The notes under the pieces were generated by a model that ran no database searches, had not been told where the DNA came from, and saw nothing but the letters and a program-made list of their open reading frames with translations. The translations under genes were made by a program, and so were the position numbers. From assembly GCA_020348305.1 (NCBI GenBank), contig CP070746.1:2729933-2761957 (forward strand): a stretch of DNA of 32,025 bases, written 5' to 3'. Source of the stretch: Desulfobacterales bacterium. Lineage in GTDB: Bacteria > Desulfobacterota > Desulfobacteria > Desulfobacterales > JAHEIW01. Of the stretch, positions 1 through 32,025 are shown one piece after another (within the stretch, counting starts at the first letter, position 1; the number at the start of each line of letters is the position of its first letter).

Positions 1-21
1 AATTCATGTCAAGGTAGGTCA

Positions 22-483
22 ATGAAAGGCAAGGCGCTTTTAATAGGAAATTCGGATGGAATCGGTCTAGCCACCACCAAGGAACTTCTGAAACGAGAAT
101 GGAAAGTTGTTGGTATTTCGAGAAGTGTGTCTCCGATAGAAAATCCGTCTTACGAGCATATCGTTGCCAAGGTGCAGGATGATGAATACTTGACTGTATT
201 GAAATCGGTTCTGGAAAAGAGTGAGCCTTTCGACTTATGCGTATTCTGTGCAGGGATAGGCGAGATGTTGAATCTTTTCAATATGGAAGGCGAAACGGAA
301 ATCTTCAATGTGAACCTGCTCGGTATGGTAAAAACTGCATCTTGTGTAATTCCTTTGATGGTCAACAGAGGTAAAGGACACTTTATTGGTCTTTCTAGCC
401 TGGCGGACGAACTGTTGTCGCCTGAAGCTCCCAGCTATCATGCATCAAACGCTAATAATCATATCTTTTTTCGACAGAGTTGA
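22..483 (+). pseudogene. Short-chain dehydrogenase/reductase (SDR), C-terminally truncated remnant
   Basis: The 153-residue frame reads as the N-terminal two thirds of a classical SDR. It has a Rossmann nucleotide-binding motif near residues 8-16 (GNSDGIGLA), a CAGIG segment at about residues 76-80 in place of the NAG motif, and an active-site Ser-Tyr region (GLSS, then SYHAS near residue 138). In intact SDRs the Tyr is followed three residues later by the catalytic Lys (YxxxK) and about 90 more residues. Here the position after YHAS is Asn, and the frame becomes unrelated sequence and stops. No continuation of the fold is visible in the other two frames to about 600. A weak AGGT precedes the ATG. 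The gene is best read as a 3'-deleted remnant; a sequencing or assembly error cannot be excluded. Its original substrate cannot be told. Confidence 0.7.
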
Positions 484-559
484 AATTCAAACCACAAATA
501 ACAGCTTCTATTCTGCCGAAATTTCGTTTACAGAGATCGATTGCTCTATTAATTTTTCG

Positions 560-586
560 TTGACAACGGTGCTGTAAGTTTATTAT
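560..586 (+). promoter_or_regulatory. Candidate sigma70-type promoter of the nuo operon
   Basis: A perfect -35 box TTGACA (560-565) is followed 15 bp later by TATTAT (581-586, 5 of 6 to TATAAT). The spacing is shorter than the optimal 17. A start near 593 would give a leader of about 155 nt before nuoA. It is the only good box pair seen between the SDR remnant and nuoA. Confidence 0.4.
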
Positions 587-607
587 GCCCTCAATCAATA
601 TCTATAC

Positions 608-686
608 CAGCCAATCCGGCTGACTTTTCTTGAAGTCATCTCTCCATCCAAAATTTTCACCGCTGATGCTTGTGAGCACAAGCGGT
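608..686 (+). promoter_or_regulatory. nuo leader inverted repeats (possible operator or RNA hairpins)
   Basis: Three small inverted repeats lie in the presumed nuoA leader. The first is CAGCC/GGCTG (608-612 with 618-622), followed by a T-rich stretch. The second is ACCGCT/AGCGGT (659-664 with 681-686). The third is GCTTGTG/CACAAGC (668-674 with 677-683). The last two share bases and so exclude each other as RNA stems. They could be a regulator site or a leader structure; no regulator gene is nearby to support either. Confidence 0.35.
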
Positions 687-748
687 ATTATTACTGCATC
701 ATTTTCAAACATGAAGATGAATATTTGAAAGAATATTGCGGAGGATTC

Positions 749-1159
749 ATGCAGCCAGTTGAAACTGCAAGCACGCTTTCACCCTGGGAACCAGGCATTT
801 TTAGTCTGACAATCTTTGGGATCCTGGTTCTGGTCTTTATTGCCTCGCAGCTTTTTATTGCCTATTGGCTGGGAGAAAAGAAAAAAAATACCGAAAAATT
901 AAGACCCTATGAAAGTGGAATCATTCCCACCGGAACAGCGCGTCTCCGATATCCGGTTCCCTTTTATCTGGTGGCTATCTTTTTTCTCATCTTTGATGTG
1001 GAGGCGGCATACATTTTTTCGTGGGCCATTGCGTATAAAGAGCTTGGCTGGTCGGGTTGGTTGCAAATTTCTTTTTTTATTATGGTTCTGATTCTGGGAC
1101 TTGTTTACATCTGGAATAAGGGAGGGCTTGAATGGGGGCCGAAAGCGAAGAAAGGTTAA
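749..1159 (+). CDS. nuoA: NADH-quinone oxidoreductase subunit A
   Basis: NuoA is a small three-helix membrane subunit of complex I that helps form the junction between the quinone site and the proton-translocating arm. The 136-residue product has hydrophobic segments near residues 15-37, 70-95 and 105-125. It carries the family hallmarks RPYESGI (about residues 50-56) and the acidic helix motif [12 protein letters not shown], whose Asp and Glu are conserved in NuoA/ND3. The ATG at 749 was chosen over an upstream in-frame TTG at 725 because GGAGG lies at 740-744 and the family normally starts a few residues before the first helix. The gene overlaps the next one by 28 bp, consistent with translational coupling. 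It is the first gene of the nuo operon. Length is typical. Confidence 0.95.
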
Positions 1160-3519
1160 ATAATCGGCTTCTCAGCGGCACCGATGCGGTGATTAACTGG
1201 GCGCGCAAGTACAGCCTCTGGCCCATGTTTTTCGGACTTTCCTGTTGCTTTGTAGAGGAAGCCACGGCCTTTACCTCACGCTATGATATTGCCCGCTTTG
1301 GTGCGGAAGTCCTCCGTCCCTCACCGCGTCAGGCAGATCTGCTCATCGTCTCGGGTACCGTATTTAAAAAAATTGCCCCGGTAGTATTGCGCCTCTATGA
1401 GCAAATGCCGGAACCCAAATGGGTGATTTCCATGGGCTCTTGTTCCAACTGCGGGGGCATGTACGATGTTTACAGCGTGGTTCAGGGGGTGGATCAGATC
1501 CTGCCGGTGGATGTCTATATTCCGGGATGCCCCCCAAGGCCGGAAGCTGTGTTGCAGGGGCTTGTGATGCTGCAGGAAAAGATTACATCCGAAACACCCA
1601 GCCGTACCATTTTCCATCTTAAAGGCGGAACCCAGGGAAGCCAAAAACCGATTCTTGTGGACGGTAAGACCAAATCCAGAGATCCCCGTGGACCGGGTAT
1701 GGAAAAAACCAGTATACGGGGTACCGAAGTTGTACCGCCGAGGTTCTGGGACAGTCGATCAGATGGGATGTGGACACCACCACCGCGGCAAATCGAACTG
1801 AGCGAAACGAATCAATCCCTGGCACAGAGATTAACGCATCGCTTCGGAGATGATGTCCGGCAAAGCCCAAAAACATCGGATATGCTCACAATCCAGGTGG
1901 AACAAAAACATCTCAAGGATCTACTGCATTTTCTGAAAAAAGAGTCCACACCGAAATTCCAGCGTCTGGATGATCTTACCGCCATTGACGAGAGTGCGCG
2001 ACGTGATCGCGGTCGATATCCGGATTATACCCTGGTGTATCATTTATTGTCATTTGAACCTGCTTGCAAAATTCGATTGAAGGTTGCGCTTCACGGGACG
2101 GATCCTGTCACACAAAGTGTTACCGATGTATGGCCTTCTGCCAATTGGTATGAGCGCGAAGTATTTGATTTATTCGGCATCCGATTTGAAGGACATCCCA
2201 ACCTTCGCCGAATCATCATGCCCCATGATTGGGAAGGCCACCCCTTAAGAAAGCAATATCCGGGCCGAGCTACGGAAATGCCGCCTTACACCCATGAAGA
2301 CGCCCGACACCGACAACCCCTGGACGGCGGTGTCTATGTCAAAAAGGCCAACGGTGAACACCGGCTCATCTTAAATATGGGACCCCACCATGTCAGCACT
2401 CACGGATTGATGCGCTACATCGTTGCCCTTAATGGGGAGGAAATCACCGAATTAGACATGGATATCGGCTACCACCACCGGGGGGCTGAAAAAATCGGCG
2501 AACGCCAGACCTGGCATCAATTTATTCCCTATACCGATCGAATCGATTACCTGGCCGGCGCTGCCAATAACCTGCCCTATGTTATGGCCGTGGAAACGCT
2601 GGCAGGGATCAACGTGCCCGAACGAGCTCAGGTTGTCCGGGTAATGCTCAGCGAATTTTTCCGCTTGAGCAACCATCTGGTCTGGTTTGCCACCTATGCG
2701 CATGATGTTGGGGCCATGGCGCCGAATTTCTATACCTTTCGTGAACGGGAGATGATTCTTGATATTGTGGAACTCATCACAGGCGGACGGCTGCATCCGT
2801 CATGGTTTAGGCTGGGGGGGCTGGCGGCCGATTTGCCGGAAGGCTGGAAACAGGCGGTGGACAATTTTGTAAAGATATTTCCTAAAATGCTCAACGAATA
2901 TGAAACATTGATTCGCAAAAATCCCATTTTCATAGCTCGTACCCAGGGAATCGGACGGATTTCATTGGAAGATGCCATGGACTGGGGCGTGACAGGGCCT
3001 AATTTGCGGGCTTGCGGACTGGAATGGGATTTACGAAAGAAATTTCCTTATTCGGGTTATCAGAATTTTGAATTTGAGATTCCTACCGCCAAGGGTGGGG
3101 ATTGTTATGCGCGTTATCTCGTGCGGGTGGAGGAAATGCGCCAGAGTCTGAAGATCATCCAACAGGCCGCAGCAAATATGCCTGACGGACGCTACGTCAC
3201 CGATGATTATCGCTATGTCATTCCGAAGCGGGAGGACATGCTCAAAGATATCGAAAGCCTCATTCATCACTTTATCAACGTGACGCGAGGACCTAAAATG
3301 CCCAGAGGAGAAGCCTATGCCTCTTGTGAAATACCACGAGGTGAGCAAGGATATTATGTCGTCAGTGACGGGCTCGGATATTCGTATCGTACGCGGATAC
3401 GCGGACCCGGATTTGCCAATGTGCAGGTGATGCCGCTGATGGCTGTCGGTGAGAGCATCGCAGACCTCATCGCCATTATCGGTTCGGTTGACTATATATT
3501 GCCGGATATTGACCGGTGA
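1132..3519 (+). CDS. nuoBCD: NADH-quinone oxidoreductase fused subunits B/C/D
   Basis: This 795-residue protein joins three peripheral-arm subunits that connect the NADH module to the quinone site. Residues about 20-150 are NuoB, with the N2 cluster ligands Cys38, Cys39, Cys104 and Cys133 ([22 protein letters not shown]). Residues about 155-245 look like a low-conservation linker. Residues about 250-378 are NuoC, with its signature near residues 341-376 ([25 protein letters not shown]). Residues about 410-795 are NuoD, opening with [11 protein letters not shown] and containing TDRIDYL; the Pro usual after the quinone-site His is Val here. NuoCD fusions are well known (E. coli); the B-C-D form is rarer and, from memory, occurs in deltaproteobacteria. 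The ATG at 1132 has GGAGG at 1121-1125. There is no stop or frameshift in the junctions. Confidence 0.96.
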
Positions 3520-3525
3520 GCCGAA

Positions 3526-3553
3526 GTCGGAATTCGGAATGGGGAATGCGGAA
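3526..3553. repeat. Heptad array, NNSGGAA type (nuoD-nuoE gap)
   Basis: Four consecutive 7-mers of the form NN(C/G)GGAA lie directly after the nuoBCD stop: gtcggaa, ttcggaa, tggggaa, tgcggaa. The same family occurs again at 4294-4321. The flank up to about 3590 (TTTCGTA, TTTTGGA, TCTCGGA) may be a decayed opposite arm. Confidence 0.7.
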
Positions 3554-3644
3554 ACTCCACATTTCGTATTTTGGATCTCGGATTTTTTTCGGTCTAGTGC
3601 TCGAGGCCTTATCGAAAGATGCTTCGCAAATGAGTATTTTTGGA

Positions 3645-3674
3645 TTACGAGGACGATGACGACGACAAGGACGA
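3645..3674. repeat. Hexamer array, NNACGA type
   Basis: Five consecutive 6-mers with an ACGA (once ACAA) core, differing in the first two bases, lie in the nuoD-nuoE gap (ttacga, ggacga, tgacga, cgacaa, ggacga). No open reading frame with a start site uses them. This is a different period from the adjoining heptad arrays. Confidence 0.55.
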
Positions 3675-3711
3675 TTTGATAAAAACCGATATACTATACA
3701 CAAACACGATA

Positions 3712-3816
3712 TCTGTCTGTCATCTGTCATTTGTCGTCTGACACCCGAAACCTGAAACCTTAAAAAACCAGAAGCCATTGATCTGAAATTTGAAACCAGA
3801 ACCCAGAAAACAGAAT
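3712..3816. repeat. Heptad array ending in the nuoE start codon
   Basis: Fifteen 7-bp units can be read in one unbroken phase. They begin with GTCATCT/GTCATTT/GTCGTCT types, pass through two exact GAAACCT units, and end with CCAGAAC, CCAGAAA and ACAGAAT. Only TAAAAAA (3761-3767) departs clearly from the pattern. The last unit supplies the first two bases of the nuoE ATG. The remaining parts of the 295-bp gap (about 3554-3644 and 3675-3711) show no gene. Confidence 0.75.
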
Positions 3817-4288
3817 GCTACCGAAAGAACTCAGAGAATCCCTTAAGGATCACATAGCAAACATCGATCATCCCAGAGAACTGGCTGTTGATGTCATGTT
3901 TACGCTGCAGGACCATTACGGCTATCTCAGTGATGAGGCTGTAAAAGAGGCCGCTGAACTTTTGGAGATGACACCTTTAGAAGTGGATGAAATCGCTACC
4001 TTTTACACGTTTGTTTATCGGGAGCCGGTTGGAAAATATGTGATTCATGTCTGCGACAGCGTCATCTGTTGGATGGACGGTTACGAATCGATAAAAGACT
4101 GTCTTTGCACAAAGTTAGCCATTAATGTGGGAGAAACGACCGCTGACGGTTTGTTCACGCTTTTACCGGTATGCTGTATCGGATATTGCGATATGTCGCC
4201 GGCGATGTTGATCAACCGGAAGGTATACGGGCATCTAAATCCGGAGAAAATAGACAGTATACTGGAGAAATTAAAGGCAGAAGCTTAA
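3815..4288 (+). CDS. nuoE: NADH-quinone oxidoreductase subunit E
   Basis: NuoE is the thioredoxin-like 2Fe-2S subunit (cluster N1a) of the NADH-oxidising module and pairs with NuoF. The 157-residue product matches the usual length. It shows the N-terminal helical part (LQDHYGYLSDEAV), the ATFYTF motif at residues 61-66, and the four cluster ligands Cys80, Cys85, Cys121 and Cys125 (C-x4-C and C-x3-C). A non-ligand Cys120 precedes the second pair. The ATG at 3815 fits the family N-terminus, but no Shine-Dalgarno is visible: the 20 bases before it are the A/C-rich end of a heptad array. Translation may be weak or use an unstructured A-rich leader. The gene lies 295 bp after nuoBCD in the same direction. 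Confidence 0.95.
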   Translation: MLPKELRESLKDHIANIDHPRELAVDVMFTLQDHYGYLSDEAVKEAAELLEMTPLEVDEIATFYTFVYREPVGKYVIHVCDSVICWMDGYESIKDCLCTKLAINVGETTADGLFTLLPVCCIGYCDMSPAMLINRKVYGHLNPEKIDSILEKLKAEA

Positions 4289-4293
4289 ACGAA

Positions 4294-4321
4294 TTCGGAA
4301 GTCGGAAATCGGAATGCGGAA
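4294..4321. repeat. Heptad array, NNCGGAA type (nuoE-nuoF gap)
   Basis: Four perfect consecutive 7-mers, all NNCGGAA (ttcggaa, gtcggaa, atcggaa, tgcggaa), lie between the nuoE stop and the nuoF start. They are of the same family as the units at 3526-3553. Independent copies with variable first bases and a fixed CGGAA core suggest one repeat class rather than chance. Confidence 0.75.
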
Positions 4322-4339
4322 AAATTTTAGGCATTTCAA

Positions 4340-5608
4340 ATGAAATACCCCCAGATATTATTGCAGAATCGTAAACCGGACCGGATTGCCACGCTTGAAG
4401 AATACCGGCAAAGCGGCGGATATCAAGCATTAGCGGATATATTGGAAAAATATTCGTATAAAGATGTTCAGGAGGAGATTCTGGAATCACGATTGCTGGG
4501 TCGGGGCGGTGCCGCTTTTCCGGCCGGTACAAAGCTGATGTCAGTGGCAGACGATGCATCTTTTCCGAGATATATTGTGTGCAATGCCGATGAAATGGAA
4601 CCCGGCACCTTTAAAGATCGCGTGCTGATCCATGCGGATCCGCATATGATCATCGAAGGCATCATCATTGCCGGTTACGCGGTAACAGCGGAGAAAGGCA
4701 TAATATTTATTCGACCCGAATATGAAAGCGGCGCCAAAATATTAGAAAGAGAGATAGATATCGCCAGACAATCCGGCTATCTGGGGAAAAATATTTTAGA
4801 CAGCGATTATGCATTGGATATTGTTGTCCATCGCAGTGCCGGCAGGTACATTTGCGGCGAGGTCACGGCCCAACTTAGTGCGCTTATGGGCAAGCGGCCG
4901 AATCCGAAGCAGCCGCCGCCATACCCAACGGAACGAGGGGTCTGGGGGATGCCGACCGTGCTCAGCAATGTGGAGACCTTCGCCTGTATACCGCACATCA
5001 TCAACAATGGCCCCGATTGGTTTAAAAGCCTCGCTAAAACCGAAACCGGGGCGGGCACGAAAATCTTCTGTGTCAGTGGAAAGGTAAAGCGACCAGGCTT
5101 TTATGAGCTGCCGATTGGAACGCGATTGAGCGAAATCATTGAAGAACATGCCGGAGGCATGCGCGCAGGCTCGGAATTCAAGGCCTGTTTGCCCGGAGGA
5201 GCTTCTACGCAGTTTTTACCCAAAGAACTCTATGATATTGAGATGGATTTTGATCCGTTGCGCGAAGCTGGAAGCCGCCTGGGGACCGGCGCCATTATGG
5301 TTTTTGACCATAAAACCTGTCTGGTTGCCGCGACATTAAACCTCATCGAATTTTTTGCCCGGGAATCCTGTGGATGGTGTACCCCCTGCCGAGAAGGATT
5401 ACCTTATATTCGGGATATATTATGGCGCATTGAAAATGGTGAGGGTGAAGAAGAATTCATGCCCATGCTGGAGCGCATGAGCAAACATCTGTGGAGCGCC
5501 TATTGTGCATTCGCCCCCGGTGCCATATCACCGTTGCAAGGATTGTTGGCCCATTTTAAAGATGAGGTGCTTGAACATATTAGTCAGAGGAAATGTCCTT
5601 TTAAATAA
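4340..5608 (+). CDS. nuoF: NADH-quinone oxidoreductase subunit F
   Basis: NuoF binds FMN and NADH and carries the 4Fe-4S cluster N3, so it is the electron entry point of complex I. The 422-residue product is of normal length and E. coli-like. It has the glycine-rich loop GRGGAAFPAGTK (residues 54-65), CNADEMEPGT (81-90), SNVET (209-213), and cluster ligands Cys344, Cys347, Cys350 (SCGWCTPCREG) and Cys389 (CAFAPGA). At residues 173-177 the near-invariant GEETA motif reads GEVTA: Val175 replaces the Glu that corresponds to E. coli Glu183, which contacts the nicotinamide nucleotide ribose. The FMN and Fe-S motifs are intact, so the subunit should be functional, but donor preference may differ. 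A weak AGG lies 8 bp before the ATG. Confidence 0.95.
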   Translation: MKYPQILLQNRKPDRIATLEEYRQSGGYQALADILEKYSYKDVQEEILESRLLGRGGAAFPAGTKLMSVADDASFPRYIVCNADEMEPGTFKDRVLIHADPHMIIEGIIIAGYAVTAEKGIIFIRPEYESGAKILEREIDIARQSGYLGKNILDSDYALDIVVHRSAGRYICGEVTAQLSALMGKRPNPKQPPPYPTERGVWGMPTVLSNVETFACIPHIINNGPDWFKSLAKTETGAGTKIFCVSGKVKRPGFYELPIGTRLSEIIEEHAGGMRAGSEFKACLPGGASTQFLPKELYDIEMDFDPLREAGSRLGTGAIMVFDHKTCLVAATLNLIEFFARESCGWCTPCREGLPYIRDILWRIENGEGEEEFMPMLERMSKHLWSAYCAFAPGAISPLQGLLAHFKDEVLEHISQRKCPFK

Positions 5609-5615
5609 CACTAGT

Positions 5616-5829
5616 CAGTTGTCAGTTGTCTGTTGTCCGTTGGCTTTGATCTCTGGCTTCTGGCCGCTGGTTTCTGGTCAAAAGAATTTGAAGAAGAGAT
5701 TCCGGCGAATTGACAATAATTTATGCGTAGCCAGAGACCAGCAACCAGTAACCAGCGACGAGATACAGCGACCAGCGACGAGAGACCGGCAACCAGGAGC
5801 AACTGACTACGGACAAGATGCAACGAACG
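5616..5829. repeat. Inverted heptad repeat element (nuoF-nuoG gap)
   Basis: The left arm (5616-5678) is nine phased 7-mers that begin CAGTTGT, CAGTTGT, CTGTTGT and change to CTGGC/CTGGT types. A non-repetitive loop of about 48 bp follows. The right arm (about 5727-5829) is some fifteen 7-mers with NNNACCA cores changing to GCAACTG/GGACAAG types, with one 1-nt phase slip near 5762-5769. The right arm is approximately the reverse complement of the left in both unit type and order, so the element is a large imperfect inverted repeat. It occupies nearly the whole 225-bp gap and ends 4 bp before the nuoG ATG. Confidence 0.8.
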
Positions 5830-5833
5830 TTTT

Positions 5834-8341
5834 ATGTCAAAACTTATTATTGATGATCGGGAAATAGAAGTCTCACCGGGAACCAAAGTGATCGAAGCCG
5901 CAGCTCAGCTGGGTATTATGATTCCGCGATTTTGCTACCACCCTGCTTTGGGGTCGGTGGGAGCATGTCGTGTGTGCGCCGTGAAATTTATACAAGGTCC
6001 GTTTAAAGGCGTGCAGATGAGCTGTATGATCGATGCCCAGGACGGCATGGTGGTCTCTACCACAGATGAGGATGTCGCTGATTTTCGCAGGCACGTTATC
6101 GAATGGTTGATGTTACATCATCCGCATGATTGTCCGGTTTGTGATGAGGGCGGGCATTGTTTACTGCAGGATATGACCGTATCCGGTGGCCACGGTATTC
6201 GAAGATATCTGGGAAAGAAGCGCACGTATACGGATCAATTCCTGGGGCCGTTGCTGCAGCATGAGATGAATCGCTGTATTCATTGCTATCGATGTTCTCG
6301 GTTTTATCAGGAATATAGCGGTTACCGTGATCTCGGGGCAATGCAGAGTGCCAACCGGACTTATTTCGGCCGGTTCACGGACGGCATTTTGGAAAGCCCG
6401 TTTTCCGGAAACCTTAGCGATATATGTCCAACGGGCGTTTACACCGATAAACCATCGCGATATTTTGGGAGACGATGGGATTATCAGCGCAGTCCTTCTC
6501 TGTGTATAAACTGCTCGCTTGGCTGCCATACGGTAGCAAGTATTAAATATCGCGAGGTAAAGCGCCAGGAGGCACGGTTTAGTGAGCCGGTCAACGGCTA
6601 TTTTATCTGTGATCGCGGGCGCTACGGATTTTTTTACAGCAGTCTGGAAAGCAGACCGCGAATGGCAAGAATTAACGGAAAGCAGTGTACTTTCAATCAA
6701 GCTCAGCATGCCATGATTGAGAAGCTGGAAGAGATCAAAAAAAATTCGGGATCCGCAGCGATTGCCGCGGTGGGCTCCCTTCGCAGCAGTCTGGAAACCC
6801 TTGTCATGTTGGCTCAATTGTGCCAAACAAAAAGGTGGCGAGATCCGGCATGCTTTATTGATTCATCACAGGTCCAAAATGTGAAAACCGCAATCAGCAG
6901 GCTGGAGCCTCAATTAAGGGTTTCTCTGCGGGACATAGAAAGGGCGGATTTTATTCTTGCCGTCGGTGCGGACCCAATCAATGAGGCACCCATGCTGGCC
7001 CTGGCAATGCGCCAGGCGCAACGAAATGGCGCCACCATAGTTGTCATCGATCCGCGCCCTGTTTCCTTGCCTTTCCCCTTTCTGTATCTTCCGGCAGCAC
7101 CTATGGCTTTGAGCGCATATCTCGGATCTTTGATTAAGGCCGTGGTTAATCGTGGCACGGCTGATAAGATGGGCGATGGTGCACGCAAATTCTACGATAG
7201 AATTCCGGAAGGTAAGAAACTTGCCGAAGCTCAACCACCCTTAAGCAGCGAAATGTTGCAGAGCCTGCAGCAAAGCCGGAGACCGATTATCGTCTGTGGC
7301 ACCGAGATCTTATCGGAAACCGTGCTTAGCCTTAGTGCCGATTTTGCCTTACTTCTGCAAGCCGCCGAAAAACAAGCCGGCCTGTTTTATCTAATGCCTG
7401 GTGCGAATGCATTTGCCGGTGGGATCCTCTCCGGTGAAAAAGACTCATTCTTGCAAATCATTGAGCAAATTGAAGATGGTTCAATCCGGGCGTTGATTTC
7501 AGTAGAAGCCGATCCCTTTTGGTGGTTTGATGACCGGCCAAGGCTTGAACGAGCACTTGATAAAATTGATCTACTGGTGGTTCTGGATTATCTCGATTCC
7601 CAGGCAGCGCAAAGGGCCAACATTTTTATACCGACTGCCACATTTTATGAGTCGGGTGGTATGCTCATCAACCAAGAGGGCAGGGTGCAGGTTGCTCCAC
7701 GAGCACTTCTGGGCGGTATTCCGATCTCCCAGGCCGGTGGTGGGGATCATCCGCCGCGGTTATATGATGTAGGGATAGCCGGGTTCGATCCAAAAGCAGC
7801 CTGGTTGACTCTTGCCGATCTTGCAAACGGCGCGGCACAGGAAGATGAAAAAGCGTTACAGCAACATCTTTGGAAACAGATCAGCGACCTCATACCGCAG
7901 TTGGCGACCTTCTCATCAATTGATGAAATCCCGCAGGAGGGTATTGTTTGCAGCTGCGGAGTAAACATTGATTCACGGTTTTCAATCAACTGGTCCGCAG
8001 CGTCAAATATACGTCATGATTCTGGTGATGACTTCGATCTTATTGAAGTGGATTGGACCTTCGGAACAGAAGAGTTGTCTTCTTTATCCCCGTGCTTGTG
8101 GAAGTTGGAACGCAAACCGTGTCTCGTCATGCATTCAGGGCGGGCCGAGATCATTGGCTTAACGGATGTGGATCTGGTTGAGATAAGCACGGAAACCGGT
8201 AGTCTGGAAGCTGAGCTTCGTACGGCAGATAATATGGCCCCCGGAATATTGGTTCTGCCTAGACATCGAAAGCTTGCATGGCAAATATTTACCCCGGGAA
8301 AGATAAGGATCCGCAAAGACCAAATTAGGAAGAAACAATAG
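5834..8341 (+). CDS. nuoG: NADH-quinone oxidoreductase subunit G
   Basis: NuoG is the large Fe-S subunit that passes electrons from NuoF/E toward NuoI. In the 835-residue product the N-terminal ferredoxin domain has 2Fe-2S (N1b) ligands Cys34, Cys45, Cys48 and Cys64. The His-Cys 4Fe-4S cluster (N5) uses His96, Cys100, Cys103 and Cys109. N4 uses Cys148, Cys151, Cys154 and Cys198. A further C-x2-C-x3-C-x27-C set (Cys224, Cys227, Cys231, Cys259) matches the optional off-path cluster N7 known from E. coli and Thermus. Residues about 265-660 are a molybdopterin-oxidoreductase-like domain, which in NuoG normally lacks cofactor. The C-terminal about 150 residues are poorly conserved. No Shine-Dalgarno is visible before the ATG, which follows a heptad array by 4 bp. 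Confidence 0.95.
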   Translation: MSKLIIDDREIEVSPGTKVIEAAAQLGIMIPRFCYHPALGSVGACRVCAVKFIQGPFKGVQMSCMIDAQDGMVVSTTDEDVADFRRHVIEWLMLHHPHDCPVCDEGGHCLLQDMTVSGGHGIRRYLGKKRTYTDQFLGPLLQHEMNRCIHCYRCSRFYQEYSGYRDLGAMQSANRTYFGRFTDGILESPFSGNLSDICPTGVYTDKPSRYFGRRWDYQRSPSLCINCSLGCHTVASIKYREVKRQEARFSEPVNGYFICDRGRYGFFYSSLESRPRMARINGKQCTFNQAQHAMIEKLEEIKKNSGSAAIAAVGSLRSSLETLVMLAQLCQTKRWRDPACFIDSSQVQNVKTAISRLEPQLRVSLRDIERADFILAVGADPINEAPMLALAMRQAQRNGATIVVIDPRPVSLPFPFLYLPAAPMALSAYLGSLIKAVVNRGTADKMGDGARKFYDRIPEGKKLAEAQPPLSSEMLQSLQQSRRPIIVCGTEILSETVLSLSADFALLLQAAEKQAGLFYLMPGANAFAGGILSGEKDSFLQIIEQIEDGSIRALISVEADPFWWFDDRPRLERALDKIDLLVVLDYLDSQAAQRANIFIPTATFYESGGMLINQEGRVQVAPRALLGGIPISQAGGGDHPPRLYDVGIAGFDPKAAWLTLADLANGAAQEDEKALQQHLWKQISDLIPQLATFSSIDEIPQEGIVCSCGVNIDSRFSINWSAASNIRHDSGDDFDLIEVDWTFGTEELSSLSPCLWKLERKPCLVMHSGRAEIIGLTDVDLVEISTETGSLEAELRTADNMAPGILVLPRHRKLAWQIFTPGKIRIRKDQIRKKQ

Positions 8342-8373
8342 GGTAGGCATCGCCCTTCACAGGTCGTAATGTT

Positions 8374-9357
8374 ATGGATTGGATTATCGGCATCATAGTT
8401 CTAATTGTTAAGCTGGGACTGGTATTGGTGGGGTTGCTTCTCTTGGCAGCTTATCTGGTGTGGGTGGAGCGTAAATTTCTGGCCAGACTCCAGATCCGAT
8501 ACGGTCCGAATCGGGCCGGAAAATTCGGACTGCTGCAGCCCATAGCAGACGCTCTGAAATTAATGGTCAAAGAAGATACCGTCCCTGAGGCAGCCGATCG
8601 AATCCTTTTTCTGCTTGCCCCGGCAGTGGTGGCTACATCCGCCCTTTTGATGTTCGCCGTGGTGCCCTTTGGAAGTCACTTAACGCTTTGGGGCAAAAAA
8701 ATACCCTTGGTTATTACAGATCTCAATGTCGGTCTGCTGTATGTTTTTGCGCTTTCGTCTTTAGGCGTTTATGGAGTCGCCCTGGGGGGCTGGGCATCCA
8801 ATTCAAAATACAGTCTTTTAGGCGGCATACGGGGTGCCGCCCAGATGATCAGCTATGAGCTTGCTCTGGGCCTTTCACTGGTTCCGATTGTGATGCATGC
8901 CGGCTCTTTCAGTATTGTGGACATTGTGAATGCGCAGGCAAAGTATCCGTTTATTCTCCTACAGCCGTTCGCATTTGTGATTTTCATTGTCAGTGCCATG
9001 GCAGAAAGCAAACGCATTCCGTTTGATCTTCCGGAAGCCGAAAATGAATTGGGTGCCGGGTACCACACCGAATACAGCGGCATGCGGTTTGGACTCTTTT
9101 TTCTTGGTGAATATGTTCACATGCAGGTTCTCGGGGCCTTTGTAGCGGTCTTTTTTTTAGGAGGGTGGCGAGGTCCTCTCTTGCCAGCGCCGGTATGGCT
9201 TTTTATCAAGATCATACTGGTGGCCCTGATTATGATCTGGATCAGAGGGACATTGCCGCGCTTGCGGTATGATCAACTCATGGCCGTGGGGTGGAAAGTA
9301 CTGATTCCAGCAGCGCTGTTGAATATTATGGTAACAGGGGCAATCTTATTAATATAG
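8374..9357 (+). CDS. nuoH: NADH-quinone oxidoreductase subunit H
   Basis: NuoH is the eight-helix membrane subunit that forms much of the quinone chamber and links it to the proton channels. The 327-residue product has the standard length and signatures: VERKFLARLQIRYGPNRAGKFG (about residues 31-52), LLQPIADALKL, and the charged TM5-TM6 quinone-site loop AESKRIPFDLPEAENELGAGYHTEYSG (about residues 209-235). The ATG at 8374 starts directly at the first membrane helix, as usual for the family. The upstream signal is weak (AGG about 10 bp before). It follows nuoG after 32 bp, with no repeat array in that gap. Confidence 0.96.
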   Translation: MDWIIGIIVLIVKLGLVLVGLLLLAAYLVWVERKFLARLQIRYGPNRAGKFGLLQPIADALKLMVKEDTVPEAADRILFLLAPAVVATSALLMFAVVPFGSHLTLWGKKIPLVITDLNVGLLYVFALSSLGVYGVALGGWASNSKYSLLGGIRGAAQMISYELALGLSLVPIVMHAGSFSIVDIVNAQAKYPFILLQPFAFVIFIVSAMAESKRIPFDLPEAENELGAGYHTEYSGMRFGLFFLGEYVHMQVLGAFVAVFFLGGWRGPLLPAPVWLFIKIILVALIMIWIRGTLPRLRYDQLMAVGWKVLIPAALLNIMVTGAILLI

Positions 9358-9360
9358 TTC

Positions 9361-9607
9361 CTGTCCGTTGCATGTTGTCAGTGGCTCGTTGCTCCTGGTT
9401 GCTGGTTTCTCGTCGCTGGGCGCTGGTTTCTTGTCGCTGGTCGTTGGTTATGGATGAATCATCCTTAAATTCCAGGGTATTTAGTTTAAGTTTTTGAGAC
9501 CAAAGACCAGTTGCCAGAGACCAATAACCAGAACCCGGTAGCCAGTGGGTAGTAGCCAGAAGTCAGAGATAAAGCCAACGGACAACGGACAACAAACGAC
9601 TGACAAA
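9361..9607. repeat. Inverted heptad repeat element (nuoH-nuoI gap)
   Basis: The left arm (9361-9451) is thirteen 7-mers in perfect phase, starting with CTGTCCG, TTGCATG, TTGTCAG and continuing as TGGTTTC/TTGTCGC/TGGTCGT types. A 44-bp unique loop follows. The right arm (9496-9607) is sixteen 7-mers in perfect phase: first GAGACCA/GTAGCCA types, then GGACAAC twice, AAACGAC and TGACAAA. Read in reverse complement, the left arm shows the same progression from ACCA-core to GACAA-core units. It begins 3 bp after the nuoH stop. The rest of the gap (9608-9652) carries the nuoI ribosome-binding site. Confidence 0.85.
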
Positions 9608-9652
9608 GCCTTTTTAAAGAGAATTTTTCACGGATAAGGAGAAACGGAGTTT

Positions 9653-10189
9653 ATGGCAGAAGCCCTGGAAGCAATAAAAGCATTAGCAACCGGATTTGCC
9701 ACGACATTTAAGCATCTTTTTCGGAAACCCATAACCGAGGAATATCCGGAATTCAAACGAACTTTGCCTGAGCGTACCCGGGCGCGCATCATTCTTACCC
9801 GGGATCCGGACGGCGGTGAACGTTGTGTTGCCTGTTATCTGTGCTCGGCGGTCTGTCCGGTGAGCTGCATATCCATGCAATCTGCCGAAAAAGAAGATGG
9901 CCGCAGATACGCCACCTGGTTTCGGATAAACTTTGCCCGGTGTATTTATTGTGGTTTATGTGAAGAAGCCTGTCCGACATCTGCGATTCAATTGACTGCG
10001 ATGTTTGAAACCTGCGAGCGCGATATTTTAACGCTTGTTTATGAAAAGGAAGATCTTTTGGTTGATCACGGCGGAAAAGATAAAGAATATAATTTCTACA
10101 AGTATGCGGGAGTCGTTACCCAAGAAGGCGGCAAAGGCGAGCATATCAAAGAAGATAAGCCGGTTAATGTTAAGAGTAATCTACCTTAA
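9653..10189 (+). CDS. nuoI: NADH-quinone oxidoreductase subunit I
   Basis: NuoI is the 8Fe ferredoxin-like subunit that carries clusters N6a and N6b and passes electrons to N2 in NuoB. The 178-residue product has two classical motifs: Cys58-x2-Cys61-x2-Cys64-x3-Cys68-Pro and Cys97-x2-Cys100-x2-Cys103-x3-Cys107-Pro. The N-terminus (residues 1-40) is the amphipathic anchor typical of the family. The C-terminal 30 residues are charged (GGKGEHIKEDKP) and variable. AAGGAG at 9636-9641 and CGGAG at 9645-9649 precede the ATG. This clear ribosome-binding site contrasts with nuoE and nuoG, which abut repeat arrays. Confidence 0.96.
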   Translation: MAEALEAIKALATGFATTFKHLFRKPITEEYPEFKRTLPERTRARIILTRDPDGGERCVACYLCSAVCPVSCISMQSAEKEDGRRYATWFRINFARCIYCGLCEEACPTSAIQLTAMFETCERDILTLVYEKEDLLVDHGGKDKEYNFYKYAGVVTQEGGKGEHIKEDKPVNVKSNLP

Positions 10190-10218
10190 TTCTTGTGGAG
10201 TAATTTGAAGAAATTTGT

Positions 10219-10737
10219 ATGACGATTTATTCAATCATATTTTATATACTAGCACTTCTGATACTCGTTTCTACCGGCCTGGCCATTACCCGGCGCAATC
10301 TGGTGCATGCGGTGATCTATCTGGTATTTTCGTTTTTCGGCAGTGCGCTGTTGTTTTACTTGTTTGGGGCGCCTCTGCTGGCGGTACTTGAAGTAATTAT
10401 CTATGCCGGGGCTATTATGATTTTGTTTCTTTTTATCATCATGATGGTCAAGGTGGAAACGTCTGAGGAACGTATGTTTCCATTGAACCAATGGCTGCCG
10501 GCTGCAGTAATAGGGCTTTTGTATCTTGCAATTGGCGCCTTGCTTGTTTCTTCAGCTCCCGGTAAGGATATTCCCCTTGAAATGGCATTGACCCATCCTA
10601 AAGAATTTGGGCAGTACCTATTCCAACGACACTGGCTTTCGATTGAGATTGTCTCCTTATTGTTGCTGATCGCCCTAATAGGTGCGTTGCATTTGGGGCG
10701 AAGAAAAAGGGAAGAAAAAATCGAGGAGAAACCATGA
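10219..10737 (+). CDS. nuoJ: NADH-quinone oxidoreductase subunit J
   Basis: NuoJ is a five-helix membrane subunit of the proton-translocating arm, whose third helix undergoes the pi-bulge transition in structural models of complex I. The 172-residue product has the conserved N-terminal region (TRRNLVHAVIYLVFSFFGSA, about residues 24-43) and the hallmark LEVIIYAGAIMILFLFIIMMV (about residues 57-77). The C-terminus is charged and ends with KREEKIEEKP. It overlaps nuoK by 4 bp (ATGA), a sign of coupled translation. It follows nuoI after 29 bp. Confidence 0.95.
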   Translation: MTIYSIIFYILALLILVSTGLAITRRNLVHAVIYLVFSFFGSALLFYLFGAPLLAVLEVIIYAGAIMILFLFIIMMVKVETSEERMFPLNQWLPAAVIGLLYLAIGALLVSSAPGKDIPLEMALTHPKEFGQYLFQRHWLSIEIVSLLLLIALIGALHLGRRKREEKIEEKP

Positions 10738-11036
10738 TCGTACCATTTGGCCATGTTCTCATCTTGGCGGGAATTCTTTTTCTGATGGGAATGTTCTGTG
10801 CGGTAACGCGCCGCAACCTCATCATGATTGTGCTTGGCATTGAGATTATGTTAAACGCCGCATCCATCGTTTTTATTGGTGCGGCGCTGCGCTGGCACCA
10901 TTTGGAAGGCCAGGTTTTTGTTGTTTTTATTCTGGCGGTGGCAGCCACTGAAGTTTCCGTCGGCTTAGCGTTAATTGTATATGCGTACCTGCGAACAGGA
11001 TCTTTTGATCCGGGTACGTATAATTTGTTGAAGTAA
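10734..11036 (+). CDS. nuoK: NADH-quinone oxidoreductase subunit K
   Basis: NuoK (ND4L) is the three-helix subunit that contributes two membrane glutamates to a proton channel. The 100-residue product is full length and both glutamates are present: Glu37 (LGIEIMLNA) and Glu73 (AATEVSVGLAL), corresponding to E. coli Glu36 and Glu72. GAGGAGA sits just before the ATG, inside the 3' end of nuoJ. A gap of 56 bp without visible features separates it from nuoL. Confidence 0.96.
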   Translation: MIVPFGHVLILAGILFLMGMFCAVTRRNLIMIVLGIEIMLNAASIVFIGAALRWHHLEGQVFVVFILAVAATEVSVGLALIVYAYLRTGSFDPGTYNLLK

Positions 11037-11092
11037 AACTATTATTTTATTGGTTATTGTGATTTGTTTGATATTTAACTGATAGGAAAAGC

Positions 11093-12985
11093 ATGACCTC
11101 GGCGTTAGTATTAGATCCTACCTTATTGGCTGCAGTTTTGGCATCACTGTTGCCGTTTGTGTCTTTTTTACTGATCATGGTGTTTACCCGCGAATTTCAG
11201 CGTCTCTCCGCCGGCTTGTCGATTGCAGCCGTGACGCTCTCGCTTATATGTGCCCTGTTTCTGCTTGGCCGACACTGGCATCTGCAATCTGCGATCCAGT
11301 ACACCGGTCGGTGGTTGGTCTCGGGAGATATTTCCATCCCCTTTGGTTTTCTACTTGATTCGACCAGTTTGCTCATGCTCGCGTTAGTGGCGGGCATCAG
11401 TTTTCTTGTTCAGATCTATTCCTTAGGCTATATGGCAGGTGATACCGGATTTGCCCGTTATTATGCTTTTATGTCGCTGTTTGCCTGGGCGATGATGAGC
11501 CTGACAATATCCCCCACCATGTTACAGCTGTATATCTTTTGGGAACTGGTGGGTCTGTCGTCCTATCTGCTGATTGGTTTCTGGTATGAGAAGTTCAGCG
11601 CCACCGAAGCCGGCAAGAAGGCCTTTGTCATGACCCGGCTGGGTGATGTGGCCTTCTTCCTTGGATTATTGCTAGTTCTGGTATATCTTGGCAATCTGAA
11701 CGTTCTGGAAATCAACAATAGTGAAGTGACGGTTCGGATGCCACCGGGGGCCATCACAATTTCGGCCTTATTGATTTTCGGGGGTATTATCGGCAAAAGC
11801 GCTCAGTTTCCGCTACTTACCTGGCTGCCGGATGCCATGGAGGGCCCCACTCCGGTAAGCGCTTTGCTGCATTCCGCCACCATGGTGGCCGCCGGCGTAT
11901 ATTTGTTCGCACGTTTGTTTCCGTTTTTTAGTCTTTCTCCCACGGCCATGACGGTATTTCTCATCATTGGTTCCATCAGTATGCTATTAGCCTCTACCAT
12001 GGCCATGGTGAGCCGGGACATCAAACAGGTCTGGGCCTATTCCACCATCAGTCAACTGGGATTCATGATTATGGGGTTGGCTGCCGGTAGCTTTTTTGCC
12101 GGGGTATTTCATCTGACCACCCATGCCGGTTTTAAGGCATTGCTATTTCTCTGTTCGGGGGTTTTCATCCACCAATTTGAAACCAATGACATGTATGAAA
12201 TCGGTCAATATGGAGGACGTCGTTTAAAAATACCCATGATCTGTATGATAATAGCTGCCGCCGCACTGTCCGGCCTGCCGCCGTTTTCCGGATTTTTCAG
12301 CAAAGAAATGATTCTAACGGCCTTGGCCGATTTGAAAAATCCGCTGTGGCTGATTGCCGGATTACTTGGGGCTTTTTTAACCGCCTACTATGCGTTTCGC
12401 CTGATTTTTATCGTTCTTTTTCCAAAAGAAATTGAAACCGGCCAACCCCCAAACCATGGCGCCGGCCATGGGCATGAAACATATTGGGTCATGGCCTGGC
12501 CGCTGATTATCTTGGCAGCAATCACCGCAATACTGGGTTTTTTTCAGGGTTCTTTAGAAAACTTTTTCGGTGGTCACCAATTGGCGTCGGCCAACCAGGG
12601 TGGCGGCCAGCATATCTGGCTGCCGTTTATGGCGTTGGGTCTGGCGCTGGTGGGCGTGGCCTTGGCCTGGATGGAATTCGGACGGCGAGGTGCCAAGCAA
12701 CTGGGTTTTGTCGAACACATACCGTCTTTGAATCAACTGTTTGCCGATCGATGGTATATTGATCGATTTTACCGACGCTTTCTGGATATCGTCATCTATG
12801 GTGTGATTTCCAAGTTGTGTACCCAAAATGATAATAAGGTGATTGATGGAAGTATTCACGGATTAAGCAAGGGTATGGTTGAGACCGGCCGATTCGTGTC
12901 TTTTTTGCATTCGGGTATGGTTCAATACAGGTTGCTTGTTATCTTTATCGTTCTGGTATTGGTGACATTATATTTTCTTTTTTAG
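11093..12985 (+). CDS. nuoL: NADH-quinone oxidoreductase subunit L
   Basis: NuoL is the distal antiporter-like proton-pumping subunit. The 630-residue product is of normal length and carries the residues expected for a working channel: Glu151 in FWELVGLSSY (TM5), Lys235 in GIIGKSAQFPLLTWLPDAMEGPTPVSALLHSATMV (TM7 and loop), and His260 in the same block. The C-terminal part (about residues 520-630) includes the long lateral helix region and a final membrane anchor (LVIFIVLVLVTLYFLF). AGGAAA lies just before the ATG. It is followed by nuoM after 15 bp. Unlike NuoM in this operon, no key residue is missing. Confidence 0.96.
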   Translation: MTSALVLDPTLLAAVLASLLPFVSFLLIMVFTREFQRLSAGLSIAAVTLSLICALFLLGRHWHLQSAIQYTGRWLVSGDISIPFGFLLDSTSLLMLALVAGISFLVQIYSLGYMAGDTGFARYYAFMSLFAWAMMSLTISPTMLQLYIFWELVGLSSYLLIGFWYEKFSATEAGKKAFVMTRLGDVAFFLGLLLVLVYLGNLNVLEINNSEVTVRMPPGAITISALLIFGGIIGKSAQFPLLTWLPDAMEGPTPVSALLHSATMVAAGVYLFARLFPFFSLSPTAMTVFLIIGSISMLLASTMAMVSRDIKQVWAYSTISQLGFMIMGLAAGSFFAGVFHLTTHAGFKALLFLCSGVFIHQFETNDMYEIGQYGGRRLKIPMICMIIAAAALSGLPPFSGFFSKEMILTALADLKNPLWLIAGLLGAFLTAYYAFRLIFIVLFPKEIETGQPPNHGAGHGHETYWVMAWPLIILAAITAILGFFQGSLENFFGGHQLASANQGGGQHIWLPFMALGLALVGVALAWMEFGRRGAKQLGFVEHIPSLNQLFADRWYIDRFYRRFLDIVIYGVISKLCTQNDNKVIDGSIHGLSKGMVETGRFVSFLHSGMVQYRLLVIFIVLVLVTLYFLF

Positions 12986-13000
12986 TACCTAAAAAATAAA

Positions 13001-14473
13001 ATGGAATTTGCTAATTTCCCATATTTATCAGCGATTCTTTTAAGCTGTGTGGCGGGCCTTTTGGTCATCCTTTTCATTCCAGAGGAGCGCAAGACGCAGA
13101 TTCGGTGGGTCAGTGCAATTTTTTCGGCGATCACATTGATTTTTTCCGTGTATCTGTTCTTCGCCTACGACAAAACACAGGCCGGTCTTCAGTTTGTCGA
13201 AAGATACCCATGGGTCGATGCGCTTGGTATCACCTATTTTAATGCTGCAGACGGCTTTAATCTGCCCATGTTACTTCTCACCGGTATTGTGTTTTTTACC
13301 GGTGTGCTCACCATGTGGGAATTGGAGATCCGCGTAAAAGAATTTTATGCCTTATATTTTCTGCTGGTCACCGGCGTCTTCGGACTTTTTATGAGCATGG
13401 ATCTTTTTTTTATTTTTATTTGGTATGATGTCTCCCTTTTTCCCATGTACTTACTCATTGCAGTTTGGGGCACAACCCGTAAAGAATACGGGGCCATGAA
13501 ACTCACTTTGTATCTATTAGCGGGAAGCGCGTTAATCCTGCCTGCGATTATTTATCTGTTTGTCAATTCAGGGCTGCACACCTTTGATGTAACCGCCCTT
13601 ATGCAGGCGGGAACGTTTACGCCATTCCAGCAGAAATTTGCTTTCATACTGCTATTTATTGGCTTTGGTATTCTGGCCGCTGTATGGCCGTTGCATACCT
13701 GGTCTCCGGTAGGCCATGTGGCGGCTCCGCATGCGGTGAGCATGGTACATGCCGGCGTGCTCATGAAAATCGGTGCGTTCGGCGTACTGCGCGTTGCCAT
13801 CTTTTTATGCCCGATCGGGTGGCAATACTGGGCTCAGCTTATGGCATTGCTGGCCACTGTTGGCATTGTTTACGGGACGTTTGTCGGTCTGAGTCAAACG
13901 GACTTAAAGTATGTGATCGGATATTCCAGTGTATCGCACATGGGCATTGTGGGTCTGGGACTGGCCACTGTTACCGTAGATGGGCTAAACGGTGCTGTAT
14001 TTCAGATGTTTGCCCATGGCGTGATGACGGCTTTATTCTTCTCTTCGGTGGGATACATATACGACAACACCCATACGAAAATTATCGGAGAGCTTGGCGG
14101 GCTGAGCCGCATCATGCCGATAGCTTCATCCTATTTTATCGTAGCCGCCCTGGCAAGCATGGGCATTCCGTGTTTAGCCAGTTTTTGGGGTGAATTGGTG
14201 GTCTTCATCTCGGCCTTTAAAACGTATCCCGTTGCAGGTGCCCTGGCCGTGTGTGCTCTGGTAATCAGTGCGTTATTTATGTTGCGGGTAGTGCAGAAAA
14301 CCTTTTATGGCCCCAAAAATGAGCAATATACCCATTTAGCTGACGTTTCTCTTGGGTTGGGCCTGCCCCGCATGATTCTGGTATTTGTACTGGTTCTATT
14401 TGGTCTTTATCCGGCGTTGATGTTTGATATGATCGAAACCGCTTCAACTCCGTTTATGAATGGTTTGCCATGA
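13001..14473 (+). CDS. nuoM: NADH-quinone oxidoreductase subunit M, variant channel residues
   Basis: NuoM is the middle antiporter-like proton-pumping subunit. The 490-residue product is full length and clearly NuoM-like (FPMYLLIAVWG near residues 147-157, SSVSHMGIVGLGL, FAHGVMTALFF). Two residues essential in E. coli NuoM differ when aligned by eye on neighbouring motifs. The TM5 Glu144 position is Asp143 (IWYDVSLFPMY). The TM7 Lys234 position is Leu225 (GFGILAAVWPLHTW), and the following LPDAH loop reads SPVGH. The later Lys (K256, GVLMKIGAFG) is kept. It may belong to the divergent group often labelled complex I subunit 4 family. The stop overlaps nuoN by 4 bp (ATGA). Confidence 0.92.
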   Translation: MEFANFPYLSAILLSCVAGLLVILFIPEERKTQIRWVSAIFSAITLIFSVYLFFAYDKTQAGLQFVERYPWVDALGITYFNAADGFNLPMLLLTGIVFFTGVLTMWELEIRVKEFYALYFLLVTGVFGLFMSMDLFFIFIWYDVSLFPMYLLIAVWGTTRKEYGAMKLTLYLLAGSALILPAIIYLFVNSGLHTFDVTALMQAGTFTPFQQKFAFILLFIGFGILAAVWPLHTWSPVGHVAAPHAVSMVHAGVLMKIGAFGVLRVAIFLCPIGWQYWAQLMALLATVGIVYGTFVGLSQTDLKYVIGYSSVSHMGIVGLGLATVTVDGLNGAVFQMFAHGVMTALFFSSVGYIYDNTHTKIIGELGGLSRIMPIASSYFIVAALASMGIPCLASFWGELVVFISAFKTYPVAGALAVCALVISALFMLRVVQKTFYGPKNEQYTHLADVSLGLGLPRMILVFVLVLFGLYPALMFDMIETASTPFMNGLP

Positions 14474-15897
14474 CCCAATGGATAATTTTTAGTTCGGAAC
14501 TGTATTACTTTCTTTGTGGGCTCGCATTCCTGGGATTGTCTATGACGAAGCGTTCCAATCCCCAGCAGGATTATTTTTTCGCGCTTGTTTTGGCATCCAT
14601 GGGTGTTGTGATCAGCTTGACGGCTGTCAGACTGGAGGGGCTTATCTTTTTTGAGGTCTACCGGGTGGATCTCTTCTCTCAGGTTTTCAAGGTGATGCTG
14701 GCGATCGGCCTTTTTCTAATTATCTGTATTTGTTCAGAGCTCGATGGTATTGAAAAGCGTCATCATGCGGATTTTTATCTTTTGCTATTTGTATGTACCC
14801 TGGCGATGATGATGCTGGTTAGCGCGATGCATCTGCTCAGTATTTATGTCGCCTTAGAGCTTTCCAGCTATTCCCTGTATATCCTGGTTGCCCTCAGAAG
14901 AGCAAAGGACGTTGGACTTGAGGCGGGTATCAAATACTTCTTGGTGGGGGTATTTGCATCGGCGGTGATGCTTTTTGGGATTGCGTTACTTTACAGCGCC
15001 ACAAAGGCAACTTATATCAAAGACCTCATCCATGTACTTCCCGGTGTTATGGATAAACCCATCACCGTTGTTGGGTTATTGCTGACACTCTGCGGATTTT
15101 TCTTCAAGCTGGCCGTTTTCCCTTTTCATTTCTGGGCCCCGGATGTTTATCAGGGAGCAGCTAATCAGACGACCGCATATATTGCAACCGCCTCAAAGGT
15201 TGCTGCAATTGCTATTCTTACCCGCATGGTGGCCTTAACCGGTAATGGAAGTATGTATCTGGTCCATGTGCTGGTGACCCTTTCGATTATCTCCATGACG
15301 GTTGGGAACCTCGCAGCCATCGTCCAAAGAGACATTAAACGGCTTCTGGCCTATTCGACCGTTGCCCATGCCGGCTATGTAATGATTGGGATTTTAAGTA
15401 TGAATGCCGCCGGCTATGCCAGCGCTATCTTTTATGCATTGGCATTGCTGGTAATGAAATTTACCGCATTCCTCGTCATAATCAAGGTAGCCGATGATGG
15501 TCGCAATCTGGAGGTTTCCCAACTGGCAGGATTGCATCGCCGCTCGCCGCTTTTGGCGATGGCGTTGATGATATCGGTCTTCAGCCTGGCAGGCATTCCA
15601 CCGACCATTGGGTTTACCGGTAAACTTCTTGTTTTTGCCGCCGCAATGCAAAAGGGATATTTCACTTTGGTGCTCATCGCAATGATCAATGTGGTGATTT
15701 CCCTTTACTACTATCTTTTAATTTTGAAGGCTGCTTATCTACTGGAACCCGATGAAGAACAGCCGATGCTTCACATTTCCCCTCCCATCAAGATGCTGAC
15801 CGGTGCATTGGTTGCGGTGATGGTTGTGGCAGGTATCTTCCCCCATCATCTGATTGAGCTGGCAATGGCGGCTGTTCGGGTTTTAATCCAGAACTAG
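14470..15897 (+). CDS. nuoN: NADH-quinone oxidoreductase subunit N
   Basis: NuoN is the third antiporter-like proton-pumping subunit, next to NuoK. The 475-residue product has the usual multi-helix profile. It keeps the TM5 Glu (VALELSSYSLYILVAL, about residues 126-141), the TM7 Lys with its loop (FFFKLAVFPFHFWAPDVYQGA, about residues 211-231), and VQRDIKRLLAYSTVAHAGYV in the second half. It starts within the nuoM stop (ATGA overlap), indicating coupled translation. It is the last gene of the operon; a hairpin terminator follows about 70 bp downstream. Confidence 0.95.
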   Translation: MTQWIIFSSELYYFLCGLAFLGLSMTKRSNPQQDYFFALVLASMGVVISLTAVRLEGLIFFEVYRVDLFSQVFKVMLAIGLFLIICICSELDGIEKRHHADFYLLLFVCTLAMMMLVSAMHLLSIYVALELSSYSLYILVALRRAKDVGLEAGIKYFLVGVFASAVMLFGIALLYSATKATYIKDLIHVLPGVMDKPITVVGLLLTLCGFFFKLAVFPFHFWAPDVYQGAANQTTAYIATASKVAAIAILTRMVALTGNGSMYLVHVLVTLSIISMTVGNLAAIVQRDIKRLLAYSTVAHAGYVMIGILSMNAAGYASAIFYALALLVMKFTAFLVIIKVADDGRNLEVSQLAGLHRRSPLLAMALMISVFSLAGIPPTIGFTGKLLVFAAAMQKGYFTLVLIAMINVVISLYYYLLILKAAYLLEPDEEQPMLHISPPIKMLTGALVAVMVVAGIFPHHLIELAMAAVRVLIQN

Positions 15898-15968
15898 TGT
15901 GGCAGGCTAATTGCGATAGTGCCTTGATAGTTTTGAATAGTTGTGAATATGTTGGTCATATCAGACAA

Positions 15969-15997
15969 AAAAAACCACGGACGTTATCCATGGTTTT
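15969..15997. terminator. Bidirectional intrinsic terminator between nuoN and the DUF1178 gene
   Basis: The stem AAAACCACGGA/TCCATGGTTTT (one mismatch, which is a G-U wobble in the minus transcript) has a 5-nt loop. It is followed by T5 on the + strand and by T8 on the - strand. It sits between two convergent genes and can serve both, more strongly the minus one. Confidence 0.75.
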
Positions 15998-16039
15998 TGA
16001 TTCTTGTTTCATGATCTTGTGTTGAAATTTAAAATCAGC

Positions 16040-16465
16040 CTATGTATCGGTATCCGGCGGTACTGGCATAGGAATTTTAAAAAATTTGATTCCTTCTTTT
16101 TTCAGCACCTTTTCTTCTTCTTTGGTGCTTACCCCTCTAATATTTCGCGGTTCAGCCGCGCCATAGTGGATTTTTAAGGCTTCTTTGGCAAAATCACATC
16201 CAACATCGTCGAAATTTTTTTCCACAAAATCGATGATTTCCTTTCCTGCTTTGGTTAATCGGTCATCCTTTGCCGTGCTTTGTTTCGGTTGAAGTGCTTG
16301 AGATGATTTTATGGCAAAGGTGGAAGGAATAATTGATACAGACGTATCGTTGCAAACCGGGCAGGCAATCATTCCCTTTTTTTGTTGATCAAGATATGCC
16401 TTTCGATCTTCAAACCATCCTTCAAACGCATGACCATTGACACATTGCAGATCATAGGCGATCAT
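16040..16465 (-). CDS. DUF1178 family protein (zinc-ribbon-like)
   Basis: The 141-residue product fits the DUF1178/COG5319 family. It has the N-terminal pattern MIAYDLQCVNGHAFEGWF, with Cys8 and His12 as possible metal ligands, then ACPVC (Cys35 and Cys38) after a Q-rich turn, and a C-terminal part predicted to be helical, ending EGIKFFKIPMPVPP. The N-terminal Cys/His pattern suggests a small zinc ribbon. The family's function is not established. The middle (residues 55-70) is low-complexity. The gene stands alone, convergent with nuoN and divergent from the SH3-domain gene. Its ribosome-binding site is weak (GGG about 10 bp upstream). Confidence 0.85.
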   Translation of the reverse strand: MIAYDLQCVNGHAFEGWFEDRKAYLDQQKKGMIACPVCNDTSVSIIPSTFAIKSSQALQPKQSTAKDDRLTKAGKEIIDFVEKNFDDVGCDFAKEALKIHYGAAEPRNIRGVSTKEEEKVLKKEGIKFFKIPMPVPPDTDT

Positions 16466-16582
16466 CTATAAACACCCGTACCTTTTTGAAATTTGTCTTT
16501 TGGAAATTTATAATAATATTAGGCTAATACATCCCAATAACTATTAAAAGTAGCATAAATGGCAATAATTTAAAATAAATTA

Positions 16583-16610
16583 TTGACAAAATTTACAATT
16601 TTAACAGAAT
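16583..16610 (+). promoter_or_regulatory. Candidate promoter for the SH3-domain protein gene
   Basis: A perfect TTGACA (16583-16588) with a possible -10 CAGAAT (16605-16610, 4 of 6) at 16 bp spacing lies in a very A/T-rich gap upstream of the gene starting at 16731. The -10 choice is uncertain; AATATT three bases further on is an alternative. Confidence 0.35.
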
Positions 16611-16730
16611 ATTGTAAAATATATCTTAAATCGATTTGGGTCAATCCAAAATATACATCATCAGACGAACTACCTTTGGTTATACAGAAATTCACAGAGG
16701 TTCTTAAAAATTTGCGGGGAGAAACTATCT

Positions 16731-17393
16731 ATGAAGCTGCTGAATGTTTTAATTGGTTTAATTGGGTTTTTTTTTCTGGTATTTTCTGGAATTGTTTATG
16801 CAGAAACAATGTATGTGACCGATGTCTTGCGACTCACTTTACGAACTGGCCAGAGTACGGATTATAAAATAATCGCTGTCATTGAATCCGGCCAGGAAGT
16901 CGAAGTTCTCCAACCCGGCGAAGAGTGGTCTAGTGTGCGACTCTCTAATGGAAAAGAAGGATGGGTGTTGACCAGATATCTGACCCCTAACGAAACCAAC
17001 AATATTAAGCTGGAACGATTGGAACAAAAACATAAAAATCTAATGGCTCAAGCCGCGGTATTGCTTGAGGAAAATACCAAACTGAAAAATGAAAGCCAAA
17101 AGCTCGGCCAGGCGTTGGCTGAAAACGAGAAAACGCTCAACAAAACTCAGAGTGATTTTGAAAGCCTAAAAACAGATTCAGCTGAATTTATAAATCTAAG
17201 AAAAAAATATGAAAAGACCTCTAAGCAGTTGGCCGAAAAATCTCTGCGGCTTGCGGAACTTGAAGATCAAATTTCAAAACTTACACTCTATCATATCATG
17301 AAATGGTTTTTACTTGGCGCAGGTGTTATGCTTGTTGGTTTTATAGCAGGGTTCGGTGCCAAACGACAGCGTCGGAGACCCTCTTTGTTATAA
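16731..17393 (+). CDS. SH3-domain membrane protein, YgiM/TIGR04211-like
   Basis: The 220-residue product has a signal-peptide-like hydrophobic N-terminus (residues 5-24, possible cleavage after VYA). A bacterial SH3 domain follows at residues about 26-87 (LTLRTGQSTDYKIIAVIESGQEVEVL, WSSVRLSNGKEGWVLTRYL). Next comes a long Glu/Lys/Leu-rich coiled coil at about 95-185, then a C-terminal membrane helix (residues about 190-210) with a positively charged tail (KRQRRR). This order is that of the TIGR04211/YgiM family. Such proteins are thought to act at the inner membrane with the SH3 and coiled-coil parts in the periplasm; the exact role is not established. GGGGAGA lies about 9 bp before the ATG. 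No operon partner is evident. Confidence 0.85.
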   Translation: MKLLNVLIGLIGFFFLVFSGIVYAETMYVTDVLRLTLRTGQSTDYKIIAVIESGQEVEVLQPGEEWSSVRLSNGKEGWVLTRYLTPNETNNIKLERLEQKHKNLMAQAAVLLEENTKLKNESQKLGQALAENEKTLNKTQSDFESLKTDSAEFINLRKKYEKTSKQLAEKSLRLAELEDQISKLTLYHIMKWFLLGAGVMLVGFIAGFGAKRQRRRPSLL

Positions 17394-17592
17394 GGAAATT
17401 CTCTTGTTCGGCGTCCGCGGCAGGTGCCAAGCAATGAGAATCGGAAAAGATTCGGCTTTAATGACCCCAATATGCATGTCTGCCTAATGTGAGATATAAT
17501 TGTTTTTTCAGCTATCCTTGAATTTTTTTGGCCAATAACCAACTTCAATCGATTGACAATCTGAATACACCTATGCAATATGGACTTCTTGA

Positions 17593-17621
17593 TTGACACA
17601 CCTACCGAATATTATTATATT
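17593..17621 (+). promoter_or_regulatory. Sigma70-type promoter for the CorC/HlyC family gene
   Basis: TTGACA (17593-17598), an optimal 17-bp spacer, and TATATT (17616-17621, 5 of 6) match the consensus well. The start would lie near 17628, giving a leader of about 190 nt. The remaining parts of the 424-bp gap 17394-17817 show no gene; a small GAATC/GATTC hairpin near 17431-17446 is too weak to call. Confidence 0.6.
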
Positions 17622-17817
17622 ATTTTTATATAACCGAAGTTGTGATCCTAGATACCGGTATTAAAAATCTTTTCAGAAAGGTAACCTTTAGCAGGGCTTA
17701 AAGCGCATCATTTTTTCTGGCCAATGCTTTCTGAGAGGAGCAGCCATTATTCAACTGATAAGAGAATCATCTCTAATCTCTTTGATTTTGGTATCTTAGC
17801 CAGGAACATATACATAT

Positions 17818-19074
17818 ATGTTAGTTGATCAAATCGTGGTCTTATCCTTCTTGCTTGTGCTCTCCGGATTTTTTTCCTCCGCAGAGACCGCCCTATTTTC
17901 TATCAGTAAAGCCAAAGCCATACATCTCGCTAAAGAAAAAGGCATTACCAATGCGTTGATTAAGAAGATGAAGGATGATCCGCATCGGTTGCTTTCGACA
18001 ATCCTCATCGGAAATAATCTTGTGAATGTTGGTGCTTCGGCTATCGCTACTGCGATCACTATCAAATTAGTATCCAGCAATGCGGTCGGCATTGCCACCG
18101 GAATCATGACATTTCTTATTCTGATCTTTGGTGAGATATTCCCCAAATCGATTGCCACCAGAAACAATATTCTGATTGCCCGAATCGTGATATTTCCCAT
18201 CTATTGGCTGTCCATTTTATTTTATCCGATTATTGTGTTTCTGAATTTTATTCCCAAACTTACCGGAAAGATAAAAAGAAAACCGAAAGTCACCGAAGAA
18301 GAATTGATGACGATGGTTGAAGTCGTGGAAGAGGAGGGGGAGATTAAAGAGGAAGAAAAAGAACTTATTCACAACATTTTCGAATTTGATGATACCAACG
18401 CCTCTGAGATCATGACCCCCAGAGCGGATATGTTTGTTGTCGACGTTGATGAAGAATTTAAGCTGGAAGAAGTCGTAAAGTCCGGATTTACCAGAATCCC
18501 AGTGATTGAGGGCGACATTGATCATGTCATCGGCATGTTAAACGTCAAAGATCTCCTAATGCATCAGGCTACTTCAAGCGATAAGGTTGATGTCCGCAAA
18601 ATTATGCGGGAACCCTATTTTGTTCCGGAGAATAAAAAGCTGGATAATTTGCTGCAAGAATTTAAGAAAAGAAAACAACATATGGCTATTGTGGTTGACG
18701 AGCATGGCGGGGTGTCGGGCTTGATAACTCTTGAAGATGCACTTGAAGAGATCGTTGGAGAAATTATTGATGAGACGGACAAATTTGAACCACATATTGT
18801 GAAAATTAAACCCAACGAGTGGAGTGTTCTAGGAAAATCGGAAATTGATGAGGTGAATGAAAAGATAAATATGAGTATTCCTGATTCCAAGGGATATGAT
18901 ACATTTTCCGGTTATGTGCTCGATCAAATTGGCCGAATTCCTCAAGAAAAAGAAGAAATATCTATCGGTGATTTTATTGTTACCGTAAAGGAGATGGAGG
19001 GCAACAGAATAAAAAAATATATTGTCATGCAAAATAAAAAAGTTCATCCACGCCAAGAAAGTGCTCTGCCTTAG
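17818..19074 (+). CDS. CorC/HlyC family (CNNM-like) membrane protein with CBS pair
   Basis: The 418-residue product has the three-part layout of this family. The N-terminal DUF21/CNNM membrane domain covers residues 1 to about 150 and includes SGFFSSAETALFSIS, LIGNNLVNVGASAIAT and FGEIFPKSIATRNN. Two CBS domains cover about 195-320 (ASEIMTPRADMFVVD, TRIPVIEGDIDHVIGMLNVKDLL, MAIVVDEHGGVSGLITLEDALEEIVGEI). A C-terminal CorC_HlyC domain covers about 335-410. Members are linked to Mg/Co ion efflux or homeostasis; the old name hemolysin C is misleading. The ATG has AGGA about 12 bp upstream. It ends in a marked hairpin and is convergent with the PilZ gene. Length is typical. Confidence 0.9.
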   Translation: MLVDQIVVLSFLLVLSGFFSSAETALFSISKAKAIHLAKEKGITNALIKKMKDDPHRLLSTILIGNNLVNVGASAIATAITIKLVSSNAVGIATGIMTFLILIFGEIFPKSIATRNNILIARIVIFPIYWLSILFYPIIVFLNFIPKLTGKIKRKPKVTEEELMTMVEVVEEEGEIKEEEKELIHNIFEFDDTNASEIMTPRADMFVVDVDEEFKLEEVVKSGFTRIPVIEGDIDHVIGMLNVKDLLMHQATSSDKVDVRKIMREPYFVPENKKLDNLLQEFKKRKQHMAIVVDEHGGVSGLITLEDALEEIVGEIIDETDKFEPHIVKIKPNEWSVLGKSEIDEVNEKINMSIPDSKGYDTFSGYVLDQIGRIPQEKEEISIGDFIVTVKEMEGNRIKKYIVMQNKKVHPRQESALP

Positions 19075-19102
19075 TACGTAATTGAAATAATCCATTCAAA
19101 TC

Positions 19103-19136
19103 AAATAAGGCAGAGATGAGTCGCTCTGCCTTATTT
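19103..19136 (+). terminator. Strong hairpin terminator after the CorC/HlyC family gene
   Basis: A perfect 13-bp stem, AAATAAGGCAGAG/CTCTGCCTTATTT (19103-19115 with 19124-19136), has an 8-nt loop and is followed by AATCATTTTTTCC. The right arm's GCTCTGCCTTA also occurs at 19063-19073 across the stop codon of the preceding gene, giving an alternative pairing partner for the left arm. Confidence 0.8.
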
Positions 19137-19151
19137 AATCATTTTTTCCAA

Positions 19152-19541
19152 CTATTTTTCATGCTCTAAAATATTGAACTGCACGCCGAATCCATTCGAG
19201 CCAGTCCAGATGATTTTACTTTTTGATCGAATTGGAATTTCAAAATTTGGAAAAAAGAAGCTTTGAGAGATTTTCAAGTTCACAGGAAACAAGTGCCCGC
19301 TTTCGATGAAGGCTCCGCCAAGACTTATGTTTCGAATTATATCTTTATGAGCCTGATCCCCGACCATGTACTCCGTAATAATGGAACATGGTGTTCGTGG
19401 ATGTCTCCTTTGATCTCTTTTTTCCCAATTATTTAATAAGCGTGTAAGAATGCGAATTTCATCAATGGTTAGATTGTTAATTAATTCAGATAACCTTTGG
19501 GTTGCTGAGCGTTTGTCGAATCTGTTGATTGAGGAAGCCAT
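19152..19541 (-). CDS. PilZ domain protein (probable c-di-GMP receptor)
   Basis: The 129-residue product has an N-terminal helical stretch (residues 1-40) and a PilZ domain from about residue 44. The c-di-GMP-binding motifs are both present: the Arg-rich RRHPR segment (about residues 45-49, RxxxR type) and NISLGGAFIES (about residues 71-81, matching [D/N]xSxxG). PilZ proteins act as cytoplasmic effectors of cyclic di-GMP, affecting motility, adhesion or exopolysaccharide; the target here is unknown. GGAGG lies a few bases before the ATG. The downstream gene on the same strand is off the other side of a terminator, so this gene is probably last in its unit, 89 bp after the LapA-like gene. Confidence 0.85.
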   Translation of the reverse strand: MASSINRFDKRSATQRLSELINNLTIDEIRILTRLLNNWEKRDQRRHPRTPCSIITEYMVGDQAHKDIIRNISLGGAFIESGHLFPVNLKISQSFFFPNFEIPIRSKSKIIWTGSNGFGVQFNILEHEK

Positions 19542-19630
19542 TGTGTGCCTCCTTTTTCTGAAGAATTAATATAACTGCGGACGCGTCAGATTGTGAAGAC
19601 CGTAAATGAGAAACTACCAAACTCGGAAAA

Positions 19631-20092
19631 TTAGGTCGTTATTTGAGTCTCCTCGTCTTTTTCATCAGCGGTTTTTTCGTCAGAGTCCTTCTCTTCAGGG
19701 ATTTTTTCGTCAGAGATAATTTTTTCAGGGCGTTTTTCTACAAGGGTTTTTTCGTCAAAGAATTTTTTTTCAGGAAATTTTTCTTCAGCTTTTTGATCCC
19801 ATGGTTTTACTTCTTTCTTCTTTTCTTTTTCAGCCCTTGCTTTTAGATCGTTATTTTCATTTTCCAAGACTTTGATCTTTTTACGCTGATGAAATCGGTT
19901 GGTGAGGCCAATGATCATTCCAATAAAGATACCGATGATCGCACAACCATAGGCAAGAATGTAAAGCGGGAAATCCTGACTATGGAGGCCAAAATAAAAA
20001 TGTAGTTTCACGAGTTGATCGTTTTTGATACCGAACGTGACTAAGAAAAGAAGCATGATAACTAGACCCGTTGCCTTAAGATAGCCTTTCAT
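19631..20092 (-). CDS. LapA-domain (DUF1049)-like membrane protein with Lys/Glu-rich tail
   Basis: The 153-residue product starts with two membrane helices (about residues 7-22 and 42-64) separated by NDQLVKLHFYFGLHSQDFPLYIL, the pattern of the LapA/YciS domain linked to lipopolysaccharide assembly in enterobacteria. A cytoplasmic coiled-coil-like stretch follows (about residues 66-95). The last about 55 residues are almost only Lys, Glu, Asp and a few hydrophobics in repeats of a D/E-E-K core. The DNA under this tail is itself an imperfect tandem repeat. AGGAG precedes the ATG. The tail is not part of the LapA family as I know it and may be a recently expanded low-complexity region. Confidence 0.7.
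   Translation of the reverse strand: MKGYLKATGLVIMLLFLVTFGIKNDQLVKLHFYFGLHSQDFPLYILAYGCAIIGIFIGMIIGLTNRFHQRKKIKVLENENNDLKARAEKEKKKEVKPWDQKAEEKFPEKKFFDEKTLVEKRPEKIISDEKIPEEKDSDEKTADEKDEETQITT
19640..19795 (-). repeat. Imperfect in-frame tandem repeat encoding a Glu-Lys tail
   Basis: On the + strand, motifs like TTTTTCGTCAGAG, TTCTTCAGG and TTTTTTCAGG recur several times with about 24-30 bp spacing. Read on the - strand they encode successive D/E-E-K blocks of the LapA-like protein. The copies differ by substitutions but stay in frame. Confidence 0.55.
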
Positions 20093-20126
20093 TTTTTGTC
20101 TCCTGAGCTGTGATCAGTAAATATTG

Positions 20127-20156
20127 ATTCTAAAAAGCTGCTTTCAATTTAAGCAA
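20127..20156 (-). promoter_or_regulatory. Candidate promoter of the LapA-like/PilZ gene pair
   Basis: On the - strand, TTGCTT (20156-20151) and TAGAAT (20132-20127, 5 of 6) are separated by 18 bp, about 35 bp upstream of the ATG at 20092. The -35 match is weak. The rest of the 316-bp gap 20093-20408 shows no gene; a short CGCCGG/CCGGCG hairpin straddles the epmA stop (20403-20425) without a T tract. Confidence 0.35.
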
Positions 20157-20408
20157 AAAGACAGGGAATGAAGTGGCCCATCGGGTAAGAATTTTTTAAC
20201 TAATTCTTGGATTAACCGAATCTTATCATAAAAAATCTCGAGTTGAAAGCAAATGGTGCAATCGATTTTTGGCTTTCTCACAACCGTTTATATAGGATAC
20301 GTATTTTGACTTCCACCAGGAGGCAATTCGATTATCAAATTTTAATAATCAGCATCACGCATATGAGCACCAGAATCAGGCATCTGTCAACCAAGAACCA
20401 GCCGCCGG

Positions 20409-21329
20409 TCATAGTTCTTCCGGCGTAAACGCCACAACCTCATCGATTGTTGCCGTATCGGTAAAAAGCATAACCAATCGGTCAATTCCAAGGGCGTTGC
20501 CTGCTGCATCCGGCATATCTGTTAGCGCGTTGAGAAATTTTTGTGGCAACGGATAAACGCGCTTTCCGGTTGATTTGCGAAAGTTTCGTTCTTGCTCAAA
20601 TCGCTTGTGTTGCTCATCCGGATCGGTCAGTTCGGTAAATCCATTGCACAGCTCCAACCCGCCGATGTATAGTTCAAACCGTTCAGCCACGGACTTGTCT
20701 CCCGGTTTTAAAATGGCCAATGCTGCCTGAGAGGCCGGATAATCATAAATAAATACCGGATTTTCCAATCCGAGGCGAGGTTCGATTTCTTCAACCATTA
20801 CTTCGTCAAAGCTGCCTTTCTCTAAAGCGATTTCCATTGAAACAGAAGCATATTTGGCAAACGCTTCAGATACGGTTAGTCTAGACCACGGTGTTTCGAG
20901 GTTAATTTGAACACCCTGATAGGTTATCGTATCACCCACATTCAGTTGTCCTGCAATAAGGCCGATCAGCTCTGCTGTTTGTTGCATGAGATCAACATAG
21001 GTGTACCCCGCGGTGTACCATTCCAGCATCGTTAGTTCAGGCAAGTGCCTGCGGCCGCGTTCGGCCTTGCGGAAACACTTGCAGATCTGGAAAATTAGTG
21101 TATATCCGGTGGCCAGCAGTCGTTTCATATAAAGCTCGGGTGATGTCTGTAAAAAACACTCTTCAGAGGCTATCGCATCAATATGGGCCTCCGGTGCCGG
21201 CGCGGGAATCCGGATGGGTGTATCAACTTCCAAAAAATTTCGGGTGATAAAAAATTTGCGAATGGTTTGGATGATCTGAGCTCTGGTTTTCAGATTATCT
21301 CTTCGATTTATTTGTATGTAGCTACTCAT
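20409..21329 (-). CDS. epmA: Elongation factor P-lysine ligase (EpmA/PoxA/GenX)
   Basis: EpmA is a class II lysyl-tRNA-synthetase-like enzyme without an anticodon domain that attaches beta-lysine (or lysine) to a conserved Lys of translation factor EF-P. The 306-residue product is the right length (E. coli 325). It has motif 1-like EVDTPIRIPAPAPEAHI (about residues 34-50), SPELYMKRLL (63-72), motif 2 FRKAERGRRHLPELTMLEWY (86-105), GGLELCNGFTEL (about 226-237), and motif 3 GNALGIDRLVMLF near the C-terminus. A full lysyl-tRNA synthetase would carry an N-terminal OB domain, absent here. Partners EpmB and EF-P are not in this window. It is divergent from the efflux operon; its ribosome-binding site is not strong. 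Confidence 0.92.
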   Translation of the reverse strand: MSSYIQINRRDNLKTRAQIIQTIRKFFITRNFLEVDTPIRIPAPAPEAHIDAIASEECFLQTSPELYMKRLLATGYTLIFQICKCFRKAERGRRHLPELTMLEWYTAGYTYVDLMQQTAELIGLIAGQLNVGDTITYQGVQINLETPWSRLTVSEAFAKYASVSMEIALEKGSFDEVMVEEIEPRLGLENPVFIYDYPASQAALAILKPGDKSVAERFELYIGGLELCNGFTELTDPDEQHKRFEQERNFRKSTGKRVYPLPQKFLNALTDMPDAAGNALGIDRLVMLFTDTATIDEVVAFTPEEL

Positions 21330-21388
21330 GGGAAATAGGTATTTTATATCAAATCGGGTTGGTGTGAAATTGGAGATCCCGAAGATGG

Positions 21389-21417
21389 TTGACCATTGAT
21401 AAGATCCTCATTAAAGT
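21389..21417 (+). promoter_or_regulatory. Candidate promoter of the ABC-2 efflux operon
   Basis: TTGACC (21389-21394, 5 of 6), a 17-bp spacer and TAAAGT (21412-21417, 4 of 6) lie in the epmA/efflux divergent gap. A start would fall near 21424, just before two inverted repeats. Confidence 0.4.
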
Positions 21418-21430
21418 GTTATTAAGCTTC

Positions 21431-21477
21431 TTTCTTGAATAAAACAAGAAAAAGATGCTAATAAGTCCTTTATTAGC
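21431..21477 (+). promoter_or_regulatory. Two adjacent inverted repeats in the efflux operon leader
   Basis: TTTCTTG/CAAGAAA (21431-21437 with 21445-21451) and the perfect 8-bp GCTAATAA/TTATTAGC (21457-21464 with 21470-21477) lie one after the other, the second ending 5 bp before the GGAGG. They may be operators for a TetR-type repressor, by analogy with the E. coli ybh operon, or RNA hairpins. No regulator gene is present in the window. Confidence 0.45.
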
Positions 21478-21493
21478 AAGGCGGAGGTAGAAT

Positions 21494-22660
21494 TTGAAAA
21501 AGCGTCTGATCCTGATTGTCTTTTTGTTACTGCTGCTGGGAGTGGGAACCTTCGTCTTGTGGGGTCAACGAAAAGAACGCACGGCCGAACTCTACTATTC
21601 CGGGACCATTGAAGCTACCCAATCGAATTTAGGTTTCCAGGTCGGTGGCCGTGTAAAGAATGTTTTGGTCGATGAGGGCCAAGCCGTCGAAGTCGGCCAA
21701 TTACTGGCTGTCATCGAGCGTGATGGTTTTTTGGCAAGCCGGAATCATGCCAAAGCCAATTTGAAGCGCGCCTGGGAAACGTTGAAACAGCTTGAGGCTT
21801 TGTTGGAACTCAATCAAAAAGCACTTCCCGCTGAAGTCGAACGATCCGAAGCTGCTGTTAAAGCCCTCCAGGCCCAGTTGGCGGAATACGAGGCCGGTTA
21901 CCGAATCCAGGAAGTGGAGCGGGCTCGCCTGGCGGTGGAAGAAACCCGGATCGCCATGGAAGAGGCCCGCAAAGATAAAATCCGTTTTGAAACTCTCTTC
22001 AACAGAAAGGTTCTTGCTGAAAAAGATAAAGATGCGGCTGGCTTAAGATATGAAACCGCTTTGAAGGAGCATGAACGTGCCAAAGAAGCGTATAATCTTA
22101 TGCGAGAAGGGTTTCGAAAAGAGTCCATTGAAGCAGCACGATCCAGACTGGCTGAAGCCCAGGCGGCATTCAAGTTGGCCAAGAGTAATTTAAAAAAAAT
22201 TCAGGCCATCGAAAAAGAAGTTGAAGCTGCCAAAGCCCAGGTTCAGGCGGCCCAGGCGACTGTTGAGTTGAGCGAAATTCAATTGAGCTACAGCGAACTG
22301 CGGGCCCCTTTCAGCGGAATTATCGTCAGCCGCAACCTTGAACCTGGAGAGGTGGTGTCCGTGGGACAGGAAGTGATTTCGGTTTGCGACCTTTCAAAGG
22401 TTGATTTGAAAGTATTCGTGGATGAAACTGAAATTGGCAGGGTTCGGCCGGGCCAGCAGGTCGAAGTAAGAATCGATACTTTTCCAGACAAACCTTACAC
22501 CGGCCATGTGACCTTTATTTCACCGGAAGGCGAATTCACCCCTAAAATCATCCAGACGCATAAGGAGAGGGTGAAACTGGTGTATTTGGTCAAAATAAAA
22601 ATTTCCAACCCAAATTTGGAATTGAAGTCCGGAATGCCTGCGGATGCATGGTTCAGATAA
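21494..22660 (+). CDS. HlyD/YbhG-type membrane fusion protein of ABC efflux system
   Basis: This periplasmic adaptor is expected to couple an inner-membrane ABC exporter to an outer-membrane channel. The 388-residue product has an N-terminal membrane anchor (residues 4-24) and the first half of a lipoyl domain (LGFQVGGRVKNVLVDEGQAVEVGQLLAVIE, about residues 46-75). A long Ala/Glu/Lys-rich coiled-coil hairpin covers about 80-255. The second lipoyl half and beta-barrel follow (LSYSELRAPFSGIIVSRNLEPGEVV, then VFVDETEIGRVRPGQQVEV). The start is TTG at 21494, supported by GGAGG at 21483-21487 with 6-bp spacing and by the immediate start of the anchor (KKRLILIVFL). Gene order matches E. coli ybhGFSR. 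No TolC-like gene is present. Confidence 0.9.
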   Translation: MKKRLILIVFLLLLLGVGTFVLWGQRKERTAELYYSGTIEATQSNLGFQVGGRVKNVLVDEGQAVEVGQLLAVIERDGFLASRNHAKANLKRAWETLKQLEALLELNQKALPAEVERSEAAVKALQAQLAEYEAGYRIQEVERARLAVEETRIAMEEARKDKIRFETLFNRKVLAEKDKDAAGLRYETALKEHERAKEAYNLMREGFRKESIEAARSRLAEAQAAFKLAKSNLKKIQAIEKEVEAAKAQVQAAQATVELSEIQLSYSELRAPFSGIIVSRNLEPGEVVSVGQEVISVCDLSKVDLKVFVDETEIGRVRPGQQVEVRIDTFPDKPYTGHVTFISPEGEFTPKIIQTHKERVKLVYLVKIKISNPNLELKSGMPADAWFR

Positions 22661-22703
22661 ACATTTCTCACAATCGTTTCACTCGCCTCCTTGTGTTTCG
22701 CCG

Positions 22704-23447
22704 ATGATCAAAGTCGATCACGTGTCCAAAATCTTTGGATCCTTGACTGCGGTGTCTGATGTTTCCTTTTCTGTTTCAAGCGGACACATTTGCGGATTGG
22801 TGGGCTCTGACGGGGCCGGCAAAACCACTTTACTGCGAATGATTGCCACAATGATCCGACCCACTTCAGGAAGCGTTTTTGTGGGCGGTCTGGATGTCGT
22901 CCGCCAAAGAGCCGAAGTCAAGGACGTGATCGGATATATGCCCCAGCGCTTCGGGTTGTACCAAGATCTCACGGTTGCTGAAAATCTCGATTTCTTCATG
23001 GACATCTACGGCATTACCGGTGCTGAAAGGGTAAAACGGCGTAAACGTTATCTTGGGTTCTCCAATCTCTTGGCGTTTTTAGATCGCAAGGTCGGAGATC
23101 TTTCCGGCGGCATGAAGCAAAAATTTGGCTTGGCTTGCGTTTTGGTTCACCAGCCTAAGGTGCTGATTCTTGATGAACCGACTAACGGGGTAGATCCGGT
23201 CTCTCGCCAGGAATTTTGGGATATTTTAACGGAGATGAAACGCGAGAGGATGACCATTTTGGTCTCGACGGCGTATCTGGATGAGGGGGAAAAATGCGAT
23301 CGATTGATTCTCATGCACGATGCGCAACTGTTGGAGTATGCAACGCCCCTCGATCTCAAACTCAATTATTCGGATCTGGAAGATGCCATGGTTCAGCGAA
23401 TCCAGGCGATCGATAAATCACTGGCTGAGGAAAATTTTGCATCCTGA
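22704..23447 (+). CDS. ABC transporter ATP-binding protein, YbhF N-terminal-half-like
   Basis: This is the first of two ATPases of the efflux system. From the ATG at 22704 the 247-residue product has Walker A GSDGAGKTT, Q-loop YMPQRFGLYQDLT, signature LSGGMKQK, Walker B VLILDEPTNGVDP, and a switch region with STAYLDEGEKCDR, where the usual H-loop His (STH) reads Ala-Tyr after Thr. An in-frame ATG at 22644 inside the 3' end of the adaptor gene would add 20 residues without homology; it is possible through coupling but less likely. Neither start has a good ribosome-binding site. E. coli YbhF holds two such domains in one chain; its first domain also lacks the His (STSYLDEAEQC). Here the domain ends shortly after the core. 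Confidence 0.88.
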   Translation: MIKVDHVSKIFGSLTAVSDVSFSVSSGHICGLVGSDGAGKTTLLRMIATMIRPTSGSVFVGGLDVVRQRAEVKDVIGYMPQRFGLYQDLTVAENLDFFMDIYGITGAERVKRRKRYLGFSNLLAFLDRKVGDLSGGMKQKFGLACVLVHQPKVLILDEPTNGVDPVSRQEFWDILTEMKRERMTILVSTAYLDEGEKCDRLILMHDAQLLEYATPLDLKLNYSDLEDAMVQRIQAIDKSLAEENFAS

Positions 23448-24180
23448 AGCGGTTAGCGTTATGGATTTGGAAAAGAAATTCGGTCATTTTACGGCCGTAG
23501 ATAAAATTTCTTTTTCCGTCAAAAGGGGAGAAATTTTTGGGTTTCTCGGACCCAACGGTGCCGGTAAATCCACTACCATTCGCATGCTTTGCGGGATTAT
23601 TATCCCCAGCAGCGGCTCCGGTCATGTGGCCCAATTTGACATTTTCACCGAAGCTGAACAAATCCGGCAAGTTATCGGGTATATGTCCCAAAAGTTCTCC
23701 CTCTATCAGGATCTGACACCGTTTGAAAACATCCGATTCTATCTCGGGATCTACAATGTGCCCTCCGATCAATGGCAAGACCGTATTGAATGGGTGCTTG
23801 ATATTACCCGGCTGCACGGCGTCAAGGATCGGCTGACGCGAGATTTGCCGCCGGGATGGCGTCAGCGTCTTGCGTTGGGCTGCGCTCTGGTACATCAGCC
23901 TAAGCTTCTGTTTCTGGATGAACCCACCTCCGGGGTAGATCCCATCACGCGACGTCACTTTTGGGATTTCATCAAACAGCTCACTGCTCAAGGCGTTACG
24001 GTATTTGTAACCACGCATTACATGGACGAGGCCCAGCACTGCAATCGGGTGGTGATGATCAATGAGGGCCAAATTGTCGCCCAAGGACAACCGGCGGAAA
24101 TTATTCGCAATTTATTTCCAGATCGACCGGAAGCGGATCTGAATGACGCCTTTATCAAACTGATGACCCGGAGAGGATAA
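23437..24180 (+). CDS. ABC transporter ATP-binding protein, YbhF C-terminal-half-like
   Basis: This is the second ATPase of the system. The preferred start is TTG at 23437, which overlaps the preceding gene by 11 bp, with TGAGGA at 23426-23431 as ribosome-binding site. It keeps the first beta strand (HPEAVSVMDLEKKFG), which an ATG start at 23461 would cut. The 247-residue product has Walker A GPNGAGKST, YMSQKFSLYQDLT, a degenerate signature LPPGWRQRLALG (as in the second half of E. coli YbhF, LPLGFKQ), Walker B LLFLDEPTSGVDP, and the H-loop TTHYMDEAQHC. The reading frame is open back to 23320, so a fused chain by +1 frameshift is an alternative to two coupled proteins. The stop overlaps the next ATG by 1 bp. 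Confidence 0.9.
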   Translation: MHPEAVSVMDLEKKFGHFTAVDKISFSVKRGEIFGFLGPNGAGKSTTIRMLCGIIIPSSGSGHVAQFDIFTEAEQIRQVIGYMSQKFSLYQDLTPFENIRFYLGIYNVPSDQWQDRIEWVLDITRLHGVKDRLTRDLPPGWRQRLALGCALVHQPKLLFLDEPTSGVDPITRRHFWDFIKQLTAQGVTVFVTTHYMDEAQHCNRVVMINEGQIVAQGQPAEIIRNLFPDRPEADLNDAFIKLMTRRG

Positions 24181-25313
24181 TGGATTTACGTAAAATTCAA
24201 GCCGTCGCCAGAAAGGAGTATTATCACCTTATCCGGGATTTCAGAAGTCTATACCTCGCCTTTATCATTCCGCTGCTGCTTATCTTGATGTTCGGTTATG
24301 CTCTCAGTCTGGATGTGGAGGACATCAAATCAGTTGTTGTTGACCACGATAAATCTGAATCCAGCCGGGATTTTGTCCGCAGGCTGAATGCTTCGGCCTA
24401 TTTCAATGTGATTGATCATCTGCCGAATACAGCCTCGGCTGTGCGTCATCTTGATCAAAACTTGGCCATTTTGGCCATCATCATCCCTCCCGACTGGACT
24501 GAGAATTTGAAATCGGATCGCAAAAGCCCCCTGCAAGTGATCATCGATGGCAGCGACCCGAATTTTGCCGGCAGCACGAGGGCTTACATGACTGCTTATA
24601 TCTCAGAGATCAATCAAAAAGCGTTGCTCCAATTTCTCAACCGCCAGGGCCGCATGGAGATCAAGCAGCCGGTGGAAGGCCGCATCCGGGTCTGGTTCAA
24701 CGAAGACTTGGAAAGCCGCAATTTTATCGTGCCCGGCATCATCGCCATTATTATCATGATTGTCGGGGCGTTGCTGACCTCGCTGGTGATTGCCAGGGAA
24801 TACGAAAACGGCACAATGGAGACTATTCGATCGCTGCCGGTGCGCTCGGATGAATTCTTACTCGGAAAAGCCGTGCCCTACTTTTTCATTGGACTGACCG
24901 ATGTGCTGGTGGCGATTCTAATGGGCCAGGTGTTGTTCGGCGTGGTGATGAAATCCAGTTTCTGGCTGATGGTGGCAGCCTCAGCGATTTACCTGGGCGT
25001 GGCTTTATCCATCGGCATGCTGATTTCAACCTTGACCAAATCCCAGCTGGTGGCCAATCAGATGGCGATTCTGGTCACCTATCTGCCCTCGCTGCTTTTG
25101 TCAAATTTCGTGTTCCCTCAGGAAAATATGCCGGTGGTTCTTAAAATGCTGTCGTTTATCGTACCGGCCACCTACTTTATCGATATCCTCAACGGTCTGT
25201 ATTTACGCAATCTCGGTATGGACCAATTGTGGTCCAGCTACCTGGTATTGCTTCTGATGTTCGGGTTTCTGGCGATGTTGAACCTGCTGTCGTTGAAGAA
25301 GGAGGGGCTTTGA
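24180..25313 (+). CDS. ABC-2 type transporter permease (YbhS/YbhR-like), first
   Basis: The 377-residue product has the architecture of ABC-2 exporter permeases with a large extracytoplasmic domain. One membrane helix lies near residues 25-43 (LYLAFIIPLLLILMFGYAL), followed by a soluble region of about 130 residues with DHDKSESSRDFV, IIPPDWTENL and VIIDGSDPNFAG. Five helices follow from about residue 178 to 370, with the family motif REYENGTMETIRSLPVRSDEFLLGKAVPYFFIG. The start overlaps the ATPase stop (TAATG). It is expected to form a heterodimeric channel with the next gene's product. The exported substrate is not evident; YbhGFSR in E. coli is reported to affect drug and cation sensitivity. 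Confidence 0.9.
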   Translation: MDLRKIQAVARKEYYHLIRDFRSLYLAFIIPLLLILMFGYALSLDVEDIKSVVVDHDKSESSRDFVRRLNASAYFNVIDHLPNTASAVRHLDQNLAILAIIIPPDWTENLKSDRKSPLQVIIDGSDPNFAGSTRAYMTAYISEINQKALLQFLNRQGRMEIKQPVEGRIRVWFNEDLESRNFIVPGIIAIIIMIVGALLTSLVIAREYENGTMETIRSLPVRSDEFLLGKAVPYFFIGLTDVLVAILMGQVLFGVVMKSSFWLMVAASAIYLGVALSIGMLISTLTKSQLVANQMAILVTYLPSLLLSNFVFPQENMPVVLKMLSFIVPATYFIDILNGLYLRNLGMDQLWSSYLVLLLMFGFLAMLNLLSLKKEGL

Positions 25314-25314
25314 T

Positions 25315-26436
25315 ATGAGCTGGTCAAGAATACGGGAACTGGTGCGAAAAGAGTTCATCCAGCTGTTCCGGGACAAGAAAAACAGGCCGCTGTTAATTAT
25401 TTCGCCCTTGGTTCAGTTGATCGTGTTCGGTTACGTGGTGACCACTGATGTACGAGACATCCGGGTAGGGCTTTTCGATCAATCCCGCACTCCGGAAAGC
25501 CGCCGATTGATTGATACCATCAACGGAAACAAAACCTTTCGGATTACCCACTACCTCGACCATCCAGAAAAACTTGACCGATTGTTGTTGAAACGCAAGG
25601 TTAACCTGGGAATCACCATTCCACCGGATTTCAGCTCCAAAATTCGTCGGGGAGATACGGCCGACATTCAAATCTTGGTGGACGGCAGCATGAGCAATAT
25701 GGCCGCCGTGCGGATTTCCTATACCGTAACGTTGCTGGAACGTTTAAACAGACAGCTCCTAAAGGAATTATTTCGCCGGCGCATCGATTACGGAGAAATC
25801 GACGACCGCATCCGCACCTGGTACAATCCGAACCTGGATAGTCAATATTTCTATGTTCCCGGAATCGTGGCCTTTCTGGTCATGTTGCTGTCTCTGCTGT
25901 TTACATCCATGGCCATTGTGCGCGAAAAAGAAGCCGGTACTATGGAACAGCTGATCGTTACGCCTTTAAGACCGTTTGAGCTGATTCTGGGAAAAACCAT
26001 TCCTTTTATTATCATTGCCCAAGGGCAGATGATGCTGGTGATTGCATTTGCCATTTTTTGGTTTGAGATTCCCATGGTCGGAAATGCTTTCCTGTTACTG
26101 GCAGCAGCATGCATCTTTTTACTGAGCACCCTCGGAATCGGGCTTTTTATCTCAACGGTTTCTCAGACTCAGCAGCAGGCTATGATGACCAACTTTTTTT
26201 TCATCATGCCGTTCTTTATGCTCAGCGGCTTTGTATTTCCCATCGCCAATATGCCTGCCGTAATTCAGTGGTTGACGTATTTGAATCCGCTGCAGTATTT
26301 TTTGGTTATTATCCGGGGTATCTTTCTTAAGGGAACGGGGCTTGAAATCTTGTGGCCGCAATTTCTTGGTTTGATGGTTTTAGGCGTGATCGTCTTTTCC
26401 GGAGCGGTCATTCGTTTTCGTAAACGCTTAGATTAA
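25315..26436 (+). CDS. ABC-2 type transporter permease (YbhR/YbhS-like), second
   Basis: The 373-residue product is a paralogue of the preceding permease. It has an N-terminal helix (LLIISPLVQLIVFGYVV, about residues 26-42), a soluble domain with GLFDQSRTPESRRLID, GITIPPDFSSKI and ILVDGSMSNMAA, then C-terminal helices with the ABC-2 motif REKEAGTMEQLIVTPLRPFELILGKTIPF. It starts 1 bp after the previous stop with AGGAGG in front, so the two are tightly coupled. It closes the operon. The 76-bp gap to the convergent kinase gene has no obvious terminator hairpin. Confidence 0.9.
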   Translation: MSWSRIRELVRKEFIQLFRDKKNRPLLIISPLVQLIVFGYVVTTDVRDIRVGLFDQSRTPESRRLIDTINGNKTFRITHYLDHPEKLDRLLLKRKVNLGITIPPDFSSKIRRGDTADIQILVDGSMSNMAAVRISYTVTLLERLNRQLLKELFRRRIDYGEIDDRIRTWYNPNLDSQYFYVPGIVAFLVMLLSLLFTSMAIVREKEAGTMEQLIVTPLRPFELILGKTIPFIIIAQGQMMLVIAFAIFWFEIPMVGNAFLLLAAACIFLLSTLGIGLFISTVSQTQQQAMMTNFFFIMPFFMLSGFVFPIANMPAVIQWLTYLNPLQYFLVIIRGIFLKGTGLEILWPQFLGLMVLGVIVFSGAVIRFRKRLD

Positions 26437-26512
26437 AACCTATACCTTTTCAAGTTGGTATTGAATGCCATGGAATTTGAAATTTCACCTCTAACAACCT
26501 CCTGCCGAATTA

Positions 26513-28963
26513 CTAGGAATCTATTACTTCACGAATTTTTCTTGATATCTGTTTCAAATTAAAAGGCTTCTGAATAAATCCATTACATCCTCGTTCTAAT
26601 ATTTCAGAAGCCCGGCCATCAATACTGTAACCGCTGGAGAGCAACACCTTTACGTCCGGCTGAATCTTTTTTAAATTATCAAAGGTTTCGCTGCCGCCCA
26701 TATCCGGCATGATCATGTCTAAAATCACCAGATCAATTTCGTTTTGGTGTTTTTCAAAGAATTTTAATGCCTCTGTACCACTGCCCGCCGTGATCACCTT
26801 ATAGCCTAATTTTTTTAAAACCTCCTTACCGATATCAGAAACCATTTCTTCATCATCAACCAGCAAAATCGTTTCCTTACCCCTCAGAAGTTTATCAATC
26901 GGTGGTTTTTCTCTGTGAATCTTTTTATCGGAGGCCGGTAGATATATCTTAAAGGTTGCCCCGTGGCCTTTTTCACTGTAAACATTGACAATGCCATTAT
27001 GGTTTTTGATGATACCATATACAGATGCCAGACCTAAGCCCGTTCCCTTGCCGATTCCCTTGGTGGTAAAAAACGGCTCAAATATTCTTTGTTGGATGTC
27101 TTTATCGATACCCACTCCTGTATCGCCGACCGCTATGCGCACATACGGTCCCGGTACAATTTCGTAAGGTTTATCATAGTCCTCTTCAAGGTGGACATTC
27201 TCGGTTTCCAGGTACAGATCCCCACCGCTCTGCATGGCTTGCCATGAATTGACAAAAAGATTGAGCAACACCTGTTCAAATTGACCCCGATCAATTTCAA
27301 CCGGCCAAAGATCTTCTTGAAATTTTTTGTGAAGGCGGATTTCTTTTTTGGCGCGACTAAACATGTCCGCGCTTTTATCCAGCAGGTCATTCAGGCTGGT
27401 CGTCTTGACCTGGTATTTTCCGCGCCTTGCAAAGCCCAAAATCTGCCGCGTTAGTTCAGATCCCCTTCTGACGTAGCTCTCCATGATTTGTAAGTTTTCG
27501 CAATGGGGATGGTCTTCGTCCAAATCTAAAAGCATCAACGATATATTTCCCTGAAAACCCATGAGTAGGTTATTGAAATCATGTGCAATTCCGCCTGCAA
27601 GCGTACCGATAGTTTCAAATCTCTGGGCATGCTGAATTTGGGAGGCCATCCTCTTTTTCTCTTTATCCCTTTTTAGACGTTCTGTGACGTCGCGTACGAT
27701 TCCGCGAAACCCGATTGGATTTTGTTTCGAATCTCGCATGAGAGAAGCGGAAAGCTCTAAATTTTTTTTAGCTCCGTTTTTGGTTATTATTTCAAAATTT
27801 GCCACATCTGCCGGTTTTCCCTTGCGGTAGACGGTGTTAAAAACCTGATACATTCGTTTTGCAGTTTCAGAGCTAGTGTACTCCCGATTATTCATGCCGA
27901 TTAATTCATAGGGTGAGTAAGCCATTATTTTGCAAGTCGCGTCATTGAAAAACATAAGATTTCCGGCAAGATCGACCTCGAAATAGCCTTCTTCAATGCT
28001 TTCAAGGATGTTGCGGTATCTTTCCTCGCTTTCGCGAAGTGCTTCTTCGGCTTTTACTCTTTCGGTGATATCCTGGAGAAAAGCGACATTGCATTCTATT
28101 CCATCAATCAATACTTGCGTAGAATTTATATTCACGTAAATTATTGTACCGTCTTTACGCACGCATGGAACGTTTTGTGCCAACCTTTTTTCACCTCGCG
28201 TTTGGGCTTTAAATTCACCAAGCACGCGTTTCAATTCTTCTTTCGGATGAATGTCTTCAATCACCATGCGGGTCAATTCTTCTTCGGTATAGAGTAGCAT
28301 TTTGCATATTGCCGGATTCGCGTACCTGAATTTTCTGGTTTTTACATCAACAACCAAAATTCCTTCTGCTGCGTGTTCGAAAAGCATTCGGTAACGCTTC
28401 TCGGATTCCTCCAGAGCTTTTTCGGCGCGCTTGCGTTCGGTTATGTCTTCCACAATGCAGAGCCAGTACTCAATATTACCATTGCTATCTTTTATTGCCG
28501 TGGCCCTTATAATTGCCAATACAAATTGACCGTCTTTTTTAAGGTAGCGCTTTTCGGTGCGATAGGAATTAATCTTACCATTACGAACGGCCTTGTATAG
28601 TTTTAGCGTCTTCTTGCGGTCGTCGGGATGGGTGATATCGTGAAATGTCATTTTTTTTATTTCATTTTTGCGATAGCCCAGCATTTTAGTGAATGCATTG
28701 TTCACTTCAAGGAAGTATCCTTCCGGATTTGCAATGGCAATACCCAGCGGTGCTGCACCAAGGATGGTTCGAAAGCGCTTTTCGCTTTGCCACAGTGCCG
28801 TATCTTCGGCAAGATTTTTTTCAATGTCAGAGGATAATGTCTGGCGAGCAAATTCTTGGTCGGCGATCTGGTCTTCGGCCATGATGGATGGATTTTGTTG
28901 GGATTGATTAAAATGGGCCTTTGGGTACCCTTTTGCTAATAATGCTTTTTTTGATTTGCTCAT
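26513..28963 (-). CDS. Cytoplasmic three-PAS hybrid histidine kinase
   Basis: From the ATG at 28963 the 816-residue product has three PAS domains (about residues 60-175, 187-303 and 312-430), the first two ending in DITERK/DITERV and the third in DVTERL. A HisKA-type dimerisation region follows with the phosphorylatable His461 in [11 protein letters not shown], then an HATPase domain with N-box VNSWQAM, DTGVGID and [11 protein letters not shown], and a C-terminal receiver with acidic pair DDEE near 703-706, phospho-acceptor Asp749 (VILDMIMPD) and Lys in QKPF. No membrane helix is seen, so it is cytoplasmic; the PAS domains sense an unknown signal. A TTG at 28993 is in frame but overlaps the upstream gene and lacks a ribosome-binding site. 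No DNA-binding response regulator lies nearby. It starts 10 bp after the deacetylase gene. Confidence 0.93.
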
Positions 28964-28973
28964 TTTCTTTACA

Positions 28974-30293
28974 CTACTTTCCTTTACGTTCAAGATAGTG
29001 ATCTTCAGTCCGATCCTGAATAAATATTATATCAAAATCATCGGGATCGGCAGATTCATACCACGTATATCCGGTTTGCTTGCAAGCATCGCAGGCTTTC
29101 CTGGGGATGTGAACGGCCAAAATATGAACACCACGGCTTGAGGTTGAATCAATTCGAAGAGCGCCGGCGCAATCGGAACAGATCTGAATCTGTTCATGTT
29201 GGGATTCCTGAATTCCATCGGTATCGTAAAAAATATTGCGGTTGCGGTTACCGGGATCTGCCTTTTCCATGATTTGATTTCTGATGTACTCTTTCTGCTG
29301 CCAGATGGTCAGAACCGTTTCCCCGATTTTTTCGATCATATCGGTCACCGCCGGGGCCTGGCGAATCCGGTCCGGATCATAGTTGGGCTCTTTTACGTTG
29401 GTGTAGTCGATTCCTGCAAGGGCCAGAACAATTCCCAGGTTCACATACGGCAATGCCCCTTCAATGGAATAGCCACCTTCAAGTACGGCAATATCAGGGT
29501 TTAAAATTGAGGTCAGATTCGCATATCCTTGGGCTGAAAAATTCATGTTGGTGATCGGATCGGTGTAATGATTATCCTGGCCCGCCGAATTGATGATAAT
29601 ATCCGGTTTAAAATCTTCCAGGATCGGCATGATCACATGCTCTGCGGTATACAAAAATCCTTCTTCAGATGTATTTGGCGGCAGCGGAATGTTCAGCGTC
29701 TTGCCTACCGCATTCGGTCCGCCAAGTTCGTTGGGGAACCCCGAGCCGGGATAGAGGGTCCTTCCATCCTGATGGATGGAAATAAAGAGGGTCTCGGGAT
29801 CATGCCAGTATATATCCTGAGTTCCGTCACCATGATGACAATCTGTATCAACAATGGCCACTTTTTCAATACCGTAAGCTTCTCTTAAATATTCGATCAT
29901 AATGGCCTCAATGTTGATATTGCAGAATCCTCTTGCGCCATGGACCACGCGCATGGCGTGATGCCCTGGGGGTCGTACGAGTGCAAAGCCGCGTTTGATT
30001 TGCCGGTCGAGAACAGCCATGCCGATGGTCTTGGCACCGCCGGCACTAATGAAATGCGATTCGGTTGTCACATGCCAAACATCCGGCACACAGAAATGAA
30101 CGCGTTGGATATCTTTTAAGGTAACCGGATCGGGTTTGAATTCCGAAATGCCCTCAATATCAAATAGGCCTTCTTCAAATACCTGATCTTGGGTATAAAG
30201 CAGGCGCTCTTCTCTTTCAGGGTGGGTCGGGCTGATGGCCCAGTCAAAGGCGGGAAAGAAAACGAGACCGGTCTGATGTTTTGCTTTTAGCAT
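28974..30293 (-). CDS. Histone-deacetylase-family amidohydrolase with C-terminal zinc ribbon
   Basis: The 439-residue product has a full arginase/deacetylase fold. Its motifs are RPPGHHA with His111 and His112; DTDCHHGDG with Asp149, zinc ligands Asp151 and His153; NSAGQDNH with the third ligand Asp240; and LEGGYS with the transition-state Tyr275. All catalytic residues of HDAC-type Zn hydrolases are thus present. The family removes acyl groups from lysines, polyamines or acetoin-related targets. Beyond the domain (from about residue 330) lies an extension with Cys372-x2-Cys375 and Cys401-x2-Cys404, a probable zinc ribbon, and an acidic end. AAGGGT precedes the ATG. It lies 26 bp after hyuA-like and 10 bp before the kinase gene, so the three are likely co-transcribed. 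The substrate is unknown. Confidence 0.9.
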   Translation of the reverse strand: MLKAKHQTGLVFFPAFDWAISPTHPEREERLLYTQDQVFEEGLFDIEGISEFKPDPVTLKDIQRVHFCVPDVWHVTTESHFISAGGAKTIGMAVLDRQIKRGFALVRPPGHHAMRVVHGARGFCNINIEAIMIEYLREAYGIEKVAIVDTDCHHGDGTQDIYWHDPETLFISIHQDGRTLYPGSGFPNELGGPNAVGKTLNIPLPPNTSEEGFLYTAEHVIMPILEDFKPDIIINSAGQDNHYTDPITNMNFSAQGYANLTSILNPDIAVLEGGYSIEGALPYVNLGIVLALAGIDYTNVKEPNYDPDRIRQAPAVTDMIEKIGETVLTIWQQKEYIRNQIMEKADPGNRNRNIFYDTDGIQESQHEQIQICSDCAGALRIDSTSSRGVHILAVHIPRKACDACKQTGYTWYESADPDDFDIIFIQDRTEDHYLERKGK

Positions 30294-30319
30294 TTTAGAC
30301 CCTTAGTTTTTACCTTGAT

Positions 30320-32002
30320 CTATTGTGACAATTTAGCAATGACATGGTCATATTCATGAATCAGTCCCGGTTTGACCTGGACTTTGACGCGGATATTTTT
30401 TCCGGTAGTATTAAAGCCACGCACCATATTAAATTGTAAGGCTTCAACAACTTCCATTTCCAAAAAGTCCGGATTTGCTCCCCGTTGAATGGCTTTGTCC
30501 CGCAGCAGTTCAAAGGCATGTTGTTGGGCCCCCGTGCGGTCATAATTGCTATCAATTTGTTGGCTGAAGTTTTCCTCCGGGGCCTCAGCCACCCGTCGTT
30601 CAGTATCCGCAAAAAATATTACCTCGCATGTGGTTCTGGCTAAGGCCGCCCCGATAGCATTGGCAACCTGCCAATTGGGGACCACTCGAATACTGTAAGC
30701 GCAAAGCTTTTCAAGATGTCGTGCAAAATATGGGGCTGGTCCGCCAAGCACAAGGATGTTTTTGGGCCGCACCAGATACCCTTCCTGGAGTTCGTGAACG
30801 GTATAAACGGGTTTGCTGTTAATCCGATCGATTAAATTCTGGGCGGCTGTTAATATGTTTTGACAGGTAATGTCTATAATTTGGTGGGCCAATGCTTCAA
30901 CCGAAATTCCATGGATTTTGGCCAGCGGTTTAAGGCCGTTCTTCGATTTATCTTTGTCACCGTCTTTAATGTCCCCTGTGATAAACAGCGCATCCGTGGG
31001 CGTGGGCACCTGACCTCCATAGGCCATTGCCGGCCCCAATCGCTCGGGTCCCACTTCAAGCTTGCCCTCAATTAATTTTACCGCGCTATCGCCACCCAAA
31101 CCGATCGAAAGGGTCTCCAAAGAGCGAATAAGCGTTTTATAGCCACCCAGTCCAATTCCCAGAGGATTTAATACCGGTGCGCGGTTGATAAGAAGGGCCA
31201 TGTCGGTTGTCGTACCGCCGATATCCATCACCAGGGTATCTTCATCTTCCGTACCAAAGGCCACAGCGCCCATCACACTGGCCGACGGGCCCGAGAGAAT
31301 TGTTTGTGCCGGAAATTCAATCGATGATTCGAATCTCATATTACCGCCGTCTGCTTTAAGCAGTCGTATGGGTAATACCAATCCCTTGGCCTCCAGGGAT
31401 CGTTGAACCGCTTCATAAAATTCTTTATGGATTGGATATACGGCAGCATTAAGGAAAGTGGTTGCAATACGTCTGGAAAAATTTAAGCTCCCTGAAATCC
31501 GGTGACCCATGAAAATCTTTTCAAAAGAACCATTTAAGATTGCTTGAATCTGCAGTTCATGGGCCGGATTGCGGATGGAAAATTTACCCACCACACCGAC
31601 GTATCGGATTCCCTCTTTTTGCAGATGCTCGGCGATGTGATTGATCTCATCGTGATCAATCGGTTCGATTTCCCGACCTCGGTGATCGATGGATCCGGAG
31701 ACCGGGAAATAATAAGCGTTCGTGCGATAAAAATCAGGATCAATTCCCGGGCCGCTGGAAACAATCATGCCTACGGCTGGTATTTTTTTTTGGACAATGG
31801 CGTTTGTGCTAAGCGTGGTGCTCAGAACGATGCGGCTTATGTTCTTAGGATCAATTCCTGAGGTGATTTCATTCAGGCCGGTGAGAACAGAATTAAATAG
31901 ATTAGATGGATCGGTCAGCACCTTGATTTCCTTTTCGAGGCCATTGTCGTCCAAAAGGACCACATCCGTATGCGTGCCGCCTACATCTAATCCTATGATC
32001 AT
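30320..32002 (-). CDS. Hydantoinase/oxoprolinase family protein (HyuA-type ATPase)
   Basis: The 560-residue product has the actin-like ATPase signatures of the HyuA/oxoprolinase family: GLDVGGTHTDVVLLD (residues 4-18), STTLSTNAIVQ (61-71), RRIATTFLNAAVYP (about 177-190), LSGPSASVMGA (about 236-246), and VMDIGGTTTDMALL (258-271, second phosphate motif). A C-terminal LVLGGPAPYFA segment follows, then a final beta-rich part. Family members hydrolyse ATP to open hydantoin or oxoproline rings or to activate ketones for carboxylation. It is shorter than typical HyuA (about 650-700). No HyuB partner follows; the upstream side is outside the window. AGGGT lies about 10 bp before the ATG. The closest functional type cannot be told from sequence reading alone. 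Confidence 0.88.
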   Translation of the reverse strand: MIIGLDVGGTHTDVVLLDDNGLEKEIKVLTDPSNLFNSVLTGLNEITSGIDPKNISRIVLSTTLSTNAIVQKKIPAVGMIVSSGPGIDPDFYRTNAYYFPVSGSIDHRGREIEPIDHDEINHIAEHLQKEGIRYVGVVGKFSIRNPAHELQIQAILNGSFEKIFMGHRISGSLNFSRRIATTFLNAAVYPIHKEFYEAVQRSLEAKGLVLPIRLLKADGGNMRFESSIEFPAQTILSGPSASVMGAVAFGTEDEDTLVMDIGGTTTDMALLINRAPVLNPLGIGLGGYKTLIRSLETLSIGLGGDSAVKLIEGKLEVGPERLGPAMAYGGQVPTPTDALFITGDIKDGDKDKSKNGLKPLAKIHGISVEALAHQIIDITCQNILTAAQNLIDRINSKPVYTVHELQEGYLVRPKNILVLGGPAPYFARHLEKLCAYSIRVVPNWQVANAIGAALARTTCEVIFFADTERRVAEAPEENFSQQIDSNYDRTGAQQHAFELLRDKAIQRGANPDFLEMEVVEALQFNMVRGFNTTGKNIRVKVQVKPGLIHEYDHVIAKLSQ

Positions 32003-32025
32003 TGTTTTACCCTGATCGTTATGTT

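What the first reader, a model, noticed from the sequence alone, without database searches (positions are those of the whole stretch)
5616..5829. Large inverted heptad repeat element between nuoF and nuoG
Seen directly: nine phased T/G-rich 7-mers, a unique loop of about 48 bp, then about fifteen phased A/C-rich 7-mers with the reverse-complement cores in mirrored order. The sequence drifts freely at some positions of each unit while the 7-bp period holds. This could be a mobile or self-expanding non-coding element, or a long RNA hairpin that sets expression between nuoF and nuoG. Established: heterocystous cyanobacteria carry intergenic short tandem heptanucleotide repeats of similar look. 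Inference: an unrelated lineage has an analogous element, here in mirrored pairs.
Basis: partly seen in the sequence, partly recalled or inferred. Interest (0 to 1): 0.7.

Follow-up and report, generated by a model that had tools for sequence, protein, structure and literature searches.

The report
Inverted 7-base repeat arms, S23p-type element
The strange mirrored 7-base repeats between two respiratory genes look like an emptied-out copy of a widespread, apparently mobile DNA element whose complete form carries a small gene (the "23S rRNA intervening sequence" protein) between two inverted repeat arms, which may explain why 7-base repeats litter the gaps between prokaryotic genes.

Summary
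Between nuoF and nuoG lie two inverted arrays of degenerate 7-mers (window 5612-5821, 47-bp loop; 7-bp autocorrelation z = 8; hairpin -76.8 kcal/mol, z = -4.9). It is one of about 100 non-coding period-7 arrays per 1.2 Mb of this genome, and the nuoH-nuoI gap holds a second such element. CTGGT/ACCAG arms always face the same way (19 of 19 pairs).

The main result lies outside the window. Genes for the four-helix-bundle protein PF05635 (S23p, the 23S-rRNA intervening-sequence protein) sit between inverted heptad arrays across more than 15 phyla, archaea included. Inverted arms flank 55 of 78 (distal control 0 of 76); period-7 arrays are on both sides in 44 of 78 (control 1 of 76). Unit sequence co-varies with the protein. 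At one orthologous Flavobacterium gap, species carry S23p elements (7 of 29), gene-less mirrored heptads (6), other contents, or almost nothing. The sister species of this genome has an S23p remnant where the window has its second element.

Best reading: a gene-less member of an IVS-like, S23p-associated inverted-heptad element. Shown: anatomy, association, patchiness. Inferred: mobility, RNase III processing, S23p binding. No paper making this link was found in an open-access-only library.

The parts
5612..5679 (+). Left arm: T/G-rich heptads, outer GTTGTCN units then inner CTGGTNN units; starts 3 bp after the nuoF stop codon
   Evidence: HMM segmentation; 7-bp autocorrelation 0.67 vs 0.31 in shuffles
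5680..5726 (.). 47-bp unique loop; no S23p remnant detectable
5727..5821 (+). Right arm: A/C-rich heptads, inner NNACCAG then outer GACAAC-like units; ends about 12 bp before the nuoG start
   Evidence: pairs with the left arm, RNA fold -76.8 kcal/mol, z -4.9
4340..5608 (+). nuoF (upstream flanking gene)
   Evidence: NCBIfam TIGR01959
5834..8341 (+). nuoG (downstream flanking gene)
   Evidence: NCBIfam TIGR01973
9361..9450 (+). Left arm of a second element of the same family (GTTGTC / CTGGT), between nuoH and nuoI
9451..9495 (.). Loop of the second element; the orthologous gap in sister species G001 holds an S23p gene remnant between AAATTCG arms
9496..9605 (+). Right arm of the second element (ACCAG then CAACGGA units)
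3681..3814 (+). Further period-7 arrays (TCTGTCA, then GAAACCA) directly before the nuoE start
3496..3600 (+). Period-7 array of the GGAATNC type after nuoBCD
4291..4322 (+). Short GAAATCG/GGAATGC heptads between nuoE and nuoF

Best explanation
The feature is a gene-less copy of a widespread intergenic element built as: G-rich (T/G) heptad array - loop or S23p (PF05635, four-helix-bundle) gene - inverted C-rich (A/C) heptad array. Complete copies resemble the 23S rRNA intervening sequences (IVS) moved into gaps between protein genes. The copy sits in the nuo operon and is presumably transcribed with it, folding as a long imperfect hairpin. I infer that, as for IVS in rRNA, RNase III can cut this hairpin out of or within the mRNA, so an insertion between stop and start codon costs little. 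I infer that S23p, probably a pentameric ring, recognises the heptad arms unit by unit (about 4-6 units per arm, fixed core and variable spacer positions) and helps the element spread or persist. After the gene is lost the arms remain and drift. Shown: anatomy, fixed arm polarity, heptad-S23p association, co-variation of unit and protein, patchy swapping at the same sites. Inferred: transcription, RNase III processing, S23p-arm binding, and mobility; the enzyme that would move the element is unknown.
For: (1) S23p genes lie between inverted heptad arrays. Named species, picked by protein only: 55 of 78 with inverted-arm z>=4 vs 0 of 76 for the same loci 500 bp further out; period-7 arrays on both sides 44 vs 1; only period 7 and 14 stand out among periods 5-15. 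Relatives in the order: 23 of 34 vs 0 of 80 small control genes. Third set: 34 of 46. (2) Own genome: 5 of 6 PF05635 hits show inverted short-period arrays on both sides by eye (L161, L163-L166). A gene-like S23p N-terminus (MSYKNLEIWQEARKLVIDIHKI, 17.6 bits) sits inside the CTGGT/ACCAG element at G000:2555452-2555849. (3) Same unit families on complete elements: GCTCGTT ... S23p ... AACCAGC in G045; TCAGTTG ... S23p ... CAACTGA in a Phycisphaerae genome, L257. (4) Orthologous gap of the window's second element in sister species G001 holds an S23p remnant, the only S23p hit in 400 kb of that genome. (5) Flavobacterium gmk-nadD gap: S23p elements, gene-less mirrored heptads of other families, and 22-56 bp gaps interspersed on the tree. 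(6) At different genomic sites, pairs of S23p proteins over 80% identical share the unit (<=1 mismatch) in 87.5% of cases, 60-80% identical in 34.5%, under 50% in about 5%; Mantel P = 0.002. (7) 19 of 19 opposed CTGGT/ACCAG pairs have the same polarity; in S23p elements the upstream arm is G-rich in 46 of 52 and the downstream arm C-rich in 44 of 53. (8) Gap 207 bp with mirrored heptads in G000 vs 2 bp in G001. (9) Coxiella 23S IVS also has GACAGAT heptads right before its S23p ORF (PMC4990558).
Against: The window copy has no S23p sequence; its link rests on arm architecture, shared unit families, and the neighbouring and orthologous copies. No insertion event with clean ends or a target-site duplication was seen; species compared were too distant. 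Most mirrored heptads in this genome lack any S23p trace. Some arms have periods 8-10 (L163, L188, G004). About 30% of S23p genes show no significant arms by my test. Conserved unit cores in gene-less copies may mean another host function. No expression, cleavage or binding data.
Confidence: 0.72

Rival explanations
1. Neutral heptanucleotide microsatellites: strand slippage expands 7-mers in intergenic DNA and the mirrored layout comes from palindromic repair; no protein is involved.
For: Heptamers are the most abundant intergenic tandem repeats in prokaryotes with no known function (PMC6344855); related cyanobacteria differ by 7-nt steps (PMC4679880).
Against: Fixed polarity 19 of 19; arms flank one protein family specifically; mismatches are unevenly spread over unit positions in 21 of 45 arrays and in 32 of 66 S23p arms; unit sequence co-varies with protein.
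Confidence: 0.1
2. Host cis-regulatory RNA: the hairpin or its heptads set expression or mRNA stability between nuoF and nuoG and were selected for that.
For: Strong fold; arrays favour gaps between co-directional genes, 16.8% vs 7.3%, P = 0.003; right arms often end close to start codons; Beggiatoaceae TAACTGA repeats sit just before start codons (PMC4679880).
Against: The same nuo gap carries different unit families in relatives, and an ortholog has a 6-bp gap without any. Flavobacterium gmk-nadD shows the same swapping. About 700 arrays genome-wide, by extrapolation, lie next to unrelated genes.
Confidence: 0.1
3. MITE-like element moved as DNA by a transposase acting in trans on the heptad arms.
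For: Inverted arms, patchy insertion.
Against: No conserved end sequence across families; units differ from element to element in one genome; both flanking genes are co-oriented with S23p more often than for other small genes (37 of 45 vs 52 of 88, P = 0.011), not expected for a DNA transposon. Target duplications could not be examined at strain level.
Confidence: 0.06
4. SINE-like retroelement: the hairpin RNA is copied by a reverse transcriptase supplied in trans (S23p resembles the RT partner Avd).
For: Co-orientation with host transcription; Avd is a related four-helix bundle (own knowledge; PF05635 is also mentioned in a DGR paper, PMC10053308).
Against: RT (RVT_1) counts do not follow S23p counts in 58 genomes (rho 0.07); 19 of 45 genomes with S23p have no RT hit, including the two richest, G041 (23 copies) and G045 (18).
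Confidence: 0.05

Closest known systems
23S rRNA intervening sequences (IVS) encoding S23p, e.g. Coxiella burnetii IVS (PMC4990558)
   Same: S23p/PF05635 gene inside an inverted-repeat stem; heptameric repeats (GACAGAT) just before the ORF in Coxiella; gene decays while the stem stays
   Different: Here the elements lie between protein-coding genes, not in rRNA helices; arms are tandem heptads of many families; the window copy has no gene
Intergenic heptanucleotide repeats of cyanobacteria, Xanthomonas, Beggiatoaceae, Bacteroidetes (STRR; PMC4692102, PMC4679880; SPADE survey PMC6344855)
   Same: 7-nt units, intergenic, dispersed, often close to start or stop codons
   Different: Those reports treat direct arrays of one unit; I found no mention there of S23p genes or a systematic inverted two-arm architecture (Rehm et al. 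show single inverted examples)
Geobacter metallireducens multicopy heptad elements (GGACCGG x4; MTYCTGA x5; PMC2700814)
   Same: Tandem heptads, dispersed, some drawn as paired hairpin arms
   Different: Interpreted there as global-regulator sites; not linked to S23p. Geobacter sp. AOG1 (L240) has an S23p gene with CGGACCC-type arms
REP / REPIN (REP-RAYT) elements
   Same: Short intergenic inverted-repeat elements in transcribed regions, gene-less copies dependent on a family protein
   Different: No REP palindrome here; associated protein is a four-helix bundle, not a Y1 transposase; recalled, not tested

Membership tests
23S rRNA IVS element | Encodes S23p (PF05635) | tested here: not met
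   No S23p hit in the 5680-5726 loop; met by complete elements elsewhere
23S rRNA IVS element | Inserted in 23S rRNA helices | tested here: not met
   Lies between nuoF and nuoG
23S rRNA IVS element | Inverted-repeat stem | tested here: met
   Fold -76.8 kcal/mol, z -4.9; inverted similarity z 8.8
23S rRNA IVS element | Excision by RNase III | not testable with these tools
   Needs RNA end mapping
S23p-associated inverted-heptad element (proposed here) | Two inverted period-7 arrays, G-rich arm first in the sense direction | tested here: met
S23p-associated inverted-heptad element (proposed here) | Copies of the same unit family carrying S23p | tested here: met
   G045 GCTCGTT/AACCAGC, L257 TCAGTTG/CAACTGA, remnant at G000:2555548-2555613
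S23p-associated inverted-heptad element (proposed here) | S23p and gene-less forms alternate at one orthologous site | tested here: met
   Flavobacterium gmk-nadD; nuoH-nuoI G000 vs G001. Not seen at nuoF-nuoG itself
Cyanobacterial STRR / simple heptamer SSR | Near-perfect direct repeats of one unit | tested here: not met
   Two unit families, degenerate at fixed positions, inverted
MITE | Target-site duplication | tested here: inconclusive
   No close enough empty site found; no duplication evident in the sequence
Known structured RNA (Rfam 15) | Match to a covariance model | tested here: not met
   No match up to E = 1 in window 1-12000

The most novel reading that the evidence does not exclude
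S23p with its inverted heptad arms is a distinct class of prokaryotic mobile element with neither transposase nor RT of its own, spread at the RNA or hairpin level; the many intergenic heptamer arrays of bacteria and archaea are largely its arms and relics, and S23p reads the 7-nt register with a ring of subunits.
Probability: 0.4. Interest if true: 0.92.

Novelty: new variant of a known kind. Interest (0 to 1): 0.8.

Why it matters
A large survey found tandem heptamers to be the most abundant intergenic repeats in prokaryotes and reported no clue to their function (PMC6344855), and the function and origin of S23p and IVS have stayed unclear for over 25 years (PMC4990558). If the link found here is right, the two puzzles are one: heptad arrays are the arms of S23p elements. 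That gives a direct test (does S23p bind its own heptads?) and would rename many 'four helix bundle protein' genes as parts of a mobile or selfish element that settles between operon genes.

Tried and rejected
The strict pattern CTGGTx3...ACCAGx3 fails even on the known copy because units are degenerate. RT in trans: rejected for now. Perfect complementarity of the arms: only 5 of 19 elements pair better than their own permuted units (mean z -1.2), although the window copy does (z -4.3), so arms mostly drift independently. Stop codons in all frames as the reason for period 7: weak (upstream arms 54% vs 43% in column-permuted nulls, P = 0.02; downstream 40% vs 22%, none of 300 nulls), kept as an idea only. 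S23p remnants in loops: few (5 hits in 1.49 Mb, 4 next to arrays vs 3% background), so most relics, if they are relics, are beyond detection. ACCAG expansion is lineage-specific: 151 hits vs 44 control in this genome, 101 vs 14 in G008, near background elsewhere. A first coordinate build reversed eight loci wrongly; corrected before the HMM work. An earlier count said 8 of 29 Flavobacterium S23p copies; the correct count is 7. Taxon of the window: no name available; gene content and kin suggest a sulfate-reducer-like order of Desulfobacterota (inference).

Full report
CHECKING THE OBSERVATION. The window carries nuoBCD, nuoE, nuoF, nuoG, nuoH, nuoI, nuoJ and nuoL in order on the + strand. The 225-bp nuoF-nuoG gap holds a T/G-rich heptad array (5612-5679), a 47-bp loop and an A/C-rich heptad array (5727-5821). 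Seven-bp self-match is 0.50 overall against 0.25 in dinucleotide shuffles (z 8.1, 0 of 5000). In the window, 7-bp autocorrelation above 0.5 occurs in seven stretches, all in the nuo operon region 3496-9615, including a second mirrored element of the same architecture between nuoH and nuoI (9361-9605).

GENOME-WIDE PICTURE. The genome is a single 6.97-Mb contig. In three unbiased 400-kb blocks I found 126 period-7 arrays, 99 mostly non-coding, against 12 in shuffles; among periods 4-30 the non-coding signal peaks strongly at 7. There are many unit families: NNACCAG, TTATTNG, CGNAACN, GGAATNC, AACCTGA, TCTGTCN, ACATCGA and others. Arrays are commoner between co-directional genes (63 of 374 gaps) than between divergent or convergent ones (12 of 165; P = 0.003). 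Mismatches between neighbouring units are not spread evenly over the seven positions (21 of 45 arrays at P<0.05), so simple even drift of a slipped repeat is not enough. A cyclic HMM learned the unit [A/G]CCAG[not G][A/G]; this profile was seeded with ACCAG, so the column test, which uses no seed, is the unbiased evidence.

MIRRORED ARMS. Over 1.49 Mb the HMM found 47 T/G and 36 A/C arrays; all 19 neighbouring opposite pairs within 450 bp read T/G then A/C, none the reverse. Loops range from none to 222 bp and are unrelated. RNA folding energy is on average 4.0 SD below dinucleotide shuffles, -4.9 SD for the window element.

THE KEY LEAD. Two loops contained pieces of a PF05635 (23S_rRNA_IVP, S23p, four-helix bundle) protein: MSYKNLEIWQEARKLVIDIHKI inside the CTGGT/ACCAG element at G000:2555452-2555849, and a 42-residue match in the nuoH-nuoI gap of sister species G001, between AAATTCG arms, exactly where the window has its second ACCAG element. 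Conversely, five of the six PF05635 hits of this genome are flanked on both sides by inverted short-period arrays, each with its own unit; this count was made by eye, and only some of the five pass the automatic test.

TESTING IT. In 58 genomes of the same order, 34 S23p loci were scored: inverted arms (z>=4) at 23, against 0 of 80 small control genes; period-7 arrays in both flanks at 16 against 1. A protein-only scan of public genomes then gave 80 named loci, including Gemmataceae, Flavobacterium, Anaerolineae, Clostridia, Latescibacterota, Thiohalocapsa, Anabaena, Nostoc, Methanophagales archaea, Omnitrophica, Nitrospirae, Fibrobacter, Geobacter, Acidobacteria, Kaiserbacteria and Akkermansia. 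Of 78 usable, 55 have inverted arms and 44 have period-7 arrays on both sides; the same loci 500 bp further out give 0 and 1 of 76; only periods 7 and 14 are enriched. A further 46 ORFs gave 34. Arms have a median of 5.4-5.9 units; upstream arms are G-rich and downstream arms C-rich in the sense direction. The left unit and the reverse complement of the right unit differ by at most one base in 44 of 59 elements.

ARE ARMS AND GENE ONE UNIT? Yes by co-variation: at different genomic sites S23p proteins over 80% identical share the unit in 87.5% of pairs, 60-80% in 34.5%, under 50% in about 5% (Mantel P = 0.002). The first bin is small (8 pairs), but the trend is monotone above 50% identity.

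FROM FULL TO EMPTY. The Flavobacterium gmk-nadD gap was read in 29 species: 7 carry an S23p element, 6 a gene-less mirrored heptad array of other unit families (gaps of 66-146 bp), 7 another inverted repeat, 6 a short gap of 22-56 bp, 3 other inserts, interspersed on a gmk+nadD tree. The nuoF-nuoG gap behaves alike: AAATTCG arms in G001, G002 and G005, NACGGAC heptads in G003, GTTGTCC/GGACAAC in G012, an 8-mer inverted pair in G004, nothing clear in G027, a 6-bp gap in G015. At G000:2706471 a 207-bp gap with mirrored heptads corresponds to 2 bp in G001. Same site, swapped contents: that points to turnover of insertions rather than drift of one ancestral element, though recurrent conversion cannot be excluded.

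HOW IT PROBABLY WORKS. Shown: anatomy, polarity, association, co-variation, patchiness, hairpin potential, co-orientation of complete elements with both neighbours (37 of 45 vs 52 of 88; P = 0.011). Inferred: as in 23S rRNA IVS, the transcribed stem is cut by RNase III (shown in vitro for the Coxiella IVS, PMC4990558); S23p, whose two solved relatives 2GSC and 2RLD each have five chains in the entry, binds the arms with one subunit per heptad. The mover is unknown: RT genes do not track S23p. The window copy has lost, or never had, the gene.

KNOWN OR NEW. Heptad repeats (PMC6344855, PMC4692102, PMC4679880) and S23p-coding IVS (PMC4990558) are each known; Coxiella's IVS even shows GACAGAT heptads before its S23p ORF. 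Ten searches of the open-access library found no paper connecting them generally; subscription papers and preprints were not searchable, so priority is not established.

VERDICT. Observation confirmed, interpretation partly supported, and the thing most likely belongs to a general and testable element type.

Noticed in passing
G000:2554576-2555849: Element with a 222-bp loop holding an S23p N-terminal fragment on the minus strand between CTGGT and ACCAG arms.
   Followed up: yes
G000:339254-339634, 2699844-2699951, 2768410-2768678, 1185420 (L164): A similar dispersed element with AACGTCG/ATCGAAC arms and near-identical right parts, one copy still holding part of an S23p gene; looks recently multiplied.
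   Followed up: partly
L163 (G000:1680698), L188, L192, L168, G004 nuoF-nuoG gap: S23p or mirrored elements with arms of period 8, 9, 10 or more rather than 7; the unit length is not strictly 7.
   Followed up: partly
L344 and L333 (Flavobacterium gmk-nadD): A different dispersed palindrome, AGACGCGATTAATCGCGTCT, alone or in tandem at the same site.
   Followed up: no
L240 (Geobacter sp. AOG1): S23p gene with CGGACCC-type arms; the 49 GGACCGG heptad elements reported in G. metallireducens may be the same kind of element.
   Followed up: no
window 19658-19788: 15-bp tandem repeat TTTTTCTTCAGGGAT overlapping a minus-strand ORF (19631-20092).
   Followed up: no
G053: 43 RVT_1 hits, most of them with identical scores, in a 4.2-Mb relative: a large recent group II intron-like expansion.
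   Followed up: no
G045:C200:45701-50069 (L276): Three S23p genes in about 4.4 kb, with arms of the GCTCGTT/GCTGGTT/GGTTGCA types.
   Followed up: partly

Follow-up and report, generated by a model that had tools for sequence, protein, structure and literature searches.

Two nested heptad-armed repeats between nuoH and nuoI of a Desulfobacterales bacterium: probable gene-less members of a mobile family associated with PF05635 genes

Introduction

The closest described counterparts of the structure treated here are the intervening sequences (IVS) of 23S rRNA. In Coxiella burnetii, three tandem GACAGAT heptamers lie just upstream of an S23p/PF05635 gene, inside inverted-repeat ends; the heptamers number two or three depending on the strain, and the IVS has been described as a selfish element (PMC4990558). 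In Xanthomonas, heterogeneous GGGAATC heptamers occupy about 185 intergenic sites per genome and form 70–75 convergent, i.e., inverted, pairs; the part of the source available to us describes them as G-quadruplex repeats and contains no link to PF05635 or to mobility (PMC4692102). Marine Beggiatoaceae and cyanobacteria harbor TAACTGA repeats, direct 7-bp repeats found in numerous intergenic regions, which set themselves apart from the elements reported below by forming identical short arrays with one inverted case only and by having been interpreted as translational control sites (PMC4679880). MITEs and REP/BIME sequences are likewise small, intergenic, inverted and non-autonomous, but they have no heptad arms and depend on a known transposase, whereas the companion of the elements considered here is a four-helix-bundle protein. 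A limited literature search retrieved no work that joins heptads and PF05635 outside rRNA.

Here, we analyzed a window of 32,025 nucleotides from a Desulfobacterales genome, the whole stretch of DNA under study, which carries mirrored arrays of 7-base units (heptads) between nuoH and nuoI. The elements to which we compare these arrays resemble the 23S IVS in their terminal inverted repeats, their tandem heptamers, the same protein gene and a unit number that varies by one. In contrast to the IVS, which reside in hairpins of 23S rRNA, they sit in intergenic gaps of protein operons, with many copies per genome that are mostly gene-less. The window element itself lies between nuoH and nuoI and not in 23S rRNA, and an IVS-like way of working could be ascribed to it only by inference. 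Neither the window nor 20 PF05635 loci contained any rRNA, and no Rfam family matched in the window.

Results

Structure of the intergenic region

The region is bounded by the open reading frame at 8374–9357 (forward strand), which we take to be nuoH in line with its initial naming, and by nuoI (9653–10189, forward strand), an open reading frame whose orthologues in the nearest relatives are 74–89% identical. Between them, two mirrored arms, the left one built of TGG/TTG units and the right one of CCA/CAA units, are separated by a loop of 42 bases. Both arms are strongly periodic: identity at a lag of seven bases amounts to 0.61 at 9361–9452 (mean of shuffled sequences 0.32) and to 0.58 at 9496–9607 (mean 0.295), values that were reached in 0 of 2000 dinucleotide shuffles in either case. 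On the forward strand, four units of the GACAAC class (9361–9388) are followed by nine units of the CCAG class (9389–9452), by the loop (9453–9494), by a mirrored right arm of the CCAG class (9495–9572) and by an outer right arm (9573–9607). No protein was recognizable in this composite, and a search with our own profile detected no remnant of a PF05635 gene in the loops of the window elements. The periodicity, the mirrored arrangement and the non-coding nature of the arms had all been stated in the original prediction and are borne out.

The same prediction had described a phase unbroken by a single indel, and this does not hold. The CCA and CAA cores of the left arm both occupy phase 4, while in the right arm the inner CCA cores occupy phase 4 and the outer CAA cores phase 3; the right arm thus slips by one base between its two blocks. 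Relative to the copy located after nuoF, this shift corresponds to a one-base deletion (GAGATCAAAG against GAGATAAAG), and the nuoF copy in turn contains a six-base unit. When the two arms of the window element are compared with each other as inverted copies, they prove too diverged for a single alignment, several registers scoring alike. RNA folding of the composite is better than that of shuffled sequences (z = −4.0), as would be expected of any large inverted repeat. Elsewhere in the window, positions 19658–19788 contain a 15/45-bp tandem repeat within a reverse-strand open reading frame (19631–20092); this is a coding repeat rich in lysine and glutamate and has no relation to the heptads.

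Heptad arrays elsewhere in the nuo region and in the genome

The element in the nuoF-nuoG gap (5612–5830, reverse strand) and the one between nuoH and nuoI have the same unit order, with CCAG-type units inside and GACAA-type units outside, just as had been proposed. Alignment (82% identity over 87 bp; 88% over 51 bp) reveals one and the same composite, present twice in opposite orientations, and this common descent accounts for the shared block order. A scan for arrays retrieved further examples before nuoE, namely one of the CGGAAT class (3511–3583) and a TCTGTCA plus GAAACC pair (3711–3817) with heptads similar to those of gene-bearing elements in the same family, and another CGGAAT array in the gap between nuoE and nuoF (4273–4323).

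In a sample of 832 kb, consisting of the window and 40 stretches of 20 kb, we found 58 heptad arrays compared with 0 after shuffling in blocks of three bases, which extrapolates to about 490 arrays for the genome of 6.97 Mb. The units fall into CCAG, CTGTCAT, CGGAAT, AATAACC, CGAACAT and CTGAAAC classes. Both blocks of the nuo composites occur alone elsewhere; mirrored CCAG pairs without an outer GACAAC block, for instance, are present at the sampled loci L009, L027 and L046. The block order is therefore no mark of a class. The search for it at other loci, which had been put forward as a check, yielded genome copies without a common order, the very outcome that had been named in advance as speaking against the claim. 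A class nevertheless exists, as originally suggested, and its hallmark is a pair of mirrored heptad arms, in many cases with a PF05635 gene between them.

The sample also contains a repeat family of about 200 bp whose copies are 85–89% identical between sites (L008 13743–13909, L013 1310–1505, L016 4941–5142 and L033 3046–3164). Beyond the AATAACC heptads, its members end in hairpin-like sequences (CCAATTGAG...CAATTGGG and CTAATTGAGCGATTTTCGCTCAATTAG); the complete copies have a mirrored layout, and the one at L033 is a half copy.

The nuoH-nuoI site in related genomes

Comparison with relatives revealed that the site between nuoH and nuoI is occupied by several different elements. In two genomes of the same family (G149 and G151), only the outer GACAAC element is found, with the same number of units as in the window and differing from it by substitutions only. 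The site in G150 holds CCAG arms only. A genome of the same genus (G148) contains an array of the TTCGAAT class together with a decayed PF05635 gene, which was recognized by Pfam (E = 2.6e-5) as well as by our own profile, and no element is present between nuoH and nuoI in L083 and L084, representatives of two other families of the order. Occupancy thus differs among G000 and G148–G151, with whole elements either there or missing at the orthologous site. On contig C1 of G148, there are two nuoI copies (374289 and 697225) that are 89% identical to that of the window; next to just one of the two, a PF05635 remnant was found.

The separate presence of the outer and inner elements in sister genomes argues that, in the window structure, an older GACAAC element would have received a CCAG element in its loop, and the two-block order may have been created by such an insertion. 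The window no longer contains the loop that the outer element originally had. At L053 (1341–1997), a PF05635 gene is surrounded by three nested heptad classes in mirror-image order, and nesting is therefore not special to the nuo elements; the spacers between the blocks at this locus also look complementary.

A process that preserves length in multiples of seven, as had been postulated, is needed only in part: the outer arms of G149, G151 and the window agree in unit number and differ by substitutions, and some close pairs of elements differ by exactly one or two heptad units. Fragments of a decayed gene had been named as a finding that would contradict the interpretation. For the arms, that explanation is wrong, yet a decayed gene does adjoin a heptad array at the same site in the sister species G148.

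Heptad arms accompany PF05635 genes

Our presumption that heptad repeats accompany PF05635 genes prompted a test of association. In the genome under study, arrays lie within 250 bp of four of its six PF05635 matches. When genomes of the same phylum were included, 49 of 68 PF05635 genes had an array within 300 bp, 34 of them on both sides, compared with 25 of 136 displaced positions in the same loci (both sides, 3 of 136) and 2 of 24 genes for ParE toxins from genomes of the same phylum draw; given the abundance of heptads in these genomes, the background is above zero. Complementary flanks were found in 56 of 65 full-length PF05635 cases, in 0 of 24 ParE cases and at 1 of 140 displaced positions. 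The association extends to a set of 80 loci that includes Bacteroidota, Acidobacteria, Planctomycetes, Nitrospira, Paceibacterota, other candidate phyla and methanogen-related archaea (array, 60/80; complementary flanks, 57/80). All eight plasmid-borne PF05635 genes examined have mirrored heptads upon inspection of their flanks, seven being flagged by the array scan; two of the eight represent the same locus, which a single strain carries on two of its plasmids. About a quarter of the PF05635 genes have no detected array, and one query of phage records for PF05635 gave no match. A PF05635 gene from Xanthomonas (L235) has GGGAATC units beside it.

Among gene-bearing elements of the same family as the window, CCAG arms occur in L302 (from G151) and CTGTCAT arms in L289–L291 and L294, while none of the 20 family loci contains a gene-bearing element of the GACAAC class. 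The window copies have no PF05635 gene between their arms, and such a gene exists in decayed form at the same site in G148. Since no PF05635 remnant is present in them, we refer to the window copies as gene-less derivatives.

Several individual loci are of interest in their own right. L057 (909–1483) contains partial PF05635 fragments in tandem, with an AGAAGGG heptad block that recurs after every one of them; this represents amplification of part of an element. On an Anabaena plasmid, a very long GGTGACA/GGGAACA array lies between cas6 and a PF05635 gene (L278, 805–1130); the cas6-cas4 junction of Pseudanabaena also has a PF05635 gene, with heptads different from those of L278.

Arms and gene form one unit

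In 114 gene-bearing elements, identity between the arms (0.84) exceeds that between successive units within an arm (lag-7 identity, 0.65), and each arm is therefore an inverted copy of the other, a closer relation than that of similar repeats. Presence and absence of the whole were observed at orthologous sites. Plasmid pNe_5 of Nostoc edaphicum carries a 494-bp stretch of arms and gene between nrdB and nrdA, whereas 13 bp separate these genes in Calothrix NIES-4105; the flanks are 85% identical. The same pattern was seen between cas6 and cas4 when Anabaena sp. 90 was compared with Dolichospermum (flanks 98–99% identical) and also in two Pseudanabaena, the empty sites in this case holding other sequence. 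In the clean empty site between nrdB and nrdA, 13 bp were replaced, and a target duplication is not definable; no event of movement was seen. Gene and mirrored arms thus form a unit, found either complete or not at all. Within the genome under study, a gene-less form can be traced directly: the two flanks of the L004 element recur in L016 (82% over 148 bp and 92% over 144 bp), but 261 bp including the PF05635 gene are missing there, which identifies L016 as a deletion derivative.

The PF05635 protein and a possible heptad code

The PF05635 protein matches the solved structures 2GSC (XCC0516) and 2RLD, the former of which is a novel assembly of five four-helix bundles according to a title cited in PMC10053308. 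The same source names Avd of diversity-generating retroelements as a relative of this four-helix-bundle protein (PMC10053308). Avd partners a reverse transcriptase, whereas none of the reverse transcriptase genes of the genome under study is located near a heptad array. Values of dN/dS between 0.03 and 0.43 in six pairs of PF05635 genes establish that the protein is under purifying selection.

When the heptads of gene-bearing elements were aligned by rotation alone, a shared degenerate unit, A-G-(T/A)-N-G-T-N, emerged that reads inward from both ends. A consensus trained on one set of phyla oriented the heptads of the other in 40/49, 44/54, 35/39 and 39/44 cases. In gene-less mirrored pairs of this genome, the inward consensus was not confirmed (6/12), and the CCAG class, including the inner arms in the window, fits it poorly, with scores that are ambiguous or point the wrong way. 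We regard an inward heptad code as a lead only.

Discussion

The evidence from arm architecture, heptad class and neighboring elements, on which membership of the window copies rests, makes it quite probable that the structure between nuoH and nuoI is a nest of two old, gene-less and decayed members of a widespread family of mobile PF05635 elements. In its full form, such an element consists of a left heptad arm, a gene for the PF05635 four-helix-bundle protein and an inverted copy of the arm, together about 500 bp in the cleanest case. The protein may recognize the arms as DNA or as transcript and may, alongside host enzymes, help the element to be copied or inserted; the copies in the window would have lost their genes and then either spread in trans or persisted as relics. 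The published 23S IVS and the Xanthomonas heptamer repeats probably belong to the same family, the IVS being the branch that would have landed in rRNA genes.

Other origins of mirrored intergenic repeats deserve consideration. REP/BIME-like elements are moved in trans by RAYT (Y1) transposases, and the PF05635 genes might then be passengers. This genome has 19 matches to Y1 transposases, and the repeat family at L008, L013, L016 and L033 does have hairpin-like outer ends outside its heptads, but a heptad array within 1.5 kb was found at 0 of 12 Y1 loci, and the large majority of PF05635 genes do have arrays, in many phyla and on plasmids, which renders such an origin unlikely. Simple slippage, which would make the arrays immobile, STRR-like microsatellites, agrees with the gain or loss of single units seen in some pairs and in Coxiella (PMC4990558). 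It is already contradicted for the class, as it explains neither the inverted-copy relation of the mirrored arms nor the conserved gene that they enclose, nor the insertion of arms and gene as one block, and we give it very little credence for the window.

A role of the arms in the nuo operon itself would be an obvious alternative, and the position within the operon, the folding score and the presence of heptad arrays in several nuo gaps would all be compatible with an RNA hairpin selected for separating or stabilizing segments of the nuo mRNA. The site is, however, occupied by different elements in sister genomes and by none in two other families of the order. Moreover, mismatches between the arms of 56 gene-bearing elements are not biased toward G.U (96 G.U against 123 A.C on the gene strand, p = 0.08, in the wrong direction); there is no sign of selection for RNA pairing in these counts, and pairing selection was rejected on their basis. 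A selected hairpin thus appears improbable, slightly more so than movement by RAYT. Least credible of all is that the arms are what remains of a protein-coding gene of the nuo operon. The decayed gene at this site in G148 could suggest as much, but it is a PF05635 gene and not a nuo gene, and the window arms contain no recognizable protein, so that this origin is already refuted for the arms.

We return to the mobile PF05635 family as the preferred explanation and, with regard to the host, to the absence of any sign of a function for the nuoH-nuoI element, which is probably a tolerated passenger. Its arms would be co-transcribed with the nuo operon and may undergo RNase III cleavage of the kind that occurs in rRNA, being tolerated and not used. 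A further-reaching interpretation, for which we see somewhat less than an even chance, is that heptad-armed PF05635 elements represent a separate class of mobile DNA that spans phyla and has no transposase or reverse transcriptase of its own, that its movement involves the reading of a degenerate, inward-pointing 7-base code (AGTNGTN) in the arms by the four-helix-bundle protein, and that it includes, as special cases, the rRNA intervening sequences and several heptamer repeats already described.

If correct, the assignment would join intergenic heptamer repeats, 23S rRNA intervening sequences and the orphan family PF05635 into one mobile family that reaches archaea, candidate phyla and cyanobacterial plasmids. 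It would pose the question of how an element moves that codes only for a small helical protein, would provide PF05635 with a testable role, and would recast many heptamer repeats considered “regulatory” as relics of mobile DNA.
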